A stretch of DNA of 64,000 nucleotides from Clostridiisalibacter paucivorans DSM 22131 (GTDB taxonomy: Bacteria > Bacillota > Clostridia > Tissierellales > Clostridiisalibacteraceae). Position numbers and translations under genes: made by a program. The notes below the pieces were generated by a model. That model saw only the letters and a program-made list of their open reading frames with translations, did no database searches and was not told the origin of the DNA. This document shows positions 1 through 64,000 of the stretch, one piece after another; positions within the stretch are counted from its first letter, which is position 1; the number at the start of each line of letters is the position of its first letter. The stretch is from assembly GCF_000620125.1 (NCBI RefSeq), contig NZ_KK211075.1:15240-79239 (forward strand), in the 5' to 3' direction.

Positions 1-4
1 TCGT

Positions 5-34
5 GTTTCAATTCCTCATAGGTAATGTATAAAC
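5..34 (-). CRISPR. Single CRISPR repeat at the window edge
   Basis: A 30-base unit whose minus-strand form starts GTTTATACATTACC and ends GAGGAATTGAAAC. The ending ATTGAAAC and the CTATGAGGAATTG core are typical of type I-B and III repeats in Clostridia (established knowledge). Only this copy is visible, because the array would continue to the left of base 1. On the usual orientation rule the array is read on the minus strand, so this is the leader-proximal repeat and bases 1-4 are the edge of the first spacer. No second repeat lies to the right, so 35 onward is not a spacer. No cas gene is in the window. Confidence 0.7.
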
Positions 35-173
35 CCATTGGGATGCAGCAACTATCCCAATGTACAAAAAATACCAATCACTTTTCTCTCTCTTATATCT
101 ATTCGACATAACAATAAAAATTCCTTCTAAATATAGTAACTTTCTTTAATGCAATAACTTTAATACAAAAAAA
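35..173 (-). promoter_or_regulatory. Candidate CRISPR leader
   Basis: AT-rich, gene-free stretch directly abutting the CRISPR repeat on the side where the leader should be. It contains a perfect 9-bp inverted repeat, CATTGGGAT at 36-44 and ATCCCAATG at 54-62, with a 9-base loop, starting 2 bases from the repeat. Such a leader-proximal dyad could help recruit the adaptation complex or an architectural protein; that role is inference. No clear -35/-10 pair was resolved. Confidence 0.45.
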
Positions 174-229
174 CAAATTGTCGTCGACCTCCAGGGGTTT
201 TTGCACTACTGTAGGTCGACGACAATTTG
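174..229. other. Large GC-rich hairpin (17-bp perfect stem)
   Basis: Bases 174-190 and 213-229 are perfect inverted repeats (core GTCGTCGACCT / AGGTCGACGAC) around a 22-base loop that contains AGGGGTTTTTGCAC. The minus-strand reading is followed by a run of seven T, and the plus reading by GTTTTTCT, so it could act as a bidirectional terminator. The stem is unusually GC-rich and long for this AT-rich DNA. It lies just outside the candidate CRISPR leader and may mark the end of an upstream transcript there. It has no second copy in the window. Confidence 0.6.
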
Positions 230-385
230 GTTTTTCTAATACAATATTTATATTCCATAAAAATCATAGACATTCAAAAGTAATTTTAAACATATATCCA
301 CATGATTTAAGATCTGCTGACAAAGTAAATGCCGATAAAATGTAAAATAGATTGCATTATGTAAACTTATTTGAGGGTAAAGTAA

Positions 386-416
386 AACCCTTGTAATTAT
401 TGAATTTACAAGGGTT
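386..416 (-). terminator. Terminator of tRNA-Arg
   Basis: An 11-bp perfect stem (AACCCTTGTAA at 386-396, TTACAAGGGTT at 406-416) with a 9-base loop. On the minus strand it follows the tRNA 3' end by 5 bases and is followed by TT. Confidence 0.75.
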
Positions 417-421
417 AAATA

Positions 422-498
422 TGGTGCACCCTGAGGGATTCGAACCCCCGACCAACTGATTCGAAGTCAGCGACTCTATCCAGCTGAGCTAAGGGTGC
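422..498 (-). tRNA. tRNA-Arg (anticodon TCG)
   Basis: The minus strand folds as a complete 77-base tRNA. The acceptor stem is GCACCCT pairing with AGGGTGC and the 3' CCA is encoded. The D arm contains AGCTCAGCTGGATAGAG and the T loop is GGTTCGAATCC. The seven-base anticodon loop is CTTCGAA, giving anticodon TCG, which reads CGA (Arg). A consensus promoter lies upstream and a hairpin terminator follows. It stands alone, not in a tRNA cluster. Confidence 0.95.
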
Positions 499-514
499 AT
501 AAATACCACATAAT

Positions 515-543
515 ATTATATATTATTATAAATTAGATTGCAA
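515..543 (-). promoter_or_regulatory. Sigma-A promoter of tRNA-Arg
   Basis: On the minus strand, TTGCAA (538-543), a 17-base spacer, then a perfect TATAAT (515-520). This places the transcript start a few bases before the tRNA 5' end at 498. The rest of 544-706 shows no other feature I can support. Confidence 0.7.
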
Positions 544-706
544 TATATACTTACAAATACTTTATCCTGTATCTTACCAAAATATACTAAATCCAATATT
601 GTTTATAATTTTTTACCCATACAATTATACATAAGCAATCACTCATAAACAAATGATTTTATAGCAAATAATTTTTAGTGAAATAATGTATATGCTAATA
701 TAAAAA

Positions 707-750
707 AGTTAACATCTCAAAAGCATTTAAACTATTTTGAGATGTTAACT
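707..750 (-). terminator. Terminator of the LarA-family gene
   Basis: A 16-bp perfect stem (AGTTAACATCTCAAAA at 707-722 and its complement at 735-750). It begins 3 bases after the LarA stop codon and is followed on the minus strand by TTTTT. Confidence 0.85.
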
Positions 751-752
751 CC

Positions 753-2039
753 TTATTTTAATTTAGGCAATGTATTTGCTCCATTGGGCATCAAATACGT
801 TTTTAAATCTTTTCCCTTTTTATCATAGGTTATCTTTAATGCATCATCTAAATTGTCCACAACTGTAATATTGGCTGATTCTAAAAGTGCTTTGTCCATG
901 TCTGATACTAGAATAAGATCAAATTTGTCTGCTGTTTCTGCAAAGAAATATCCGATATATTTAGCTATGGAATAATCTTCTCTCAAGGCCTTTTCTCTAT
1001 CCAATACCGATGTATAGTTTCTAATCATGTCCTCAATAGGTTTATTGCCAAATCCCTCGGAACATTGACTAAGTATTATTATGGTACCTCCTTCTTTTAC
1101 AGCTTCCTTGGCATTTATCAATGTCTTAGATGTCTGATATAAATTTATATCTTTAGGGTATCCTCCAGCAGTAGCTATGACCATATCTCCCTTTTCTTCA
1201 ATCATTACTCCATCTTTCTTGTCTACTATTTCGCACCCTGCTTCATGGGCCTTAATATAATTACCTGCAACAGCATGAGCTATATTTCCGTTGCTATCCA
1301 TGATGGCATTGAAAAGAAATGTTGGCCTAACAAAGCTAGTTGCTTCGAGCATATCTAAATGTATAGGATTCCCATCTATATTTCCACTCCTTACCAATGG
1401 ATTGCTTCCACTGCCTAACTCTGGATTAAGAGATAGTGCATGGTTAGCCATAATAGTCTCGTATCCACAGATACCAGGAAGTACAGATTTCTTACCTCCC
1501 CCCCATCCAGCTAACAAGTGGAACACTATGGCACCAGTCAATACCACATGGTCACATTCCAGAGCCAATTTATTTACCATAACTGGAGTTCCATAACTAG
1601 TATCTCCTAGATGTACTAAACTATCTTTATCTGTCGATACATGGTCTATAACCTTAAATCTTTTGGCAAGTTCTTTTCCCAATAACACCTCATGTTCTTC
1701 TTTGGTTTGTTTTCTATGGGACCCTGTAGCCGATAAAAATATTATATCTTCATCATTTATGCCTCCATCATTTAACTCTTGAACCAAATATGGCAAATAA
1801 GCACTCATCTTCTGCCATGCCCTAGTGATATCAGAAATTACTATACATATCCGTTCTCCTGGTTTAACTAATTTCTTTAATCTTGCACTGGCAATTGGAT
1901 TTTTCAGTGCATCTTTTATAATGTCTTCTTCACTGCTATTTCCATCTCCACCTTTACTCTTTATAACCCCTAAGAGGTTATCATCTGAAATAGATACATC
2001 TATTTTTTCTTTACCATACTTCATTTTTATAGTAGCCAA
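753..2039 (-). CDS. larA: LarA-family nickel-dependent 2-hydroxyacid racemase
   Basis: A 428-residue cytosolic protein of the LarA (DUF2088) family. These enzymes interconvert D- and L-2-hydroxyacids using a nickel-pincer cofactor. Family motifs are present: SDITRAW near residue 69, ATGSHRKQT near 104, and FHLLAGWGGGKKSVLPG near 172-188, which carries the His and the cofactor-linking Lys. SDITR is not followed by the usual prolines. Length matches the family. The start is TTG, preceded by GGGGGAG, and a perfect sigma-A promoter lies upstream. None of the cofactor genes larB, larC or larE is nearby. The divergent neighbour is an LctP-type permease behind a leucine T-box, so the substrate may be a leucine-derived hydroxyacid rather than lactate (inference). 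Confidence 0.85.
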   Translation of the reverse strand: MATIKMKYGKEKIDVSISDDNLLGVIKSKGGDGNSSEEDIIKDALKNPIASARLKKLVKPGERICIVISDITRAWQKMSAYLPYLVQELNDGGINDEDIIFLSATGSHRKQTKEEHEVLLGKELAKRFKVIDHVSTDKDSLVHLGDTSYGTPVMVNKLALECDHVVLTGAIVFHLLAGWGGGKKSVLPGICGYETIMANHALSLNPELGSGSNPLVRSGNIDGNPIHLDMLEATSFVRPTFLFNAIMDSNGNIAHAVAGNYIKAHEAGCEIVDKKDGVMIEEKGDMVIATAGGYPKDINLYQTSKTLINAKEAVKEGGTIIILSQCSEGFGNKPIEDMIRNYTSVLDREKALREDYSIAKYIGYFFAETADKFDLILVSDMDKALLESANITVVDNLDDALKITYDKKGKDLKTYLMPNGANTLPKLK

Positions 2040-2073
2040 ATTATCTCCCCCTTATTTAGTTTTAATGTTATCA

Positions 2074-2102
2074 ATTATATGAATGTATATTAAATTTGTC
2101 AA
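2074..2102 (-). promoter_or_regulatory. Consensus sigma-A promoter of the LarA gene
   Basis: On the minus strand TTGACA (2097-2102), a 17-base spacer and TATAAT (2074-2079), both perfect consensus hexamers. The predicted start near 2067 gives a short leader before the TTG start codon at 2039. Confidence 0.8.
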
Positions 2103-2199
2103 CTGCTTTTTTATACATTTTTCTGTATTTTTGAATAAATTAGAATTTTAAGAATTATAGAGTATTTAAGCGTATTTAGAATATAATACAACTTAATAA

Positions 2200-2253
2200 G
2201 GAAAGCAATCGCTTTCCCCTAGTTTGAATATTTTATTCATTGTCCTATATAAT
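2200..2253 (+). promoter_or_regulatory. Permease promoter with an upstream operator-like palindrome
   Basis: TTGAAT (2224-2229), an 18-base spacer and TATAAT (2248-2253) form a good sigma-A promoter whose transcript would start near 2260 and run into the T-box leader. Seven bases upstream of the -35 is a perfect inverted repeat, GGAAAGC-AATC-GCTTTCC (2200-2217). Its layout resembles binding sites of LacI/CcpA-type regulators. It does not match the cre consensus fully, so the protein that binds is unknown. Confidence 0.5.
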
Positions 2254-2259
2254 CGAATG

Positions 2260-2521
2260 AAATAATTTAATATACTAAAGACGATGACAGAAATTAGTAG
2301 TTATTAAGTATTATCCAGAGAGCTGATATTTGGTGAAAGTCAGTTAATGCTTATAGTGAATCTCATTCTCGAGTTGTAGGCTGAATTAATTATAGTAGGT
2401 CTTACCGCAAGATATGCGTTAATATCTCTAAGTGAAAGATTTTTGTTGCTAAAATTCTTTAATTTGGGTGGTACCGCGGATACTATATTCGTCCCTATAT
2501 AATAGTCAGGGGCGTTTTTTT
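2260..2521 (+). promoter_or_regulatory. T-box leader, leucine specifier (CTC)
   Basis: A tRNA-sensing T-box riboswitch. The stem I landmarks AGAGAGCTG and GTGAAAGTCAG are present. The specifier region reads GTGAAT-CTC-ATTCTCGAG; aligned to the known layout GAA-N-codon-AUUCUUGAG of glyQS, this gives CTC (Leu) at 2362-2364. The T-box sequence GGGTGGTACCGCGG lies at 2466-2479 and overlaps the antiterminator. The terminator stem is CGTCCCT (2490-2496) with AGGGGCG (2508-2514), followed by a T run. By family logic, uncharged tRNA-Leu binds and lets transcription continue into the permease gene. A leucine T-box in front of an LctP-type permease is unusual. Confidence 0.9.
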
Positions 2522-2552
2522 ATTACAATTTTATTTTTAAGGGGGAATTAAT

Positions 2553-4025
2553 TTGACAAATGTATTTCTTGCTTCTAGTCCAGTATTATTTGTATTGACA
2601 GGTATGCTTGTATTAAAAAAATCTGCTATGAAGGTAGCGCCAATTGCAATGATTTATACTGCACTATTGGGTTTAATGGCCTTCAATACTAATACCGATA
2701 TTATTTATTCTTCATTTCAAAAGGGTATTCTAGATGGCATTAGAATCGTATGGCTTATATTTGCTGCATTTTCCATGCTCATAATGATGCAAAGCTCTGG
2801 AGCAATGGATAAAATCAAAGAAAGTATAGCAACGATAACCATGGATAAGAGAATCCATGTAATAATAATTGCACTAATGTTTGGTATTTTTTTAGAAGGA
2901 GTAGCTGGTGCTGGAACTCCTGCTGCTATAGCTGCCCCCTTCTTAATAGGACTTGGTTTTAATCCCATAACAGCAGCTACTGCTGCTTTAATGAGCAATA
3001 GTATTCCAGTTTCATGGGGTGGGGCTGGAGTTACTACAGTTATGGGTTCAGAGCCTGTTAGAGAATATATGTCTGTAATGGAAGCATCGGCAATGACTGG
3101 GCGTATACACATGATAGGTGCTTTTTTATTACCGTTTTTAATCGTGTTAGTTATATTTGGTAGAAAGGGATTCAAAGGACTATTCCCATTCCTATTATTC
3201 TCTGGTACCTTTATGGCAGGTACATTATTCATTTTTTCAAACTTTGTAAGTGCTGAAATAACAAGTATGTCCACTGGACTTATATCTATTTTAGCTTCTT
3301 TAATATTTCTAAAAATCAGTCCACCTCATACACCAGAAGAATTTTTGTACAACCCAGAATTCTCTTCAAAAAGTTCTTTACATCCATTGAAGGCATTTTC
3401 TCCATATTTAATTTTAATGGTACTTTTGCCCATTGTTAGATATTCTTTTAGTTTGTCTACATTGGCTAAATATGGATATACTGTATGGGTAGGACTAGTA
3501 ATATTTATTTCAGCACTTTTAGGTGCCTCTATACTAAAGGTATCCTATAAAGAAATGAGCAGTTACTCTAAAACTGCCATCAAAAAAGTAATCCCTGCTT
3601 TAATAGCCATGTGTGGTCTGTTGGCTGTAAGTAATATTATGATTGGAACTGGTATGATGACCTTATTGGCATCAGCCTTGTCTTCTATCGCAGGTATGTT
3701 CTATCCCTTTATTGCAGTGGCAATAGGTTCATTGGGCTCATTCATGACTGGAACAGGACTAGGCTCAAATATTATGTTTGGTCCTATGCATATAGAGGCA
3801 GCCAAAACCTTGGGTCTAAATCCTGTAACCATATTTGCTAGCCAAAATGTAGGGGCAGCTTTAGGTAATATGATATGCCCCAACAATGTAGTAGCTGTTG
3901 CAACTACTGTTAGTATATTAGGAAAAGAAGGAACACTTATGAGAAAAGTATTGCCTTCATTCTTCACCATATTAATAGTTTACGGTTTAGTAGCATTGAT
4001 CTACACCCATATAGTATTTGTCTAA
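2553..4025 (+). CDS. LctP-family permease under T-box control
   Basis: A 490-residue integral membrane protein with about 12-13 hydrophobic segments, belonging to the L-lactate permease (LctP/GlcA) family of proton-coupled hydroxyacid importers. The family signature GAGTPAAIAAPFL occurs near residue 127, and a second conserved block, GSFMTGTGLGSNIMFGP, near 397. Start is TTG, 7 bases after GGGGG. The only regulatory input seen is the leucine T-box and the palindrome upstream. That argues for uptake of a leucine precursor or analogue, such as a branched 2-hydroxyacid, rather than lactate; this is inference. A hairpin terminator follows at once. Confidence 0.8.
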   Translation: MTNVFLASSPVLFVLTGMLVLKKSAMKVAPIAMIYTALLGLMAFNTNTDIIYSSFQKGILDGIRIVWLIFAAFSMLIMMQSSGAMDKIKESIATITMDKRIHVIIIALMFGIFLEGVAGAGTPAAIAAPFLIGLGFNPITAATAALMSNSIPVSWGGAGVTTVMGSEPVREYMSVMEASAMTGRIHMIGAFLLPFLIVLVIFGRKGFKGLFPFLLFSGTFMAGTLFIFSNFVSAEITSMSTGLISILASLIFLKISPPHTPEEFLYNPEFSSKSSLHPLKAFSPYLILMVLLPIVRYSFSLSTLAKYGYTVWVGLVIFISALLGASILKVSYKEMSSYSKTAIKKVIPALIAMCGLLAVSNIMIGTGMMTLLASALSSIAGMFYPFIAVAIGSLGSFMTGTGLGSNIMFGPMHIEAAKTLGLNPVTIFASQNVGAALGNMICPNNVVAVATTVSILGKEGTLMRKVLPSFFTILIVYGLVALIYTHIVFV

Positions 4026-4030
4026 ATCTC

Positions 4031-4072
4031 ATACCTCTTTATTGCTATTTATAAATAGTAATAAAGAGGTAT
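4031..4072. terminator. Shared terminator, permease and Spo0E-like gene
   Basis: A 13-bp perfect stem (ATACCTCTTTATT at 4031-4043, complement at 4060-4072), T-rich on both sides, between two convergent genes. Confidence 0.75.
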
Positions 4073-4216
4073 TTATATTTCTACATTGTTATAGTACTCT
4101 AAAATATATTTATCTATTTTTTTACTGATTTTTAGAATAGTATCTTTATCCATATTGTTAGTTTCACTATCCTGTATCATTTTAACTAATTTTTTCATTT
4201 CATCTTTTTTATTCAT
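4073..4216 (-). CDS. Spo0E-like aspartyl-phosphate phosphatase, 47 residues
   Basis: A small protein with the Spo0E family pattern: an amphipathic first helix, then ILKISKKIDKYILEYY (residues 28-42), matching the S-x-x-[IL]-D-x-x-I-x-x-Y signature. The family dephosphorylates Spo0A and delays sporulation. The longer reading (73 codons from 4294) is unlikely, because a strong site GGGAGG lies 8 bases before the ATG at 4216. The gene is convergent with the permease gene and divergent from an XRE regulator. A second Spo0E-like ORF is at 34893. Confidence 0.7.
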   Translation of the reverse strand: MNKKDEMKKLVKMIQDSETNNMDKDTILKISKKIDKYILEYYNNVEI

Positions 4217-4329
4217 TTTTTCATCCTCCCTCATACATGCTATATATAATTTTATATTATATATAGGCTTGTTGCAAATAATAAATGTATTCATATAGCA
4301 AATTACAATAATACCTAAAATTCGTTAAA

Positions 4330-4341
4330 GTATACCTATAC
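4330..4341. promoter_or_regulatory. Small palindrome before the XRE gene
   Basis: GTATA-CC-TATAC lies 15 bases before the XRE start codon, overlapping the expected promoter-leader junction. XRE repressors often bind short dyads of this kind at their own promoter. No more than that can be claimed. Confidence 0.3.
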
Positions 4342-4355
4342 AGGGAGTGAAAAAT

Positions 4356-4745
4356 ATGACTAAAGAAAATATTACAAACAACGATGCAATTGGTTCAAGG
4401 ATACGAAATGAAAGAGAAAAACTGGGTCTTTCCCGGGAAGAATTTGCAGAAATAATAGGACTTTCAACCTACTATGTTGGCCAGCTTGAAAGAGGAGAAA
4501 GACAGATGAGTTTACCTGTTTTAATTAAAATATCTAATTGTTTACATATCTCTTTAGATTATATTGTATTCGGTGAGATTTTTAATGATAAAGAATCTAT
4601 GAATGACAACTTCCACATATATGAATCTTGTTCGTGTAATAAAGACACGGAAATAAATGACCTGTTAAATAAATGTTCCAAAAAGGAATTGGAACTTTTT
4701 AAAAAACTTATAAAGACAATTATACCTTATATAAATAGAAAATAA
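4356..4745 (+). CDS. XRE-family transcriptional regulator
   Basis: About 129 residues. An N-terminal helix-turn-helix (IGSRIRNEREKLGLSREEFAEIIGLS, with recognition helix TYYVGQLERGER) is followed by a linker holding CSCNK and an acidic C-terminal helix ending LKKLIKTIIPYI. It is a cytosolic DNA-binding protein, probably a SinR-like or developmental regulator given the neighbouring Spo0E-like and germination genes (inference). GGGAG at 4343-4347 is 8 bases from the ATG at 4356. The GTG at 4347 lies inside this ribosome site and is unlikely to be the start. The evidence motif here is split in two only for reading ease. Confidence 0.8.
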   Translation: MTKENITNNDAIGSRIRNEREKLGLSREEFAEIIGLSTYYVGQLERGERQMSLPVLIKISNCLHISLDYIVFGEIFNDKESMNDNFHIYESCSCNKDTEINDLLNKCSKKELELFKKLIKTIIPYINRK

Positions 4746-4751
4746 TTTTTT

Positions 4752-4790
4752 AGACTCTTTTCTTAAAAATAGAAAAGAGTCTTTTTATTT
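4752..4790 (+). terminator. Terminator of the XRE gene
   Basis: A 12-bp perfect stem, AGACTCTTTTCT and its complement AGAAAAGAGTCT, followed by TTTTTATTTTTT. Confidence 0.85.
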
Positions 4791-4853
4791 TTTATATTTT
4801 TGTTTAATATGCCTATAATATACTAATAATAATTAATGTCTGGAGGTATAAAC

Positions 4854-6449
4854 TTGTTTAATAAGATATATAAACTTTTAAAATATTTTCAATTAAATTC
4901 ATTAAATAATTATATACATAGTCCAAATATATCTGATACATCTAAAAAAAATATACCGAAGTCTATTGTCAATATCAAAAAACATCTAGAAAATGTCTTT
5001 TCAGATTGCCACGACTTTGTATTTAGAGAATTGACTCTGGGCCAAAATAATGAAATAAAAATCGCAATAGCATTCATAGATGGACTTGTAGATAAGCAGA
5101 TATTAAATAGAGATATACTGAAACCATTAATGATTAATTCCCAAGACTTTAATATCCATTCCTTCAATAATTCTTTACCTGATATATTAAAAGATAATAT
5201 ACTCAACAACTACAATATAAAAAAAGTAGATAGCCTTGATGATACAATATCTTTTATACTTTCAGGAGAATCTATCATTTATATTGACGGTGAGAAATAT
5301 GCCCTTATTGCTGAAACTTCAAACTATGAAATAAGAAATGTTGATGAACCAGATACAGAGGCCGTTGTTAGAGGACCAAGGGAAGGATTTGTAGAATCGT
5401 TAAAGGTAAATATTTCTCTAATTCGAAGAAAAATTAAAAACCCTAAACTAAAAGTAGAAAAAATAACTTTAGGTAAACAGACCAATACAGATGTATGCAT
5501 ATGTTATATTAATGGAATAGTTCATCAACATGTAGTTGAAACAGTAAAAAAAAGGTTATCTAAAATAAACATAGATGCCATACTAGAATCAGGATATATT
5601 GAAGAATTCATAGAAGATAGTCCCCTTTCTATCTTTCCCACTGTAGGAAATAGTGAAAAGCCTGATATAGTTGCTGCAAAAGTATTAGAGGGAAGGGTTG
5701 CTATATTATGTGATGGTACACCTTTTGTATTGACAGTGCCATATCTCTTTGTAGAAACAATGCAAGTCAGTGAAGACTACTATTCTAGATCTATTTTTAC
5801 ATCCGCAGTAAGATTGCTTCGTGTTCTTTCATTGTTTATATCAACCTCACTGCCAGCATATTATGTAGCACTAATTGCATTCCACCCCAGCGTTATTCCC
5901 TTTAAACTACTATTAACCATATCTGCATCTAGAGAGGGCATACCTTTTTCCCCTTTTACAGAGGCTTTAGTTATGGGCATTGCTTTTGAACTTCTTCGCG
6001 AAGCAGGAGTCAGGATGCCTAGACCCATCGGTCAAGCAGTAAGTATCGTTGGGGCATTAGTTTTAGGTGATGCCGCTGTCAAGGCTGGTCTTGCCAGTAC
6101 TCCTATGGTCATAGTGACTTCCATAACTGCAATCACCAGTTTTATCCTTCCCCCATTAGGTGGAGCCTTACCACTTATACGACTAATGCTATTATTGGGT
6201 GCCAACATTTTGGGGCTATTGGGTATACTGCTAGTATCTATAGTTATTTTCATACATGCATGTTCATTGTACTCCTTTGGAGTCCCTTATATGTCACCAT
6301 TGGCTCCAATATGTGGAGCTGATTTAAAAGACACCTTTGTCAGATTGCCCCTATGGTTAATGTTTACCAGACCAAAATCACTAATCAAAGATAATACCAA
6401 TAATATAAACTTTGTAAGGAAAGATGATCAATATGACAATGAAAAATAA
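4854..6449 (+). CDS. gerA: Spore germination protein, GerA (A subunit) family
   Basis: About 531 residues. A hydrophilic N-terminal half (about 1-290) contains AVVRGPREGFVESLKVN and EDSPLSIFPTVGNSEKPD. A C-terminal membrane half follows, with LTISASREGIPFSPFTEA. This is the A subunit of a nutrient germinant receptor in the inner spore membrane. GGAGG at 4842-4846 is 7 bases before the TTG at 4854; the upstream in-frame ATG at 4836 precedes that site and is rejected. First gene of a three-gene operon in the order A-C-B. Expression in the forespore under sigma-G would be expected from the family; I could not assign a sigma-G promoter with confidence. Confidence 0.92.
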   Translation: MFNKIYKLLKYFQLNSLNNYIHSPNISDTSKKNIPKSIVNIKKHLENVFSDCHDFVFRELTLGQNNEIKIAIAFIDGLVDKQILNRDILKPLMINSQDFNIHSFNNSLPDILKDNILNNYNIKKVDSLDDTISFILSGESIIYIDGEKYALIAETSNYEIRNVDEPDTEAVVRGPREGFVESLKVNISLIRRKIKNPKLKVEKITLGKQTNTDVCICYINGIVHQHVVETVKKRLSKINIDAILESGYIEEFIEDSPLSIFPTVGNSEKPDIVAAKVLEGRVAILCDGTPFVLTVPYLFVETMQVSEDYYSRSIFTSAVRLLRVLSLFISTSLPAYYVALIAFHPSVIPFKLLLTISASREGIPFSPFTEALVMGIAFELLREAGVRMPRPIGQAVSIVGALVLGDAAVKAGLASTPMVIVTSITAITSFILPPLGGALPLIRLMLLLGANILGLLGILLVSIVIFIHACSLYSFGVPYMSPLAPICGADLKDTFVRLPLWLMFTRPKSLIKDNTNNINFVRKDDQYDNEK

Positions 6450-7620
6450 AAAATCAATACTATTATTTTATCTATTCTTATTAACAATCATGTCTACAGG
6501 CTGTTGGGATAATGTAGATATTACAGAGAGATCCTTTGTATTTGCCATAGGCCTAGACAAAACTATGGACAATAAAATAGAAGTCACATTTCAAGTAATA
6601 AGGCCCTCTGTTATAAGAAGTTCGGAAAATAGTGGTACTGTTGAGGGAAATACAAAGGCCGTATGGGTTATATCAGCAACAGGTGACACAGTATTTGAAA
6701 CTGCAAGAAATGCCATAGTAAGCACAAATTATAAGATGTTTCTTACCCATGCTAAATTGATTGTCATTGGAGAAAATTTAGCCAAAGAAGGCATTATAGA
6801 TATACTAAATATTCTGGAAAAAGAGCATGAATCCAATATCAATATGGATATATTAATAGCAAAAGATTTAACAGCAAAGGATATATTGAATGCTAATACA
6901 GAACTTACACAAATCCCAGGAATGCATATCACAGAAAGTATACAAAGTAGTATTAATGTATCGGAATTTAAAAAATCAACATTTATAGAACTATTTAAGG
7001 TACTAGAAAATGAAGGACATGAACCTACTATTGGTATCATATATCCCAAAGTTCTAAAAGATAATTTAAAGATAAAAGATTTAATGCTTCAAGGGTCAGC
7101 TGTATTTAAAAAAGATAAATTGGTAGGCTATCTTAATCCTGAAGAAACACAAGGATTACTATTTGCCACAGATCAATTCGAAAATGGTATAGTAAATATT
7201 AAAAATCCCTATGAAAAAAATAAAAAAGTATCCATAGAAGTTAATAAAAGTAAGAGTACTAGAGATTTTATCATTAACAATAACAGACCTATTCTAACAA
7301 TTAAAGTTGATGCCCAAGGCAATATAGGAGAACAACAGGGCATAAAAGATTTAACTAAACCAACTGCAATATCACTTTTAGAAAGAGAATTAGAGAAATC
7401 AATAACAAATTCCATTTATAAAACTGTTGATTTGGCTCAAAACAAGTATGAAAGTGATATATTTGGTTTTGGAAAGATAATTCATAAAGAAGACCTAACA
7501 TTTTGGAAAAACATGATTGATGATTGGAACAATTGTTTTAGTAAATCAGAAATTAGAGTCAATGTTAATTTTAAAATAACCCGTTCAGGATATATTAATC
7601 GTCCAACATTACCTGAGTAA
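6433..7620 (+). CDS. gerC: Spore germination lipoprotein, Ger(x)C family
   Basis: About 395 residues with a lipoprotein signal peptide (KKSILLFYLFLLTIMSTGCW); the lipobox cysteine is near residue 24. The mature protein begins CWDNVDITERSFVFAIGLD, diagnostic of the GerC subunit. It is the outer-face lipoprotein partner of the A and B receptor subunits. Its start overlaps the end of gerA, which indicates translational coupling. ATG at 6424 is possible but too close to AAGGAAAG; ATG at 6433 has better spacing. Confidence 0.92.
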   Translation: MTMKNKKSILLFYLFLLTIMSTGCWDNVDITERSFVFAIGLDKTMDNKIEVTFQVIRPSVIRSSENSGTVEGNTKAVWVISATGDTVFETARNAIVSTNYKMFLTHAKLIVIGENLAKEGIIDILNILEKEHESNINMDILIAKDLTAKDILNANTELTQIPGMHITESIQSSINVSEFKKSTFIELFKVLENEGHEPTIGIIYPKVLKDNLKIKDLMLQGSAVFKKDKLVGYLNPEETQGLLFATDQFENGIVNIKNPYEKNKKVSIEVNKSKSTRDFIINNNRPILTIKVDAQGNIGEQQGIKDLTKPTAISLLERELEKSITNSIYKTVDLAQNKYESDIFGFGKIIHKEDLTFWKNMIDDWNNCFSKSEIRVNVNFKITRSGYINRPTLPE

Positions 7621-7635
7621 TAGGAGGTATACTAC

Positions 7636-8706
7636 TTGCTAAAAGATGAAAAAATCTCTAATCTACAATTGATAATGCTAATAATGGGCTTTGTATTTGG
7701 CAGTACCGCTATTTTAAATCCTGCTGTCAATGCCTATCAAGATTCTTGGTTAGCATATATTATTGGATGGATGGGAGGTATTATATTAATTTATATATAT
7801 GGATATATTTCTAAATTAAATCCTTCTAAGACATTGGTAGAGATTTTACAATGTACCTTTGGAAACTTTTTTGGAAATATATTGGCCATATTATATGTTT
7901 TTTACTTTATTCACCTTTCAGCACTGATATTGAGAAATTTTGGTGAATATATGGTAATTACTACTTACACTGAAACCCCTATGCTTTTTATAATGGTAAG
8001 TGTCATAACTGTTGTTGCCTATTGTATCAGAAAAGGATTAGAAGTAACTTCTAGGGTAGCTGAATTTTTAGTTCCACTATTAATATTTAATGTATTAATA
8101 CTTTTTTTATTAATATTCAATAAATATGATATTAATAATTTTTTGCCATTTCTAGAACGAGGATTTTCACCTATATTAAAAACTGCTTTTTCCGTACTAT
8201 CATTTCCCTTTGGTGAAACTATCGTATTTTTAATGATAATACCAAATTTAAACAACAAAAAAGATATAATAAAATCTTCTATTATATCTATATTAATAAT
8301 TGGATTTGTGATATTTACGGTGTTAATCAGGGATCTTCTATCCCTTGGTGCAGATATGTTATCAAAGATATATTTCCCTCCCAGTATATCTACCAAACTA
8401 CTTACTACCATGAATATAGATCCCCTTATAAATACAAACCTATTAATTGGTGGAGGTATTAAAATCACAGTGTGCACATATGCAGCAGCAATGGGTATTT
8501 GTCAGTTATTTAAACTTGATAACTATAAAATGCTCATTATTCCCATAAGCCTCATAGTCCTTATAATATCAAAATTGATTTACAATAATGTCTTTGAAAT
8601 GATTAATTGGTCATCCAATATCTATCCATATTATGCGCTACCTTTTCAAGTCATAATACCTATTATAATATTGATTATATCTCTAATGAAAAAACGGGTT
8701 AAATGA
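7636..8706 (+). CDS. gerB: Spore germination permease, GerB (B subunit) family
   Basis: 356 residues with about ten membrane segments, related to the amino-acid-polyamine-organocation transporters. It begins LKDEKISNLQLIMLIMGFVFGSTAI and is the B subunit that binds germinant in the A-B-C receptor. The start is TTG, 7 bases after a strong AGGAGGT. It is 15 bases after gerC and closes the operon. Only 30 bases separate it from the convergent bceB-like gene, and no strong terminator lies there, only a fragment of the dispersed heptad repeat. Confidence 0.9.
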   Translation: MLKDEKISNLQLIMLIMGFVFGSTAILNPAVNAYQDSWLAYIIGWMGGIILIYIYGYISKLNPSKTLVEILQCTFGNFFGNILAILYVFYFIHLSALILRNFGEYMVITTYTETPMLFIMVSVITVVAYCIRKGLEVTSRVAEFLVPLLIFNVLILFLLIFNKYDINNFLPFLERGFSPILKTAFSVLSFPFGETIVFLMIIPNLNNKKDIIKSSIISILIIGFVIFTVLIRDLLSLGADMLSKIYFPPSISTKLLTTMNIDPLINTNLLIGGGIKITVCTYAAAMGICQLFKLDNYKMLIIPISLIVLIISKLIYNNVFEMINWSSNIYPYYALPFQVIIPIIILIISLMKKRVK

Positions 8707-8712
8707 GTAATA

Positions 8713-8734
8713 GCTAGTAGTTTATAGTTGATGG
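8713..8734. repeat. Heptad-phased dispersed element (half copy)
   Basis: GCTAGTA-GTTTATA-GTTGATGG has the same seven-base phase and terminal GATGG as the element at 17889. It lacks the second palindromic arm. Confidence 0.45.
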
Positions 8735-8736
8735 AA

Positions 8737-10632
8737 TTATTTTTCTAGATTCATAATATTATTGTAAGATTTTACTGTAATTAAATAATACATACAATAT
8801 ATAATGATATATACTACTGTAGTTATAATTATTGGCATAGTAAGGTCCTTTTGTAACATTTTAGATAAAGCAGATAATGCAGTTGTACTATGCATTATAC
8901 CTATAATCAATGGACACACAAATAAAAATAATATTTGTCTTGATATCGATGCCTTTATTTCCCTATTACTTACCCCTATATTTCTCAATATCTTATATCT
9001 TTGTTGATCATCTTTAGATTCCATCAACAATCTAAAGTATATAACACTTCCAGTAGAAAGTAATATAACTAATCCTATAAATCCTCCTAAAAACATCAAC
9101 ATACCCGTAGACTCCAAATATGCTACATATAGATAGTAATATGAAACTATCTTTCCATTGGTAAATATCTGATTTAATTCTTCTGTCAATTCTCTACTCT
9201 GGTTTTCATTTGCTACTTCTATAGCCCTAAAATATTTAGGTGTTTTTATACTAGAAAATTTTTCGTATACACTATCCTTTACAACAAATGTATTGAACAT
9301 AAGATTTTGATTTACTATTATCCTAGGATCAGTATTTTTGATTTTAAAAGTCTTCTCCATATCATTAAATTTTAATAAGATGTCTTTTCCATTTATATCT
9401 TCTCCCATAAATCTAATAAATAGATATCCATCTTTATCATTTTCCAATTTATTCATATCTAAGTCATGAACTAATCCTCTAGCTTTAGTTATTTCGTTAA
9501 ATTTACTTTCTGACATTATATTCATTGGCATGTCATATTTCATATCTGATTCAAGTATTTGTGCATCTACTAAAATATTAGGTACTACAATATCATGTAA
9601 TATGGAATTTTCAGGATATTGTTCTATTATTTCATCTACCTTGTCATCGAGTTCTTTTCCCTGTTGTTCATACACATAGCTAAAAGGATACATATTCTTC
9701 GCATCTTTTACAGTATTATAATAAAAGCTATAACTGGTTCCAACAGCACTTAATGTAGTGGCACTTAATATAGCTATAGTAGCCAGTATAGTTGCATTAC
9801 CTCTTATTTTATGCAATAGATTAGTTGCTCCAATCATATTTAATCCACTATAATATTTATTTTTATTTTTTCTCAATCCCTTTATTACAAATACCATAAA
9901 GGATTTAAAAAATACATATGTACCTCCTATTACTAACCCTAGTACCGACATCACATACCATGAAAACTTGGGAAATAACATAAATTGATGAGAACATACA
10001 TATCCACCAATTATCATAGCAATAGATATTATTGCCAATATTACTGAACCTTTAGGCCTTCTCTCTCCCTTTTTCTGAGCAGCAAACAAATCTATCAATT
10101 TAAATCTATATACAATAGTATAGCTATGGATAGAGATTATAAAAGTGAGCAATAAAAATATAATTGTAGTATTAATAACAGCCCTATAAGGTATAAAAAA
10201 GTTTACATGGACATAATGACCCATCATTCTTAGAAACATCATGGCAAAAGCCTTCGAAAAAAGACTTCCTAAAAAAATCCCTATACCCAGTGAAAAAATT
10301 CCCATAATCATATTTTCATAAAACAGCATCTTTCCTATTTGCCTTTTAGATAATCCTACCAATGAGTAAATGCCTATTTCTTTTTTTCTTCTTCTAGTAA
10401 AAAATGTATTGGAATACCACATAAATATAGCTGTAAAAATAATTATAGCTATACCCCCTACCTTCATCACTATACTTGTTTTGCTAGAGACACTGGCTTC
10501 TATCTGTTCATTATACTGTATAGACGAAAATACAAAAAATACCATCATAGAAAATATCATAGAAATAAAATACAAAAAATAACTACTAAAATTTCTTCGG
10601 ATATTCTTTTTTACCAGACTAAATAATGTCAT
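8737..10632 (-). CDS. bceB: BceB-type ABC transporter permease
   Basis: 631 residues with about ten membrane helices. One helix pair is at the N-terminus, an FtsX-like block includes RRRKKEIGIYSLVGLSKRQI near residue 87, and a hydrophilic domain of roughly 200 residues lies between later helices. That layout defines BceAB/VraFG peptide-detoxification permeases, which also signal to their paired kinase. The ATG at 10632 follows GGTGGTGGA and overlaps the ATPase gene by 14 bases. The in-frame GTG at 10644 is less likely. Likely substrates are bacitracin-like or lipid-II-binding peptides (family inference). Confidence 0.9.
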   Translation of the reverse strand: MTLFSLVKKNIRRNFSSYFLYFISMIFSMMVFFVFSSIQYNEQIEASVSSKTSIVMKVGGIAIIIFTAIFMWYSNTFFTRRRKKEIGIYSLVGLSKRQIGKMLFYENMIMGIFSLGIGIFLGSLFSKAFAMMFLRMMGHYVHVNFFIPYRAVINTTIIFLLLTFIISIHSYTIVYRFKLIDLFAAQKKGERRPKGSVILAIISIAMIIGGYVCSHQFMLFPKFSWYVMSVLGLVIGGTYVFFKSFMVFVIKGLRKNKNKYYSGLNMIGATNLLHKIRGNATILATIAILSATTLSAVGTSYSFYYNTVKDAKNMYPFSYVYEQQGKELDDKVDEIIEQYPENSILHDIVVPNILVDAQILESDMKYDMPMNIMSESKFNEITKARGLVHDLDMNKLENDKDGYLFIRFMGEDINGKDILLKFNDMEKTFKIKNTDPRIIVNQNLMFNTFVVKDSVYEKFSSIKTPKYFRAIEVANENQSRELTEELNQIFTNGKIVSYYYLYVAYLESTGMLMFLGGFIGLVILLSTGSVIYFRLLMESKDDQQRYKILRNIGVSNREIKASISRQILFLFVCPLIIGIMHSTTALSALSKMLQKDLTMPIIITTVVYIIIYCMYYLITVKSYNNIMNLEK

Positions 10633-11383
10633 TTCGTCCACCACCCATTGTCTTCAACATATCCAATATTTTATTGAAAAATTCCTTTCTAGTACCTCCC
10701 CTTATAATTTCTGCAAATAATCTTCCATCCTTTATAAATACTATCCTCTTACAAAAACTAGCTGCAAATGCATCATGGGTAACCAACATAATAGTCACAT
10801 TGTCCTTGGTATTTAAATCACTAAGGCATTGAAGTAAATCCGATGAAGATTTTGAATCCAAAGCCCCTGTGGGTTCATCAGCCAATATCAATTTGGGATT
10901 ATGTATAATGGCCCTAGCCGCAGAAGCCCTCTGTTTCTGTCCTCCTGAAACTTCATAGGGATATTTATCTAATATATCTATAATTCCCAACATCTCTGAT
11001 ACATTGTCTATCCTTTTTTCTATCTCTCTATATTTCGTCTTAAAAAGGGCCAGTGGCAATGCAATATTCTCTTTTACAGTCAATGTATCTAATAAATTAA
11101 AATCTTGAAATATAAAACCCAATTTATTTCTTCTAAATAAAGATAATTTGTGTTCACTCATATTTACTATATTGTCTCCATCTATGGTTATGGTCCCCGA
11201 TGTGGGTCTATCTATGGTAGATACTACATTCAATAATGTAGTTTTACCAGCACCCGATGGTCCCATTATACCTACAAATTCTCCTTCATCTATATCCAAA
11301 TCTATATTATCTAATGCTAGGTATAGATTCCCTCTAGATTTATATACCTTTTTCAAATTTTTAGCTTGCAACACATTTCCCAA
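10619..11383 (-). CDS. bceA: BceA-type ABC transporter ATPase
   Basis: 254 residues with Walker A GPSGAGKTT (41-49), signature SGGQKQR, Walker B LILADEPTGALDS and a switch His in TIMLVTHDA. It is the cytosolic ATPase partner of the overlapping permease gene. Start is TTG, 8 bases after AGGAGGT. It lies downstream of the two-component genes on the same strand, which is the usual arrangement for a response regulator that drives its own transporter. Confidence 0.92.
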   Translation of the reverse strand: MGNVLQAKNLKKVYKSRGNLYLALDNIDLDIDEGEFVGIMGPSGAGKTTLLNVVSTIDRPTSGTITIDGDNIVNMSEHKLSLFRRNKLGFIFQDFNLLDTLTVKENIALPLALFKTKYREIEKRIDNVSEMLGIIDILDKYPYEVSGGQKQRASAARAIIHNPKLILADEPTGALDSKSSSDLLQCLSDLNTKDNVTIMLVTHDAFAASFCKRIVFIKDGRLFAEIIRGGTRKEFFNKILDMLKTMGGGRNDII

Positions 11384-11421
11384 TTATTTCTACCTCCTAT
11401 ATATTAATCATTGACATTAAA

Positions 11422-11457
11422 AATAAGGCTAAAAGCTGTACAACTTTTAACCTTATT
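11422..11457 (-). terminator. Hairpin between bceS-like and bceA-like genes
   Basis: Arms AATAAGGCTAAAAG (11422-11435) and CTTTTAACCTTATT (11444-11457) pair with one mismatch, followed on the minus strand by TTTTAATG. It probably ends the two-component transcript and leaves the ABC genes with their own promoter in 11384-11515. I did not resolve that promoter. Confidence 0.5.
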
Positions 11458-11515
11458 ATAATATCTATTATCCATATCATGCCATTGATATTCATGACAA
11501 AATCATATGCCAAAC

Positions 11516-12550
11516 TTACACTTTCGTCACATTGAAGTAGTCTGTAAGTTTAGGAAAATGAATAATTACCTTTGTATATTTACCATATTCTGATTCTATG
11601 GACAGATCATGTCCCAACTTCAATGCCAACCTCTTGGCTAGATATAACCCCAATCCTGTAGACTTATTGTTTTTTCTTCCAATATACCCTGTAAATCCTT
11701 TATTAAAAACTCTACACTTATCTTCCTCTTTTATTCCAATTCCATTATCCTCTATAATCAATAACTTTTCTTTTTTATTTTTCTTTCCATATATATGTAT
11801 TTCTCCATTATGGTCTGTATATTTTAATGCATTGGATAATATCTGACCTATGATAAATTCTAGCCATTTTTCATCACTTATAATATCAAAGTCTACATCA
11901 TCTATGTTTATTTTTATCTTTTTACTTATAAAGGTTTTTGCATGTTTCTTTACCATACCCTTTACAATTCTGTCTAGATTTATTTCATTAATTAGATAAT
12001 CCTTTGAAAATGAGTCTAATCTAGCATAATAAAGCACTTTCTCCACATAATCTTCTATTATATCTAATTCCTCTTCTAAGCTATCTAACACCTGTTCGTC
12101 TGTCCTATTATTTGCATTTTCAATAACTAATCTACTGGCCGATATTGGAGTTTTAATTTCATGTACCCAAGAAGTTACGAACTCTAGATTTTCTATTTTA
12201 TTTTTATACAATTTTTCAAGCCTTTTATCTTGTCCTCTATACATATTCTTCATCAACGACATGTACAGCCCTTGTTCATATGTATTGTGCTTTGGTAGTC
12301 TCTCTACAAGATTATCCTTTGAATATTTGAGTAAATCTATAATGGCTTTATAATACTTTCTACTGCAAAGATACTCTATCATTATATAAATAATAAACAA
12401 AATCAGCGACACTATATTTATATAAAAAATATTCTCACTATGTACACTATAGCTAGGATCCAAATATACAACAGTAGAAATGAAAGTCATCAATATTATA
12501 TAGAATATTATTAAATATTTTTTGTCCATCAAATAATATAATAATCTCAT
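11516..12550 (-). CDS. bceS: BceS-type sensor histidine kinase
   Basis: 344 residues. Two N-terminal membrane helices are separated by a very short outer loop, as in intramembrane-sensing kinases that rely on the BceAB transporter as sensor. The H box is WVHEIKTPIS, the N box is SNALKYT, G1 is DNGIGI, and G2 is STGLGLYLAKRLA. The four-base overlap (ATGA) with the response regulator gene shows coupling. Confidence 0.9.
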   Translation of the reverse strand: MRLLYYLMDKKYLIIFYIILMTFISTVVYLDPSYSVHSENIFYINIVSLILFIIYIMIEYLCSRKYYKAIIDLLKYSKDNLVERLPKHNTYEQGLYMSLMKNMYRGQDKRLEKLYKNKIENLEFVTSWVHEIKTPISASRLVIENANNRTDEQVLDSLEEELDIIEDYVEKVLYYARLDSFSKDYLINEINLDRIVKGMVKKHAKTFISKKIKINIDDVDFDIISDEKWLEFIIGQILSNALKYTDHNGEIHIYGKKNKKEKLLIIEDNGIGIKEEDKCRVFNKGFTGYIGRKNNKSTGLGLYLAKRLALKLGHDLSIESEYGKYTKVIIHFPKLTDYFNVTKV

Positions 12551-13221
12551 TTTATTATATACCCCTGTCCTCTTTTAGTCTCTATAAAATCATTTAGTCC
12601 AATATCAGATAATTTTCTTCTAAGTCTATTGATATTAACAGTAAGAGTATTGTCATCTACAAAGCTTTCATTCTCCCACAGTTTTTGCATTATCTTTTCT
12701 CTTTTTACAACATCACCATTATTTTTCATAAGAATATAAAGTATTCTAAATTCATTTTTAGTAAGCTCTATCTTCTTATCATTGAAAATAACACTACTAT
12801 CTTTTAAATTAAGTACGGCACCACCATACTCTACAACGTCTATGTCAATATTCGTATATGAATATGTCCTTCTCAAAAGTGCATTAATTTTAGCCATCAA
12901 TACATCTAAGGAAAATGGCTTTTGAATAAAATCATCTCCTCCCATATTTACAGACATAATTACATCCATATTTGTATTTCTAGAAGATATAAAAATAACA
13001 GGAACCTTAGACACTTCCCTTATCTTATTACACCAATAAAACCCGTCAAATGCAGGAAGATTTATATCCAGTAATACTAAATGAGGTTTATATTCTATAA
13101 ATATATCAAATATTCTCTCAAATTCTTCTACAACTATTCCTTTATGACCCCATTTTTGTAAGTTTTCAAATATAATATCTCTTATTTTTTTATCGTCCTC
13201 TATAATCATTACCTTAAACAT
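12547..13221 (-). CDS. bceR: BceR-type OmpR-family response regulator
   Basis: 224 residues. The receiver domain has the acidic pair EDD (8-10), phospho-acceptor Asp52 in LLDINLP and Lys in FIQKPF. The winged-helix effector domain (about 125-224) has TVNINRLRRKLSD and ETKRGQGYII. It is expected to activate the bceAB-like genes when the kinase is triggered. The start is ATG with GGAGG upstream. It is the first gene of a transcript running toward lower coordinates, divergent from the epimerase gene. Confidence 0.92.
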   Translation of the reverse strand: MFKVMIIEDDKKIRDIIFENLQKWGHKGIVVEEFERIFDIFIEYKPHLVLLDINLPAFDGFYWCNKIREVSKVPVIFISSRNTNMDVIMSVNMGGDDFIQKPFSLDVLMAKINALLRRTYSYTNIDIDVVEYGGAVLNLKDSSVIFNDKKIELTKNEFRILYILMKNNGDVVKREKIMQKLWENESFVDDNTLTVNINRLRRKLSDIGLNDFIETKRGQGYIIK

Positions 13222-13465
13222 ATATTTACCTCCACTTTCACCAATAATTAAAACTACTTACTATTATATACCATTTTTATATACCACATAATGATTTACA
13301 AAAAAGTTTAAGACCTTGAAAAATATAACTAATATTTTTATAAATATTCATAATCTTTAAAATTCCATTGACTTATTATTTAACTAATAGTAAAATAGAC
13401 GCAATATATTTAAATATTTGTTAAATAATCCATGGTTAAATATTATTATAAGGAGGTTGTTAAAA

Positions 13466-14530
13466 TTGAAAATCACTAATGTAAAAATTGAAAAACTTCA
13501 ATTGCAATTACATAAGCCCTTTAAGATTGCCCTTGGAGTTATCGAACATGTCCATACGGTTATTGTAAAGATTGAGACAGATGAGGGGGTGTACGGTATT
13601 GGAGAAGGAGCACCCATGGAGTTTGTTACTGGGGAGAGCTTAGATCATATAATATTATCTATAGGTATCCTTGAAAAACAAATCATAGGTCAAAACCCTT
13701 TAGATATTGAGAAAATTCACAATATAATGAATTCTACTCTATCCAAGAACACTGGTGCTAAGGCCGCTATAGATATAGCATTGCATGATATTAAAGGAAA
13801 AGTTATGAATGCACCTCTCTATAGAGTTTTAGGAGGTAATTCAAACAATTTTGAAACTGATATCACTATAGGTATTTCTTCTCCTTCTGAAATGGCAAAA
13901 GAAGCCAAGGAAAGAATAGACCAGGGATTCAAAGTGCTAAAAATTAAAGCTGGATTAAATCCAGAGCAAGATATTGAAGCTATTAAACTGATTAGACAAT
14001 CCATAGGAAATGATATTAGATTAAGAATGGATGCAAACCAAGGATGGACTGTTTCACAATCTGTTAAGGTAATGAAGGCTGTAGAAACATATGGTGTGGA
14101 AGCTGTAGAACAACCTTTGCCCTATTGGGATATAGAAGGAATGAAATCAATAAGAGATAAGGTCGACATAATGGTAATGGCTGATGAAACTGTCTTTTCA
14201 CCTAATGATGCAATAAAAATAGTTAAAAATAGCTGTGCAGATATAATAAATATTAAATTAATGAAAAGTGGGGGGATATATGCTGGAGAAAAAATCAACG
14301 CTATTAGTGAATCTGCTGGTATAAGATGTATGGTTGGATGCATGCTTGAAAGTAAAATTGCTATTACAGCAGGAGCTAGTCTAGTAGCATCAAAGAAAAA
14401 TATAACTGAAGCAGATATGGACAGCTTTTTATATGTTAAGGACCCTGGTATAGATGGAGGGCTAATACTGGAAAAAGGTATAATCACCCTTCCTGATAAA
14501 CCAGGATTAGGTATATCCATTGATTTTTAA
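13466..14530 (+). CDS. L-Ala-D/L-Glu-type dipeptide epimerase (enolase superfamily)
   Basis: 354 residues. The muconate-lactonizing subgroup catalytic set is complete: K159-x-K161, metal ligands D189 (in DAN), E215 and D240 (in DET), and K267 in KSGG. These positions agree closely with B. subtilis YkfB, which epimerises murein-derived dipeptides. The TTG start at 13466 is 9 bases from AGGAGG; an in-frame ATG at 13418 has no such site. It is first in an apparent operon with a DUF819 membrane protein and an S15-type hydrolase, which suggests use of peptides or cell-wall dipeptides (inference). Confidence 0.88.
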   Translation: MKITNVKIEKLQLQLHKPFKIALGVIEHVHTVIVKIETDEGVYGIGEGAPMEFVTGESLDHIILSIGILEKQIIGQNPLDIEKIHNIMNSTLSKNTGAKAAIDIALHDIKGKVMNAPLYRVLGGNSNNFETDITIGISSPSEMAKEAKERIDQGFKVLKIKAGLNPEQDIEAIKLIRQSIGNDIRLRMDANQGWTVSQSVKVMKAVETYGVEAVEQPLPYWDIEGMKSIRDKVDIMVMADETVFSPNDAIKIVKNSCADIINIKLMKSGGIYAGEKINAISESAGIRCMVGCMLESKIAITAGASLVASKKNITEADMDSFLYVKDPGIDGGLILEKGIITLPDKPGLGISIDF

Positions 14531-14551
14531 ATAATTAATATATAAAAAATA

Positions 14552-14600
14552 TATTAAAGCAATTTGCTTCCTAAATCTCTAGAAGTAGGTTGCTTTAATA
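14552..14600 (+). terminator. Intra-operon hairpin after the epimerase gene
   Basis: TATTAAAGCAA (14552-14562) pairs with TTGCTTTAATA (14590-14600), and an inner CTTC/GAAG adds to the stem. It is followed by AAAATT rather than a T run, so it may weaken or process the transcript rather than end it. Confidence 0.45.
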
Positions 14601-14636
14601 ATAAAATTAAAATCTATCTAATAAAGGAGAGAAATT

Positions 14637-15797
14637 ATGAATACAGTTTTTACTAGTACAGGAAGCTTATTAGCAATTATAGCATTTATTATAGCATTGG
14701 GTCTATATGTACAAAAGTTCAAGGCATTTAAAAGCCTAGGTCCAGCATTAACTGTAATAATATTTGGCATAATACTTTCAAACTTAAAAATTGTCCCCAC
14801 AATGGCAGATGTATATGGTGTTATTTTTCAATACGCCATTCCTCTATCAATGACAATGATGTTATTAAATGTTGATTTGAGCAAAATGTTAAAATTATCT
14901 AAACAGCCATTACTAGCTATGTTATTTGCCGTATTGAGTATCGGCATTGTTGCCTTTTTAACTGGCCTTATATTTGCTCCTAAACTAGATGAAGGATGGA
15001 AAATGGCAGGTATGTTTGTAGGTACTTATACTGGTGGAAGCTCTAACTTAACTGCTATTGGAACAGGTTTAAAGGCAAGCCCTGAAACATTTGCAGCAGC
15101 CAATGCCGCTGATTATGTAATAGGTATGCCAACACTAATATTTTTATTTGCAGCACCAGCTATACTTAAGAAATCAAAAAAATTCAAAAAATTCTGGCCT
15201 TATTCTTTAAATGAAAACGAACTTATAGGGGATGATCATGAAGAATTAATGAGTGACAAAAAGTGGAGCATAAAAGATATTTCATGGTTGTTTGCTATAG
15301 GATTTATAGTTACTGAAGTATCTACATTATTATCCAAAATGGCACCGGATACTATGCAGAGTGCAGTAAGAATACTTTTCATAACCACTATAGCAATAGC
15401 AATAGCCCAAATTAAACCTATAAAACAAATAAAGGGCAGCATAGATTTGGGATTATTTATCGCATTGTTTTTCCTAGCTATTATTGGTTTTATGGTTAAT
15501 TTGAAAGATTTTTTCGGTTCAACTATGCTTATTGCTGTATACTTAATATTAGTAGTGATATTATCATTGTCTCTTCATTTATTACTATGTAGATTGTTTA
15601 AAATCAAGTACCAATATGTAGTTGTATCCATAGTAGCTGCTATTTCAGATGGTGCCACATCAGCATTAGTTGCTGCTTCTGCTCAATGGAAGTCCCTAGT
15701 AAGTATAGGAGTTGTATTAGGTGCTCTAGGAAATGCACTGGGCAATTATTTAGGCATATCTGTAGCCTATCTATTGAGAAGTATCATTGGAGGATAA
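14637..15797 (+). CDS. DUF819 (YjcL-like) membrane protein
   Basis: 386 residues with about eleven hydrophobic segments. It matches the DUF819 family, for which no transport activity was known to me. Landmarks are GTYTGGSSNLTAIGTGL near residue 131 and SDGATSALVAASAQWKS near 338; these internal sequence-similar blocks look like an inverted-repeat carrier fold. Start is ATG after AAAGGAG. Its place between a dipeptide epimerase and a peptidase-like hydrolase makes a dipeptide or amino-acid carrier a reasonable hypothesis. Confidence 0.8.
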   Translation: MNTVFTSTGSLLAIIAFIIALGLYVQKFKAFKSLGPALTVIIFGIILSNLKIVPTMADVYGVIFQYAIPLSMTMMLLNVDLSKMLKLSKQPLLAMLFAVLSIGIVAFLTGLIFAPKLDEGWKMAGMFVGTYTGGSSNLTAIGTGLKASPETFAAANAADYVIGMPTLIFLFAAPAILKKSKKFKKFWPYSLNENELIGDDHEELMSDKKWSIKDISWLFAIGFIVTEVSTLLSKMAPDTMQSAVRILFITTIAIAIAQIKPIKQIKGSIDLGLFIALFFLAIIGFMVNLKDFFGSTMLIAVYLILVVILSLSLHLLLCRLFKIKYQYVVVSIVAAISDGATSALVAASAQWKSLVSIGVVLGALGNALGNYLGISVAYLLRSIIGG

Positions 15798-15826
15798 TAA
15801 ATTATTAACAAAAAGGATGTGTTCAT

Positions 15827-17887
15827 ATGTTTAAATATTCTCTTTACCAATCAGGTATCCATTATTCCAATATAATATTTGAAAATAATTGCATAAAAGA
15901 AGTAAAAAAAGATGTCTTTAATAATGAATGGATGAAAGAAAAAGTATTAACAGATGAGGATATATTAAAATACGAAAATCTTTATGCTATAAATCTAAAA
16001 AATTTAAGCAATAGACTTGATGAACTAAACAAAATATTTATCAATAAAAAATCTGAAGTCACAACCTCCTGGGGTGCTATATATCATAAATCTAATGACT
16101 GTCTCTGGGTTGAAAGAAATAAAAAATTTCCTTTAGATGTACTTATAATAGATAATAAAACTGTTGGTTTTATTATCACTACTAGAGAATGCTGTAATAT
16201 CTTGATAAAAGAAGGATATGAAGACTATACACCTCTAAAGCTATGGAAAAAAGAAACTATCTCTAAGGATCAATATGGGGTTAAATTCATGGGTACTTTT
16301 ATGGTACCCATGAGAGATGGAGTTAAATTGGCAACTGATGTATGGCTGCCAAAAAATATAGATAAAAAAGTTCCTACTATATTTGTTAGAACTCCATATG
16401 GTAAAAAACTATATTCAGAAGCACATTTCAAATATGTTCAACGGGGATATGCTGTAGTAATTCAAGATACCAGAGGAAGAGAAGATTCAGAAGGGGAATG
16501 GATTCCCATGTATTGTGAAATAGAAGATGGTGATGACAGTATTAACTGGATTGTCAACAATGAATGGTCTGATAAAAATGTTGGAATGATAGGTGCTTCC
16601 TATGGGGGCTATGTGCAATGGGCAGCGGCAGCCAGTGGCAATAAACATCTAAAGGCCCTTGTTAGTATAGTTACCGCAGGGGGACCATTTGTTGACCTTC
16701 CTAGAAAAGGTGGTACCTTTGCCTCTGGTATGTTGGCATGGGCATTCGCAATGGTGGAAAAAAGATTTAAACCAGATAATATGATTAGAGATGACTGGGA
16801 TGAGGTACTAAATATACGACCTATAAAAGATATAACTAAAAAGACATTGGGTATAGATGTACCGTTTTGGAATTACTGGATGGAGCATGATAAGTATGAT
16901 GAATTCTGGAGTAAATCCAATTGGTTCCAATATAAGGACAAGATTAATACTCCAACGATGATAGTATCTGGTTGGTTTGATGACAATGGTATGGGTACTA
17001 CAGAGGCTTTAGATATTATAAAAAAATATAACAAAGGTAAGAAAAAAGTATTTTTAGGCCCTTGGATGCATAGTGCCAATACTACAAGGGATATCCATGG
17101 AGTACATTTTGGAAATAATGCCATAAGATATGACTTAGATTATTATTATCTTACTTGGTTTGATAAACACTTGAAAGGTATTGATAACGGTATAGATACA
17201 GAACATGAAGTAGAATATTATACTATTGGAGATAATCAATGGAGAAAATCCATGCATTGGACACCTGAAGGTGTTAAATTAACCAATCTATATTTAAGTA
17301 ACAATGGAAAATTGGCTTTTGAAAATGATGAAACAGAAAACCATGATACCTATATATATGACCCCAAAAATCCAGCTCCCCATCTTATAGATTTGTCAGA
17401 AAATGAAGTAGGTGTCCCTGACAATTATATGGATATAGAAAAAAGAGATGATGTATTAACATATACATCTGATAAATTAGAAGAAGATATAACTATCGTA
17501 GGTGATATTTGTGTAGAATTTTTCGCTTCAAGTTCTGCAAAAGATACCGATTGGATTGTACGATTAACAGATGTAGATGAAAATGGAAATTCTATCAAAC
17601 TTGTAGATGGAGTTTTGAGAGCCAAATTTAGAAATAGTTTTGATAATATCGAACTATTAACTCCAAATAAGGTAGAAAAGTACACAATAAGGACTTCTAA
17701 GATAGGAAATACTTTTAAAAAAGGTCACAAAATAAGATTGACCATAACCTCCAGTGCTGACAATTTCATATTCCCCAATTCAAATACAGGCGATGATCCC
17801 GCATATGATACAAAAACCATTGAAGCAACACAAAAAATATATCATGGAGGGATATATCCATCATTAGTAAAAATACCTGTATTATAA
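15827..17887 (+). CDS. CocE/NonD (X-Pro dipeptidyl-peptidase S15) family hydrolase
   Basis: 686 residues. An unusual N-terminal extension of about 150 residues precedes the alpha/beta-hydrolase domain (PMRDGVKLATDVWLP, about 161-175). The nucleophile Ser258 lies in GASYGG, a candidate acid in SGWFDDNG and a His in GPWMHS. The C-terminal third (about 480-686) is the jelly-roll XPD C-terminal domain. No signal peptide is seen, so it should be cytosolic. The family cleaves ester or X-Pro amide bonds; the operon partners favour a peptide substrate. Confidence 0.82.
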   Translation: MFKYSLYQSGIHYSNIIFENNCIKEVKKDVFNNEWMKEKVLTDEDILKYENLYAINLKNLSNRLDELNKIFINKKSEVTTSWGAIYHKSNDCLWVERNKKFPLDVLIIDNKTVGFIITTRECCNILIKEGYEDYTPLKLWKKETISKDQYGVKFMGTFMVPMRDGVKLATDVWLPKNIDKKVPTIFVRTPYGKKLYSEAHFKYVQRGYAVVIQDTRGREDSEGEWIPMYCEIEDGDDSINWIVNNEWSDKNVGMIGASYGGYVQWAAAASGNKHLKALVSIVTAGGPFVDLPRKGGTFASGMLAWAFAMVEKRFKPDNMIRDDWDEVLNIRPIKDITKKTLGIDVPFWNYWMEHDKYDEFWSKSNWFQYKDKINTPTMIVSGWFDDNGMGTTEALDIIKKYNKGKKKVFLGPWMHSANTTRDIHGVHFGNNAIRYDLDYYYLTWFDKHLKGIDNGIDTEHEVEYYTIGDNQWRKSMHWTPEGVKLTNLYLSNNGKLAFENDETENHDTYIYDPKNPAPHLIDLSENEVGVPDNYMDIEKRDDVLTYTSDKLEEDITIVGDICVEFFASSSAKDTDWIVRLTDVDENGNSIKLVDGVLRAKFRNSFDNIELLTPNKVEKYTIRTSKIGNTFKKGHKIRLTITSSADNFIFPNSNTGDDPAYDTKTIEATQKIYHGGIYPSLVKIPVL

Positions 17888-17888
17888 G

Positions 17889-17960
17889 AGTTAGTAGTTC
17901 GTAGTCGATGGAAGGAATCATGCCAATCTCTTCCATCGAACTAATAACTACTAACTTTTT
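17889..17960 (+). terminator. Terminator formed by a heptad-phased repeat
   Basis: A long imperfect stem: GTTAGTA-GTTCGTA-GTCGATGGAAG on the left and CTTCCATCGAA-CTAATAACTACTAAC on the right, followed by TTTTTTT. It begins 2 bases after the hydrolase stop codon. The left arm keeps the seven-base GTTNNTA phase seen in several other intergenic elements here. Confidence 0.75.
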
Positions 17961-18036
17961 TTATAAATTTTTACCAAAAATAACACCTATTATGATACAA
18001 TATTCTATGGAAAATCTTAATCTGAGGAGGAAATCA

Positions 18037-18588
18037 ATGATTGGAGATAAAATCCGTAAAATAAGACAGCAAAAAGGCCTTACATTAAATGAAATTGCCA
18101 ACGGCACCAATTTGACTGCCAGTTATATATCTCAAATAGAAAGAAATATCACTGAACCCTCTATTTCTTCATTAAGGAAAATCGCATCTATTCTAAATGT
18201 ACCCATATATATATTCTTCAGTGATGACGATAAGGAAAAATTCTTTATAAAGGCTGAAGAGAGAACAAAAATGAAACTCCCAAAAAGTAATATCTTATAT
18301 GAATTTCTAACTCCCATGCCCGGTGAAGTAGATTGGGACATAAAATTTTTATCTGTATATTTTGAAATTAATCCCAATAGTTCTGCCAGTGAAGATTTCT
18401 TTATCCATAAAGCAGATGAAGCGATAATAATATTAGAAGGAAATATGGAACTGATACTAGGAGAAAAATCTTACTTATTAAAAAAAGGAGACTCCATGTA
18501 TATTAAAGAAAATACTCCCCATAAAATGATCAATAATGGAAATACTATGGTAAAAGGAATATTCACCCTTTCTCCTTCCATATATTAA
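18037..18588 (+). CDS. XRE-cupin transcriptional regulator
   Basis: 183 residues. The N-terminal helix-turn-helix (IRKIRQQKGLTLNEIANG, with SYISQIERN) is joined to a C-terminal cupin (about 105-180) with HKADEAIIILEGNMELILG and the closing MYIKENTPHKMIN. Such regulators sense small ligands, often amino-acid or polyamine related. The ATG at 18037 follows GAGGAGG; longer in-frame starts run back through the preceding terminator and are rejected. It probably controls the neighbouring peptide-use operon (inference). Confidence 0.85.
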   Translation: MIGDKIRKIRQQKGLTLNEIANGTNLTASYISQIERNITEPSISSLRKIASILNVPIYIFFSDDDKEKFFIKAEERTKMKLPKSNILYEFLTPMPGEVDWDIKFLSVYFEINPNSSASEDFFIHKADEAIIILEGNMELILGEKSYLLKKGDSMYIKENTPHKMINNGNTMVKGIFTLSPSIY

Positions 18589-18735
18589 GTAGAATAATAC
18601 CCTTTCTTTGATTTACAATTTTCCTAATTTAAAATTCTTTAATACAAAAGAAATTATGTGCTTATTGAAATCTATATTAAAACTATATATACTCTAAATG
18701 TAGATAATAAACAAATAATATGTAGAGGTGATTAA

Positions 18736-19257
18736 ATGGCCAAAAATCCAGTAGTAACAATCAAGATGAACAATGGAGATACTATGAAAGCAGAACTGTA
18801 TCCTAATATTGCTCCAAATACAGTTAATAACTTTATATCCCTAATCAATAAAGAATATTATAATGGATTAATATTCCATAGAGTCATAAAAGGATTCATG
18901 ATTCAAGGCGGTTGTCCTGAAGGCACTGGCATGGGAGGTCCTGGGTATAGCATAAAAGGCGAATTTTCTTCCAATGGATTTACCAATAATTTGAAACATG
19001 AGCAAGGTGTACTTTCTATGGCTCGAGCTCAACATCCCAATTCTGCCGGTTCACAATTTTTCATTATGCATAAAAATTCTCCTCATCTAGATAGACAATA
19101 TGCTGGGTTTGGTAAAATTATCGAAGGTATAGACGTTGTAGATAAAATAGCAAATACCACTACTAACCATTTTGACAAACCCCTAAAAGAACAAAAAATA
19201 GAATCCATGTCTGTAGAACTTTTTGATTATCAATATACTGAACCAGAAAAATTATAA
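18736..19257 (+). CDS. Cyclophilin-type peptidyl-prolyl isomerase
   Basis: 173 residues, no signal peptide, so a cytosolic foldase. The catalytic core is visible: FHRVIKGFMIQGG (48-60), the substrate-binding GSQFFIMH near 109, and the loop LDRQYAGFGKI. Start is ATG 6 bases after AGAGGTG. It has its own terminator and appears to be a single-gene unit. Confidence 0.93.
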   Translation: MAKNPVVTIKMNNGDTMKAELYPNIAPNTVNNFISLINKEYYNGLIFHRVIKGFMIQGGCPEGTGMGGPGYSIKGEFSSNGFTNNLKHEQGVLSMARAQHPNSAGSQFFIMHKNSPHLDRQYAGFGKIIEGIDVVDKIANTTTNHFDKPLKEQKIESMSVELFDYQYTEPEKL

Positions 19258-19264
19258 ATAATAA

Positions 19265-19297
19265 AGTTAGTAGTTATTATAGCTACTAACTATTTTT
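19265..19297 (+). terminator. Terminator of the cyclophilin gene (heptad family)
   Basis: AGTTAGTAG (19265-19273) pairs with CTACTAACT (19283-19291), then ATTTTTATA. The left arm is GTTAGTA-GTTATTA, another member of the dispersed heptad family. Confidence 0.75.
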
Positions 19298-19384
19298 ATA
19301 CCCTTTTTCACTATCTATTGGTAAAATTTCTTTATCATTATTAATAGTCTATACATATTAATACAGTGAAAGAAGTATTAGATT

Positions 19385-20245
19385 ATGAAAGGGTGCTTTC
19401 ACGTGTATGATAGTAATGGTGTATTAAAGGTTCTTCCTAAAAAAGACTACAAACACTCAAGGCCTGTTAATAAAGATTGCTATAAATTTATTATAAAAAA
19501 TAGAGCAAAACACTTTTTCAAAAGATCTTCCAATAAAGATTTGCGTATAAATCCAAAATTTGGTGTCTCTATCATTACTAGCACTATTCGTAAAAATTCA
19601 ATGCATAATATTTTTACTAATTATAAAAATCAACTTTATAACCATAAAGAATTGATTGTTATTCTCAATAAAAATAATATGAATAAAGATAAATGGATTG
19701 AAGAATCAAGACCGTATAAAAATATTCGTATTTTTAAATTAGATGAAAAAAAATCTTTAGGAGAATGTCTAAATTATGCAGTATCCAAGGCTAAGTTTAA
19801 CTATATAACAAAATTTGATGATGATAATTATTATGGTCCTTCTTTTATCCCCCACCTAATGAAAGATTTTAAAATAACTAATGCTGATATAGTAGGTAAA
19901 TTATCATATTATGTCTTTTTTGCTGATTCGAATATATTGGCTATTAATTTTCCAAGACATGAAAACAAATATGTTGACATAGTATCTGGCTCTGCATTGA
20001 TATTTCCCAAGAGGATATTCAACTTCATCCAATATCCCCATATCAATCTAGGAGAAGACACATATTTTCTCAAAAAATGTATTGAAAACAATTTAAAATT
20101 ATATTCTTCAGATAGATTTAATTATGTATGTATTAGACAGTCTAATCTTAATTTTCATACATGGAAAATTTCTCAGAAATCTCTTTTGCAAAATTGTAAT
20201 ATTGTAAAATTTACCAATGGTTTTAAAAAATATGTTGACATATAA
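19385..20245 (+). CDS. Family 2-like glycosyltransferase
   Basis: 286 residues, no signal peptide. The nucleotide-sugar fold starts near residue 57 (FGVSIITST). A donor/metal motif FDDDNYYGPSF is near residue 144, and SGSALIFPKR and LGEDTYFLKKC near residues 200 and 222 place the acceptor-side acid. The first 55 residues are basic and resemble no domain I know. It is directly followed by a DNRLRE-domain protein on the same strand, which could be its glycosylated target on the spore or cell surface (inference). Confidence 0.75.
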   Translation: MKGCFHVYDSNGVLKVLPKKDYKHSRPVNKDCYKFIIKNRAKHFFKRSSNKDLRINPKFGVSIITSTIRKNSMHNIFTNYKNQLYNHKELIVILNKNNMNKDKWIEESRPYKNIRIFKLDEKKSLGECLNYAVSKAKFNYITKFDDDNYYGPSFIPHLMKDFKITNADIVGKLSYYVFFADSNILAINFPRHENKYVDIVSGSALIFPKRIFNFIQYPHINLGEDTYFLKKCIENNLKLYSSDRFNYVCIRQSNLNFHTWKISQKSLLQNCNIVKFTNGFKKYVDI

Positions 20246-20321
20246 ACCTAATTTTTGAAGACACCGTAACATATTTATTTTTTTTCAATATTATATAATG
20301 CAAAGAAAAGAGGTGAACATT

Positions 20322-21185
20322 TTGGCTAATATAACTTTTACCCCAAATAAAGACGCATATATTTCTTCATATTATCCCAATCAAAACTTTGGAACAGATG
20401 ACTTTTTATTTATAAGTAGATTTGAAAGTGATGAAGATGTTTATAGGTCATTGCTTCAATTTAATCTTAATAACTTAAGTAACTTCATACCTCCAGCAAG
20501 CACTATTATGTCTGGAGAACTTGAATTAAATGTATTTCGTAATGAATCTCCTATAGAAGGTACTTCTGTAAAAGTTTTCAGATTGCTAGGTGACTTTCAA
20601 GAAAACAATATTACTTGGAATAATCAGCCATTATTTTCAGAAACAGAGGATGGGAGCAAAACTATATTCCCTGAAACCTTTGGCAGCTTTACTATTGATA
20701 TAACTAACTTAGCAAAGGGATGGTATGATGGTTCTATTCCCAATAATGGACTAATACTATTAGGAGATGAAACCCAGAACAGTCTATTGGCTTTTAGAAG
20801 TAAAGAATATAGCGATAGCAGTAAGTGGCCAAAACTAAAATATATATATACAAATGGAATAATAAACGTCTTTCCTAATGAAACAATAAATGTCCCTGCT
20901 GATAGTACCACTGCCTCATCTGCAATACCTCTAGGCCCTAAAAAACAAGCAACTTTATTCGTAGAAAATTCATTATCAACTAATTTAAGCATACGCATTC
21001 AAATTAGAAATAAAGGGAACCAATGGGCAGATACCGAAAGCTTCATCCTTACCACCCTTGGTCCTAATGATGCAGCTGCACTTACTACAGATGCTCCTGC
21101 TGAAGAAGTAAGAATCTCTTTAACAAATAAAGATACTGAAAATGATACTACAGTCACTGTATCGGCAACAACTAAAGAAAATTAG
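20322..21185 (+). CDS. DNRLRE-domain structural/surface protein
   Basis: About 287 residues. An N-terminal DNRLRE beta-sandwich (about 1-180) opens with FTPNKDAYISSYYPNQNFG and includes FGSFTIDITNLAKGW and GLILLGDETQN. A C-terminal beta-rich, Thr/Ser-rich domain of about 90 residues resembles the DUF6385 type. There is no signal peptide, which fits a spore-surface protein made in the mother cell better than a secreted one. GAGGTG lies 8 bases before the TTG at 20322, which is preferred over the ATG at 20298. The abundance of Asn/Thr/Ser gives many possible sugar-acceptor sites for the upstream glycosyltransferase. Confidence 0.7.
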   Translation: MANITFTPNKDAYISSYYPNQNFGTDDFLFISRFESDEDVYRSLLQFNLNNLSNFIPPASTIMSGELELNVFRNESPIEGTSVKVFRLLGDFQENNITWNNQPLFSETEDGSKTIFPETFGSFTIDITNLAKGWYDGSIPNNGLILLGDETQNSLLAFRSKEYSDSSKWPKLKYIYTNGIINVFPNETINVPADSTTASSAIPLGPKKQATLFVENSLSTNLSIRIQIRNKGNQWADTESFILTTLGPNDAAALTTDAPAEEVRISLTNKDTENDTTVTVSATTKEN

Positions 21186-21197
21186 ATCTATAATAAT

Positions 21198-21231
21198 ATG
21201 TGGATAGAAAGGTATACTTTTCTATCCACAT
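21198..21231. terminator. Shared terminator
   Basis: A 13-bp perfect stem (ATGTGGATAGAAA / TTTCTATCCACAT) between convergent genes; the downstream T-richness is modest on the plus strand. Confidence 0.7.
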
Positions 21232-21260
21232 TTAAGCATTTACTCTATTCAATTTATATA

Positions 21261-21827
21261 TTAATGATTCATATATGTAACCATAATACTTATAAAATAC
21301 ATAAATGAAGCAGTCAATATAAAATGTTCTACAATCCCATCTGTTTTTATTGGTACAGGAAATTTGATTTTAAAATCTAATGGCCAAAATACTTTTATTC
21401 CCTTTATAGTTATAAAATCTCCAATCAAATGAGTTATATACCCTATATTGAACCCTTTATATACTTCCCATAGCCCATTTTCTGCTGCAATCTTATATGC
21501 TATAGCAGAAAACATCAAATATCCTAAAATACTGTGGGTAATCCCTCTATGAGTAGACAACCCAACCAATACGCAGACTAAGCCCAGTAACTTAAAATCA
21601 AAGTAGTACATTATAACACCCAATAAACTATAAGTTATAAGTTTTGTCAATTTGTTATTACTAAATAGTATCCTTTGATTTAGTTTACTTTTTGGGTGAT
21701 CTATATCTGGAAGTAATGCACCAAATATAGCCGCACCTATTACTCCAATAGTAGTTTCAATAGAAGTATTCATGCCAAATGTAATACCTGCAGCTGCACC
21801 TATCATCATATGTGTTTTTCCTGTCAT
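21261..21827 (-). CDS. YdjM/DUF457-family membrane-bound metal-dependent hydrolase
   Basis: 188 residues with four to five membrane segments. Family motifs are KTHMMIGAA at the N-terminus, ALLPDIDHPKS near 50, THRGITHS near 93 and HLIGDF near 128; these supply the His/Asp metal ligands. The biochemical role of the family is poorly known. Start is ATG after AAGGAGG at 8 bases; the longer reading from 21857 lacks a site. Confidence 0.8.
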   Translation of the reverse strand: MTGKTHMMIGAAAGITFGMNTSIETTIGVIGAAIFGALLPDIDHPKSKLNQRILFSNNKLTKLITYSLLGVIMYYFDFKLLGLVCVLVGLSTHRGITHSILGYLMFSAIAYKIAAENGLWEVYKGFNIGYITHLIGDFITIKGIKVFWPLDFKIKFPVPIKTDGIVEHFILTASFMYFISIMVTYMNH

Positions 21828-21966
21828 TTTTTCCTCCTTGTTGTCATATATGATCATAAACTGTCAAGTATTAATTTTAACTCTAAAATGGAATCTTTTC
21901 AATAGTATAATTGAATTTTTCAGAACAAATGTTTTGTCTTTATAAAAAATTACATTAAAATTTATC

Positions 21967-23610
21967 TCATCCCAATATGGCTTCCAAATCCTGTTCTGGT
22001 GTAGAAATAGGTTTCAGTCCAAATTTTTCTACCAATACTTGAAGAATATTAGGGGTAATAAATGCTGGCAATGTGGGGCCAAGGCGGATATCCTTTATAC
22101 CCAAGGATAATAATGCTAAAAGAATACCTACTGCCTTTTGTTCGTACCAAGAAAGTATCAATGAAAGGGGCAAATCATTCACACCACAATCAAAGGCCTC
22201 TGCCAATGCAATTGCAACCTTAATTGCTGAATATGAATCACTACACTGGCCACAGTCAAGCACTCTAGGGAAACCAGCAATTGTACCTAACTCTAGTTTA
22301 TTAAAACGGAATTTTCCACATGCTAGCGTCAAGATTATGGTGTCTTTTGGAGTCTTTTCTGCAAACTCTGTATAATAATTTCTACCTGGTCTGGCACCAT
22401 CGCAACCTCCTATCAAGAAAAAGTGTTTGATCTTTCCTTCTTTAACTGCACTTATAATCTCATTTGCATGGCTCAATATAGTATTATGAGCAAATCCTAT
22501 TGGTATTCTCTTTTCTGGTTCATCCTGTTGCCACCCACCTAATTCCAGTGCCTTCTCTATAATTGGAGTAAAATCTTTTTTCCCATCAATTTCTTCTATA
22601 TGGGGGCAATCAGGCATACCTACTATACTGGTGGTAAACAGTCTATCCTTATAGCTATTTCTAGGCTTTTGTACACAATTAGTAGTCATCAATATACATC
22701 CAGGGATACCATCAAACTCTTCCTGTTGTTTCTGCCATGCACCACCATAATTTCCAACTAAATGCTTATATTTTTTAAGTTCTGGATATGCATTGCCCGG
22801 CAGCATTTCACAATGGGTATATATATTTATTCCCTTGTCTTCTGTCTGCTCTAATAATTCCTTTAAATCTTTAAAATCATGGCCTGATACAATAATAAAT
22901 GGACCCTTTTTCTTTGTAATTAATACCTCTGTAGGTTCTGGATTGCCAAATCTCTCAGTAACAGCGGCATCTAATAATTCCATACATCTTAAATCAGTCT
23001 TGCCCAACTCCATATTGAGATTAAATAAATCTTCTACGGTTAAACTATTATCTATAGTAGCTCCTAACCCTTTATAAAAGAAATTATTCACTCCTTCATC
23101 AAATTTCCCTAAAATATATGCATGATGGGCATAGGCAGCCATTCCTTTAAATCCATATATCAATAATTCCCTCAGTGAACGAATATCCATATCTAACTTT
23201 TCATTAGACATTATCCCCACTGTTTCCAATTCTTCTATCATTTCTTTCATTGTCTCTGGTGCTTTATAATTTGCCTCTGCTGGTACATTTTCAATTTCAC
23301 CAACGGCATTTCTAAGCTCTTCTTTTATTTCCTCTGCCTTTTTAATATATTCTACAAATCTACTGGGATCAAAATTCACATTTGTTAATGTGGCAAACAT
23401 ACTATCTACCACAAATTTACTGATTTCACTTCTAATCTTTAGTCCCTTCTCCAAATTTTTTTGTCCATAAAATCCGATTCCCTTTAATTCATGGATTAAA
23501 ACATCTTGTAGATTGGCTACAGTAGATGTTTTACCACATACCCCTGATTTAACGCATCCCTTTCCTCCCAAAGTCTGTTCACATTGGTAGCAAAACATAG
23601 CATTGTCCAT
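21967..23610 (-). CDS. hcp: Hybrid cluster protein (hydroxylamine/NO reductase), class I
   Basis: 547 residues. The N-terminal cluster ligands C7-x2-C10-x8-C19-x5-C25 give the class I spacing that holds a [4Fe-4S] cluster in anaerobes. Hybrid-cluster ligand regions include HCEMLPGNAYP, CILMTTNCVQKP and GGCDGARPGRNYY. It protects against nitric oxide and hydroxylamine in the cytosol. No paired Hcr reductase is next to it, as usual in Clostridia. Start is ATG after GGGAGG. No NO-responsive operator was recognised in 23611-23687. Confidence 0.95.
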   Translation of the reverse strand: MDNAMFCYQCEQTLGGKGCVKSGVCGKTSTVANLQDVLIHELKGIGFYGQKNLEKGLKIRSEISKFVVDSMFATLTNVNFDPSRFVEYIKKAEEIKEELRNAVGEIENVPAEANYKAPETMKEMIEELETVGIMSNEKLDMDIRSLRELLIYGFKGMAAYAHHAYILGKFDEGVNNFFYKGLGATIDNSLTVEDLFNLNMELGKTDLRCMELLDAAVTERFGNPEPTEVLITKKKGPFIIVSGHDFKDLKELLEQTEDKGINIYTHCEMLPGNAYPELKKYKHLVGNYGGAWQKQQEEFDGIPGCILMTTNCVQKPRNSYKDRLFTTSIVGMPDCPHIEEIDGKKDFTPIIEKALELGGWQQDEPEKRIPIGFAHNTILSHANEIISAVKEGKIKHFFLIGGCDGARPGRNYYTEFAEKTPKDTIILTLACGKFRFNKLELGTIAGFPRVLDCGQCSDSYSAIKVAIALAEAFDCGVNDLPLSLILSWYEQKAVGILLALLSLGIKDIRLGPTLPAFITPNILQVLVEKFGLKPISTPEQDLEAILG

Positions 23611-23687
23611 TAATAAACCTCCCTATTATATTTTTATTTATTTACATTAGTTTTTCTAATTAGGGAAAATCTATTCTAAAATGGATA

Positions 23688-23730
23688 TAAAAAGAGGGTA
23701 GCTTTATTCTTCGAAGCTACCCTCTTTTTA
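23688..23730 (-). terminator. Terminator of the ylbF-like gene
   Basis: A 17-bp perfect stem (TAAAAAGAGGGTAGCTT and its complement) with a 9-base loop, 13 bases past the ylbF-like stop codon; A/T runs inside the stem give U-rich tails on both strands. Confidence 0.9.
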
Positions 23731-23743
23731 TATGAAAAAATAA

Positions 23744-24079
23744 CTATGACTTTAACTCCATATCTAACATAGAGCTTATATCTTTATATATACTACCCAT
23801 AACTTTATTAAAACTGTCTGTTGCTTTGGTCATCCTACTTACTTCGGGATATCTAGATAAAATTTGAAATTCATTTTCTATTTGTTTTGCTTGTCTTTCC
23901 ATATCTCTAGCTGGTCTTTTAGATTTAAATAATTCCATTTGTCTTATTTGAAGTGCTTCCAATTGTTCCTTTACTTTTTTATTTTTATTTAGATTAGATT
24001 GTGCCTGTTTTAGCTCTTTAAATTGTCTTGTTGCTTTGATTTCATTTACTAAGGATGCCTTCACCCTGCTTAATGACAT
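23744..24079 (-). CDS. YlbF/YmcA-family regulator
   Basis: 111 residues, almost entirely helical, with the Com_YlbF fold (ATRQFKELKQAQSNLNK near the start, NEFQILSRYPEVSRM in the middle). In Bacillus, YlbF, YmcA and YaaT form a complex that directs RNase Y and affects sporulation and competence. The ATG follows AAAGGAG. It lies 73 bases after the cysteine desulfidase-like gene on the same strand and may be co-transcribed with it. Confidence 0.75.
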   Translation of the reverse strand: MSLSRVKASLVNEIKATRQFKELKQAQSNLNKNKKVKEQLEALQIRQMELFKSKRPARDMERQAKQIENEFQILSRYPEVSRMTKATDSFNKVMGSIYKDISSMLDMELKS

Positions 24080-24152
24080 TATAATGCTCCTTTCCCAGTA
24101 TTTCTATCTATACTATTATATGCAACAGTATGTTATGGTGTCCTTAGTAAAT

Positions 24153-25442
24153 CTATATCGTCTGCATGTTTTTCATAATTTTTAATATAACCCCATCAGT
24201 AATACCCATTCCTTCTTTTGATAATATACCTAAATTTCTTATAGTATCCTCGGCAGTCTCTGCCACAATACCATTCTTATCTGGTACAATATTATTGCTT
24301 AAAGCCAAAAATGCTGATTGTACAGCAATAGCAGCTGAAGTTGAAAGCTTCAATGCACATCCAACCTTGGCACCATCACAGATCATACCACTTACATTGG
24401 CAAGCATATTCTTTATGGTTCCATTAATTTGTTCTTCATTTGCCCCCATCAACCATGATATTGCTACACTTGCCCCTGTTGCAGCAGCAACACCACAACC
24501 ACAAAGGGCCGATAGTCTTCCTATATAATATTTAATATAACTATTTATAATATGACTAATAGCCAATGCCTTTGCTAACTTTTCTTTTTCCACATTGAAT
24601 TTATTTTTATAAGCCACGATGGGTAATATAGCCGTCAATCCATTATTTCCACTACCATTACTGCTCATTACACACATATTGATTCCAGACATTCTAGCAT
24701 CTGATGCAGCAGCAGTAAGTACCATTGCAGAATTCATTAAGTCATCGGATAACATGCCATTTTTTACATTTTGACATAGACTATAACCTACCCCCATACC
24801 CTTTTTATCCTTAAGTCCTTCCATTGCCACTTGTTCATTCATATTGATACCGTCCATCATAAAAGCAATCTCTTCATAGGATATTTTTTCTATTTCCTTT
24901 ATAATGTCATTTATTTTTAATGTATATAATAAATTTATATTATTACTCCTTATGTTGACATATCTCTCTTCTAATAGAACCTCATCATTTCTCTTCAAAT
25001 ACACGAATTTATTATGCTTTCCCTGTATGATGCTCTTACTATCTCCTTCATCAGTAAATAAATTTACTTCAATATATATCTTTTCTTCAGTATCCTTAAT
25101 TCCCAATGAAATTTTTTCGTTTTTTAATAACTCCTTTGCTAAAATAACATCTTCTTTTTCAATTCCTTCTAAAACCTGCAACCCCTTTTCACTTTTTCCC
25201 CCTATTAATCCCAATGATGCCGCAATATATAGTCCCACTTCATTGGTATTGGGTATACCCACGCCCAATCCATTTTTATATATATTGGGGCTTACATAGA
25301 TATCTGCCCTTTCTATACAACTAAAGTCTAACAATTCCTTTGCCTTGGCACAGGCTAAAGCTACTGCTACCGGCTCTGTACAGCCCATAGCAGGTACCAC
25401 TTCCCTTTTCAATGTATTAACTATAAGATTTCTCATTTCCAC
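24153..25442 (-). CDS. CyuA/UPF0597-family L-cysteine desulfidase or serine dehydratase-like enzyme
   Basis: About 429 residues with the family's conserved cysteines: VVPAMGCTEPVAVALA near the N-terminus, LCGCGVAAATGASVAISW and GMICDGAKVGCALKLS in the C-terminal half. These ligate a [4Fe-4S] cluster in the related L-serine dehydratases. It would break cysteine (or serine) to pyruvate, ammonia and sulfide. A GTG at 25442 lies 6 bases from GGGGGG and is preferred; an ATG 6 bases further on is possible. A sigma-54 promoter is directly upstream and an enhancer-binding activator gene follows, so it is probably induced by amino-acid supply. Confidence 0.82.
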   Translation of the reverse strand: MEMRNLIVNTLKREVVPAMGCTEPVAVALACAKAKELLDFSCIERADIYVSPNIYKNGLGVGIPNTNEVGLYIAASLGLIGGKSEKGLQVLEGIEKEDVILAKELLKNEKISLGIKDTEEKIYIEVNLFTDEGDSKSIIQGKHNKFVYLKRNDEVLLEERYVNIRSNNINLLYTLKINDIIKEIEKISYEEIAFMMDGINMNEQVAMEGLKDKKGMGVGYSLCQNVKNGMLSDDLMNSAMVLTAAASDARMSGINMCVMSSNGSGNNGLTAILPIVAYKNKFNVEKEKLAKALAISHIINSYIKYYIGRLSALCGCGVAAATGASVAISWLMGANEEQINGTIKNMLANVSGMICDGAKVGCALKLSTSAAIAVQSAFLALSNNIVPDKNGIVAETAEDTIRNLGILSKEGMGITDGVILKIMKNMQTI

Positions 25443-25511
25443 AAAAATCCCCCCATTTATAGTTCTCAAATAATTATTGAATAATATCAAACTCCCTTTC
25501 TATATATAGTT

Positions 25512-25527
25512 TGCAATATATATGCCA
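25512..25527 (-). promoter_or_regulatory. Sigma-54 promoter of the CyuA-like gene
   Basis: Minus-strand TGGCAT-ATATA-TTGCA fits the -24/-12 consensus TGGCAY-N5-TTGCW. It is 70 bases from the start codon and next to the gene for a sigma-54 activator. Confidence 0.85.
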
Positions 25528-25529
25528 AA

Positions 25530-25559
25530 AAACAAATATTGGAATTCCAACATTTGTTT
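25530..25559. promoter_or_regulatory. 30-bp near-perfect palindrome upstream of the -24 element
   Basis: Bases 25530-25544 mirror 25545-25559 with only one mismatched pair. The core is TTGGAATTCCAA, flanked by ACAAAT and ATTTGT. It lies immediately upstream of the -24 box, too close for a classical enhancer, so it may bind a repressor or bending protein. Confidence 0.5.
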
Positions 25560-25589
25560 TTAAAATTTTCTCATAATGAGATGAAATTA

Positions 25590-25643
25590 AAATAAAATAG
25601 TCTTAAAATGAGATTTCAGTCTCATTTTAAGACTATTTTATTT
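25590..25643 (-). terminator. 24-bp hairpin overlapping the end of the activator gene
   Basis: Bases 25590-25613 and 25620-25643 are perfectly complementary with a 6-base loop. The right arm contains the activator's stop codon. The minus-strand tail is TTTAATTTCAT, so this ends the activator mRNA; the ATGAGA/TCTCAT part recurs in TCTCATAATGAGA at 25569. Confidence 0.85.
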
Positions 25644-27405
25644 CATATTCCTTTAGCTTCCTATAAAGGGTTGCCCTACTTATTCCCAATGATTGAGCTG
25701 CCTTTGTTATGGCATATTTACTATCTCCAAAATAGTCTATTGCCTTTTTTATTTCTCTTATCTCCAATTCCTTAATAGGTATAATTTCATCTTGTTTTTC
25801 CTTCTTTATTTCTATATCTCCATTTCTCAATCTAGGGGGCAAATCTAAATAAGTTATTTTATCAACAGTACACATATTTACAGCATATTCAATTGTATTC
25901 TCCAGTTCCCTTACATTACCATGCCATTTATAATTCATAAGGAGATTCAATGCATAATCATCAATATTGTAAATATTTTTATTTAATTTCCTATTACATT
26001 TTTCAAGGAAATGTGTCACTAAAATCCCTATATCTTCTACCCTCTCTCTTAATGGAGGAATATTTAATGGGATTACGTTTAATCTATAAAATAAATCTTT
26101 TCTGAATGCACCTTCTAAAACTTGCTTTTCCAAATTTTTATTTGTTGCAGCTATAATTCTCACATCTATAGGAATAAATTCCTTGCCTCCAACCTTTTCT
26201 ATTTCATACTCCTGTAATACCCTTAAAAGCTTTGTTTGGAGGTGTATCTGCATATCTCCAATCTCATCTAAAAAAATAGTGCCTCCATGGGCTAATTCAA
26301 ATTTACCTGCCTTTCCACCCTTCCTTGATCCAGTAAATGCTCCTTCCTCATATCCAAAAAGTTCACTCTCTAGTAACTGTTCAGGAATAGCAGCACAATT
26401 TATGGGAATGAAGGGCTTATTGGCTCTATCACTATGAAAATGTATAGCCCTAGCAAATAATTCTTTTCCCGTTCCACTTTCTCCTTGTATCAGCACTGTA
26501 GATGTTGATTCTGCTGCTTTTCTCCCCTGATCTTTTACCTTTTTTAAGCAGTCACTATTTCCTATAATATGTTCAAAGCTTGTCATCATAGTTCTTGTGG
26601 CAATATCATTGACTACACTTAGCACCTCAGAGATATTGCTAAATACAAAAACAAATCCAAGATTTTTTTCTCCTATCAATATGGGATTTGCATCAAATAC
26701 ACCTCTAAAATAATGTCCATTTCTTTTGTAACTAAACTCTCTATTTTTTATAGGTATACTACTTATAATAAAATTGTCTAGGTCAAAATCCCCCAACAAT
26801 GCTTTTATATCTTCATTATACAATTCATTTCCTTTTGTTTTAAATAATTGAGCAGCCTTCTTATTATAATGAATTATTAATCCTTTTTTATCAACAGCAA
26901 TAATACCCCTATCTACTGAATGTAATACTGTTTCCAATGCCTTTGCTAAAAGTTTTACTCTATGGGTCTTCTCCCTTTCTAGTAACTTTGATGCAATTAA
27001 ATCTGCCATTCTATTTAAATATTCCATAAGATTTGTCTTATTGTTTATAATAGCTTTTTTTTGACTCTCCTCAAATGCAATAAGTCCTATTACACCAATA
27101 GTCTTATCATTCACTTTTATAGGACAACAAACTTCCGCATATTCCTTACAGTCTTTTATATTTTCACATCTATGACATGCCACATGATTTCTAGGATTTT
27201 CAATAATAAAACCTTCTCCTTGCTCCAGTGCATAGCCAAATACAGAATATCTATTTACTTTTTCTCCAATATGGTTTTTGTACCTACCCGTGGCAGCTAT
27301 TCTATTCAAAGTATTGTCCACAATGGTCACATCAACCTTTATAACACTTTCTATAGCTTTAGCAATATTCTGGACACTTGAAGCAATATGAGCAAGCTTC
27401 ATCAT
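25633..27405 (-). CDS. Sigma-54 activator with cysteine-rich sensor (GAF-PAS-AAA-Fis)
   Basis: 590 residues. An N-terminal sensor (1-130) has the cluster C77-x2-C80-x5-C86-x6-C93-C94, then a PAS domain (about 155-260). The AAA+ core has GESGTGKE and the sigma-54 loop written GAFTGS instead of GAFTGA. The C-terminal Fis-type helix-turn-helix ends GISRATLYRKLKEYEI. It should bind an enhancer and open the sigma-54 promoter of the adjacent CyuA-like gene. The cysteine cluster could hold a metal or Fe-S cofactor, or react with sulfide or cysteine (inference). Start is ATG after GAGGTG. Confidence 0.88.
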   Translation of the reverse strand: MMKLAHIASSVQNIAKAIESVIKVDVTIVDNTLNRIAATGRYKNHIGEKVNRYSVFGYALEQGEGFIIENPRNHVACHRCENIKDCKEYAEVCCPIKVNDKTIGVIGLIAFEESQKKAIINNKTNLMEYLNRMADLIASKLLEREKTHRVKLLAKALETVLHSVDRGIIAVDKKGLIIHYNKKAAQLFKTKGNELYNEDIKALLGDFDLDNFIISSIPIKNREFSYKRNGHYFRGVFDANPILIGEKNLGFVFVFSNISEVLSVVNDIATRTMMTSFEHIIGNSDCLKKVKDQGRKAAESTSTVLIQGESGTGKELFARAIHFHSDRANKPFIPINCAAIPEQLLESELFGYEEGAFTGSRKGGKAGKFELAHGGTIFLDEIGDMQIHLQTKLLRVLQEYEIEKVGGKEFIPIDVRIIAATNKNLEKQVLEGAFRKDLFYRLNVIPLNIPPLRERVEDIGILVTHFLEKCNRKLNKNIYNIDDYALNLLMNYKWHGNVRELENTIEYAVNMCTVDKITYLDLPPRLRNGDIEIKKEKQDEIIPIKELEIREIKKAIDYFGDSKYAITKAAQSLGISRATLYRKLKEYEIK

Positions 27406-27483
27406 TAATCACCTCTCGTCTTTACTCATTAGACTTTTCAGATTGAGTATAAAAACTCCATATCTTCATTATAGCATAGATAG

Positions 27484-28272
27484 TTATTCTTCAAATATAA
27501 GTTGACTTTCTTTATTAAAAAAAGTTCTAAACCCTAAATGCACAAATACAATTGTAGTCAATGTAACACTGCCTAGAATCCCTAACATGATTGCAATTTG
27601 ATACTGTATAGCAGTAACAGGTGATATACCTGATAGTATCTGACCTGTCATCATCCCAGGCAAAAATACTATACCCATTCCCACCATAGAATTGATAGTG
27701 GGTAAAATTGCAGAATCGAATGCACTATTTACAATTTTTTTAGATGCCATTTTAGGCGTTGCTCCAAGCATCAATGCAGATTCAATAATATGTCTTTGGC
27801 TATACATCCCATCTACTAACCTATTTACCCCTAATGAAATGCCCGTCATAGAGTTCCCTATAAGCATACCTGCTATGGGAATAAAATACCTAGGATTATA
27901 CCAAGGAGATATATGTATAACTACAAATAAGAAAAAAATAAGTGTGGATAATGTGCCTATAACCATAGACAATGCAATTATTTTCTTAACTTTATTAGAA
28001 AGCTTAATTTTACATCTTTTATATATATTATTAATAGCAAATGCTTCCATCACCACAATTATTAAAATTGTAATTATAGGATTCATTATATCAAATACAT
28101 AAATGAGTACATACCCTGTTAAAATCAATTGTAAAGTCATTCTTATGGCAGAAATCAATATTTGCCTTTCTCTAGATATACCTCTAATCTTTACTACTAC
28201 CAATACAATTACTACAAAAATATAGGCAGCTAACATCTGGAATATATTCAGATCTATAATATTATTGTTCAT
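27484..28272 (-). CDS. fetB: FetB/YbbM-family ABC permease (UPF0014)
   Basis: 262 residues with about seven membrane helices. Family blocks are RGISRERQILISAIRMTLQL near 30, RYFIPIAGMLIGNSMTGISL near 131 and GMVFLPGMMTGQILSG (seen here as GIVFLPGMMTGQILSG) near 203. FetB with FetA forms an exporter linked to iron homeostasis in E. coli. It overlaps the ATPase gene by 11 bases and is last in a PadR-ATPase-permease operon. Confidence 0.88.
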   Translation of the reverse strand: MNNNIIDLNIFQMLAAYIFVVIVLVVVKIRGISRERQILISAIRMTLQLILTGYVLIYVFDIMNPIITILIIVVMEAFAINNIYKRCKIKLSNKVKKIIALSMVIGTLSTLIFFLFVVIHISPWYNPRYFIPIAGMLIGNSMTGISLGVNRLVDGMYSQRHIIESALMLGATPKMASKKIVNSAFDSAILPTINSMVGMGIVFLPGMMTGQILSGISPVTAIQYQIAIMLGILGSVTLTTIVFVHLGFRTFFNKESQLIFEE

Positions 28273-28912
28273 TGCCCAATTCTCCCTTATTGATTATTTG
28301 ACCTGATTTTACTTCAATAATATTGTCTGCAAAATTTTCAGCAATTTTCTTTGAATGGGTGACCATTATAAGTGTCTTGTCCATTTTTTTAGTATATTCT
28401 ACCAATTTCCTTATTATCATATCTTCTGTCTGTTCATCTAATGATGAAGATGGTTCATCTAGTAAATACACCTCAGGATCCAATAACATTATTCTAGCAA
28501 GTGCAAGCCTTTGTTTCTCACCACCAGATAGGTTTTCAGCATCTTCATCTAATTGTTTATTTAATTTAACTTCCTCTAATACTCTATACATTTTTTCATC
28601 TGACACAATAGGTACTTGAGAAAAATATAGTCCCATCAATAAATTATGTCTTATATTTCCATCAAATATTGCTGGCGTTTGAGATAACATTATAACTTTT
28701 CTTCTCAATTCAACAGAATCAATATCTCTTAAAGACTGCTTTTTATAAAAGATCTTTCCGCTGTCATAACTAACTAGTTTATTTAACAACTTCAATAGGG
28801 TTGTCTTTCCACTGCCGCTTTCGCCAACAATACATGTGATTTTCCCACTGGGAATTGTAAGATTTTTTATATCTAATATATTTTTATATTTTACTTTCTG
28901 AAGACTGAACAC
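28262..28912 (-). CDS. fetA: FetA-family ABC ATPase
   Basis: 216 residues: Walker A GESGSGKTT, Q loop MLSQTPAIFDGNIRHNL, signature NLSGGEKQR, Walker B VYLLDEPSSSLD and H loop MVTHS. GTG at 28912 lies 7 bases after GAGGAGGG and is preferred over the in-frame ATG at 28960, which would overlap the PadR gene. It energises the FetB-like permease. Confidence 0.88.
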   Translation of the reverse strand: MFSLQKVKYKNILDIKNLTIPSGKITCIVGESGSGKTTLLKLLNKLVSYDSGKIFYKKQSLRDIDSVELRRKVIMLSQTPAIFDGNIRHNLLMGLYFSQVPIVSDEKMYRVLEEVKLNKQLDEDAENLSGGEKQRLALARIMLLDPEVYLLDEPSSSLDEQTEDMIIRKLVEYTKKMDKTLIMVTHSKKIAENFADNIIEVKSGQIINKGELGNEQ

Positions 28913-28931
28913 AAAATTTCCCTCCTCTTTA

Positions 28932-29240
28932 TCAATCTTTAATTTCATGGAATAGTTCATATGCCCTTTCCTTAGCTTTTTCCAAAACCCCTATACCATC
29001 ATTTGTTATCTTATAATATTTTCTTACCCTTCCACTGACAACTCTCTCTTCTTTTTCAAGAAGCCCTTCAGACTCCATCATATGTAGCAAAGGATATAAA
29101 GTCCCAGGACTCATATCGTATCCATGTTCATCCAATTCTTTTATCATCCATGAACCATAAAAAGGCTCTTCTTTAGCATGATGTAATATATGGATTTGAA
29201 TGAATCCTAAAAATAATCTCCTCATGATTTTATTCTTCAT
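28932..29240 (-). CDS. PadR-family transcriptional regulator
   Basis: 102 residues: a winged helix-turn-helix with the PadR signature MSPGTLYPLLHMMESEGLL and a C-terminal dimerisation helix (KITNDGIGVLEKAKERAYELF). It is first in the operon with the FetAB-like exporter, 19 bases before the ATPase start, so it probably represses the operon until a signal is bound. A perfect dyad in its promoter is a candidate operator. Confidence 0.88.
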   Translation of the reverse strand: MKNKIMRRLFLGFIQIHILHHAKEEPFYGSWMIKELDEHGYDMSPGTLYPLLHMMESEGLLEKEERVVSGRVRKYYKITNDGIGVLEKAKERAYELFHEIKD

Positions 29241-29265
29241 CTACACCACCTCAAATTCCATTTTT

Positions 29266-29282
29266 ATATCGTATTCCGATAT
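29266..29282. promoter_or_regulatory. Candidate PadR operator
   Basis: ATATCG-TATTC-CGATAT, a perfect 6-bp inverted repeat 26 bases upstream of the padR-like start codon. A further TCGATAT follows at 29289, suggesting extended or tandem half-sites. Confidence 0.5.
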
Positions 29283-29348
29283 CAGTTTTCGATATATATT
29301 ATATCATATTATTATAATTCATTGAAATATGATAAAAGAAATAAAAGA

Positions 29349-29399
29349 GTTAGTAGTTAATGGTTGAAATCCTATGGATTTCAACCATTAACTACTAAC
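29349..29399 (-). terminator. 24-bp perfect hairpin (heptad family)
   Basis: Bases 29349-29372 and 29376-29399 are fully complementary with a 3-base loop. The left arm opens GTTAGTA-GTTAATG-GTTG. On the minus strand it is followed by TCTTTTATTTC and ends the amidohydrolase transcript. Confidence 0.8.
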
Positions 29400-29437
29400 C
29401 ACTAACTAATACCTAATAACTGCCTTCTCCCTTAATT

Positions 29438-30862
29438 TTACAATTTATTATTCTTCATAAACTGAGCATTAGTGCCATTTATTTCAAAAAACTCCTTTGA
29501 TGCCCTCTGACCAATACTATGAGTATATTTACCAACAGCTTCAAGATACTCTTCCTCATCTATACCAGTGATCTTCCCATCTTTGAGTATAATTTTCCCA
29601 TCAACTACGGAGAGGACTACTTCTTCCCCCCTAGCACTATAGACTAGATTCGGCACTATATTCCTCATTGGAATAGTGAAAACCGGTGACATCGATGGTC
29701 TTCTAATATCTATAGCTATAAAATCTGCTCTTTTACCAATTTCTAATGACCCAACTAATTCTCCTAATCCCACTGCCCTCGCCCCCTCAATGGTAGCCAT
29801 TCTAAGTGCCTTCCACGCAGGCATGACTTCTGGATCTCTATATTTTATCTTATTAAAAAGTGTAACTAGTTTCATTTCATTTATTATATTGTGACAATTA
29901 TTCCCTGGAGCTTGATCTGAACCAAGGGCTACATTACCACCAACTTGTTGAAATACAGTTGAAGGTGGTACAATTCCATCTATAATACCTATAGATCCTG
30001 GACATACAATCATTGAAGCTCCACTTTTAGCCAATATTTTGGCTTCATCATCGTCGGCATCAGTTAGATGTACAGCTACTAATGTTTCATCTAAATATCC
30101 TATTTCTTTTAACCATTGGATAGGCCTTTTATTATATCTTTTTACAATTTGGTAGGTTTCTCTGTCTCCTTGCTGGGTATGCATATGAATCTTTGTGTTT
30201 TTTCTCTTTGCCTCTTTTTGAATCTTTAATAGTAGTTCTTTACTTACAAAATCAGGTCCTTGTGGACCAAAAAGTATCTTAATCCTTCCATTGCCTTTAT
30301 TATGCCATCTATTATATAATTCTATATTCCGTTGAAAAGACTTTTCACCCAAGGATTCATCAAACTCATATAATTCTTTTGGTTTATATACTCTTTTTTC
30401 TGCATTTCGTATAGTCTGAGTAATATTTCCCCTTGCCCCAATTTTATAAATGAAATTACAGACAGGATTCATATATGATTCATAGTCTCCCAAGGTAGTA
30501 GTCCCTGACTTTATTGCTTCTATAATAGCCAATTTACTTCCAGCAAATTTTTCTTCCTTTGTAACTACATTGTCAAAGGGTTGCAGCCCATACATCATCC
30601 AATTATTAGTATCTTGAGCAAGCCCTCTCATAATAGCTAATCCCGTATGCATATGGGCATCTATAAATCCAGGAAAGATAGCATGATGTTTCAATAACAG
30701 GACTTCTTCACCAATATATGTTTTATCAATGATGTCTTCATTATCTATTGCCACAATCTTTCCTGAATCAACCACCATAGCAACTTTTGATTTATATCCA
30801 ACACCTTGCCCCTCCATAGTATAAAAATGAGGTGCCTTTACTATCATGTCCACCCTTTTCAT
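29438..30862 (-). CDS. TRZ/ATZ-family amidohydrolase (aminohydrolase)
   Basis: 474 residues. The metal-dependent TIM barrel has PGFIDAHMHTG with the first His pair, a third His in KIHMHTQQGD, the fourth in AVHLTDADD and the Asp in ALGSDQAPGNN. N- and C-terminal strands form the usual composite beta-sandwich. It resembles SsnA/guanine-deaminase-like enzymes that remove amino or chloro groups from ring compounds, but the exact substrate cannot be read. ATG at 30862 follows AAGGGGAG; the longer start at 30919 is not supported. A single-gene unit. Confidence 0.82.
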   Translation of the reverse strand: MKRVDMIVKAPHFYTMEGQGVGYKSKVAMVVDSGKIVAIDNEDIIDKTYIGEEVLLLKHHAIFPGFIDAHMHTGLAIMRGLAQDTNNWMMYGLQPFDNVVTKEEKFAGSKLAIIEAIKSGTTTLGDYESYMNPVCNFIYKIGARGNITQTIRNAEKRVYKPKELYEFDESLGEKSFQRNIELYNRWHNKGNGRIKILFGPQGPDFVSKELLLKIQKEAKRKNTKIHMHTQQGDRETYQIVKRYNKRPIQWLKEIGYLDETLVAVHLTDADDDEAKILAKSGASMIVCPGSIGIIDGIVPPSTVFQQVGGNVALGSDQAPGNNCHNIINEMKLVTLFNKIKYRDPEVMPAWKALRMATIEGARAVGLGELVGSLEIGKRADFIAIDIRRPSMSPVFTIPMRNIVPNLVYSARGEEVVLSVVDGKIILKDGKITGIDEEEYLEAVGKYTHSIGQRASKEFFEINGTNAQFMKNNKL

Positions 30863-31046
30863 ATCTTCTCCCCTTCTCATGTAAAAATATATTTTCATAT
30901 AACATCTTTCATCTTCCAAAATACCACAATAATTCCAATCATTAATTCCTCAAACTAATTGTATCTATTGGATATACTAACTATTTCTACAATAATATGT
31001 ATTTTCCTCTTTTAAAGGTATATTCTTTGTAAAATTTGCCATATAT

Positions 31047-31064
31047 AGCTATTAACTACTAACT
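31047..31064. repeat. Heptad-phased dispersed element (half copy)
   Basis: The minus-strand reading is GTTAGTA-GTTAATA-GCT, matching the left arm of the other elements. It lies in the divergent promoter region 30863-31151, which otherwise holds no feature I can support. Confidence 0.45.
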
Positions 31065-31151
31065 TAATATGTATGTAATTTATTTGTAATGAGTTTATAA
31101 TATAGTTATTATATAATATATCTGTATATGTAATATTGGAGGTTTTTTATA

Positions 31152-31862
31152 TTGAAAAGAGTATTAGGTGCTATAAGAAAAGCTGTAGAAGAATATAATC
31201 TAATAGAAGAAGGTGATAGGGTTGCTGTAGGTGTTTCAGGAGGAAAAGATAGTATGATTTTACTCCACGCTTTAAAACTTTTTCAGCGATTTAGCCCTGT
31301 TAAGTATGATTTAGAAGCTATTACTGTTAGTTTAGGATTTAAAGATTTTGACTTAAATCCTATTAAAGAATTTTGTAAAACTATAGATGTTCCTTATACC
31401 ATAGAAGAAACACAGATTGCCGAAATAATATTTGATATTAGAAAAGAAAAAAATCCATGTTCCCTATGTGCTAAAATGCGTAGAGGCGTCCTTCATAACT
31501 CTATGAAGAAAAGGGGACTCAATGTTTTGGCATTGGGACATCATAGTGATGATGCTATAGAGACATTATTTATTAGTATGTTTTATTCAGGTAGATTGGC
31601 TACTTTTTCTCCTAAAACCTATTTATCTAGAAAAGATATCTATGCCATACGACCGATGATATATGTCACAGAGGCTCAAATAATAGGTGCAATGAGAAAA
31701 CACAATATACCAATAGTAGAAAGCCCCTGCCCGATGGACAAGAATACAAAACGAGAAGAGGTAAAGCAACTTATGAAAAAAATATACAAAGACATCCCCG
31801 ATGCACGAGATAGGATAATCACATCTATAAAAAATAAAGACCAGTTAAATTTATGGTTTTAG
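31152..31862 (+). CDS. TtcA-like tRNA 2-thiolation PP-loop ATPase
   Basis: 236 residues: the PP-loop VGVSGGKDSM (27-36), CSLCAKMRRG with a CxxC pair near residue 97, LGHHSDDAIETL in the middle and a third cysteine in ESPCPMDKNTKR. This matches the TtcA/TtuA group that thiolates tRNA bases using a [4Fe-4S] cluster. Start is TTG, 7 bases after TTGGAGG. The ORF end overlaps only the longer, rejected reading of the next gene. Confidence 0.85.
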   Translation: MKRVLGAIRKAVEEYNLIEEGDRVAVGVSGGKDSMILLHALKLFQRFSPVKYDLEAITVSLGFKDFDLNPIKEFCKTIDVPYTIEETQIAEIIFDIRKEKNPCSLCAKMRRGVLHNSMKKRGLNVLALGHHSDDAIETLFISMFYSGRLATFSPKTYLSRKDIYAIRPMIYVTEAQIIGAMRKHNIPIVESPCPMDKNTKREEVKQLMKKIYKDIPDARDRIITSIKNKDQLNLWF

Positions 31863-31885
31863 AAAATAAGAAAGGAGTTTGCGGT

Positions 31886-34732
31886 ATGAATAGATTCATT
31901 AAAAAAATTATAGTTGGTACTGTTGCCACATCTGTTTTTTTCTCAAGTTTTAGTGTTGGATGGGCTGTAGACTTTGGAAAAGCCTTTTTAATCCATGAGG
32001 ATACTTCCATAGAAAAAATAACTAGTTCAGTAACCTATGAACATATACGAAGATTTACATCTGAAGGTTGGATAAATATAAATGTGGTACGAGCTGATTT
32101 AACTGATAAATATACAGATGTAATCCCACTATTTAGTAAAAATGGACTTTCCTCTAGAGGAAGAATATCTCAAATGGTTAAAGATTCCCAAGCAGTAGCT
32201 GGAATAAATGGAGACTTTTTCGCTACATATCATAAGTCTTCTCCACTGGGCACTATGATTTCTAACGGAGATATGCTGGCGTCACCAATGAGCAATGTCC
32301 AAGATTTGCCTGTGTTATCTATATCTGAAAATAAATTTGCCAATATAGATATATGGCAATGGAATATGGAGGTTATCACTCAAAATGGAACTCCTATAAC
32401 TGTATACTCTTTAAATAAAGATGCAAAGGTCTATGGAGAAGTAAGGATGTTTAATAAATATTGGGGAGAAAAGACATTGGGAAATACTTTCTTCAATGAT
32501 ATGGCTGAAGTCATAATAGAAGATGGCATAGTTACTGATATAAGAGTAGGACAAGAACCTACAGATATGCCTGAGGATGGTTTTGTATTAGTAGGAAGGG
32601 ATAATGCAAAGGACCTTTTATTAAATAGTTTTAACATAGGAGATGAAGCAATGCTCAATATAACAACGTCTCCCAATTTTGAAGAAATTTCAGCAGCCAT
32701 AGGTGGAGGCTCCCTATTAGTTAAAAATGGACAGATGACAGAATTTGCTATAAATATAAAGGGTAACCACCCCAGAACAGCTGCAGGAATTACACAAAAT
32801 AAAGACACACTTATTATGGTTACTGTGGATGGACGACATAAATCATTTAAAGGTGTAAGTCAAGAAACTATGGCACAAATAATGATAGACTTAGGTGCAT
32901 ATGATGCTATAAATCTAGATGGAGGAGGCTCTACTACTATGGCTATAGCTCCAAAAGATAAAGATGAGCCCATTGTAGTTAATCATCCCTCCGATGGTAA
33001 TCAGAGATCTGTCATAAATGGTCTAGGGGTATATTCAAGTGCACCACAAAGAGATTTAGATTATATAGAAATAATAACTAAAGATACAAATGTTTTTCCA
33101 GACACTTCAAGGGAATTTTTCATAAAGGGATATGATAAATATAATAATCCTGTAGCAGTAGATATAGAAGATGTAGATTTTGATATTGATGGTATTGAAG
33201 GAGAGTTTAATGAAAATATATTGATACCAAAGGAATCAGGAGAAGCTACAGTAACTGCCCGATATAAAGGAGAAAAGAATGAACTAGATATAACAGTATT
33301 AAATCCGGTAAACGAAATCGTCATAGAAGAAGATCAAATCCACCTAGACACTGATTCAGAAGTAGATTTATCTAAGATATTTGATGATATCTATGGTATA
33401 AATAATGATGGATTCATGTCTAAAATATCTCCTAAAGATATAAAATGGGAGATATCAGGTGATATAGGTGATATAGAAGACGGTATCCTCTACACCAATA
33501 AAGAACCCTCTTCTGGTGCATTGACCGCATATATTGGACAAGGAGTAAAAAATGTACTGGCTTCAATAGGTTACAAAGAGTTCTCATTGGAAGGTTTTGA
33601 AGATATATCTAAACTTGATTTTAGTTCTTATCCAGATACTGTGACAGGTAAAATAACCTTAGATAGAGAAGATAAAGAAGGTTCATCGTCAGCTAAACTG
33701 ATGTATGACTTTACTACTACTGATGACACTAGAGCCGCATATTTAAATTTTGGCGAACAAGGTTTACCCATAAACTCTGTGCCAGATAAACTTGGCATGT
33801 GGGTATATGGTAATAATAGTAACCATTGGGTCAGAGGAAAAATAAAGGACAGCAAAAACAAAAGTTATAATATAGATTTTGCCCAAAGAGTAGACTGGGA
33901 AGGATGGAAGTGGATAACAGCAAATATCCCATCAAATATATCTGGTCCCATAACTTTAGACAAGATATATGTAGTAGAAACTAGTCCTATAAATAAAGAT
34001 ATTGGTCACATATTATTTGATGATTTAAAAGCACTTTATCATACAGAATTTGATATGATGGTTCTTCCAGAAGAAACATCTATAAAAGATCAAAAAAATA
34101 GACATGTAGAGCTAGAAGAAGGTGGTCTTAAATTCACTATATTTAACCATATCAACAATACAGATAATCTACTAAAACACCAAATAAATAATAAGATTTC
34201 AAAAATATTAAATGATGATAAAGTAGCATTTACCTTTAGTCCATTAAATGATATATTACTAGAGGATAAAAATACAAATATTGTCCCTATAACCAATGGA
34301 TCTAAAGCATTTAGCCATGGTGATTCCGTATTTATGCAATTAGATGATAGTAATGGAGGCATAAGAAATACAGATGCTCAACAATGGTTGTGGCTTAAAA
34401 ACTATCTCTATAATTCTAATGAGAAAAATGTAGTGATACTTATGCCTGAACCTATATTTGGAAGTAATGGTTTTTCAGACGATTTAGAAGCCGATTTATT
34501 CCACAGAGTTTTAAAAGATTTCTTGAACTTTGACAAAGAAATATGGGTAATATATGGAGGAAACAAGACTAAAGTTAATCTAAAAGATGGTATAAGGTAT
34601 ATGGAAATAGACAAAGGAAGTCTAGGAAATGATTTAAACATTGACAATATTTCTTATATGGAATTCACAATTAATGGAGAAGAAATTACTTATGAAATAT
34701 TACCTCTTTTCCCTGAAAAAGAGTCAAAATAA
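31886..34732 (+). CDS. Secreted phosphodiester glycosidase (NAGPA)-domain protein
   Basis: 948 residues with a signal peptide (IIVGTVATSVFFSSFSVGWA). The NAGPA/DUF2233 catalytic domain spans about 55-390, with INGDFFATYH, FEEISAAIGGGSLLV and NLDGGGSTTMAI. Ig-like and beta-sandwich segments follow (about 395-730), then a C-terminal domain that looks like a metallophosphatase fold but shows no clear His/Asp metal motif. It is exported and probably acts on cell-wall or exopolysaccharide phosphodiesters. ATG at 31886 follows AAAGGAG. It has no SLH or sortase anchor. Confidence 0.8.
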   Translation: MNRFIKKIIVGTVATSVFFSSFSVGWAVDFGKAFLIHEDTSIEKITSSVTYEHIRRFTSEGWININVVRADLTDKYTDVIPLFSKNGLSSRGRISQMVKDSQAVAGINGDFFATYHKSSPLGTMISNGDMLASPMSNVQDLPVLSISENKFANIDIWQWNMEVITQNGTPITVYSLNKDAKVYGEVRMFNKYWGEKTLGNTFFNDMAEVIIEDGIVTDIRVGQEPTDMPEDGFVLVGRDNAKDLLLNSFNIGDEAMLNITTSPNFEEISAAIGGGSLLVKNGQMTEFAINIKGNHPRTAAGITQNKDTLIMVTVDGRHKSFKGVSQETMAQIMIDLGAYDAINLDGGGSTTMAIAPKDKDEPIVVNHPSDGNQRSVINGLGVYSSAPQRDLDYIEIITKDTNVFPDTSREFFIKGYDKYNNPVAVDIEDVDFDIDGIEGEFNENILIPKESGEATVTARYKGEKNELDITVLNPVNEIVIEEDQIHLDTDSEVDLSKIFDDIYGINNDGFMSKISPKDIKWEISGDIGDIEDGILYTNKEPSSGALTAYIGQGVKNVLASIGYKEFSLEGFEDISKLDFSSYPDTVTGKITLDREDKEGSSSAKLMYDFTTTDDTRAAYLNFGEQGLPINSVPDKLGMWVYGNNSNHWVRGKIKDSKNKSYNIDFAQRVDWEGWKWITANIPSNISGPITLDKIYVVETSPINKDIGHILFDDLKALYHTEFDMMVLPEETSIKDQKNRHVELEEGGLKFTIFNHINNTDNLLKHQINNKISKILNDDKVAFTFSPLNDILLEDKNTNIVPITNGSKAFSHGDSVFMQLDDSNGGIRNTDAQQWLWLKNYLYNSNEKNVVILMPEPIFGSNGFSDDLEADLFHRVLKDFLNFDKEIWVIYGGNKTKVNLKDGIRYMEIDKGSLGNDLNIDNISYMEFTINGEEITYEILPLFPEKESK

Positions 34733-34892
34733 TATCATAAATAAATTTCCATATAGTTCAAATTCTAGTTCTATATAAGATTTTCAAATAACAGTTTATT
34801 GCAGTTTAATGTTTCTGTTGGTATATAGTGGGTACAAATTTCATAAGATATTATCCTAACATTTTACTACTCAATTAAAAGCAGGTGATTCT

Positions 34893-35066
34893 ATGTATAA
34901 TAAAAATAACTTTACAAATTTAAATGATGAAATTGAAGAGATTAGGGACAAGCTCAATGAATCTATTTCATTAGGAGAAGATCCTAACAAGATACTAAAG
35001 ATAAGTCAACAATTAGACAAACTTCTTTCATTATATTATCGTAAAAAAAATAATCAAGTTAAATAA
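34893..35066 (+). CDS. Spo0E-like aspartyl-phosphate phosphatase, 57 residues
   Basis: A short ORF with ATG at 34893 after GCAGGTG. It reads MYNKNNFTNLNDEIEEIRDK at the start and contains ILKISQQLDKLLSLYY at residues 34-49. The SQQLDxLLxxYY block is the Spo0E family signature, with the SxxxD core. The protein would oppose Spo0A phosphorylation. It is followed 1 base later by a strong shared terminator and preceded by 160 bases of non-coding DNA, so it is a single-gene unit. Confidence 0.78.
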   Translation: MYNKNNFTNLNDEIEEIRDKLNESISLGEDPNKILKISQQLDKLLSLYYRKKNNQVK

Positions 35067-35102
35067 TAAAAGCCCGATGTTTTATAAAACATCGGGCTTT
35101 TA
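35067..35102. terminator. Shared terminator, Spo0E-like and SLH genes
   Basis: A near-perfect palindrome with a GCCCGATGTTTTA stem and T-rich flanks on both strands, between convergent genes. Confidence 0.9.
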
Positions 35103-35121
35103 TTATTTTTAATTAAAATCA

Positions 35122-36537
35122 CTAACTTTTTTTGTTCAGTAACTCATATACTATCTTACAAGTTTCAGCCTTTGTCAATTTTTCCTTAGGATTAAAGAGT
35201 CCATCGCTATCCCCTTTCATCAATCCCCTATCATAGACATTTTTTACTGAATCCATCGCACTCTCTTCTATCAATACAGCATCTTTTAATGGTAACTCAT
35301 ACTGGACATCCCTTTTACCCATAATTCTAGTCAATATAACGGCCATTTCTTCCCTAGTTACATAGTGTTCAGGTCTGAATTTATTGTCAACAAATCCATA
35401 TATATATCCTGACTTGTCCAATGCCTTTACAGACTCCAATGCCCAAGGACTTATTTCGTCTACATCATCATATATTAGGGCATAATTTTCTGCTTCTAAT
35501 TTTAAGGCCCTAGCCAATATATCACAAAGTTCTTCTCTACTTATATACATATCTGGATTAAAATTCTGTTCTCTAGGCTTAACTATGTCATGATTATTAA
35601 GATATACTATATATTCCTTTGACCACGAATCTGCTATATCTTCAAATGGTAGATTTTCATTGGATACTTCAGGTGGTTTACTTACTACATCTTCTGCCTT
35701 TTCTATCCAATTACCAGCTACCCATCCTGTCATATTTCCAGAACTCTTCTTTACCTTATAATAATAATATCCTTTATTTAATTTAGGTCCTTCCAGCACA
35801 TCTAGTATAGCTCCATTACTAAATTTTCCTATAGAAGCGCCACCAGGATTATTTCTAACCATCAATGTAGTATTGACATCAACTTTTACTGTATCTCCTG
35901 GTTTATAAAACTCTATATCTCCTTTATGGATAGGGTTTGGAGTATTATATTTGGTGCTTTTATCAGGTAGTCCACTTTTTGGCAACCATTTTGGTGGAAT
36001 CAACGTAATATCCTGATTATACTCTTCCTTTAATATCTTTTGAATAAGCTCTGGATATGTGTACTTTTTTAATCTCATATTTGGATTATTACTCTTTGCC
36101 CATCCATTATATGCCCATAACGCAAAGTACCAATTTTCTAATACATTTGGGTCCATATTTCCTACATCTGGTAGCTTGTCCACTGCCACATTCCATTTTC
36201 TTAAAAGCATCTCTGCACCAGCATCTATGTTGTAGTCTATGTCATATTTTAATTTATTAGTATCAAATCCAGCTCCCCTATTATGTATTTGCATAAGACC
36301 TATGCTACCCCTACTTCCAGTGAATACGGTACCATCAGTATTGAAATGTTTATATACACTTTCCACTCTGGCAATAGCCTTAAGCAATACTGAAGGTATC
36401 CCCCTCTTTCTAGCTATCTCTTCAATCCTTTTCTCTAATTCCTTCCTAGATGGATTTACCCTCTGTTTTTGAGATGCTACTGTTATATTAGTTATGGGCA
36501 TTATTAGTATCATTGCAATTATAAAAACAGATAACAT
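35122..36537 (-). CDS. SLH-domain lytic transglycosylase with SH3 domain
   Basis: 471 residues as read from ATG 36537. A signal-like helix (VFIIAMILIMPITNITVA) precedes an SLT/goose-lysozyme-like domain with catalytic Glu in IARVESVYK and GSIGLMQIHN. A bacterial SH3 domain (about 215-285) and three SLH repeats (about 298-470) follow; these anchor it to the cell-wall pyruvylated polymer. The reading frame start is odd. The ribosome site AGAGGTG is 5 bases from another ATG (36548) that is out of frame by one base, in a run of six A; the in-frame ATG is 16 bases from the site. One more A would give a normal signal peptide start. Confidence 0.85.
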   Translation of the reverse strand: MLSVFIIAMILIMPITNITVASQKQRVNPSRKELEKRIEEIARKRGIPSVLLKAIARVESVYKHFNTDGTVFTGSRGSIGLMQIHNRGAGFDTNKLKYDIDYNIDAGAEMLLRKWNVAVDKLPDVGNMDPNVLENWYFALWAYNGWAKSNNPNMRLKKYTYPELIQKILKEEYNQDITLIPPKWLPKSGLPDKSTKYNTPNPIHKGDIEFYKPGDTVKVDVNTTLMVRNNPGGASIGKFSNGAILDVLEGPKLNKGYYYYKVKKSSGNMTGWVAGNWIEKAEDVVSKPPEVSNENLPFEDIADSWSKEYIVYLNNHDIVKPREQNFNPDMYISREELCDILARALKLEAENYALIYDDVDEISPWALESVKALDKSGYIYGFVDNKFRPEHYVTREEMAVILTRIMGKRDVQYELPLKDAVLIEESAMDSVKNVYDRGLMKGDSDGLFNPKEKLTKAETCKIVYELLNKKS

Positions 36538-36562
36538 TCTTTTTTCATTTTTTCACCTCTTT

Positions 36563-36653
36563 TTCTTGGTTCTTAGTTCTTGGTTCTTAGTTCTTGGTTC
36601 TTAGTTCTTGGTTCTTAGTTCTTGGTTCTTAGTTCTTGGTTCTTAGTTCTTAG
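36563..36653. repeat. Tandem heptad array, 13 copies
   Basis: Thirteen 7-bp units alternating TTCTTGG and TTCTTAG (six full 14-bp periods plus one half) with no imperfect copy. It lies between the promoter side and the ribosome site of the SLH gene, inside the probable 5' leader. It is followed by a 16-bp palindrome at 36654-36669 (TGGGCAC-TA-GTGCCCA) and by CACTAAGAAC at 36698, which can pair back with the last unit. Confidence 0.9.
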
Positions 36654-36785
36654 TGGGCACTAGTGCCCACTTCTTCCCTAACGACTAAGAGCTAAACACT
36701 AAGAACTGCATTTACTATTAAAAAACTATCGCTAATATTTTATAACAAATTTTACTATTTGTAAAAGTTTTCTGAACAAAAAAAT

Positions 36786-36809
36786 TACCCAGGAATGATT
36801 TCCTAGGTA
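36786..36809 (-). terminator. Terminator of the TIM-barrel gene
   Basis: TTCCTAGGTA pairs with TACCCAGGAA (one mismatch) around a 4-base loop; the minus-strand tail is ATTTTTTTG. Confidence 0.8.
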
Positions 36810-36822
36810 GTATTATTATAAG

Positions 36823-37659
36823 CTATTCATTTACAATTTTTTCTATAATTCCATTCACCCAGTCAATTCCCTCTTGACCATATTCAAATCCATTGTATTT
36901 AAAATCAGACCTAAACACTATGGGTGTATTTTTATCATGTTCAAGTACAATCCTTATTGTACTCTCTATATCAATCCATCCTTCTTCTTTACTCTGTTCT
37001 GGATGAACAGGTATTTTACCGTATTTCATTATATCTTCCAATCCCCTAGTATTCCATAGGTGTACAACTTTTACTTCAGAAATTATTTTAGACAGAGACT
37101 CACAATACTTCATCCCATTCAATTTACATGATAAATGCAAATTCCCCGTATCTAGACACAATCCTAACATATCATGCTTTTCAACTAGATCCTTCCAGTC
37201 CTCTGGCTTATACAACCTATCATCATATCCTGAATACTCTAAAAAGATAGGTATATTATACTTTTCCCCTAGCAACTGAAGCCTGTCACTGCCTTCCATT
37301 GCCATTTTTTTTATTTGATCTCCCTTTAATTTTTTGTCCATATCTTTAGATATGAGTTTTACTATCATATGATCTGTGGGCATACCTTTAACCATTCTCA
37401 AATTTTCTTCCAATATATCAAAAGCTGCATCTCTTAACCTTTTATTACTATGTAAATAATAGGTAGTAGTAGGATCAAACTGATGAAATATTGGGGCATA
37501 ACAACCCACTTTTATAGAACTTTTTCTAGAAAGCTTCAATAAAGAAGTTATATCTTTAGTACTGGAAAAGTTATGACATAATTGCACCCTTTTAAAATTC
37601 TTCTTAGCAATATAATCCAACCCCACATTATGAACAGATATACCCAGTTGCTGATTCAA
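36823..37659 (-). CDS. Sugar-phosphate isomerase/AP-endonuclease-like TIM-barrel protein
   Basis: About 278 residues of the AP-endonuclease 2/xylose-isomerase-like barrel. Recognisable strands are IFLEYSGYD, LGLCLDTGNLHLSCKL (a metal-site block) and VVHLWNTRG, near residues 140, 175 and 210. The enzyme type cannot be told from sequence alone. The TTG at 37659 is 7 bases after GAGGGTG and is preferred over the TTG at 37674. A single gene with its own terminator. Confidence 0.7.
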   Translation of the reverse strand: MNQQLGISVHNVGLDYIAKKNFKRVQLCHNFSSTKDITSLLKLSRKSSIKVGCYAPIFHQFDPTTTYYLHSNKRLRDAAFDILEENLRMVKGMPTDHMIVKLISKDMDKKLKGDQIKKMAMEGSDRLQLLGEKYNIPIFLEYSGYDDRLYKPEDWKDLVEKHDMLGLCLDTGNLHLSCKLNGMKYCESLSKIISEVKVVHLWNTRGLEDIMKYGKIPVHPEQSKEEGWIDIESTIRIVLEHDKNTPIVFRSDFKYNGFEYGQEGIDWVNGIIEKIVNE

Positions 37660-37890
37660 AATAATCACCCTCAAAACAGTTTTATAATATATATATATTA
37701 TATGATTTAAAACATTTAAGTTATACTATTCTTTTTTCAGGACATATTATACCATATTTATATATTAACATACAATTGTGAAAACCTTATTTTAAAATAT
37801 ATCAATATTGAAAAAACAATTTATTTATTATACTGATTAATCAACACTTATGCTATAATAAGGTCAACATATATAAAGGAGTGGAGGTAT

Positions 37891-39243
37891 GTGTTAATTA
37901 ATAATTGGGTTAAGATAATTTTAGACTCACTATATGATGGAATCTTGATTATTAATAAAAAATCTATTGTTAAATATATTAATCCTTCATATACAAGAAT
38001 TACTGGTGTCACCAAAGAAAATATCATAGATAAACCACTTGTTAAAATCCGCCCTGGTGCCAGACTTCCTGATGTAGTTAACAGTGGTCAAAAACTTTTA
38101 AGAGTTCCAAGATTAGAAGGGAATTCTGAATATATTGTCAATATGTCCCCTATAAAAGACGATGCTGGTCATATTATAGGCGGCATATCTGTTGTTACTG
38201 AAATTAATGATGTATACAAACTTACTAAAGAACTCAATAAATCCCATAAAATTATAAAAAATTTACAAAATAGAGTTAAAAGTATTCAAAAATCCAAATA
38301 TACCTTTGAAGATATAATTTCTCAAGATCCTAAATCTGAATCCACAAAAAAGCTTGCAAAAAAGATTGCAAGAAAAGACACCAATGTACTTCTTTTAGGT
38401 GAAAGTGGTACTGGTAAAGAATTATTTGCCCATTCAATACATAACCAAAGCAGTAGAAAAGATGAGCCCTTCATAGCTGTGAATTGTGCATCTTTAGACT
38501 CTAATCTTCTTAAAAGTGAATTATTTGGTTATGAAGAAGGATCTTTCACAGGGGCCAAAAAAGGGGGAAAAATTGGACTATTCGAAGTAGCCAATGGAGG
38601 TACTATCTTTTTAGACGAAATATCTGAAATGGATTATGGTCTTCAAGCTAAGCTGTTAAGGACACTTCAAGAAAATACTATTAGACGTGTAGGAGGCTTA
38701 TATGAAATACCAATAAATGTAAGAGTTGTAGCTGCGACTAATAGGGACCTACTCTCATTGGTAAACAATAACAAATTTAGAAAAGACCTATACTATAGAA
38801 TAGCTATTTTCCCCATTACTATACCTCCACTAAGAGAAAGACTTGAAGATATAATACCTATATCTAATCAATTTTTAGATAATATGCAGCGAGAATTAAA
38901 AAGGCGATTAGAGATTTCGGATAATGCAAAAAAGTTATTAATAAGCTATGAATGGCCAGGCAATATAAGAGAACTTAAAAATGTAATAGAATTTTCAGCT
39001 AATATGACAGATGACTCCATAATTCATGTTAGAGATTTGCCAAAAATTATACAACAAGTGGGAATACAAAAAAATTTAATATCTATTCGCCCATTAGAAC
39101 AAGTAGTAAGAGAGTCAGAAATAGAGGAAATAAACAAAGCCCTACATAAATATGGCAATTCCGTTAAAGGTAAAAAAATGGCCGCTAAGTCTCTAGGCAT
39201 CTCCTTAGCATCGCTTTATAACAAGCTTTCAAATACAAAGTAA
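37891..39243 (+). CDS. Sigma-54 activator (PAS-AAA-Fis) next to CitMHS/AtuA genes
   Basis: 450 residues. An N-terminal PAS domain (about 1-105; [27 protein letters not shown]) precedes an AAA+ core with GESGTGKE and a loop written GSFTGA. The C-terminal Fis-type helix-turn-helix is [16 protein letters not shown]. It should activate the downstream sigma-54 promoter at 39441. Two TTTCTA-N6-TAGAAA sites between the gene and that promoter are candidate enhancer sites. The start is GTG, only 3 bases after GGAGG, so the true start is uncertain. Confidence 0.87.
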
Positions 39244-39247
39244 TCTC

Positions 39248-39290
39248 AAAGCATCTTTGAAAACCATCAAGGATGCTTTCTAATTTTTTA
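39248..39290 (+). terminator. Terminator of the sigma-54 activator gene
   Basis: AAAGCATCTTTGA (39248-39260) pairs fully with TCAAGGATGCTTT (39267-39279), one G-U included, then CTAATTTTTT. Confidence 0.8.
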
Positions 39291-39324
39291 GAAATATACT
39301 TTTGTTTTCTAGAAAATTAGAAAA
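39277..39324. promoter_or_regulatory. Paired enhancer-like sites TTTCTA-N6-TAGAAA
   Basis: TTTCTA-ATTTTT-TAGAAA at 39277-39294 and TTTCTA-GAAAAT-TAGAAA at 39306-39323, 29 bp apart and about 120-165 bp before the -24 element. The spacing suits binding of a sigma-54 activator. The first overlaps the terminator tail, so its symmetry could be partly coincidental. Confidence 0.5.
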
Positions 39325-39440
39325 CCTTTTCATAGCTAATCTGTAAGTTTTATGATATCTTTTTAACAAAACTTTCTACTTTTTTATAAACGTATATTCT
39401 TTTATTATATTCTTATTTGTTAAATAAGCCCTTTGTATTT

Positions 39441-39456
39441 TGGCACAGTATGTGCA
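39441..39456 (+). promoter_or_regulatory. Sigma-54 promoter of the CitMHS-AtuA operon
   Basis: TGGCAC-AGTAT-GTGCA: a perfect -24 element and a -12 with one change (G for T). It is 49 bases before the carrier start. An unusual GC-only palindrome, ACCGCGCGGT at 39471-39480, lies near the expected 5' end of the mRNA. Confidence 0.82.
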
Positions 39457-39504
39457 ATATTAAATTAATAACCGCGCGGTAATATTAAAATGGAGGTTGA
39501 TTTC

Positions 39505-40800
39505 ATGCTTGCATTATTAGGTTTTATCACTATTGCATTATTGTTAATTGTGATAATGACTAAAAAACTTTCTCCAACAGTAGCTTTAATAGTTATACCT
39601 ACTATTACTGCGACTATAGGAGGTTTTGGAAAAGATTTAGGTAAATTTATGACTGATGGCATAAAAAATATTTCAACTGTAGGCACCATGTTCATATTTG
39701 CCATACTATTTTTCGGTATACTTACCGATGCTGGAACCTTTGATCCTATTATTAATAAAATTTTAAAGGTAGTAGGTAAAGACCCTATTAAAATAGTAAT
39801 GGGATCGGCCATACTGGCTATGTTGGTTCATTTAGACGGCTCTGGTGCTGTTACTTTTTTAGTAACGATACCAGCAATGATACCTTTATATGATAAATTA
39901 GGTATGAGAAGAACCACATTGGCATGCATTGCAGCCCTTTCTGCAGGTACCATGAATATGCTTCCTTGGGGAGGTCCTACATTGCGAGCGGCTACAGCTC
40001 TTGAAATGCCGGTTACACAATTGTTTAATCCTCTAGTTCCTGCATTTATCGGGGGAGTTATCTTTATATTATTAGTTGCCTACTGGTTGGGAAAAAAAGA
40101 GAAGAAAAGGTTAGGAAATATAGTACTTGAAGATATAAATGTAGAAAGAAATATTGCTGAAGATAAACTTGCTTTAGCAAGACCGAAAATGTTTCCTATA
40201 AACTTAATGCTAATTATAGTCTCTATTGGTGTCTTGATATCAGGTAAACTTCCACCTCACATCATATTTATGATAGCATTTTCAATTTCTATAGTAGTAA
40301 ATTATCCAAATGTAAAGGCCCAAAGAGATAGAGTAGATGCCCATGCCAAGGCTGCTCTAATGATGGCTAGCATACTATTTGCAGCTGGTGGATTTATAGG
40401 TATAGTAAAGGGTTCAGGTATGATTACAGAAATGTCTAATGTGGTTGTAAAGGCAATCCCTAATTCTTTAGGCAAACAAATTCCTTTGATCACAGGAATA
40501 TTTTCTATGCCTGCCAGCTTACTATTTGATCCAGATTCTTTTTATTTTGGGGTAATGCCCGTCTTATCTTCAGCTGCTAAAGGATTTGGTATTGATGCTG
40601 TAAATGTTGCTAGGGCATCAATATTAGGACAAATGACTACCGGATTCCCAGTAAGCCCATTAACAGGCTCTACATTTTTACTTATGGGACTTACAGGAGT
40701 AGATTTAGGAGAACATCAAAAAAAGACTATACCATTAGCATTTTTGACTACTATAGTAATGCTAATAATTGCAATAATAACTGGTGCAATAGTTATGTAA
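39505..40800 (+). CDS. CitMHS-family carboxylate transporter
   Basis: 431 residues with about twelve membrane segments. It matches the CitMHS (metal-citrate/proton symporter) family: MLALLGFITIALLLIVIM at the start, HLDGSGAVTFLVTIPAMIP in the first half and GQMTTGFPVSPLTGSTFLL near the end. It probably imports a di- or tricarboxylate as metal complex. The ATG at 39505 follows TGGAGG; the earlier ATG at 39490 contains that site. First gene of a sigma-54 operon with the two AtuA-type genes, so the carried acid is likely their substrate. Confidence 0.82.
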   Translation: MLALLGFITIALLLIVIMTKKLSPTVALIVIPTITATIGGFGKDLGKFMTDGIKNISTVGTMFIFAILFFGILTDAGTFDPIINKILKVVGKDPIKIVMGSAILAMLVHLDGSGAVTFLVTIPAMIPLYDKLGMRRTTLACIAALSAGTMNMLPWGGPTLRAATALEMPVTQLFNPLVPAFIGGVIFILLVAYWLGKKEKKRLGNIVLEDINVERNIAEDKLALARPKMFPINLMLIIVSIGVLISGKLPPHIIFMIAFSISIVVNYPNVKAQRDRVDAHAKAALMMASILFAAGGFIGIVKGSGMITEMSNVVVKAIPNSLGKQIPLITGIFSMPASLLFDPDSFYFGVMPVLSSAAKGFGIDAVNVARASILGQMTTGFPVSPLTGSTFLLMGLTGVDLGEHQKKTIPLAFLTTIVMLIIAIITGAIVM

Positions 40801-40832
40801 AAAAATTGTTTATAGAAATGGAGGATTTCAGA

Positions 40833-42182
40833 ATGAAAAGTATTAAGATAGGTTGTGGTGCAGGTTATGCTGGAGATAGAATAGAACCTGCTATAGAGAT
40901 GATGGAAAAAAGTGATATAGATTATATAGCTTTTGAGTGTTTAGCGGAAAGAACTATAGCCATAGCACAACAGGAAAAGATGAAAAATCCACAAAAAGGA
41001 TATAATCATCTTTTAGAATATAGAATGAGAAAAATTCTCCCTATATGTAAATCAAAAAATATTAAAGTAATAACAAATATGGGAGCAGCAAATCCCGAAG
41101 GAGCAATAAGAAAAATAAAAGAAATAGCTCAGGAATTAAATATAAAAGGGCTCAAAATAGCCGCTGTAATTGGAGACAATATATATGATAATATATCAAA
41201 ATATATGGATATGAAAGTTCTTGAAACAGAAAAACCTTTAAAAGAATTAGAAGGTGAAATAGTTTCTGCCAATGCATATTTAGGCGTTGATGGTATACTT
41301 CAAGCACTTGAAAATGATTCTGACATAATAATCACAGGCAGAGTAGCAGACCCTGCTCTATTCTTAGCCCCTATGATTTATGAATTCAATTGGTCTTTAG
41401 AAGACTATGAAAAGATTGGAAAAGGTACATTAATTGGTCATTTACTAGAGTGTGGAGGCCAAATCACAGGTGGATACTTTGCCGATCCCGGATATAAAGA
41501 TGTAGATGATTTATACAAATTAGGGTTTCCTATTGCAAATGTATATAAAAACGGAGATGCAATAATCACTAAAGTACAAGGTTCAGGAGGTAAAGTTACA
41601 GAGTCTACTTGTAAAGAACAACTCTTATATGAAATCCATGACCCAAAACGATATATAACTCCTGATGTTATAGCCGATTTCTCCAATGTATCAATACAAC
41701 AAATTGACAATGACCAAGTACAAATCAGTGGAGGAAATGGCATAGAAAAAACCGATACCCTAAAAGCAAGTATAGGTTATTTTGATTGCTTTATAGGTGA
41801 GGGAGAAATAAGTTATGGTGGCCCAGGTGCCTATGAAAGGGCTAAATTAGCAGGAAAAATAGTTGAAAAAAGATTGAAAATGCTAAATATCTCTACCAAA
41901 GAACTTCGTATAGATTTAATAGGTATAAATTCACTATATAAAGATCAGATAAGTAATACTTTAAGTTCGTCAATTGCTCCTGAAGTAAGACTTAGAGTAG
42001 CAGCACGAACAAAATCAAAAGAAAATGCTACTACTATTGGAAATGAAGTAGAAGCTTTATATACAAATGGGCCCGCAGCTGGTGGTGGAGCCACAAAATC
42101 TGTAAAAAAAATAATATCTATGGCATCAATATTCATACCAAGGAAAGATATTGATACTAATATCTTATACGAGGAGGTATAA
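40833..42182 (+). CDS. AtuA-family (DUF1446) enzyme, large subunit
   Basis: 449 residues of the acyclic-terpene-utilisation AtuA family. The N-terminal motif is IGCGAGYAGDRIEPAIEM, with TGRVADPALFLAPM near residue 172, LLECGGQITGGYFADPG near 205 and TNGPAAGGGATKSV near the end. The biochemical role is not established; members occur with branched acyl-CoA and HMG-CoA-lyase-type pathways. ATG at 40833 follows GGAGG. It lacks the C-terminal ferredoxin-like domain that fused homologues carry, which is encoded by the next gene. Confidence 0.85.
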   Translation: MKSIKIGCGAGYAGDRIEPAIEMMEKSDIDYIAFECLAERTIAIAQQEKMKNPQKGYNHLLEYRMRKILPICKSKNIKVITNMGAANPEGAIRKIKEIAQELNIKGLKIAAVIGDNIYDNISKYMDMKVLETEKPLKELEGEIVSANAYLGVDGILQALENDSDIIITGRVADPALFLAPMIYEFNWSLEDYEKIGKGTLIGHLLECGGQITGGYFADPGYKDVDDLYKLGFPIANVYKNGDAIITKVQGSGGKVTESTCKEQLLYEIHDPKRYITPDVIADFSNVSIQQIDNDQVQISGGNGIEKTDTLKASIGYFDCFIGEGEISYGGPGAYERAKLAGKIVEKRLKMLNISTKELRIDLIGINSLYKDQISNTLSSSIAPEVRLRVAARTKSKENATTIGNEVEALYTNGPAAGGGATKSVKKIISMASIFIPRKDIDTNILYEEV

Positions 42183-42184
42183 AA

Positions 42185-42484
42185 ATGAAACTTAGAGAAA
42201 TTGCTCATTCAAGAACAGGAGATAAGGGAAATCTATCTAATATATCCCTTATAGTATATAATATTGAGGATTATGAAAAAATAAAAAAATATGTTACACC
42301 TGCAGTAGTGAAAGAATGGTTTAAAGATATAGTTAAAGGAGAAGTAGTTAGATACGAACTGCCTAATATAGGAGCCTTAAACTTTGTAATGCATAATGCA
42401 TTAGGTGGAGGAGTAACTAGATCCCTTGCAATAGATAAACATGGTAAATCCTTAAGTTCAGCTTTGTTAAATATGGAAATATAA
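42185..42484 (+). CDS. AtuA-associated small domain protein
   Basis: 99 residues that correspond to the C-terminal domain of long AtuA proteins: KLREIAHSRTGDKGNLSNIS at the start, then LPNIGALNFVMHNALGGGV. It begins 2 bases after the AtuA stop codon, with GAGGAGG inside the end of the large gene, so the two are coupled and probably form one complex. Confidence 0.82.
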   Translation: MKLREIAHSRTGDKGNLSNISLIVYNIEDYEKIKKYVTPAVVKEWFKDIVKGEVVRYELPNIGALNFVMHNALGGGVTRSLAIDKHGKSLSSALLNMEI

Positions 42485-42489
42485 ATCAA

Positions 42490-42522
42490 TAAGCCTCCTT
42501 AAGTTAAACTTAAGGAGGCTTA
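42490..42522. terminator. Shared terminator
   Basis: Sixteen-bp perfect arms (TAAGCCTCCTTAAGTT and complement) around a minimal loop, between convergent genes. Confidence 0.88.
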
Positions 42523-42524
42523 AA

Positions 42525-44387
42525 TCAAAATTTATCACTAAGATATATCACATTTCCTTCCCTATTATATCCCTTAGTTAGGTATTTACATATATCTATA
42601 CCTAGTTTGTTCATTTTTATAGTATATATATGTTCTCCATCAATTACATCCTGATGATTCAATTTTTTAGTATATTCTATATCAAATATCCCTAATGCAT
42701 TAAAATAATAGGTGATTTTAGAATTGAATATATCGGTCATTCTAATATCTATTAGGTTGCCATTCTCATATATGAACTCAAATATATCATCCACATCTTC
42801 AATATCTTCTACAATTTTTTCAATATCTACATTTACGAAGGCATTTATAACTTCTTTATAATTATAGATCATTCCTGGTTTCAAATCTGCTAGATGCTCC
42901 AATATTGCGTTTCTATTATTGTATTCTTTAGTATCATTGAAAAAATCATCATTTACAAGCCTTTTCCAATCACATTCTTTCCAAATATAAATCAGAAATA
43001 GTGATGCCTTTTTTGAACAACTAAATTTTATATATTCATTATACTTTTCCCCTAATTCCAATAACTCTCCATTTATATGAAATATGTCCTTATCTATAGA
43101 GAATAGATAAAATAAATGTATCAGTAAAACATCTATTTGATTGGGTGCACTCTTTAATACTTCTGGATTAGTCATAATATTATTTAACGAAATAATATTC
43201 TCTCTATTTATAAATTTATTTATCTTAGTTAGCTTTACCTCATGCTCTTTTATATAAGTTAAAAAATTAATATAATCATTTACTATATTAATCTTTTTAT
43301 TATCAATATGTTTTTCAAATATCCTCTCTAAACCTTGATCAAAAGAAAAATCTTTTACAATAACATTTTCACAATCTTTCTCATCTTCATAGGAATAAAA
43401 TATATCCAAATAATAATCCTTATCTTTGGTCACTCTTAATATGTCATTATAGGTATGTTTATCTATTATATCTTTTATATTTAAATATTTTGCATATTTT
43501 CTCACCGATGTTATAGTTTGCAACAAATCATTTTTAGATATAAAATATCCATCATCTATTCCCCATTCAATAAAATTCACTATAGTATCCTCATTGAAAT
43601 CAGATATAGCATCCTCTTGATGTAAAAAATAATCATAATATCCCCTTATTACCTTCATATGTTTTATAGAAGTCTTTTCACTTATTCCCTGAACATTAAT
43701 CATGAAGTCTCCAAAATCTTCAATAATGTCTTCTACATCTTCATTGTAAGCATCCATATCCTCTTCATCCATATAGTCAGTATAAAAGTAATCATATGCC
43801 TTATAAAGTATATAACTATATCTCTTCAAAAATTCTTCAATAGTTAGTCCCTGCTCATCAGATATATCTTTATACATATCCATTATTAAAGATATAAATT
43901 CATCTTTCACACTGGGATATAGATAAGAATCTATACCAAAAAATACCGTATTCCCTTTAACATGGGCTATTCTAGATAGTTTTATATATCCTGGTTTTAT
44001 ATCCTCTTTAGAAATACTAGATTCTCGAACTAGGCGCTCTTCGTTTAAAATTAAATCTTTTACATAAACATATTCCCCTTTTATCTCTAATATCTCATAT
44101 AAAGATAAAAAGCTTTCTCTAATACTCTCATATGCATATAACTCTTCATCGTTTAAACTATCTTTATATTTTTCAATAAAAAGTTCAATAAATCTTTTTC
44201 CATTAGGTGTTACATAATCTAGTATAAACCAATAATTCATTACTGCTTCCCTATGTGTCTCATCTATACCATTAAAGGAAAAAATCTTTATATCCTTCCA
44301 TCCTTCTTTATTAATCGTATCTGTGGTAAATTCAAAAACTTTCTCTATTAGGTCTTTCTCGTATTCTATTATATCATTGTAATCCAA
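42525..44387 (-). CDS. Unrecognised 620-residue cytosolic protein
   Basis: Acidic, helix-rich, no signal peptide or membrane segment. The first 190 residues (NYWFILDYVTPNGKRFIELF, then SLYEILEIKGEYVYVKDLIL) resemble a domain often seen in SEC-C-type bacterial proteins of unknown role, but no SEC-C zinc motif follows. Residues about 235-305 (SEKTSIKHMKVIRGYYDYFL, ISKNDLLQTITSVRKYAKYL) look like a tyrosine-recombinase core-binding SAM-like bundle; no RHRY catalytic set is present. The remainder matches nothing I know. The start is ATG after GGAGGG. Single gene; function unknown. Confidence 0.7.
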   Translation of the reverse strand: MDYNDIIEYEKDLIEKVFEFTTDTINKEGWKDIKIFSFNGIDETHREAVMNYWFILDYVTPNGKRFIELFIEKYKDSLNDEELYAYESIRESFLSLYEILEIKGEYVYVKDLILNEERLVRESSISKEDIKPGYIKLSRIAHVKGNTVFFGIDSYLYPSVKDEFISLIMDMYKDISDEQGLTIEEFLKRYSYILYKAYDYFYTDYMDEEDMDAYNEDVEDIIEDFGDFMINVQGISEKTSIKHMKVIRGYYDYFLHQEDAISDFNEDTIVNFIEWGIDDGYFISKNDLLQTITSVRKYAKYLNIKDIIDKHTYNDILRVTKDKDYYLDIFYSYEDEKDCENVIVKDFSFDQGLERIFEKHIDNKKINIVNDYINFLTYIKEHEVKLTKINKFINRENIISLNNIMTNPEVLKSAPNQIDVLLIHLFYLFSIDKDIFHINGELLELGEKYNEYIKFSCSKKASLFLIYIWKECDWKRLVNDDFFNDTKEYNNRNAILEHLADLKPGMIYNYKEVINAFVNVDIEKIVEDIEDVDDIFEFIYENGNLIDIRMTDIFNSKITYYFNALGIFDIEYTKKLNHQDVIDGEHIYTIKMNKLGIDICKYLTKGYNREGNVIYLSDKF

Positions 44388-44479
44388 TGGTTAACCCTCC
44401 TACAGCATTTGGAGTTATTATACCATATATGAAATCTTCATGTCACTAATTACGCAAATGTGTGTCATACAAAATCATA

Positions 44480-45010
44480 TCATGCATTTTGGACTTCTAG
44501 TTTTTTGAATCCTTTTTTTACTTGTATTCCTATAGGTAACGCAATGATTATACCTACACTAGTTGTTAGTATGGATCCTGGAATTTTACTCAATGGCGCT
44601 ACAAAATTTCCACTGAAATATACATTTGTAAAATAGTATCCCACAAGGGATATTATTCCTCCTACAAAATAAGCAAATGCATTCATATAAATATTTTCTC
44701 CATTGAATTTTCTTGATTGCGATATGTTAGCCACAATATATGCCATAGCTCCTTTAATTATCAATGTAAAAGGAGCATAGCTAAAAAATCCTCCAAATAT
44801 ATCAAATAAAAACATACCTCCACCTGATGCTATGGCTGAATCCATTGGATTTAATATCAGTGCAGTAATAAATAATGTTGCAGTACCAAGATGCATCATA
44901 CTGGGTCCTATAGGTATATGTATATATGTAGCTGCCATATTTACTGCTATAAATAATCCCAATAACACTATTCTCCTTGTTGTCCATTCTTTTCTGCTAA
45001 TTGTAATCAC
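44480..45010 (-). CDS. ECF transporter S component
   Basis: About 176 residues with six membrane segments. ECF-type vitamin-binding features are PIGPSMMHLGTATLFITALI near the start and FGGFFSYAPFTLIIKG in the middle. It would borrow a shared EcfAAT energising module encoded elsewhere. The GTG at 45010 is 6 bases from AAAGGGG and is preferred over the TTG 6 bases earlier. The vitamin is not evident. Three direct repeats of TGTATCTGTT type in its promoter suggest a dedicated regulator. A pyridoxal-kinase-like gene 8 kb away makes vitamin B6 one candidate (inference). Confidence 0.8.
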   Translation of the reverse strand: MITISRKEWTTRRIVLLGLFIAVNMAATYIHIPIGPSMMHLGTATLFITALILNPMDSAIASGGGMFLFDIFGGFFSYAPFTLIIKGAMAYIVANISQSRKFNGENIYMNAFAYFVGGIISLVGYYFTNVYFSGNFVAPLSKIPGSILTTSVGIIIALPIGIQVKKGFKKLEVQNA

Positions 45011-45029
45011 AATCAACCCCTTTATTTTA

Positions 45030-45118
45030 TAATTGTATCTGTTATTTATAGATACAATTATATTATTTCATAAAAATTGTATCTGTTCAATACCTTTTTT
45101 TTAAAAAGTGTAACTGTT
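45030..45118 (-). promoter_or_regulatory. Promoter region of the S component with repeated operator motif
   Basis: TGTATCTGTT occurs at 45034 and 45078 and as TGTAACTGTT at 45109; an inverted copy gives the dyad TAATTGTATC (45030-45039)/GATACAATTA (45051-45060). A possible minus-strand promoter TTGAAC-17-AATAAT overlaps the middle repeat. Direct repeats plus one inverted site resemble targets of MocR/GntR-type regulators. Confidence 0.5.
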
Positions 45119-45127
45119 TTTTCAAAA

Positions 45128-45174
45128 TTACTGAAATTTCAGTAACAAAATGTTGCAAGTGTAACATTTTGTTA
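45128..45174. promoter_or_regulatory. Two palindromes upstream of the sigma-54 promoter
   Basis: TTACTGAAATTTCAGTAA (45128-45145) is a perfect 18-bp palindrome. TAACAAAATGTT (45143-45154) and AACATTTTGTTA (45163-45174) form a 12-bp inverted repeat with an 8-base loop. They lie 75-125 bp before the -24 element at 45251, a typical enhancer distance. The remainder of 45175-45250 shows only AT-rich sequence. Confidence 0.5.
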
Positions 45175-45250
45175 TATATTTTTATATTTTTTCATCTGTA
45201 AATATCTATCAAATATAGGTAATTGCCCTTTTTTATAGTCATTCTATACT

Positions 45251-45266
45251 TGGCATAGATATTGCT
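45251..45266 (+). promoter_or_regulatory. Sigma-54 promoter of the CoA-transferase operon
   Basis: TGGCAT-AGATA-TTGCT matches the -24/-12 consensus and is 47 bases before the ATG at 45313. Confidence 0.87.
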
Positions 45267-45312
45267 TGTTCATATATATAGATTACAAAAGATACTGAGG
45301 AGGCAATTAGAT

Positions 45313-46641
45313 ATGGAAAATTTCAAAGAAATCTACAAGAATAAACTATTATCTGTAGATGAAGCATTAAAATTAATTAATACAAACGACGTAATAATTG
45401 CTGCTCAAGCAGCAGCTGAACCTATGGTATTATTGGAAAATCTTCATAAGATAAAGGAAAATGGAGTATCGGGAGTACAACTTCAAACTTGTCTGCCCAT
45501 GGGAAATTATGAGGTGATGAAAAATCCTCAATATAAAGATATAGTGTTTAATCATGGATGGTATTTTACTAAGGCATTGAGAGATGCCCATAAAAAAGGC
45601 AATGCTACCTTTACTCCTCAACATGCCCATATAGCAATTTGGAAAAAATTAGCTGGTGTAAAAGATAAAAGATTGATACTTTTCTGCACATGCTCTCCGA
45701 TGGATAAGCATGGATATCTCTCACTATCCATAAGTAATATATACGAAAAGGATTTGATAGATGCTGGCGCCCATATTATATGTGAAGTAAACCCCAACTA
45801 TCCAAGGACCTTTGGTGACAACATAGTGCATGTCAGTCAAATAGATGCTATAGTAGAAACCAACAGAGATGTACCAGAAGTAAATATAAATCCCTATACA
45901 GCTATAGATAGACAAATAGGACAAAACATAGCTGAACTTGTGGAAAACGGTGCCACAATACAGCTAGGAGTAGGAAATATACCCAATGCTGTAGCCAATG
46001 AATTGAAGGTAAAAAAACATTTGGGCATCCATACAGAAATGTTTACTGAAACCATGGTAGATTTAATAGAATGTGGTGCAGTGGATAATTCTAAAAAAGG
46101 CTTTTATAATGGCTATTCAGTATGTGCCTTTGCCTTTGGATCTAGAAAGCTTTATGATTATTTAGACGATAATCCCACAGTATTGTTTAAATCAGGTTCA
46201 TGGGTTAATGACCCATTTCAAATAAAAAATAATAAGAAATTCACATCAATAAATGCCAGTCTCGAAATAGATTTAACAGGTCAATGTGCCTCTGAATCTA
46301 TTGGCAATATCCAATATACTGGAACTGGTGGGCAAGCAGATACTGTATTGGGTTCTCAACGTTCAGAAGGTGGAAAATCCATTATAGCAATGCACTCTAC
46401 CTATAAGACAAAAGATGAATCAGGAAATGAAAAATTATGCTCTAAAATAGTACCGTTCCTAAAACAGGGTTCTATTGTCAGCCTTTCAAGAAATGATGTG
46501 GACTATGTGGTTACAGAATATGGTGTTGCTTGGCTAAGGGGATTGTCTGTAAAAGACAGAGTAAATGCCCTTATAGATATATCCCATCCTGATTTTAGAG
46601 ATTGGCTTAGATTTCAATCTAAGAAACACTATATATGGTAA
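45313..46641 (+). CDS. 4-hydroxybutyrate/acetate CoA-transferase family enzyme
   Basis: 442 residues of the Cat1/AbfT class of acetyl-CoA hydrolase/transferases. Visible blocks are LQTCLPMGNYEV, QLGVGNIPNAVANEL, HTEMFTETMVDLIECGAV (which carries the likely catalytic Glu) and GTGGQADTV. It would move CoA from acetyl-CoA to a short-chain carboxylate in the cytosol. The ATG at 45313 follows GAGGAGG. First gene of a sigma-54 operon with a sodium symporter, so uptake and CoA-activation of a carboxylate are probably coupled. Confidence 0.87.
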   Translation: MENFKEIYKNKLLSVDEALKLINTNDVIIAAQAAAEPMVLLENLHKIKENGVSGVQLQTCLPMGNYEVMKNPQYKDIVFNHGWYFTKALRDAHKKGNATFTPQHAHIAIWKKLAGVKDKRLILFCTCSPMDKHGYLSLSISNIYEKDLIDAGAHIICEVNPNYPRTFGDNIVHVSQIDAIVETNRDVPEVNINPYTAIDRQIGQNIAELVENGATIQLGVGNIPNAVANELKVKKHLGIHTEMFTETMVDLIECGAVDNSKKGFYNGYSVCAFAFGSRKLYDYLDDNPTVLFKSGSWVNDPFQIKNNKKFTSINASLEIDLTGQCASESIGNIQYTGTGGQADTVLGSQRSEGGKSIIAMHSTYKTKDESGNEKLCSKIVPFLKQGSIVSLSRNDVDYVVTEYGVAWLRGLSVKDRVNALIDISHPDFRDWLRFQSKKHYIW

Positions 46642-46702
46642 GTATGATTAGTAAATATATTTTTAAAATTTTTAACTAAATAATAAAAGGAGGTTTTATA
46701 GT

Positions 46703-47125
46703 ATGAATAAAAATGATGCTTGGGTAAAAATTTTACTAGTAGGAGCAATCCTTATGCTAATAGCTCAAGTTGCTAAATTACCTATACTTCTTGTACTTTC
46801 ATTCCCTATAGTTATGGTATCGTGGATGACATTGGGGGCACTGAGAAAAAACAAGATTGGAAAAGGGTTGAAATTCTCTTTAATTTCGCTTTATATCATC
46901 TGGACAATAGGCTTCTTAGCTATGACCCTTATAGACAGTTCCACATTTAGTGGTACTGTATTAGGGTTTATGCCTGGTACAGCTATTATGGTATATGGTG
47001 TATGGATTCTACCCTATATATTTGGCACTCTAGTATATGGTATTAGGTTTGACAAAGACTATTTAGACGATAGTGACATAACAAAATTTGAAAAGAAAAT
47101 AGGTCATGAGACAGAACTTCACTAA
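46703..47125 (+). CDS. Small four-helix membrane protein beside the symporter
   Basis: 140 residues with four hydrophobic segments (KILLVGAILMLIAQVA, ILLVLSFPIVMVSWMTLG, ISLYIIWTIGFLAMTLI, TAIMVYGVWILPYIFGTLVY) and a charged C-terminal tail. I do not recognise the family. It lies 21 bases before a sodium:solute symporter gene. Small membrane partners paired with such symporters are known elsewhere (PanF with YhdT), which suggests an accessory subunit. GGAGG precedes the ATG. Confidence 0.65.
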   Translation: MNKNDAWVKILLVGAILMLIAQVAKLPILLVLSFPIVMVSWMTLGALRKNKIGKGLKFSLISLYIIWTIGFLAMTLIDSSTFSGTVLGFMPGTAIMVYGVWILPYIFGTLVYGIRFDKDYLDDSDITKFEKKIGHETELH

Positions 47126-47146
47126 ATCCAAAGGAGGTATTAAATA

Positions 47147-48628
47147 ATGAGTACAGTCATAACAGTAATAATAATCTATATGTTAATCGTATTGGCTATT
47201 GGATTTTGGGCAATGAAAAAGACTAAAGATTCATCAGACTTTTTTGTTGCAGGAAAACAATTGGGTATTGTAGCAGTTGCCATGGCATCATTTTCTGCTG
47301 CCATATCAGGATATGTATTTGTTGGAGGCCCTGGTTTAGAATACAAATTGGGAATAGGTACCCTTTGGATGACCTTCCCCACCTCTATATCATTTACCAT
47401 GGCTTGGTTAATACTAGGTAAAAAAATGAGATTTTTAGCAGAAACACGGGACTGTATGACAGTTGCCGATGCAATATATGCCCGATACAAAAGTAAAGGT
47501 GCCAGTTTCTTATCTGCAATCGCTTCATTAGTAGGACTTATACTTTACTTAGCAACTCAAATAAGTGCCTTTGCATTTATACTTTCACCTATATTCGGAT
47601 GGTCTTTTAAAACATCAGTAGTTATAGGTATGGCAGTAGTGCTTATATACTCTGTCGCAGGTGGTATGCTTGCAGGTGTATATACCGATGTTTTCCAAGG
47701 TTCCATAATGGCAGTAGCTTCATTATTTGTCTTTGGCTATACACTGGTACATGGTGGTGGTATGGCAAATATGACTGCCACCCTTGCAAATAAAGTAAGT
47801 CCTGAGTTTGTTGGCCCCTATGGCCTAGTAGGTCCTGGTCTTGCTATAGGTTGGTTCTTCTGTCTATCTATAGGTATAGTTGGCCAGCCTCAAATTGCTC
47901 ATAAATTCTATATGATAAAGGATGTAAAAAAATTGAAATGGGGTCCCGCATTGGCAGGTTTAGCAGGCATGTTGGGAGGACTACTATGGTTAGGTGTTGG
48001 ATTGGCAGTAAGATATAAAGTAGAGATAGGAGAATTAGCTGCTTTAGAAAATTCAGACTATGCTATATCCATATTCTTAAACACATATTCTCCCAAAATA
48101 TTGGCAGGAATCATATATGCTGGTATCATATCTGCCGTTATGTCCACAGCTGACTCATTTATAAACCTTGCATCAGCATCTATAGTTAGAGATATCCCTA
48201 AAATATTTGATAAGCATATTTCTTCTAAAAAAGAATTGCAATATGGTAGAATTGCAGTAGTATTCTTATCAATACTTACGGTTATAGTGTCATTCATATT
48301 TGGAACTAAAGGAATAGCCATATTGGGCGCATTTGGATGGGGAACCTTCGCAGCAGCATTAGCTCCAGCATTAGGTATAGGTCTAAACTGGAAACGTGGA
48401 ACTAAGGAAGGTGCATTCTGGTCAATATTAATTGGACTACTATTAAATGTCGGTCTAGAAGTATCCAAAAGCTTGGGAGCATCATTCTATCAAAATATAT
48501 TTGCTCCACTCAAAATCTATAATGGTACATTGACATTAGTCATCTCTGTTATAATATATATAGTCGTTTCATATATGACATCAGAGCCTAAACTAGATAG
48601 TGATATGAACGCAGTAATGGATTCTTAA
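47147..48628 (+). CDS. Sodium:solute symporter family transporter
   Basis: 493 residues with about thirteen membrane helices, SSS family. Characteristic parts are FFVAGKQLGIVAVAMASFSA near the N-terminus, GGLLWLGVGLAVRYK, and ISAVMSTADSFINLASASIVRDI, which carries the conserved sodium-site serines. It would import a carboxylate with sodium; the CoA-transferase upstream is the likely next step. Good GGAGG site before the ATG. Confidence 0.9.
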   Translation: MSTVITVIIIYMLIVLAIGFWAMKKTKDSSDFFVAGKQLGIVAVAMASFSAAISGYVFVGGPGLEYKLGIGTLWMTFPTSISFTMAWLILGKKMRFLAETRDCMTVADAIYARYKSKGASFLSAIASLVGLILYLATQISAFAFILSPIFGWSFKTSVVIGMAVVLIYSVAGGMLAGVYTDVFQGSIMAVASLFVFGYTLVHGGGMANMTATLANKVSPEFVGPYGLVGPGLAIGWFFCLSIGIVGQPQIAHKFYMIKDVKKLKWGPALAGLAGMLGGLLWLGVGLAVRYKVEIGELAALENSDYAISIFLNTYSPKILAGIIYAGIISAVMSTADSFINLASASIVRDIPKIFDKHISSKKELQYGRIAVVFLSILTVIVSFIFGTKGIAILGAFGWGTFAAALAPALGIGLNWKRGTKEGAFWSILIGLLLNVGLEVSKSLGASFYQNIFAPLKIYNGTLTLVISVIIYIVVSYMTSEPKLDSDMNAVMDS

Positions 48629-48636
48629 ATCATACC

Positions 48637-49065
48637 ATGAAAGTAGATGATTCCCATATGAGTGAATATATAATAGATATTTTATCAAAATTTTTTGAAG
48701 TAGGGTTCTATCAAAAACAATATTATGACATAGTTATCACTAACAAAAAATTGATATTAGTATGGCTAGGTGAAAGCTTCAAGCCCTGGATGCTCAGGGC
48801 TGACCCTGGTCAAAATAAAAGAGACAATCTATCATCTTTAGATATCGATAACATAATAAGATATAGTAAAAATAATATAATTATAGATTATAGTCATATA
48901 AAGGATATCAATTTAAACAAGAGAAACCTTTTTAAAAATGCTTATATTGCAGTAACTACTAGAGATGAAGAATACAAATTATATACAGAAGATAAAAAGA
49001 TAGATATGAATAAGGTTTTTCATACCTTAAATAAGATACTTAAAGCCAAAGTTAGCCTGAAATAA
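48637..49065 (+). CDS. Hypothetical protein with bacterial-PH-like fold
   Basis: 142 residues, cytosolic, beta-rich: YYDIVITNKKLILVWLGESF, IDYSHIKDINLNK and YIAVTTRDEEYKLYTEDKK give the strand pattern of bacterial PH-like domains, with a C-terminal helix. It starts 8 bases after the symporter stop codon without a strong ribosome site and is last in the operon. A role in sensing or docking at the symporter is possible but unproven. Confidence 0.6.
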   Translation: MKVDDSHMSEYIIDILSKFFEVGFYQKQYYDIVITNKKLILVWLGESFKPWMLRADPGQNKRDNLSSLDIDNIIRYSKNNIIIDYSHIKDINLNKRNLFKNAYIAVTTRDEEYKLYTEDKKIDMNKVFHTLNKILKAKVSLK

Positions 49066-49093
49066 GATAATACTAAATATACCTAACATATTT

Positions 49094-49125
49094 AAAGGCA
49101 TAGAGCAGCCCCTCTATGTCTTTTC
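49094..49125 (+). terminator. Terminator of the CoA-transferase-symporter operon
   Basis: AAAGGCATAGAG and CTCTATGTCTTT pair with one G-U around CAGCCC, then TTCTATTT. Confidence 0.82.
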
Positions 49126-49180
49126 TATTTCTTTATGGTATTATATATATATACGAAAATGTCACAAAGGATGATGCCTC

Positions 49181-50563
49181 ATGAAAAACTTTATTAATTC
49201 AAAAGAGTTTATAGCATTTTGTCATAGTGCCTTTGATAATATACCCATAGCCATAGATTTTTTAGATAAAGATGGCCGTATGATCTATATAAATAAAGCC
49301 TTCTCAGACTTTCTTCAAATTCCCATAAAAAATATGATAGGAAAACTAGTTACCGAAATAAATCCAACATCAAAATTTTTGCTAGCATTAAATGAAAAAA
49401 AAGCAGATATCGCTGTGAGACATGTATTCCCCAATGATAGAGAGGCCATATGCCACAGGATACCCATATTTGACAATAATGGCGAATTAATGGGCGGACT
49501 AGGTATGATTTTATTTGAAAAAGTCAATGAAATGAAAGAAATATTAAAAAAATGTGAAATACTAGATAAAAACCTTACACTATACAAAAATGAAATTGCT
49601 CGATTAAATAGTGCAAAATACACCTTATCAGATATCATAGGAAATGCTAAACCCATGACATTATGTAAAAAAAAGGTTAGAAAAATAGCCAATTTAAATC
49701 TCAATGTATTAATATCTGGAGAAAGTGGTGTGGGCAAAGAGCTTTTTGCTCAAGCCATTCACAACGAAAGTAATCGTGCCCATATGCCCTTTGTAAGTAT
49801 AAACACCTCTGCAATACCAGAAAACCTATTGGAGTCTGAATTATTTGGCTATGAAGAAGGGGCATTTACTGGGGCAAAATCTGGAGGCAATATAGGAAAA
49901 TTTGAACTGGCCAATGGAGGGACTATATTTCTAGATGAAATAGCAGATATGCCCTATTATATGCAGGCAAAAATATTGAGGGTGATCCAAGAAAAAGAAA
50001 TAGTTCGTATAGGAGATAATAAACCTATCCCCATTGATATAAAAATCATATCTGCAACACATAAAAACTTAGAGAAAATGGTTGCCAATAATAAATTTAG
50101 AGAAGATTTATATTATAGATTAAATGTATTAAATCTAGAAGTACCTCCATTAAGAGAACGAACTGAAGATATACCTGAACTATCAGAAAATTTTCTTATG
50201 GAATTCAATAAAGAATATGGTTTTTATAGAAAATTATCAAAAAATGCCATGGATATCCTAAAAAGTTATTCTTGGCCCGGTAATGTAAGAGAATTGAGAA
50301 ATGTCTTAGGTAAGGCATGTGTAAATGCAGACAATACTATAATAACTGCCAATGATTTGCCTGCAAACCTATTCATAGATTCCATAGTTAAAGACAATAA
50401 AAACGATTCAGGATTTTATAATATAATAAAAAAAGTAGAAAAACAATTAATTAAAAACGCCCTTACTCAAAGCAATAACAATAAAGCAGAGGCAGCGAGA
50501 ATTTTACAAATACCCCGCATGACACTGTATAGAAAAATAGAAGATTTAAAAATTGATATTTAA
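49181..50563 (+). CDS. Sigma-54 activator (PAS-AAA-Fis) of the CoA-transferase operon
   Basis: 460 residues. The PAS domain (about 10-110) contains AIDFLDKDGRMIYINKAFSD. The AAA+ core has GESGVGKE and a canonical GAFTGA loop. The C-terminal Fis domain is KAEAARILQIPRMTLYRKI. It lies directly downstream of the operon whose sigma-54 promoter is at 45251, and is the natural candidate to control it. The ATG follows AAAGGATG. Confidence 0.88.
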   Translation: MKNFINSKEFIAFCHSAFDNIPIAIDFLDKDGRMIYINKAFSDFLQIPIKNMIGKLVTEINPTSKFLLALNEKKADIAVRHVFPNDREAICHRIPIFDNNGELMGGLGMILFEKVNEMKEILKKCEILDKNLTLYKNEIARLNSAKYTLSDIIGNAKPMTLCKKKVRKIANLNLNVLISGESGVGKELFAQAIHNESNRAHMPFVSINTSAIPENLLESELFGYEEGAFTGAKSGGNIGKFELANGGTIFLDEIADMPYYMQAKILRVIQEKEIVRIGDNKPIPIDIKIISATHKNLEKMVANNKFREDLYYRLNVLNLEVPPLRERTEDIPELSENFLMEFNKEYGFYRKLSKNAMDILKSYSWPGNVRELRNVLGKACVNADNTIITANDLPANLFIDSIVKDNKNDSGFYNIIKKVEKQLIKNALTQSNNNKAEAARILQIPRMTLYRKIEDLKIDI

Positions 50564-50576
50564 AATAATTATTATC

Positions 50577-50605
50577 TTGACAATAATTTCATTAATTGAT
50601 AAAAT
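50577..50605 (+). promoter_or_regulatory. Sigma-A promoter of the hydrogenase-maturation leader
   Basis: TTGACA (50577-50582), 17-base spacer, TAAAAT (50600-50605). It begins 14 bases after the activator stop codon and gives a leader of about 180 bases before the first hyd-related start codon. Confidence 0.7.
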
Positions 50606-50611
50606 ATTAAC

Positions 50612-50767
50612 AAGTTCAATGTTATTGAGAGTATTCTTAATTTCATTGTCCATAATAATATATAAGTACGACCTAACAGAATGGAGTTTTTCTCATCTGA
50701 AAGGAAGGATTATACAAGACGTTTCATTATGAATTCTATGCCTTCTTTTTAGAGAAGGTTTTTTTAT
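50612..50767 (+). ncRNA. Candidate attenuator/riboregulator before the hydrogenase-maturation genes
   Basis: A terminator stem CCTTCT (50741-50746)/AGAAGG (50753-50758) is followed by a long T run. The left half of it, CCTTCTTTTTAGA (50741-50753), can instead pair along all 13 bases (two G-U) with TCTGAAAGGAAGG at 50696-50708, which would prevent the terminator. Mutually exclusive helices of this sort are the hallmark of transcription attenuation. I matched it to no known riboswitch class. An alternative is a small RNA of about 150 bases ending at this terminator. Confidence 0.6.
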
Positions 50768-50791
50768 TTGTATAATAAAGGATGTGTAAAT

Positions 50792-51046
50792 ATGAAAAGA
50801 ATTGCTGTTATTGGCGCTGTACTAGATGAACCTAAAAAAATTCAAAAGACTTTTAATGATACTATAGCAGAATATTCCCATATAGTAAGGGGACGAATGG
50901 GACTCCCCTTTGAAACAGAAGGTATATCTGTTATTTCCATAACAGTTTTAGGAGAAATGGATGAAATCAATAGTCTAACAGGAAAATTAGGTAATATCCC
51001 CCATGTATCAGTAAAGACTTCTATCTCTAAAAAGACAGTAAAATAA
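50792..51046 (+). CDS. TM1266-family hydrogenase system regulator
   Basis: 84 residues: KRIAVIGAVLDEPKKIQKTF, then RMGLPFETEGISVISITVLG. This is the ACT-like small protein annotated as putative iron-only hydrogenase system regulator. Its mechanism is not established. The ATG at 50792 follows AAAGGATG. It is 25 bases before hydE and is probably co-transcribed with it. Confidence 0.85.
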   Translation: MKRIAVIGAVLDEPKKIQKTFNDTIAEYSHIVRGRMGLPFETEGISVISITVLGEMDEINSLTGKLGNIPHVSVKTSISKKTVK

Positions 51047-51070
51047 AAGAATATAGCAAAGGAGATATCT

Positions 51071-52120
51071 ATGAAAAGATTAATTGATAAACTCCATATT
51101 GAAAGTAATCTATCTAAAAATGAACTTCTTAACCTCTTAAACAATATGACATCAAAAGATATAATATATCTAAAAGAAAAAGCCAATATGGTACGAAATA
51201 AACATTATCAAAACAAGGTATTTCTAAGGGGTTTGATAGAATTTACTAATCATTGTAAATCCCATTGTATCTATTGTGGTATAAATGCCAAAAACTCCTT
51301 GGCCCACAGATATAGACTTTCTAAGGAAGATATTTTGAACTGCTGTAATACAGGATATAAACTGGGATACCGTACCTTTGTATTACAAGGTGGAGAAGAT
51401 CCTTATTTTACCGATGACAAAATGGTAGACATTATTGAAACCATAAAGACACAATACCCCCATTGTGCCATTACTTTATCTATAGGAGAAAAGAGCTATC
51501 AATCCTATAAAAGATTTTATGACTCCGGTGCAGATAGATATCTCCTCCGACACGAAACTGCATCTAAATCCCTATATGAGTCTTTACACCCAAATATGAG
51601 CTTTGAAAATAGAATAAGGTGTCTCTATGACCTAAAGTCCATAGGTTATCAAGTAGGTGCTGGATTTATGGTGGGTCTTCCAAATCAAACTAATGAAGAT
51701 CTAGTACAGGATCTACTATTCTTAAAAAAACTAGGTCCCCATATGGTTGGAATAGGTCCATTTATCCCCCATGAAGATACTATATTAAGAAACTGTTCTT
51801 CAGGCACAGTAGATAAAACTGCCATACTTCTAGCCATGATCCGACTTATATTGCCAGATGTACTACTCCCTGCCACAACGGCATTGGGGACTCTACATCC
51901 CACAGGTAGAGAAAAAGGGCTAAAGTCAGGGGCAAATGTAGTTATGCCCAATCTATCTCCTACAAATGTAAGGGAAAAATATTCTCTATATAATGGCAAA
52001 ATTTGTACTGGTGAAGAAGCAGCAGAATGCATGAATTGTATCAAAGGACGTATTGAAAGTTCAGGATTTATTTTGGACTTTTCTAGAGGAGATAATATTA
52101 ATTGGAAACGAAAATATTAA
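51071..52120 (+). CDS. hydE: [FeFe]-hydrogenase maturase HydE (radical SAM)
   Basis: 349 residues. The radical-SAM cluster motif C-x3-C-x2-C is in NHCKSHCIYCGI near residue 60. Further family blocks are VLQGGEDPYFTDDKM, GFMVGLPNQTNEDL and GPFIPHEDT. HydE acts in building the dithiomethylamine bridge of the H-cluster. AAAGGAG before the ATG; 19 bases to hydF. Confidence 0.95.
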   Translation: MKRLIDKLHIESNLSKNELLNLLNNMTSKDIIYLKEKANMVRNKHYQNKVFLRGLIEFTNHCKSHCIYCGINAKNSLAHRYRLSKEDILNCCNTGYKLGYRTFVLQGGEDPYFTDDKMVDIIETIKTQYPHCAITLSIGEKSYQSYKRFYDSGADRYLLRHETASKSLYESLHPNMSFENRIRCLYDLKSIGYQVGAGFMVGLPNQTNEDLVQDLLFLKKLGPHMVGIGPFIPHEDTILRNCSSGTVDKTAILLAMIRLILPDVLLPATTALGTLHPTGREKGLKSGANVVMPNLSPTNVREKYSLYNGKICTGEEAAECMNCIKGRIESSGFILDFSRGDNINWKRKY

Positions 52121-52138
52121 AATAAGGAGAGGTTTCTT

Positions 52139-53329
52139 ATGAATAGTACTCCCTCAGCTAACAGGCCCCATATAGTATTATATGGGAATAGAAATAGTGG
52201 TAAATCTTCGTTGCTCAATGCTATCATTGGACAGGAAATTTCTCTAGTATCAGATATAAAAGGCACCACTACCGATCCTGTAACTAAATCTATGGAATTA
52301 ATACCTCTAGGCCCTGTGGTATTTATAGATACTGCAGGGTTGGATGATATGGGTACATTGGGAGAACTTAGAGTTAAAAGAACATTAAAAATACTCCAAC
52401 GCACAGATTTTGCCATATATGTAATGGATGGAAATAAAATAGATAAAGAAGATTATAAAAAAGCTATCCACAATTTTAAAAAATTTCATATTCCATATAT
52501 GACTGTTATCAACAAAATAGACAGATTGTCTAAGGATAATCTTAATAATTTGAAAAAGATATATCCCAATGCCATATTTGTATCGGCAAAAGAAGAATTT
52601 CATATCCTTGAACTCAAGGATAAACTAATAGAAGGTATTCATAAGCAAGAAGAAGATCCACCTATAGTAGGAGATTTAGTACCGTATAATGGAACTATAA
52701 TATTGGTAGTCCCCATAGATTCAGAGGCACCGAAGGGTCGTATTATCCTGCCACAGGTTCAAGTGATAAGAGATGCATTGGATCACGGCATAAAGTCCTA
52801 TGTAGTAAGGGACACAGAGCTATCCAATGCACTAAAAGATTTAAATCATGTAGATTTAGTAATAACTGATTCCCAAGCATTTAATAGAGTAGATCAAATA
52901 GTCCCTAATAATATATCCCTTACCAGCTTTTCCATATTATTCGCCCGCTATAAGGGAGATTTAAATGCCTTTATTGAAGGTATTCACACGCTGGAAGAAT
53001 TGAAAGAAGGAAGTAAGATATTGATATCGGAAAGTTGTACCCACAATCATTCCCATGAAGATATAGGAAGAGTTAAAATTCCCAATGGATTGGAAAGACA
53101 CCTCCGTAAAAATTTTGATTTTACCTTTAGAATGGGACACGACTTCCCCAATGATGTATCAAAATATGACTTGATCATACACTGTGGGTCATGTATGGTA
53201 AACAGCAAAACTATGAGTACCAGAATTCAAATGTGTAGAGAACAAGGAGTACCAATCACTAACTATGGTATGGTACTGGCCTATTTATCAGGTATATTAA
53301 AAAGAAGCATGGGAATATTTAAGTCCTAA
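52139..53329 (+). CDS. hydF: [FeFe]-hydrogenase maturase HydF (GTPase scaffold)
   Basis: 396 residues. The N-terminal GTPase domain has the P-loop GNRNSGKSS, a G3 motif DTAGLDD and NKID. The middle is a dimerisation domain. The C-terminal cluster ligands are visible in ESCTHNHSHED and HCGSCMVN. It assembles the diiron subcluster and hands it to HydA. HydG is not in the window, so it must be elsewhere in the genome. Confidence 0.95.
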   Translation: MNSTPSANRPHIVLYGNRNSGKSSLLNAIIGQEISLVSDIKGTTTDPVTKSMELIPLGPVVFIDTAGLDDMGTLGELRVKRTLKILQRTDFAIYVMDGNKIDKEDYKKAIHNFKKFHIPYMTVINKIDRLSKDNLNNLKKIYPNAIFVSAKEEFHILELKDKLIEGIHKQEEDPPIVGDLVPYNGTIILVVPIDSEAPKGRIILPQVQVIRDALDHGIKSYVVRDTELSNALKDLNHVDLVITDSQAFNRVDQIVPNNISLTSFSILFARYKGDLNAFIEGIHTLEELKEGSKILISESCTHNHSHEDIGRVKIPNGLERHLRKNFDFTFRMGHDFPNDVSKYDLIIHCGSCMVNSKTMSTRIQMCREQGVPITNYGMVLAYLSGILKRSMGIFKS

Positions 53330-53331
53330 TT

Positions 53332-53370
53332 TATATCCAGTAGTCGGTAGTATACCAACTACTGGATATA
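53332..53370. terminator. Shared terminator, hydF and pyridoxal kinase-like gene
   Basis: Outer arms of 13 bp (TATATCCAGTAGT and complement) and an inner GGTA/TACC stem between convergent genes, with TTTCATT on the plus side. Confidence 0.78.
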
Positions 53371-53372
53371 TT

Positions 53373-54248
53373 TCATTCCATCAACTCATAGCTATTGAGT
53401 ATAACTGGCATTTTCAAAGTATCTAATACCCTTTCCAATAGCACCCCTTCTCTTTTATTATAATTAAATCCATAACTGGCCCTAATAGCTGTCGTTATAA
53501 ATTGTACCGATTTATCTAAGGCTATAGGTAAACTATCACCTGTGAGCAAACTGCCTATCAATACACTGGTAAAGGTATCTCCTGTACCTGGAAAATTGGC
53601 AGGAATATATTTGCAACCTACCTTCCAAAACTTATTGTTAATCCTATCATATGCCATCACATCTGTGTTGCCCAATTCATATTCATCGGGAACACTGGTA
53701 ATAACCACTATGGAGGGTCCCATATCTGATAACTCCATAAGCCACTCCTTTACCTTACATTGGTCAATATTGTCCACTACAGGCCTGTCTAATAAGTAAG
53801 CAGCCTCTGTAAAATTAGGAGTAATTATATCTGCTTTTGTTATTAATCCCCTCATCTTTTGTACCATATCTTTATCCATAGTAGTATACAGTTCTCCCTT
53901 ATCTCCCATTACTGGATCTACCACTGTGATATTGGACTCATTACCAAAATCATCAATAAACTGTGAAATTATATCTATTTGTCTAGTTGAAGCTAAAAAC
54001 CCGCTATATATACAGTCAAAATCTATATTTTCCTTTTTCCAATGATTCATATAGTCTTCCATAGAATCAGTCAAATCTACAAATGTAAAATCCTCAAAAT
54101 CTCCAGTATGAGTAGACAAAACTGCTGTGGGAAACGGACATACCTGAATACCCATAAATGAAAGAACTGGAATTATTGATGTAAGAGCTGCCCTACCAAA
54201 GCCTGATAAATCGTGGATAGCAGCTACCCTTTTAACTGGATTATGCAT
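53373..54248 (-). CDS. Pyridoxal/pyridoxamine kinase (PdxY-like)
   Basis: About 291 residues of the ribokinase superfamily: IHDLSGFGRAALTSIIPVLS at the start, VVDPVMGDKGELY in the middle, TPNFTEAAYLL, and the catalytic anion-hole/base motif NFPGTGDTFTSVLIG near 220. It phosphorylates a B6 vitamer in the salvage pathway. ATG at 54248 follows AAGGGG with normal spacing; the ATG 9 bases upstream abuts the site. Confidence 0.87.
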   Translation of the reverse strand: MHNPVKRVAAIHDLSGFGRAALTSIIPVLSFMGIQVCPFPTAVLSTHTGDFEDFTFVDLTDSMEDYMNHWKKENIDFDCIYSGFLASTRQIDIISQFIDDFGNESNITVVDPVMGDKGELYTTMDKDMVQKMRGLITKADIITPNFTEAAYLLDRPVVDNIDQCKVKEWLMELSDMGPSIVVITSVPDEYELGNTDVMAYDRINNKFWKVGCKYIPANFPGTGDTFTSVLIGSLLTGDSLPIALDKSVQFITTAIRASYGFNYNKREGVLLERVLDTLKMPVILNSYELME

Positions 54249-54297
54249 TATTATCATCCCCTTATTTTGAACATAAAAATATTATAACATAAAAATA

Positions 54298-54327
54298 AGG
54301 TGACAAAGAAAATCTTCATTGTCACCT
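54298..54327 (-). terminator. Terminator of the VanZ-like gene
   Basis: AGGTGACAAAGAA and TTCATTGTCACCT pair with one mismatch around AATC; the minus-strand tail is TATTTTTA. The arm overlaps the last codons of the VanZ-like gene. Confidence 0.75.
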
Positions 54328-54792
54328 CATCAAAAGGGAATATAATCCTATTCCCACAAAGGCACCTATACTATCTATCAATACATCAACTGCTTGAGCA
54401 CCTCTACCTGGCACAAATAGCTGATGGATTTCATCTGAAATGGCATAAATGACACAAAATAAAAAAGAAAAAACAAATGCCCTATACCCTTTTACCCCAG
54501 TTGTTATAAATGCATTCATGGTCAATATACCCAAAATAAAATATACTGCACCATGGGCACACTTTCGTACTATATGGTCAAATTTTGAAACTACATCCTT
54601 GGTATTATCTGTTTCAATATCTAAAGATACAAGTCTCCCTACTGCCTTTATTATTACTTCTGTTACCCTTTTACTGAGATTACCAGATTCTGTTGCTGGT
54701 TGAGCCGATAAAGCAAAAATAAATAGCATCCAAAATACAACCATTGCCCATGAAAAAATCACCATCATTTTCTTATTTTTAAATACATCCAT
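54322..54792 (-). CDS. VanZ-like membrane protein
   Basis: 156 residues with four to five membrane segments and the VanZ-like signature: FALSAQPATES, KCAHGAVYFILGILTMNAF and SDEIHQLFVPGRGAQAVDVLIDS. VanZ confers low-level teicoplanin resistance in enterococci; most homologues have no proven role. ATG 54792 is used; a GTG 12 bases upstream overlaps the AAAGGG site. Confidence 0.83.
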   Translation of the reverse strand: MDVFKNKKMMVIFSWAMVVFWMLFIFALSAQPATESGNLSKRVTEVIIKAVGRLVSLDIETDNTKDVVSKFDHIVRKCAHGAVYFILGILTMNAFITTGVKGYRAFVFSFLFCVIYAISDEIHQLFVPGRGAQAVDVLIDSIGAFVGIGLYSLLMR

Positions 54793-54839
54793 TACATCAT
54801 ACACCCTTTAACACCCGAAAATATTTACTAAGGTTTTAC

Positions 54840-57011
54840 TTATTCAAAAAATCTAAGATATTTTGTTGAAGATTGATACCTCTTTATAATTAAAATAGGT
54901 TTCTTAGAATGGGATGCCACCCTTTGAGGTAATGTGGATAGAAAATTACGCTTAAACCTCTTACTGGAATCTCCCACAATAGTCAAGTCGCTGTCATTTG
55001 TTGCTTCAAGGATAGCATCTGTTGGAGAATACTTTTCTAAAAGCTCATATTGTACATCTATATTTTCCTCCATTTCAGCAATTTCTTTTAATTCTTCCAA
55101 TGCATATTTCTTTTCTTCTTCACTTGTATCTGGATTTATAACCCTCAAGACCTTTAATGTTGCACCAGTATTTAAAGCCAATCTTTTACCTAGAAACAAA
55201 CCATATCTAGAGTTGTGTTTACCATCATATGCAACCAATATTTTTTTAGGATCTTTAGTAAAATGTCCCTTAAGTACTGCTATATGAGTCTTAGCATTGG
55301 TCAATATTTTATGGGTTATTCCCCCTATTGCATATTGTAATCTATTTCCTCTTTGCCATCCCATGATGATTAGATTGGCCTTCTCTTTTTCACTCTGTTC
55401 CATTATAGCATTAGAGACATCATGGTCAAAGGTAATGACATATTTTTGCCTATGACTGGTCACTTCTGTCCATTCACTAAATACCTTTTCTAATATCTTA
55501 CAATCCTTACTTTTTGAATCATGATAACACTCTCTAGCAGCATTTAATGCCGTCTGCTCTGGTACTTTAACAACATTTAATCCAATAATCATATCTCCTA
55601 GCCTATCAGCAAGATACAATAAATCTTCTTCATTGTCAGGGTTTGATATGGGTACCAATATCCTTTTCTCTTCTGAGTGAATATCTATAGGTACCTCTCC
55701 TTCTCCTAAATAAGATTGAATACTATAATTAAATTCAATCTTATCCCTGCCAGTAAAAACATATAGAAATATCCCTATAATAATAACCACTAGAGCAAAC
55801 ACCATAGAAAATACACCTAATGAAGGTAATAATAAAAGACTACCAACTATACCTATTATCTGAGTAAATGGATAGAAAGGATCTTTAAAACTAGGAGCAT
55901 AATCTGGATTTTTGCTCTTCCTATATATCAATACTGAAAAATTAACTAAGACAAAAACCATTACATTAAAAGTAGACCCTAACTTAGCTAATTGCTCTAC
56001 ATCAAATAATATCAATAACCCCAACATAGTAACTCCTGTCACAAGTATGGCACGATAAGGTGTTTGGAATTTCTTATGTATCTCTACTAGAGAACGGGGT
56101 AATAAATTGTCCCTAGCCATTGCAAAGGGAAACCTAGATGATGATAAAATAGCAGCATTGGCAGTAGATACTGTAGCAAAAAAACCTGCTATTGTAATTA
56201 TAATACGACCTGGTGTACCTGCCATTATAGTTGCTGCATAGACAAGAGGTGTATTAGTATTCAATAGACTTTCCAACGACACCATACCATTTACAGTAAT
56301 AATTATTCCTCCATATATAAGTATAACCAATATTACTGAACCTAAAAAAGCTCTAGGGATATTTTTAGACGGGTCTTTTACTTCCTCAGAGATAGCTGCA
56401 AGTTTTACTATACCTAAATATGAGATAAAAATAATCCCAGTTGTTTCAAAAACTGAAGATACACCATAGGGCATAAAGGGTTTTAATAATTTTTTATCTA
56501 TCATAGCACTTCCTCTAATGGTAAATACCAATAAAATTAAAATCAATCCCACTACTATTATATTTTGGAGACTACCACTACTTTTTGCTCCCCTATAGTT
56601 AATCAATAAAAGGATTATTCCTACACCGAAAGCCGCTATAACAATGGGCATTGAAAAAAATACATTTAAATATTCTGCGAGCCCAACTAAAGCAAATGAG
56701 CCTTTAAATACCAAAGATAACCATGCGCCCAATCCAATAATGGTACCAAACATAGGCCCCAATGCCCTACTAATAAAATAATAACTTCCTCCCGCTTGGG
56801 GCATTCCTGTGGCAAGCTCCACAACACTAAATGTTGTAGCTAGAGTAATGAGTCCTCCTATTATAAAGGAAAGTACAGCTGCTGGCCCAGCAGTAGATAT
56901 AGCTATACTGGGTAAAACAAATATTCCTGCTCCAATCATGGTTCCAGTTCCTATGGCAAAAACGGGAAAGAAACCTAAACTTCTTCCTAATCTCTGTTGC
57001 GTTTTATTCAT
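54840..57011 (-). CDS. APC-family amino acid permease fused to two USP domains
   Basis: 723 residues. The N-terminal APC permease (about 1-440) has twelve hydrophobic segments, with FAIGTGTMIGAGIFVLPS near residue 15 and QAGGSYYFISRALGP. Two universal-stress-protein folds follow at the cytosolic C-terminus (about 460-590, with IMGWQRGNRLQYAIGG, and about 595-715, with TIVGDSSKR). USP fusion suggests regulation of transport by nucleotide binding. The ATG at 57011 follows GGAAGTG. Confidence 0.87.
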   Translation of the reverse strand: MNKTQQRLGRSLGFFPVFAIGTGTMIGAGIFVLPSIAISTAGPAAVLSFIIGGLITLATTFSVVELATGMPQAGGSYYFISRALGPMFGTIIGLGAWLSLVFKGSFALVGLAEYLNVFFSMPIVIAAFGVGIILLLINYRGAKSSGSLQNIIVVGLILILLVFTIRGSAMIDKKLLKPFMPYGVSSVFETTGIIFISYLGIVKLAAISEEVKDPSKNIPRAFLGSVILVILIYGGIIITVNGMVSLESLLNTNTPLVYAATIMAGTPGRIIITIAGFFATVSTANAAILSSSRFPFAMARDNLLPRSLVEIHKKFQTPYRAILVTGVTMLGLLILFDVEQLAKLGSTFNVMVFVLVNFSVLIYRKSKNPDYAPSFKDPFYPFTQIIGIVGSLLLLPSLGVFSMVFALVVIIIGIFLYVFTGRDKIEFNYSIQSYLGEGEVPIDIHSEEKRILVPISNPDNEEDLLYLADRLGDMIIGLNVVKVPEQTALNAARECYHDSKSKDCKILEKVFSEWTEVTSHRQKYVITFDHDVSNAIMEQSEKEKANLIIMGWQRGNRLQYAIGGITHKILTNAKTHIAVLKGHFTKDPKKILVAYDGKHNSRYGLFLGKRLALNTGATLKVLRVINPDTSEEEKKYALEELKEIAEMEENIDVQYELLEKYSPTDAILEATNDSDLTIVGDSSKRFKRNFLSTLPQRVASHSKKPILIIKRYQSSTKYLRFFE

Positions 57012-57114
57012 TAATATAATCACTTCCTTTCCATTCAAATCTGTTTTAATAAAACTTTTATTAATTTTATAATTATAATATACCTACTGATATAATATTG
57101 AAACAAAAAATTTT

Positions 57115-57144
57115 AAAGGGTACGATATTAATACCGTACCCTTT
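57115..57144 (-). terminator. Terminator of the CapD-like gene
   Basis: AAAGGGTACG pairs with CGTACCCTTT; the minus-strand tail is AAAATTTTTTG. Confidence 0.82.
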
Positions 57145-57169
57145 ACACTTTAAATCTATCCTATAAATG

Positions 57170-59065
57170 CTAAATTTCCTTACTTGCTGACACTTCATCA
57201 TTTAAAATATTTTTGCAAAATACATCATTTACCTCAAAATTATTTTTATATGTGGGAACCATCTGAGCTATATAAGATTTTAATTCATTTTCATCGGAAT
57301 TGTCCACTATTTCCTTTAAGTTTTCCATCGCATTAATCATAAGCCTATAATCTGTAAATGTGGGTTTTCCTATAAATATTTTTTTATGCTCTGTAGATTC
57401 TATCCCTTCCTCGTCCAATAATAATTCCTCAAACAATTTTTCACCAGGTCTCAAACCCACAATCTCTATGGGAATATCCACTTCAGGTTCAAACCCTGAC
57501 AGTCTTATTAAATCTCTAGCTAAATCTATAATCTTTACAGGCTCACCCATATCAAGTACAAATACCTCTCCACCCTTGGCCATGGCACCAGCCTGTATAA
57601 CCAGCTGAGATGCCTCTGGTATAGTCATAAAATACCTTATAACTTCTTCATGGGTTACAGTAACAGGCCCTCCATTGGCAATCTGTCTCTTAAACAGTGG
57701 GATAACACTACCATTACTACCCAATACATTGCCAAATCTCACAGCAACAAATTCTGTATCACTTACCTTATCCATGGATTGTATTATCATCTCACATATC
57801 CTCTTACTTGCCCCCATTATATTTGTAGGATTAACAGCCTTATCTGTGGAGATCATCACAAATTTCTTTACTCCATACCTATCTGCTGATTGAGCAAGAT
57901 TAAGGGTACCAAAGACATTGTTTTTAATAGCCTCTTTGGGATTGTCTTCCATTAAAGGCACATGTTTATGGGCTGCCGCATTAAATATAACATCAGGTCT
58001 TATATCCTTGATTATTTGGTCTATCCTCTTCTTATCCCTTATTGAACCAATTATTGTCTTTAGGGTAAGTCCATCACCATATATGGATTTAAGTTCATTC
58101 TGTATATCATATGCATTATTCTCATATATATCCAATATGGCCAATTCTGAAGGATTGAACTTGGCAATCTGTCTACACAACTCCGAACCTATGGAACCAC
58201 CACCACCAGTTACCATTACCTTTTTTCCCTTAAGATAACCGCTGATACTGTCGATATCTAGACTTATTTGTTCCCTACCCAATAAATCTTCTATCTGAAC
58301 TTCCCTAATTTCCTTTATACTTACCTTTCCATCTATTAATTCATACATACCTGGAAGTATCTTAAGCTTCGCCTTGGTCCTCTTACATTCCTCTACAATT
58401 TCTCTCAAATCCTTCTTACTTCCTGAAGGAATAGCTATAATGATTTCATCAACCTTTTTTCTATGCACAACTCCCATTATGTCATAACGTTGTCCCATTA
58501 TAGGTACTCCATTTATCCTCTGTCCTTCCTTTGAAGGATTGTCATCTATTATGGCTACAGGTTTACTATTTAGCTCCTTATGGTTTTTGAGTTCCTTTAT
58601 AACCATTGCCCCTGCATCTCCACCACCTATTATCATAACCCTTTTTTCTATTCCCTTGGGTTTAATATCGCTATCCTTTAATCTTCTCAATGCCCTATAA
58701 CTAAACCTAATTCCTCCTATAAATATCACATCAAACATACCAGCAAGTATATATATACTTCTGGGAAAATGGGATTGATTTATAAACAAATAGCTTAATG
58801 CACCAGCATTGGCCACCATACCAGCCACAACTATCTGTATCATCTCTTCTACACTGGCATATTTCCATAGACTTTCATAAAGTTTAAAATAATAGAACAC
58901 TAAAAGTTTAATAACTGTAAGGGCTATAAAGTTGTCCATATATACTTGTAGATACCCTTGTTCAATCTTTCCTTCAAATCTTAAAAAAAGTGATACATAG
59001 TAGGACAAATTTACTGCTAGTATATCAATCATTATTAGATATATAGTCCTAATTTTCTTCTGCAT
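57170..59065 (-). CDS. Membrane NDP-sugar 4,6-dehydratase/epimerase (CapD/PglF type)
   Basis: 631 residues: four N-terminal membrane helices, a first Rossmann domain (IGGGDAGAMVIKEL near 145), and an extended SDR catalytic domain (VTGGGGSIGSELCRQI near 285). The active-site region is MISTDKAVNPTNIMGASKR, with Met in place of the usual Tyr of YxxxK as in PglF-type 4,6-dehydratases. It makes UDP-keto-deoxy-HexNAc for surface glycans. The upstream galU-like gene supplies UDP-sugars. It lies downstream of galU on the same strand with a terminator between them. Confidence 0.87.
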   Translation of the reverse strand: MQKKIRTIYLIMIDILAVNLSYYVSLFLRFEGKIEQGYLQVYMDNFIALTVIKLLVFYYFKLYESLWKYASVEEMIQIVVAGMVANAGALSYLFINQSHFPRSIYILAGMFDVIFIGGIRFSYRALRRLKDSDIKPKGIEKRVMIIGGGDAGAMVIKELKNHKELNSKPVAIIDDNPSKEGQRINGVPIMGQRYDIMGVVHRKKVDEIIIAIPSGSKKDLREIVEECKRTKAKLKILPGMYELIDGKVSIKEIREVQIEDLLGREQISLDIDSISGYLKGKKVMVTGGGGSIGSELCRQIAKFNPSELAILDIYENNAYDIQNELKSIYGDGLTLKTIIGSIRDKKRIDQIIKDIRPDVIFNAAAHKHVPLMEDNPKEAIKNNVFGTLNLAQSADRYGVKKFVMISTDKAVNPTNIMGASKRICEMIIQSMDKVSDTEFVAVRFGNVLGSNGSVIPLFKRQIANGGPVTVTHEEVIRYFMTIPEASQLVIQAGAMAKGGEVFVLDMGEPVKIIDLARDLIRLSGFEPEVDIPIEIVGLRPGEKLFEELLLDEEGIESTEHKKIFIGKPTFTDYRLMINAMENLKEIVDNSDENELKSYIAQMVPTYKNNFEVNDVFCKNILNDEVSASKEI

Positions 59066-59153
59066 AAAATCTTCCCCTTTTACTTCTTGCTTAAGTACTA
59101 ACTAAAGTATATTTCAATCCTTCTCTTTTTTCAATGGAAAATATAATAAAAAA

Positions 59154-59186
59154 ATACAGTGGAAAGATTAATCACTGCCACTGTAT
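59154..59186 (-). terminator. Terminator of galU
   Basis: ATACAGTGG pairs with CCACTGTAT; the minus-strand tail is TTTTTTTATTATATTTT. Confidence 0.85.
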
Positions 59187-59210
59187 ATCGAAATCTCAAT
59201 AGCTTCTATA

Positions 59211-59230
59211 ATAACTAAGAACTACTAACT
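59211..59230. repeat. Heptad-phased element forming the galU 3' end
   Basis: The minus-strand reading GTTAGTA-GTTCTTA-GTTATTA spans the last codons (VVSSS) and the stop codon of galU. It is the same seven-base-phased motif found in non-coding terminators of this window. Confidence 0.6.
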
Positions 59231-60105
59231 ACAGAGCCATAATTATCAACTATGTCCCTAATATAGTCCAAAAACTCGTCCTTTAAATCATCTCTTCTCA
59301 GTGCATATTCTACAGTCGCCTGAAGAAATCCCAATTTATCCCCTACATCATATCTTCTTCCTTCAAAATTGTAGGCATACATAGCTTCTCTTTTAGCTAA
59401 TTCCTTCAATGCATCGGTTAATTGGATCTCCCCGCCTTTTCCAGGCTTAGTATGTTCTAATATTTCAAATATAGGTGGATTTATAATATATCTTCCCAAT
59501 ACAGCTATATTTGAAGGTGATTCTTCTACAGTAGGTTTTTCCACCATGCCCTTTACTTTATATACCCTATTTTCTATATATTTTCCATCTACTATACCAT
59601 ATTTACACACATCTTCTTTATCTACTTCCTGTACTCCTAAAATAGATGTCTTGTATTCATTGTATACCTCTATCATTTGTTTTAAACAAGGTTTTTCTGC
59701 ATATACTATATCGTCTCCCAATAATACTGCAAAGGGCTCGTTTCCTATAAAAGACTTGGCACAATATATGGCATGACCTAGCCCCTTAGGTTCTTTTTGA
59801 CGAATATAGTGGATATTCACTAAATCAGATATCTTTCTAACTTCTTCAAGCAGATCCATCTTGCCTTTCTTCTCTAATTCCAGTTCCAGCTCTACAGATT
59901 TGTCAAAATGATTTTCTATAGATGTTTTATTCCTTCCAGTAATAATCAGTATCTCTTCTATACCTGAATTTACAGCCTCTTCAATAATATATTGCAAAGT
60001 GGGCTTATCCACTATAGGTAACATTTCCTTTGGTTGTGCCTTAGTAGCTGGTAAAAATCTAGTACCTAAACCTGCAGCAGGTATTATCGCCTTTCTTACA
60101 ATCAC
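59215..60105 (-). CDS. galU: UTP-glucose-1-phosphate uridylyltransferase
   Basis: 296 residues with the nucleotidyltransferase signature PAAGLGTRFLPATKAQPKEM (8-27) and VDKPTLQYIIEEAV. Further GalU blocks are VLLGDDIVYAEKP and the lysine motif MVEKP. It makes UDP-glucose for surface polysaccharides. GGGGGAC precedes the ATG. The final residues VVSSS are encoded by an intergenic-type repeat, so the native C-terminus may once have been different. Confidence 0.93.
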   Translation of the reverse strand: MIVRKAIIPAAGLGTRFLPATKAQPKEMLPIVDKPTLQYIIEEAVNSGIEEILIITGRNKTSIENHFDKSVELELELEKKGKMDLLEEVRKISDLVNIHYIRQKEPKGLGHAIYCAKSFIGNEPFAVLLGDDIVYAEKPCLKQMIEVYNEYKTSILGVQEVDKEDVCKYGIVDGKYIENRVYKVKGMVEKPTVEESPSNIAVLGRYIINPPIFEILEHTKPGKGGEIQLTDALKELAKREAMYAYNFEGRRYDVGDKLGFLQATVEYALRRDDLKDEFLDYIRDIVDNYGSVVSSS

Positions 60106-60180
60106 TTTGAGTCCCCCTTTAGCTATTTTTAATCATATATATTATTCTACTATATTAGTCAATTTTAGACAAAAACATTT

Positions 60181-61716
60181 CTACATAGTCTTAAATAGTT
60201 TTAATACTTCATTGGCTTCAATTTCATCCAATGTTTCCATTTTATCCATATATTCCAATGCTCCAAATCTTACACCTATATTTTTATTTGAATAATTTTT
60301 AATTTTTTTAATTAAATTTGTTACCTTGGCAGTTCCAATTTTCCAATCCAGCACTGATAGTATCTTTAAATTAAATAATTCTAAATATATATCCTGCAAT
60401 TGACACCAATCATCATTAGAAGTTATATTTTCACATATTAACTGAATTATTTTATCTGTGACCTTATTTATTGCTTCTATGCTATTATCATCTAAAAAAT
60501 GTATAGATTTTATCTCAGTGAAACTGTGTGCTATCTGTATAATTAATAGCTGTGCTATATTATTTGCCAATGTTTCTTCAAATGAGGCATACAGTTTTAA
60601 AAAGCTATCATTGTTCTTAAATCTATCTCCAATAAATTTTATAAAAGTTTCAAAATCCTCTGCATTATTTCCAAGCTCTATTTCAAACAATATTGTAAAA
60701 AATACATTACACTGGAAATCACTGTTGATCAAATTTAATATTGTACTTCCCATAATTTTGGAAAATTCATCATCTAATAGTACATCTCTCTCAAATTGTA
60801 TTTCTCTATTAAAGTTAATGTCATTATTACCAATTTCTTTTAATCTAGCTAATGTTTTTAGCAAAGTTTTATTGTAGTCCTCTAGATTTTCAGCATTATT
60901 AGTTCTAAATATATACCGCATTATAGTGTCACAAGATTTTCTAAAGTCTATGGTGAACCCAATACTATCTTTAATTTTAACAGAAAAAATTTCATATATT
61001 ATTTTTGATAACAATTTTTCTAATTGATCTATTCTAGCTGCTGTATCAACAGTGTTTAATTTATTAAACTGATTATATATTAATAGAAGCTGATTATCTA
61101 TCATAGTAAGATTTTTCTTAATTGAACCCATTATATCTTTAAAAAAACCATCCCATACCATATAATTGTTGTTTTTATATATTACTTTATGCTCTATTTC
61201 TCCCCAAAATATATTAACAAGGGATTTAATCTGGAGTTCAAAGTTAAAAGTTTTATTGTTATATTTATATAATCCATCTATCCTATATATTTCAAATCCA
61301 TTTTTTTGTTGTTGGGGTTGAGTACTAGTTAATTCCAAGCTGATTTTTTCATTTAAAGGATTACAATAATAACCATCAGAAAGCTTTTTATTAAAATGCT
61401 TCTTCAATACTTCATATATTTTTCTCTCATCTTCAATAAATCTACATTCAATCCTAACCCCTATTAAATCAGAAAGATTTAACAATAGTTCTTCTGGTGA
61501 TTCATATTTTTGATAATAGTTATTTCTAAGTATTTTTTCTTTTAGACTCAAAGGAGATTTAACTCTTGAATTTATATTTAAAACTTCTTCACTATTTGAT
61601 TTTAGTATCTCTTTAAAATATTCTTCTATTTCATTATAAACCACATTTATTTCACTTTCTAAACTATCTAAATACTCCATCACCTCTTCTATAAAATCAA
61701 ACAATTGTAACTGCAT
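60181..61716 (-). CDS. RelA/SpoT synthetase-domain protein with large C-terminal region
   Basis: 511 residues. The (p)ppGpp-synthetase-like domain is in the first 200 residues: RVKSPLSLKEKIL (51-63), LSDLIGVRIECRF (81-93) and FELQIKSLVNIFWGEIEHKV (159-178), which keeps E-x-Q, W and H. There is no HD hydrolase, TGS or ACT domain. The remaining 300 residues are helical and unlike housekeeping Rel or short SAS enzymes. Start is ATG after AGGAGG. Possible roles are a specialised alarmone synthetase or a toxin-like nucleotide pyrophosphokinase (inference). No antitoxin-like small ORF is next to it. Confidence 0.75.
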   Translation of the reverse strand: MQLQLFDFIEEVMEYLDSLESEINVVYNEIEEYFKEILKSNSEEVLNINSRVKSPLSLKEKILRNNYYQKYESPEELLLNLSDLIGVRIECRFIEDERKIYEVLKKHFNKKLSDGYYCNPLNEKISLELTSTQPQQQKNGFEIYRIDGLYKYNNKTFNFELQIKSLVNIFWGEIEHKVIYKNNNYMVWDGFFKDIMGSIKKNLTMIDNQLLLIYNQFNKLNTVDTAARIDQLEKLLSKIIYEIFSVKIKDSIGFTIDFRKSCDTIMRYIFRTNNAENLEDYNKTLLKTLARLKEIGNNDINFNREIQFERDVLLDDEFSKIMGSTILNLINSDFQCNVFFTILFEIELGNNAEDFETFIKFIGDRFKNNDSFLKLYASFEETLANNIAQLLIIQIAHSFTEIKSIHFLDDNSIEAINKVTDKIIQLICENITSNDDWCQLQDIYLELFNLKILSVLDWKIGTAKVTNLIKKIKNYSNKNIGVRFGALEYMDKMETLDEIEANEVLKLFKTM

Positions 61717-62028
61717 ATTTTTTCCTCCTACTATAATATATAATTGGTTGTAACTTGATTGACTTTGATACTATTAATTTTTATGACTTATATAGATAGT
61801 TTACATTACAATGCTTACAAAATCAAAATACCTGATTACACCTATATGAAAATTTCATATATATATAGTTTTCAAAAAAATTCCTCTCTTGATATTGATT
61901 TGTATGCTTATATCATAACATATGGTAAAACACTGATTTTACACTAATTTACTAAAGGGAATATATAAATATTGGAGAATCTATATATTAAATAATATAA
62001 GATAAGGTTATAAAGAAAGGGGATAAAA
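61717..62028. other. Divergent intergenic region with a palindrome
   Basis: 312 bases between the RelA/SpoT-domain gene and a sigma-54 activator gene. It holds a perfect dyad TATATGAAA-A-TTTCATATA at 61844-61862. No convincing ORF, RNA or promoter hexamer pair was resolved; a 62-codon ORF at 61759 has no ribosome site. Confidence 0.4.
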
Positions 62029-63600
62029 ATGAAAATCCGAGATATTATGACTCCTTTAAAGAGCAATAAGCACATAGTAGATGGTATAAATGGAAATACT
62101 GACATATACTCTCTAGGCAACAAATATAAAACTTTTAGTAATTCTACTTTAGAAATTATCGATAACCAAAGTTATAAAATTGGAGAATTAAATAAAGAAT
62201 TATTGTCTTATATCATTAGTACATCTAATAAATACATAACTAACGATATTTTAAATAAAATTGAAGATGGTGTTGTAGCTATTGATGCAAAAGGTAAGAT
62301 TTTTTTTGCAAATCATGCCTATTCTAAAATCTTAGGAGTTCCAATATGCAAAATCATAGGAAAATCAATGCAAAAAATAGAACCAGGAGCAGCAATATTA
62401 GATGTGTTACAAACAAAAACACCTATTAATAAGGAGAAACAATATATTGAATCCTTAGATAAATATGTTTCTGTTAGAATATATCCAATTAAACAAAATG
62501 GTGCATTAGGTGGAGCAGTATCAATTTTTACCGATACCACAGAATTGATTAAATTGAATAAAGAAGTAGAAAGAGCCAATGAAGTTGCTGTATGTTTCCA
62601 AAAACAGGTAGAAGCTCAACAAGAACTATCAAAATTAAAAATCATAGGAAAAAGCCCTAATTTTTTAAAGGTAGTTTCTCAAGCACTGGTTGTTTCAAAA
62701 ACACAAGCTTCAGTATTAATTAGAGGGGAAAATGGTTCTGGAAAAGAGATGATTGCAAAAATTGTGCATTCCAATAGTCAAAGAAAAGATCGCCCAATCA
62801 TTACCGTCAATTGTGCAGCCATCCCTGAAAATCTTATAGAGAGTGAACTTTTCGGATATGAAGAAGGTGCTTTTACAGGCGCAAAGCATGGTGGGCAAAT
62901 GGGGAAATTTGAATTAGCCAGTGGAGGAACTTTGTTCCTTGATGAAATAGGAGACATGCCTATAACTATGCAATCAAAACTATTAAGGGTATTGCAAGAA
63001 GGAGAAATTGAAAAGATTGGAAGACAAAAAAATATACCTGTAGATGTTCGCCTTATTACTGCAACAAATCAACCCTTGGAAAAAATGATTAATGAAAAAA
63101 AGTTTAGAGAAGATCTGTATTACAGATTAAATATTGTAGAGATTCAAATACCTCCTTTAAGAAATCGTAAAGAAGATATAGGATTGTTAGCAAGCTATTT
63201 CTTAGAAATTTATAACAATAAATATGAAAAATCAATATCTTTTTCTCAAGAGATACTTTCCTTTTTTCATTCTTATAATTGGCCTGGGAATGTTCGTGAA
63301 ATGAAAAATTGTATAGAACATGCTGTTATTATGTGTTTAGATGATACATTCAAACTAAAACACTTGCCTCCCCACATAAATAAAACAATTAGTAATACTA
63401 CAATTAAAGAAAAAAATATATCCTTATATACATATGGAACCTTACAACAAGAAGTTAAAGATTTAGAAAAGAAAATAATCACTGAAGCAATTGCATCTAG
63501 CAAAAATAACAAAAGTAAAGCAATGAAATTATTAGGAATAAGTAGAAGAACCTTTTATCGCAAGTTAAAGGAATATGGAATAAATAGTGCCAAAAAGTAA
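62029..63600 (+). CDS. Sigma-54 activator (PAS-AAA-Fis) of the HMG-CoA-lyase-type operon
   Basis: 523 residues. The first 65 residues begin MKIRDIMTPLKSNKHIVDG, like the opening of a CBS domain, but are too short for a pair. A PAS domain (about 75-190) contains KIEDGVVAIDAKGKIFFANH. The AAA+ core has GENGSGKE and a canonical GAFTGA loop, and the C-terminal Fis domain is AMKLLGISRRTFYRKL. AAAGGGG before the ATG. A sigma-54 promoter follows 138 bases downstream of its stop codon, so it most likely controls the next operon. Confidence 0.88.
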   Translation: MKIRDIMTPLKSNKHIVDGINGNTDIYSLGNKYKTFSNSTLEIIDNQSYKIGELNKELLSYIISTSNKYITNDILNKIEDGVVAIDAKGKIFFANHAYSKILGVPICKIIGKSMQKIEPGAAILDVLQTKTPINKEKQYIESLDKYVSVRIYPIKQNGALGGAVSIFTDTTELIKLNKEVERANEVAVCFQKQVEAQQELSKLKIIGKSPNFLKVVSQALVVSKTQASVLIRGENGSGKEMIAKIVHSNSQRKDRPIITVNCAAIPENLIESELFGYEEGAFTGAKHGGQMGKFELASGGTLFLDEIGDMPITMQSKLLRVLQEGEIEKIGRQKNIPVDVRLITATNQPLEKMINEKKFREDLYYRLNIVEIQIPPLRNRKEDIGLLASYFLEIYNNKYEKSISFSQEILSFFHSYNWPGNVREMKNCIEHAVIMCLDDTFKLKHLPPHINKTISNTTIKEKNISLYTYGTLQQEVKDLEKKIITEAIASSKNNKSKAMKLLGISRRTFYRKLKEYGINSAKK

Positions 63601-63618
63601 ACATATGTGCCTTAAAGT

Positions 63619-63650
63619 AAACAGGATTTTCATACAATCCTGTTTTTTAT
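63619..63650 (+). terminator. Terminator of the fourth sigma-54 activator gene
   Basis: AAACAGGAT and ATCCTGTTT around a 9-base loop, then TTTAT. Confidence 0.8.
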
Positions 63651-63738
63651 ATCAAAAGTATACAGTTTTATTTTAACCTGCTTTTATTAAACCAGTGAAA
63701 ACCCCTTACTATACATAATTCTATAGTCTTTAAAATTC

Positions 63739-63754
63739 TGGCATGGATATTGCT
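63739..63754 (+). promoter_or_regulatory. Sigma-54 promoter at the window end
   Basis: TGGCAT-GGATA-TTGCT, a close match to the -24/-12 consensus, 142 bases before the start of the truncated lyase gene. The long leader (63755-63895) holds nothing I can name. Confidence 0.85.
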
Positions 63755-63895
63755 ATTTATATATAGAAAAAAGGAGGAAAAGAAATAACTTAAAATTTGG
63801 AAAATTATAAATATAGATGCCTAAAAATACTAGACCGTTTAATTTCCTTGAAATAGTCTATTAAAGGTAGCATTATAAAAATGGGAGTGATATCT

Positions 63896-64000
63896 ATGAA
63901 AGAAGATGTATTAATCCAAATACAAGAAGTTGGTCCCCGTGATGGCTTACAAAATGAAAAAGTCATTTTAGATACAGAATCTAAAATAAAGCTAATAGAC
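63896..64000 (+). CDS. Hydroxymethylglutaryl-CoA lyase-like gene (truncated by window end)
   Basis: 35 codons from ATG 63896 after GGGAGTG; the frame is open to base 64000. The peptide contains IQIQEVGPRDGLQNEKVIL. The EVGPRDGLQNE block is the N-terminal signature of HMG-CoA lyase and related DRE-TIM enzymes, with the catalytic Arg-Asp. It would split a 3-hydroxy-3-methylacyl-CoA, as in leucine or branched-acid breakdown. It is the first gene behind the sigma-54 promoter. Confidence 0.85.
   Translation, partial: MKEDVLIQIQEVGPRDGLQNEKVILDTESKIKLID

Follow-up and report, generated by a model that had tools for sequence, protein, structure and literature searches.

A leucine-specific T-box leader controls an LctP-family permease gene beside a LarAH10-like racemase gene in Clostridiisalibacter paucivorans

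Results

A T-box leader precedes a single permease gene

The window analysed here comprises 64,000 nt of contig NZ_KK211075.1 from the genome of Clostridiisalibacter paucivorans DSM 22131 (G000; completeness rating 99%). It contains a single T-box leader, a tRNA-sensing riboswitch of the class I transcriptional type, at 2275-2499 on the forward strand. The match to RF00230 found by cmscan covered the full model (positions 1-219 of 219) and scored 137.1 bits (E 2e-30; gathering score 93 bits). The covariance-model alignment placed the specifier CUC (Leu) at 2362-2364 (+), in a specifier loop whose 3' side reads GAA-U-CUC-A and is followed by the lower specifier helix UUCU. It also located the T-box sequence UGGU at 2469-2472 (+), which base-pairs with A73 and the ACCA end of the tRNA. 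The antiterminator (2466-2495, +) was delimited by this alignment together with a base comparison over 21 leaders, and it overlaps a competing intrinsic terminator at 2490-2521 (+), which consists of CGUCCCUAUAUAAUAGUCAGGGGCG and a T-run. The terminator folded at -9.8 kcal/mol (z -3.6), and none of 200 shuffles folded equally well. With a full-length match and with UGGU, antiterminator and terminator all located, the initial annotation was right that the T-box landmarks are present. Its suggestion to check the specifier by folding stem I had a divided outcome: the covariance-model match confirmed CUC, but the energy of stem I folded alone was no better than that of shuffles (z +0.3). The support for stem I is the covariance-model match, not energy.

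A putative promoter for the T-box transcript, TTGAAT-18-TATAAT (2224-2253, +), ends 21 bases before the leader; it is only suggestive, since the consensus scan that found it performed overall at chance level. Downstream of the leader, a ribosome binding site AGGGGG (2540-2545, +), recognised from the sequence, precedes a gene for an LctP-family carboxylate permease of 490 aa with a TTG start at 2553 (2553-4025, +; PF02652). This gene is followed by a strong terminator-like hairpin (4031-4072, +; 19-bp stem, -23.2 kcal/mol, z -8.9), and therefore the T-box leader controls a single gene. A leucine T-box with this permease as its regulated gene is, in our judgement, nearly certain and as good as sequence can establish.

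The specifier reads leucine

The codon assignment depends on the reading frame, and here the adjacent frames on both sides are serine codons (UCU and UCA), which would place the gene in serine metabolism. We applied a frame rule, under which the specifier is three bases followed by one base and then the helix, to the 20 other T-boxes of the genome. The rule gave the cognate amino acid in all 17 leaders with an informative downstream gene: leuS CUC, valS GUA, argS AGA, ileS AUC, serS UCC, metG AUG, asnS and asnA AAC, alaS GCU, tyrS UAC, thrS ACU, glyQ GGA, pheS UUC, proS CCC, trpB UGG, cysE UGC and ilvNCB AUC. Gene identities were taken from NCBIfam, except that ilvN and ilvCB were identified by reading the sequence and that ileS, a partial sequence, scored slightly below the cut-off. 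The hisS leader reads GAC, which fits a putative hisS-aspS operon, and the two uninformative leaders, with Trp and Ile specifiers, precede transporter genes.

The discriminator base provides a second criterion, which is also applied in TBDB (PMC7778990). The base 3' of UGG is U in the lctP and leuS leaders, C in the serS leader, and A in the cysE, thrS and glyQ leaders. UGGC in the serS leader fits G73, and UGGU in the lctP leader fits A73 of tRNA-Leu; a tRNA-Leu(GAG) gene was found on contig C2. The frame rule, the discriminator base, this tRNA and the use of CUC by leuS as well together identify the specifier as leucine, as had first been proposed from the alignment to CTC. The serine reading was rejected on the first two of these, and a related leader in a genome of another family (G039, see below) shares with the lctP leader only one codon in any single frame, CUC. 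Serine is therefore very unlikely on sequence grounds, and the structural alignment, which had been named as a possible refuter should it move the specifier to TCT, kept CUC.

A LarAH10-like racemase gene is divergent to the T-box

Divergent to the T-box lies a gene that the initial annotation had not included (753-2039, -; PF09861 and PF21113). It encodes a predicted 2-hydroxyacid racemase of the LarA superfamily of nickel-pincer enzymes. A putative promoter at 2074-2102 (-), TTGACA-17-TATAAT, agrees with the consensus at 12 of 12 positions, although the scan overall was at chance level. In the NCBIfam ranking, LarAH10 (NF052525, 502 bits) came before malate racemase (425) and lactate racemase (344). 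Since 502 bits lies below the NF052525 cut-off of 540, we call the protein LarAH10-like and not LarAH10. Both Lar_N and LarA_C are present, as are the conserved His/Lys motifs of the catalytic site; alignment to solved LarA structures showed that SHRKQ, FHLLAGWGGGKKS and ANHAL are kept, and these catalytic-site motifs are common to the LarAH10 group, its best family match (PMC11770544). The pocket motif is HLL, as against HFF in the genome's own lactate racemase. LarAH10 enzymes racemise 2-hydroxyacids with hydrophobic side chains, including 2-hydroxyisocaproate, although the members characterised so far act on it only weakly and favour unbranched side chains; the authors regard the native substrates of part of the group as still unidentified (PMC11770544).

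Elsewhere, LarAH10-like genes share operons with an aminotransferase gene and amino-acid-type ABC transporters, with genes for SSF symporters or with etfBA-lctD. A second LarAH10-like gene of C. paucivorans, 51% identical, lies on contig C13 (L113 3400-7971), after genes for an alanine-racemase-N protein, a family-3 solute-binding protein and a class I/II aminotransferase. Comparable racemase-ABC-aminotransferase operons were seen in G376, G354, G514 and G388. In G008:C157 (L117) and G024:C47 (L116), a LarAH10-like gene is directly preceded by an SSF symporter gene that has no T-box.

The pairing of a leucine T-box with this racemase recurs in G039. There, the gene for a racemase 67% identical to that of C. 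paucivorans lies divergent to a T-box leader (141.7 bits), and under the control of this leader is a gene for an SSF (sodium-solute) symporter, to which the symporters of G008:C157 and G024:C47 are 70% identical. In the +0 frame the G039 leader reads CUC, though the next base is C and not the usual purine, and in the +1 frame it reads UCC. Of the 22 leaders compared, that of G039 was nearest to the lctP leader (61%, compared with 57% for leuS of C. paucivorans). The two leaders are sisters (support 0.91), and the racemases of C. paucivorans, contig C97 of G008 and G039 form one clade (support 0.94). Even the DNA between the racemase start and the leader could be aligned between C. paucivorans and G039 (score 45, against 24 +/- 3.4 in shuffles), though promoter elements common to both may account for part of the similarity. 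Taking about 21 leaders per 3 Mb, 2 of 21 of them leucine-specific, and about 17 racemase loci examined, we estimated by hand that the chance of any leucine T-box within 500 bases of those loci is well under 1%. Since the symporter is unrelated to LctP, the T-box goes with the racemase and not with the transporter type. A T-box near a LarAH10-like gene in G388 was rejected as a further leucine link: its specifier is AUC (Ile), its target is brnQ, and it is about 2 kb distant from the LarAH10-like gene. This isoleucine T-box (L136 3608-3862, -) is located just downstream of two tRNA genes.

The permease is distinct from lactate-operon permeases

LctP-family proteins are carboxylate carriers, and LctP permeases are usually annotated as lactate carriers. 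The protein encoded behind the T-box matched PF02652 with E 8e-94 (316 bits; gathering score 27), in agreement with its first description as an LctP-type permease. Against TIGR00795 it scored only 305 bits, below the cut-off of 341, which a paralogue in a separate lactate operon of the same genome exceeded with 461. The two permeases are about 30% identical, and in a tree the T-box permease grouped with L022-L030 in a clade apart from the lactate-operon permeases. In this clade the signature motif contains AGAG, in contrast to AG[FY]G or TGFG in every other permease sampled.

No relative with a solved structure was found for the permease by sequence search. Its predicted structure (pLDDT 85.6) has the fold of IT-superfamily carboxylate transporters (best Z 25.6), and the nearest structures were an MleN model and the NaS1, NaDC and INDY structures (Z about 20-26). 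In the prediction AGAG is located at a helix break, and we infer that its small residue gives room for a larger side chain.

This permease subfamily is rare: at E <= 1e-60 it occurred in only three genomes of the order, and in no other among 391 genomes of the class. The closest relatives are those of G008 and G024, in the same order (72% identity), and that of L023 (67%), after which identity drops to 42-45%. No T-box precedes the permease gene in any of these, and no T-box remnant was found in L022 at E up to 10. In G008 the permease gene is likewise divergent to a LarAH10-like gene. The L023 gene comes after genes read as LutB/LutC-like lactate-oxidation genes, and the 42-45% relatives come after a propionyl-CoA-transferase-like gene, a layout known from the lactate-induced acrylate cluster (PMC8914356). 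Given these lactate-type contexts, lactate is perhaps also carried.

Lactate utilisation and leucine metabolism in the genome

The T-box locus was also considered as a lactate-utilisation locus and rejected, the true one being on contig C8. The operon there comprises genes for a GntR/FCD regulator and an FeFe-hydrogenase-like protein, lctP, larA, etfB, etfA, the GlcD-like lctD and a pyruvate-carboxylase-like gene; the operon lacks a T-box. Its larA exceeds the NF033504 cut-off (663 against 460). The FeFe-hydrogenase-like iron-sulfur protein is encoded between the regulator and lctP (L071 6499-7896). The operon agrees with the lct operon that is lactate-induced in gut bacteria (PMC8914356).

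The standard route to leucine could not be detected. In a profile search of the genome, no LeuA scored above the cut-off, and LeuC and LeuD (3-isopropylmalate dehydratase) were not found. The only PF00330 protein is a true aconitase (977 bits against 612), and thus LeuC is absent; the four PF00682 proteins comprise one of NifV type, one HMG-CoA lyase and two that are carboxylase-type by position. Leucine synthesis thus looks absent, although ilvN, ilvC and ilvB are present under an isoleucine T-box. Contig C16 carries a 2-hydroxyacyl-CoA dehydratase set with an activator and a CoA-transferase, nearest to HadB/HadC but below the equivalog cut-offs, and on contig C9 brnQ adjoins a D-2-hydroxyacid dehydrogenase gene. 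These genes, with LeuC and LeuA missing, suggest that the cell handles 2-hydroxyacids of amino-acid origin and depends on leucine from outside.

Discussion

In its class I leader, CUC specifier, UGGU and terminator/antiterminator pair, the leader resembles the leucine T-boxes of Bacillus subtilis ilv-leu (CUC) and yvbW. Leucine T-boxes before transporter genes are known for the APC-type yvbW and for NSS transporters in the B. cereus group (PMC2494555); the difference here is that the regulated gene encodes an LctP permease beside a predicted 2-hydroxyacid racemase. A 2008 in silico survey listed ABC, APC, DAACS, LIVCS, MFS, NHAC and NSS as T-box-controlled transporter families, without LctP (PMC2494555), and we found no pairing of a T-box with a lactate permease in the literature searched, which mostly excluded subscription papers and database entries. 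LctP is paired with LarA in the lct operon of Acetobacterium and Anaerobutyricum (lctA regulator, etfBA, lctD, lctE permease, lctF racemase; PMC8914356). The T-box locus differs from it in lacking etf and lctD, in having a LarAH10-like enzyme instead of LarA, in its divergent orientation, and in tRNA-Leu control instead of GntR/LutR-type control.

The best reading is that 2-hydroxyisocaproate, or 2-ketoisocaproate, is salvaged for leucine. Behind it are the leucine specifier, the racemase, a lactate operon elsewhere in the genome, the lack of a detected leucine pathway and the parallel case of G039. The permease probably carries a leucine analogue of the 2-hydroxy or 2-keto acid type. The initial annotation had preferred a branched 2-hydroxy or 2-keto acid to lactate as cargo, and indirect evidence favours this view, somewhat better than evenly: a divergent LarAH10-like racemase, a lactate operon elsewhere, the missing LeuC and LeuA, and the leucine T-box/racemase pair of G039. 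That the locus serves as a leucine-starvation switch for hydroxy-acid salvage seems about equally probable.

From known T-box biology, uncharged tRNA-Leu(GAG) would at low leucine pair with the specifier and with UGGU in the bulge; the antiterminator would then form and the permease gene be transcribed, and charged tRNA would leave the terminator in place. The permease would import 2-hydroxyisocaproate (or 2-ketoisocaproate), possibly released by leucine-fermenting neighbours. The racemase, expressed from its own promoter, would interconvert the L- and D-forms, a D-2-hydroxyacid dehydrogenase would convert the D-form to 2-ketoisocaproate, and an aminotransferase would turn this into leucine. 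Such salvage would be needed because the isopropylmalate route to leucine is undetectable in this genome.

Other cargoes have to be weighed against this. A leucine T-box could also govern an importer of lactate or of short 2-hydroxyacids in general, feeding for instance pyruvate and acetyl-CoA or energy metabolism at times of low leucine. The closest relatives without a T-box, next to LutB/C-like or propionyl-CoA-transferase-like genes, would fit this, as would the LP-IV-C permeases of Anaerotignum and Coprococcus, which are lactate-type (PMC8914356). We nevertheless think it rather unlikely: the complete lactate operon has its own permease and racemase free of T-box control, the neighbouring racemase is nearest to LarAH10 and not to LarA, and without isopropylmalate enzymes there is no standard route from lactate carbon to leucine. 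A slightly less plausible alternative is that only a keto or fatty acid analogue is carried, such as 2-ketoisocaproate, or isovalerate for reductive carboxylation, with the racemase unrelated. This agrees with a T-box that indicates leucine and with a racemase gene lying outside the T-box transcript under its own perfect putative promoter. However, G039 has the same pairing but another transporter, and racemase and permease remain adjacent in G008, so the racemase looks functionally linked. Import of leucine itself seems quite improbable for a member of a family of carboxylate carriers, with a predicted fold nearest to MleN, INDY, NaDC and other organic-anion carriers, in a genome that has BrnQ. 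In its favour, the cargo of most T-box-controlled transporters is the amino acid that the specifier encodes (PMC2494555).

We retain the salvage of 2-hydroxyisocaproate (or 2-ketoisocaproate) as the preferred reading. A broader, tentative proposal, to which we give slightly less than even credence, is a salvage cassette in which the leucine T-box and a nickel-pincer racemase dedicated to 2-hydroxyisocaproate remain together, with an exchangeable importer (LctP in one family, an SSF symporter in another). With it, bacteria lacking the leucine pathway would sense uncharged tRNA-Leu and scavenge racemic leucic acid that amino-acid fermenters release. A T-box specifier gives a strong hint of the substrate that a transporter carries in vivo, and here it links an LctP permease to leucine metabolism. 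The pairing with a leucine T-box suggests a leucine-derived native substrate for the LarAH10-like racemase and, with the G039 case, a natural function for orphan racemases of the LarAH10 type, whose real substrates the LarA field has yet to settle. If the reading is true, amino acids can be salvaged through their hydroxy-acid analogues under direct tRNA control, and there would be a cross-feeding route from leucine fermenters to leucine auxotrophs.

Additional observations

Other T-boxes of the genome also deserve mention. An isoleucine (AUC) T-box (G000:C16:19044-19289, L020) precedes a gene of the sodium:neurotransmitter-symporter family, pointing to an isoleucine or branched-chain transporter. 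A tryptophan (UGG) T-box (G000:C11:17441-17706, L006) precedes the gene of a TrpP-like membrane protein (173 aa), for which NCBIfam gave no match. The T-boxes of glyQS (G000:C2:12380-12555, L018) and proS (G000:C17:28261-28433, L021) are about 40-50 bases shorter than the others, and in that of glyQS 40 positions of the model are missing between stems I and III.

Within the window, a CRISPR direct repeat (RF01315) lies at the edge (5-34), and the contig just upstream (about 12446-15271) consists of N. At the other end, positions 62029-64000 together with L085 carry a row of genes for a sigma-54-type activator, HMG-CoA lyase, an HMG-CoA-reductase-like protein and a TctA-like transporter. This row, in which the HMM check covered the lyase only, is possibly a cluster for mevalonate/HMG catabolism.
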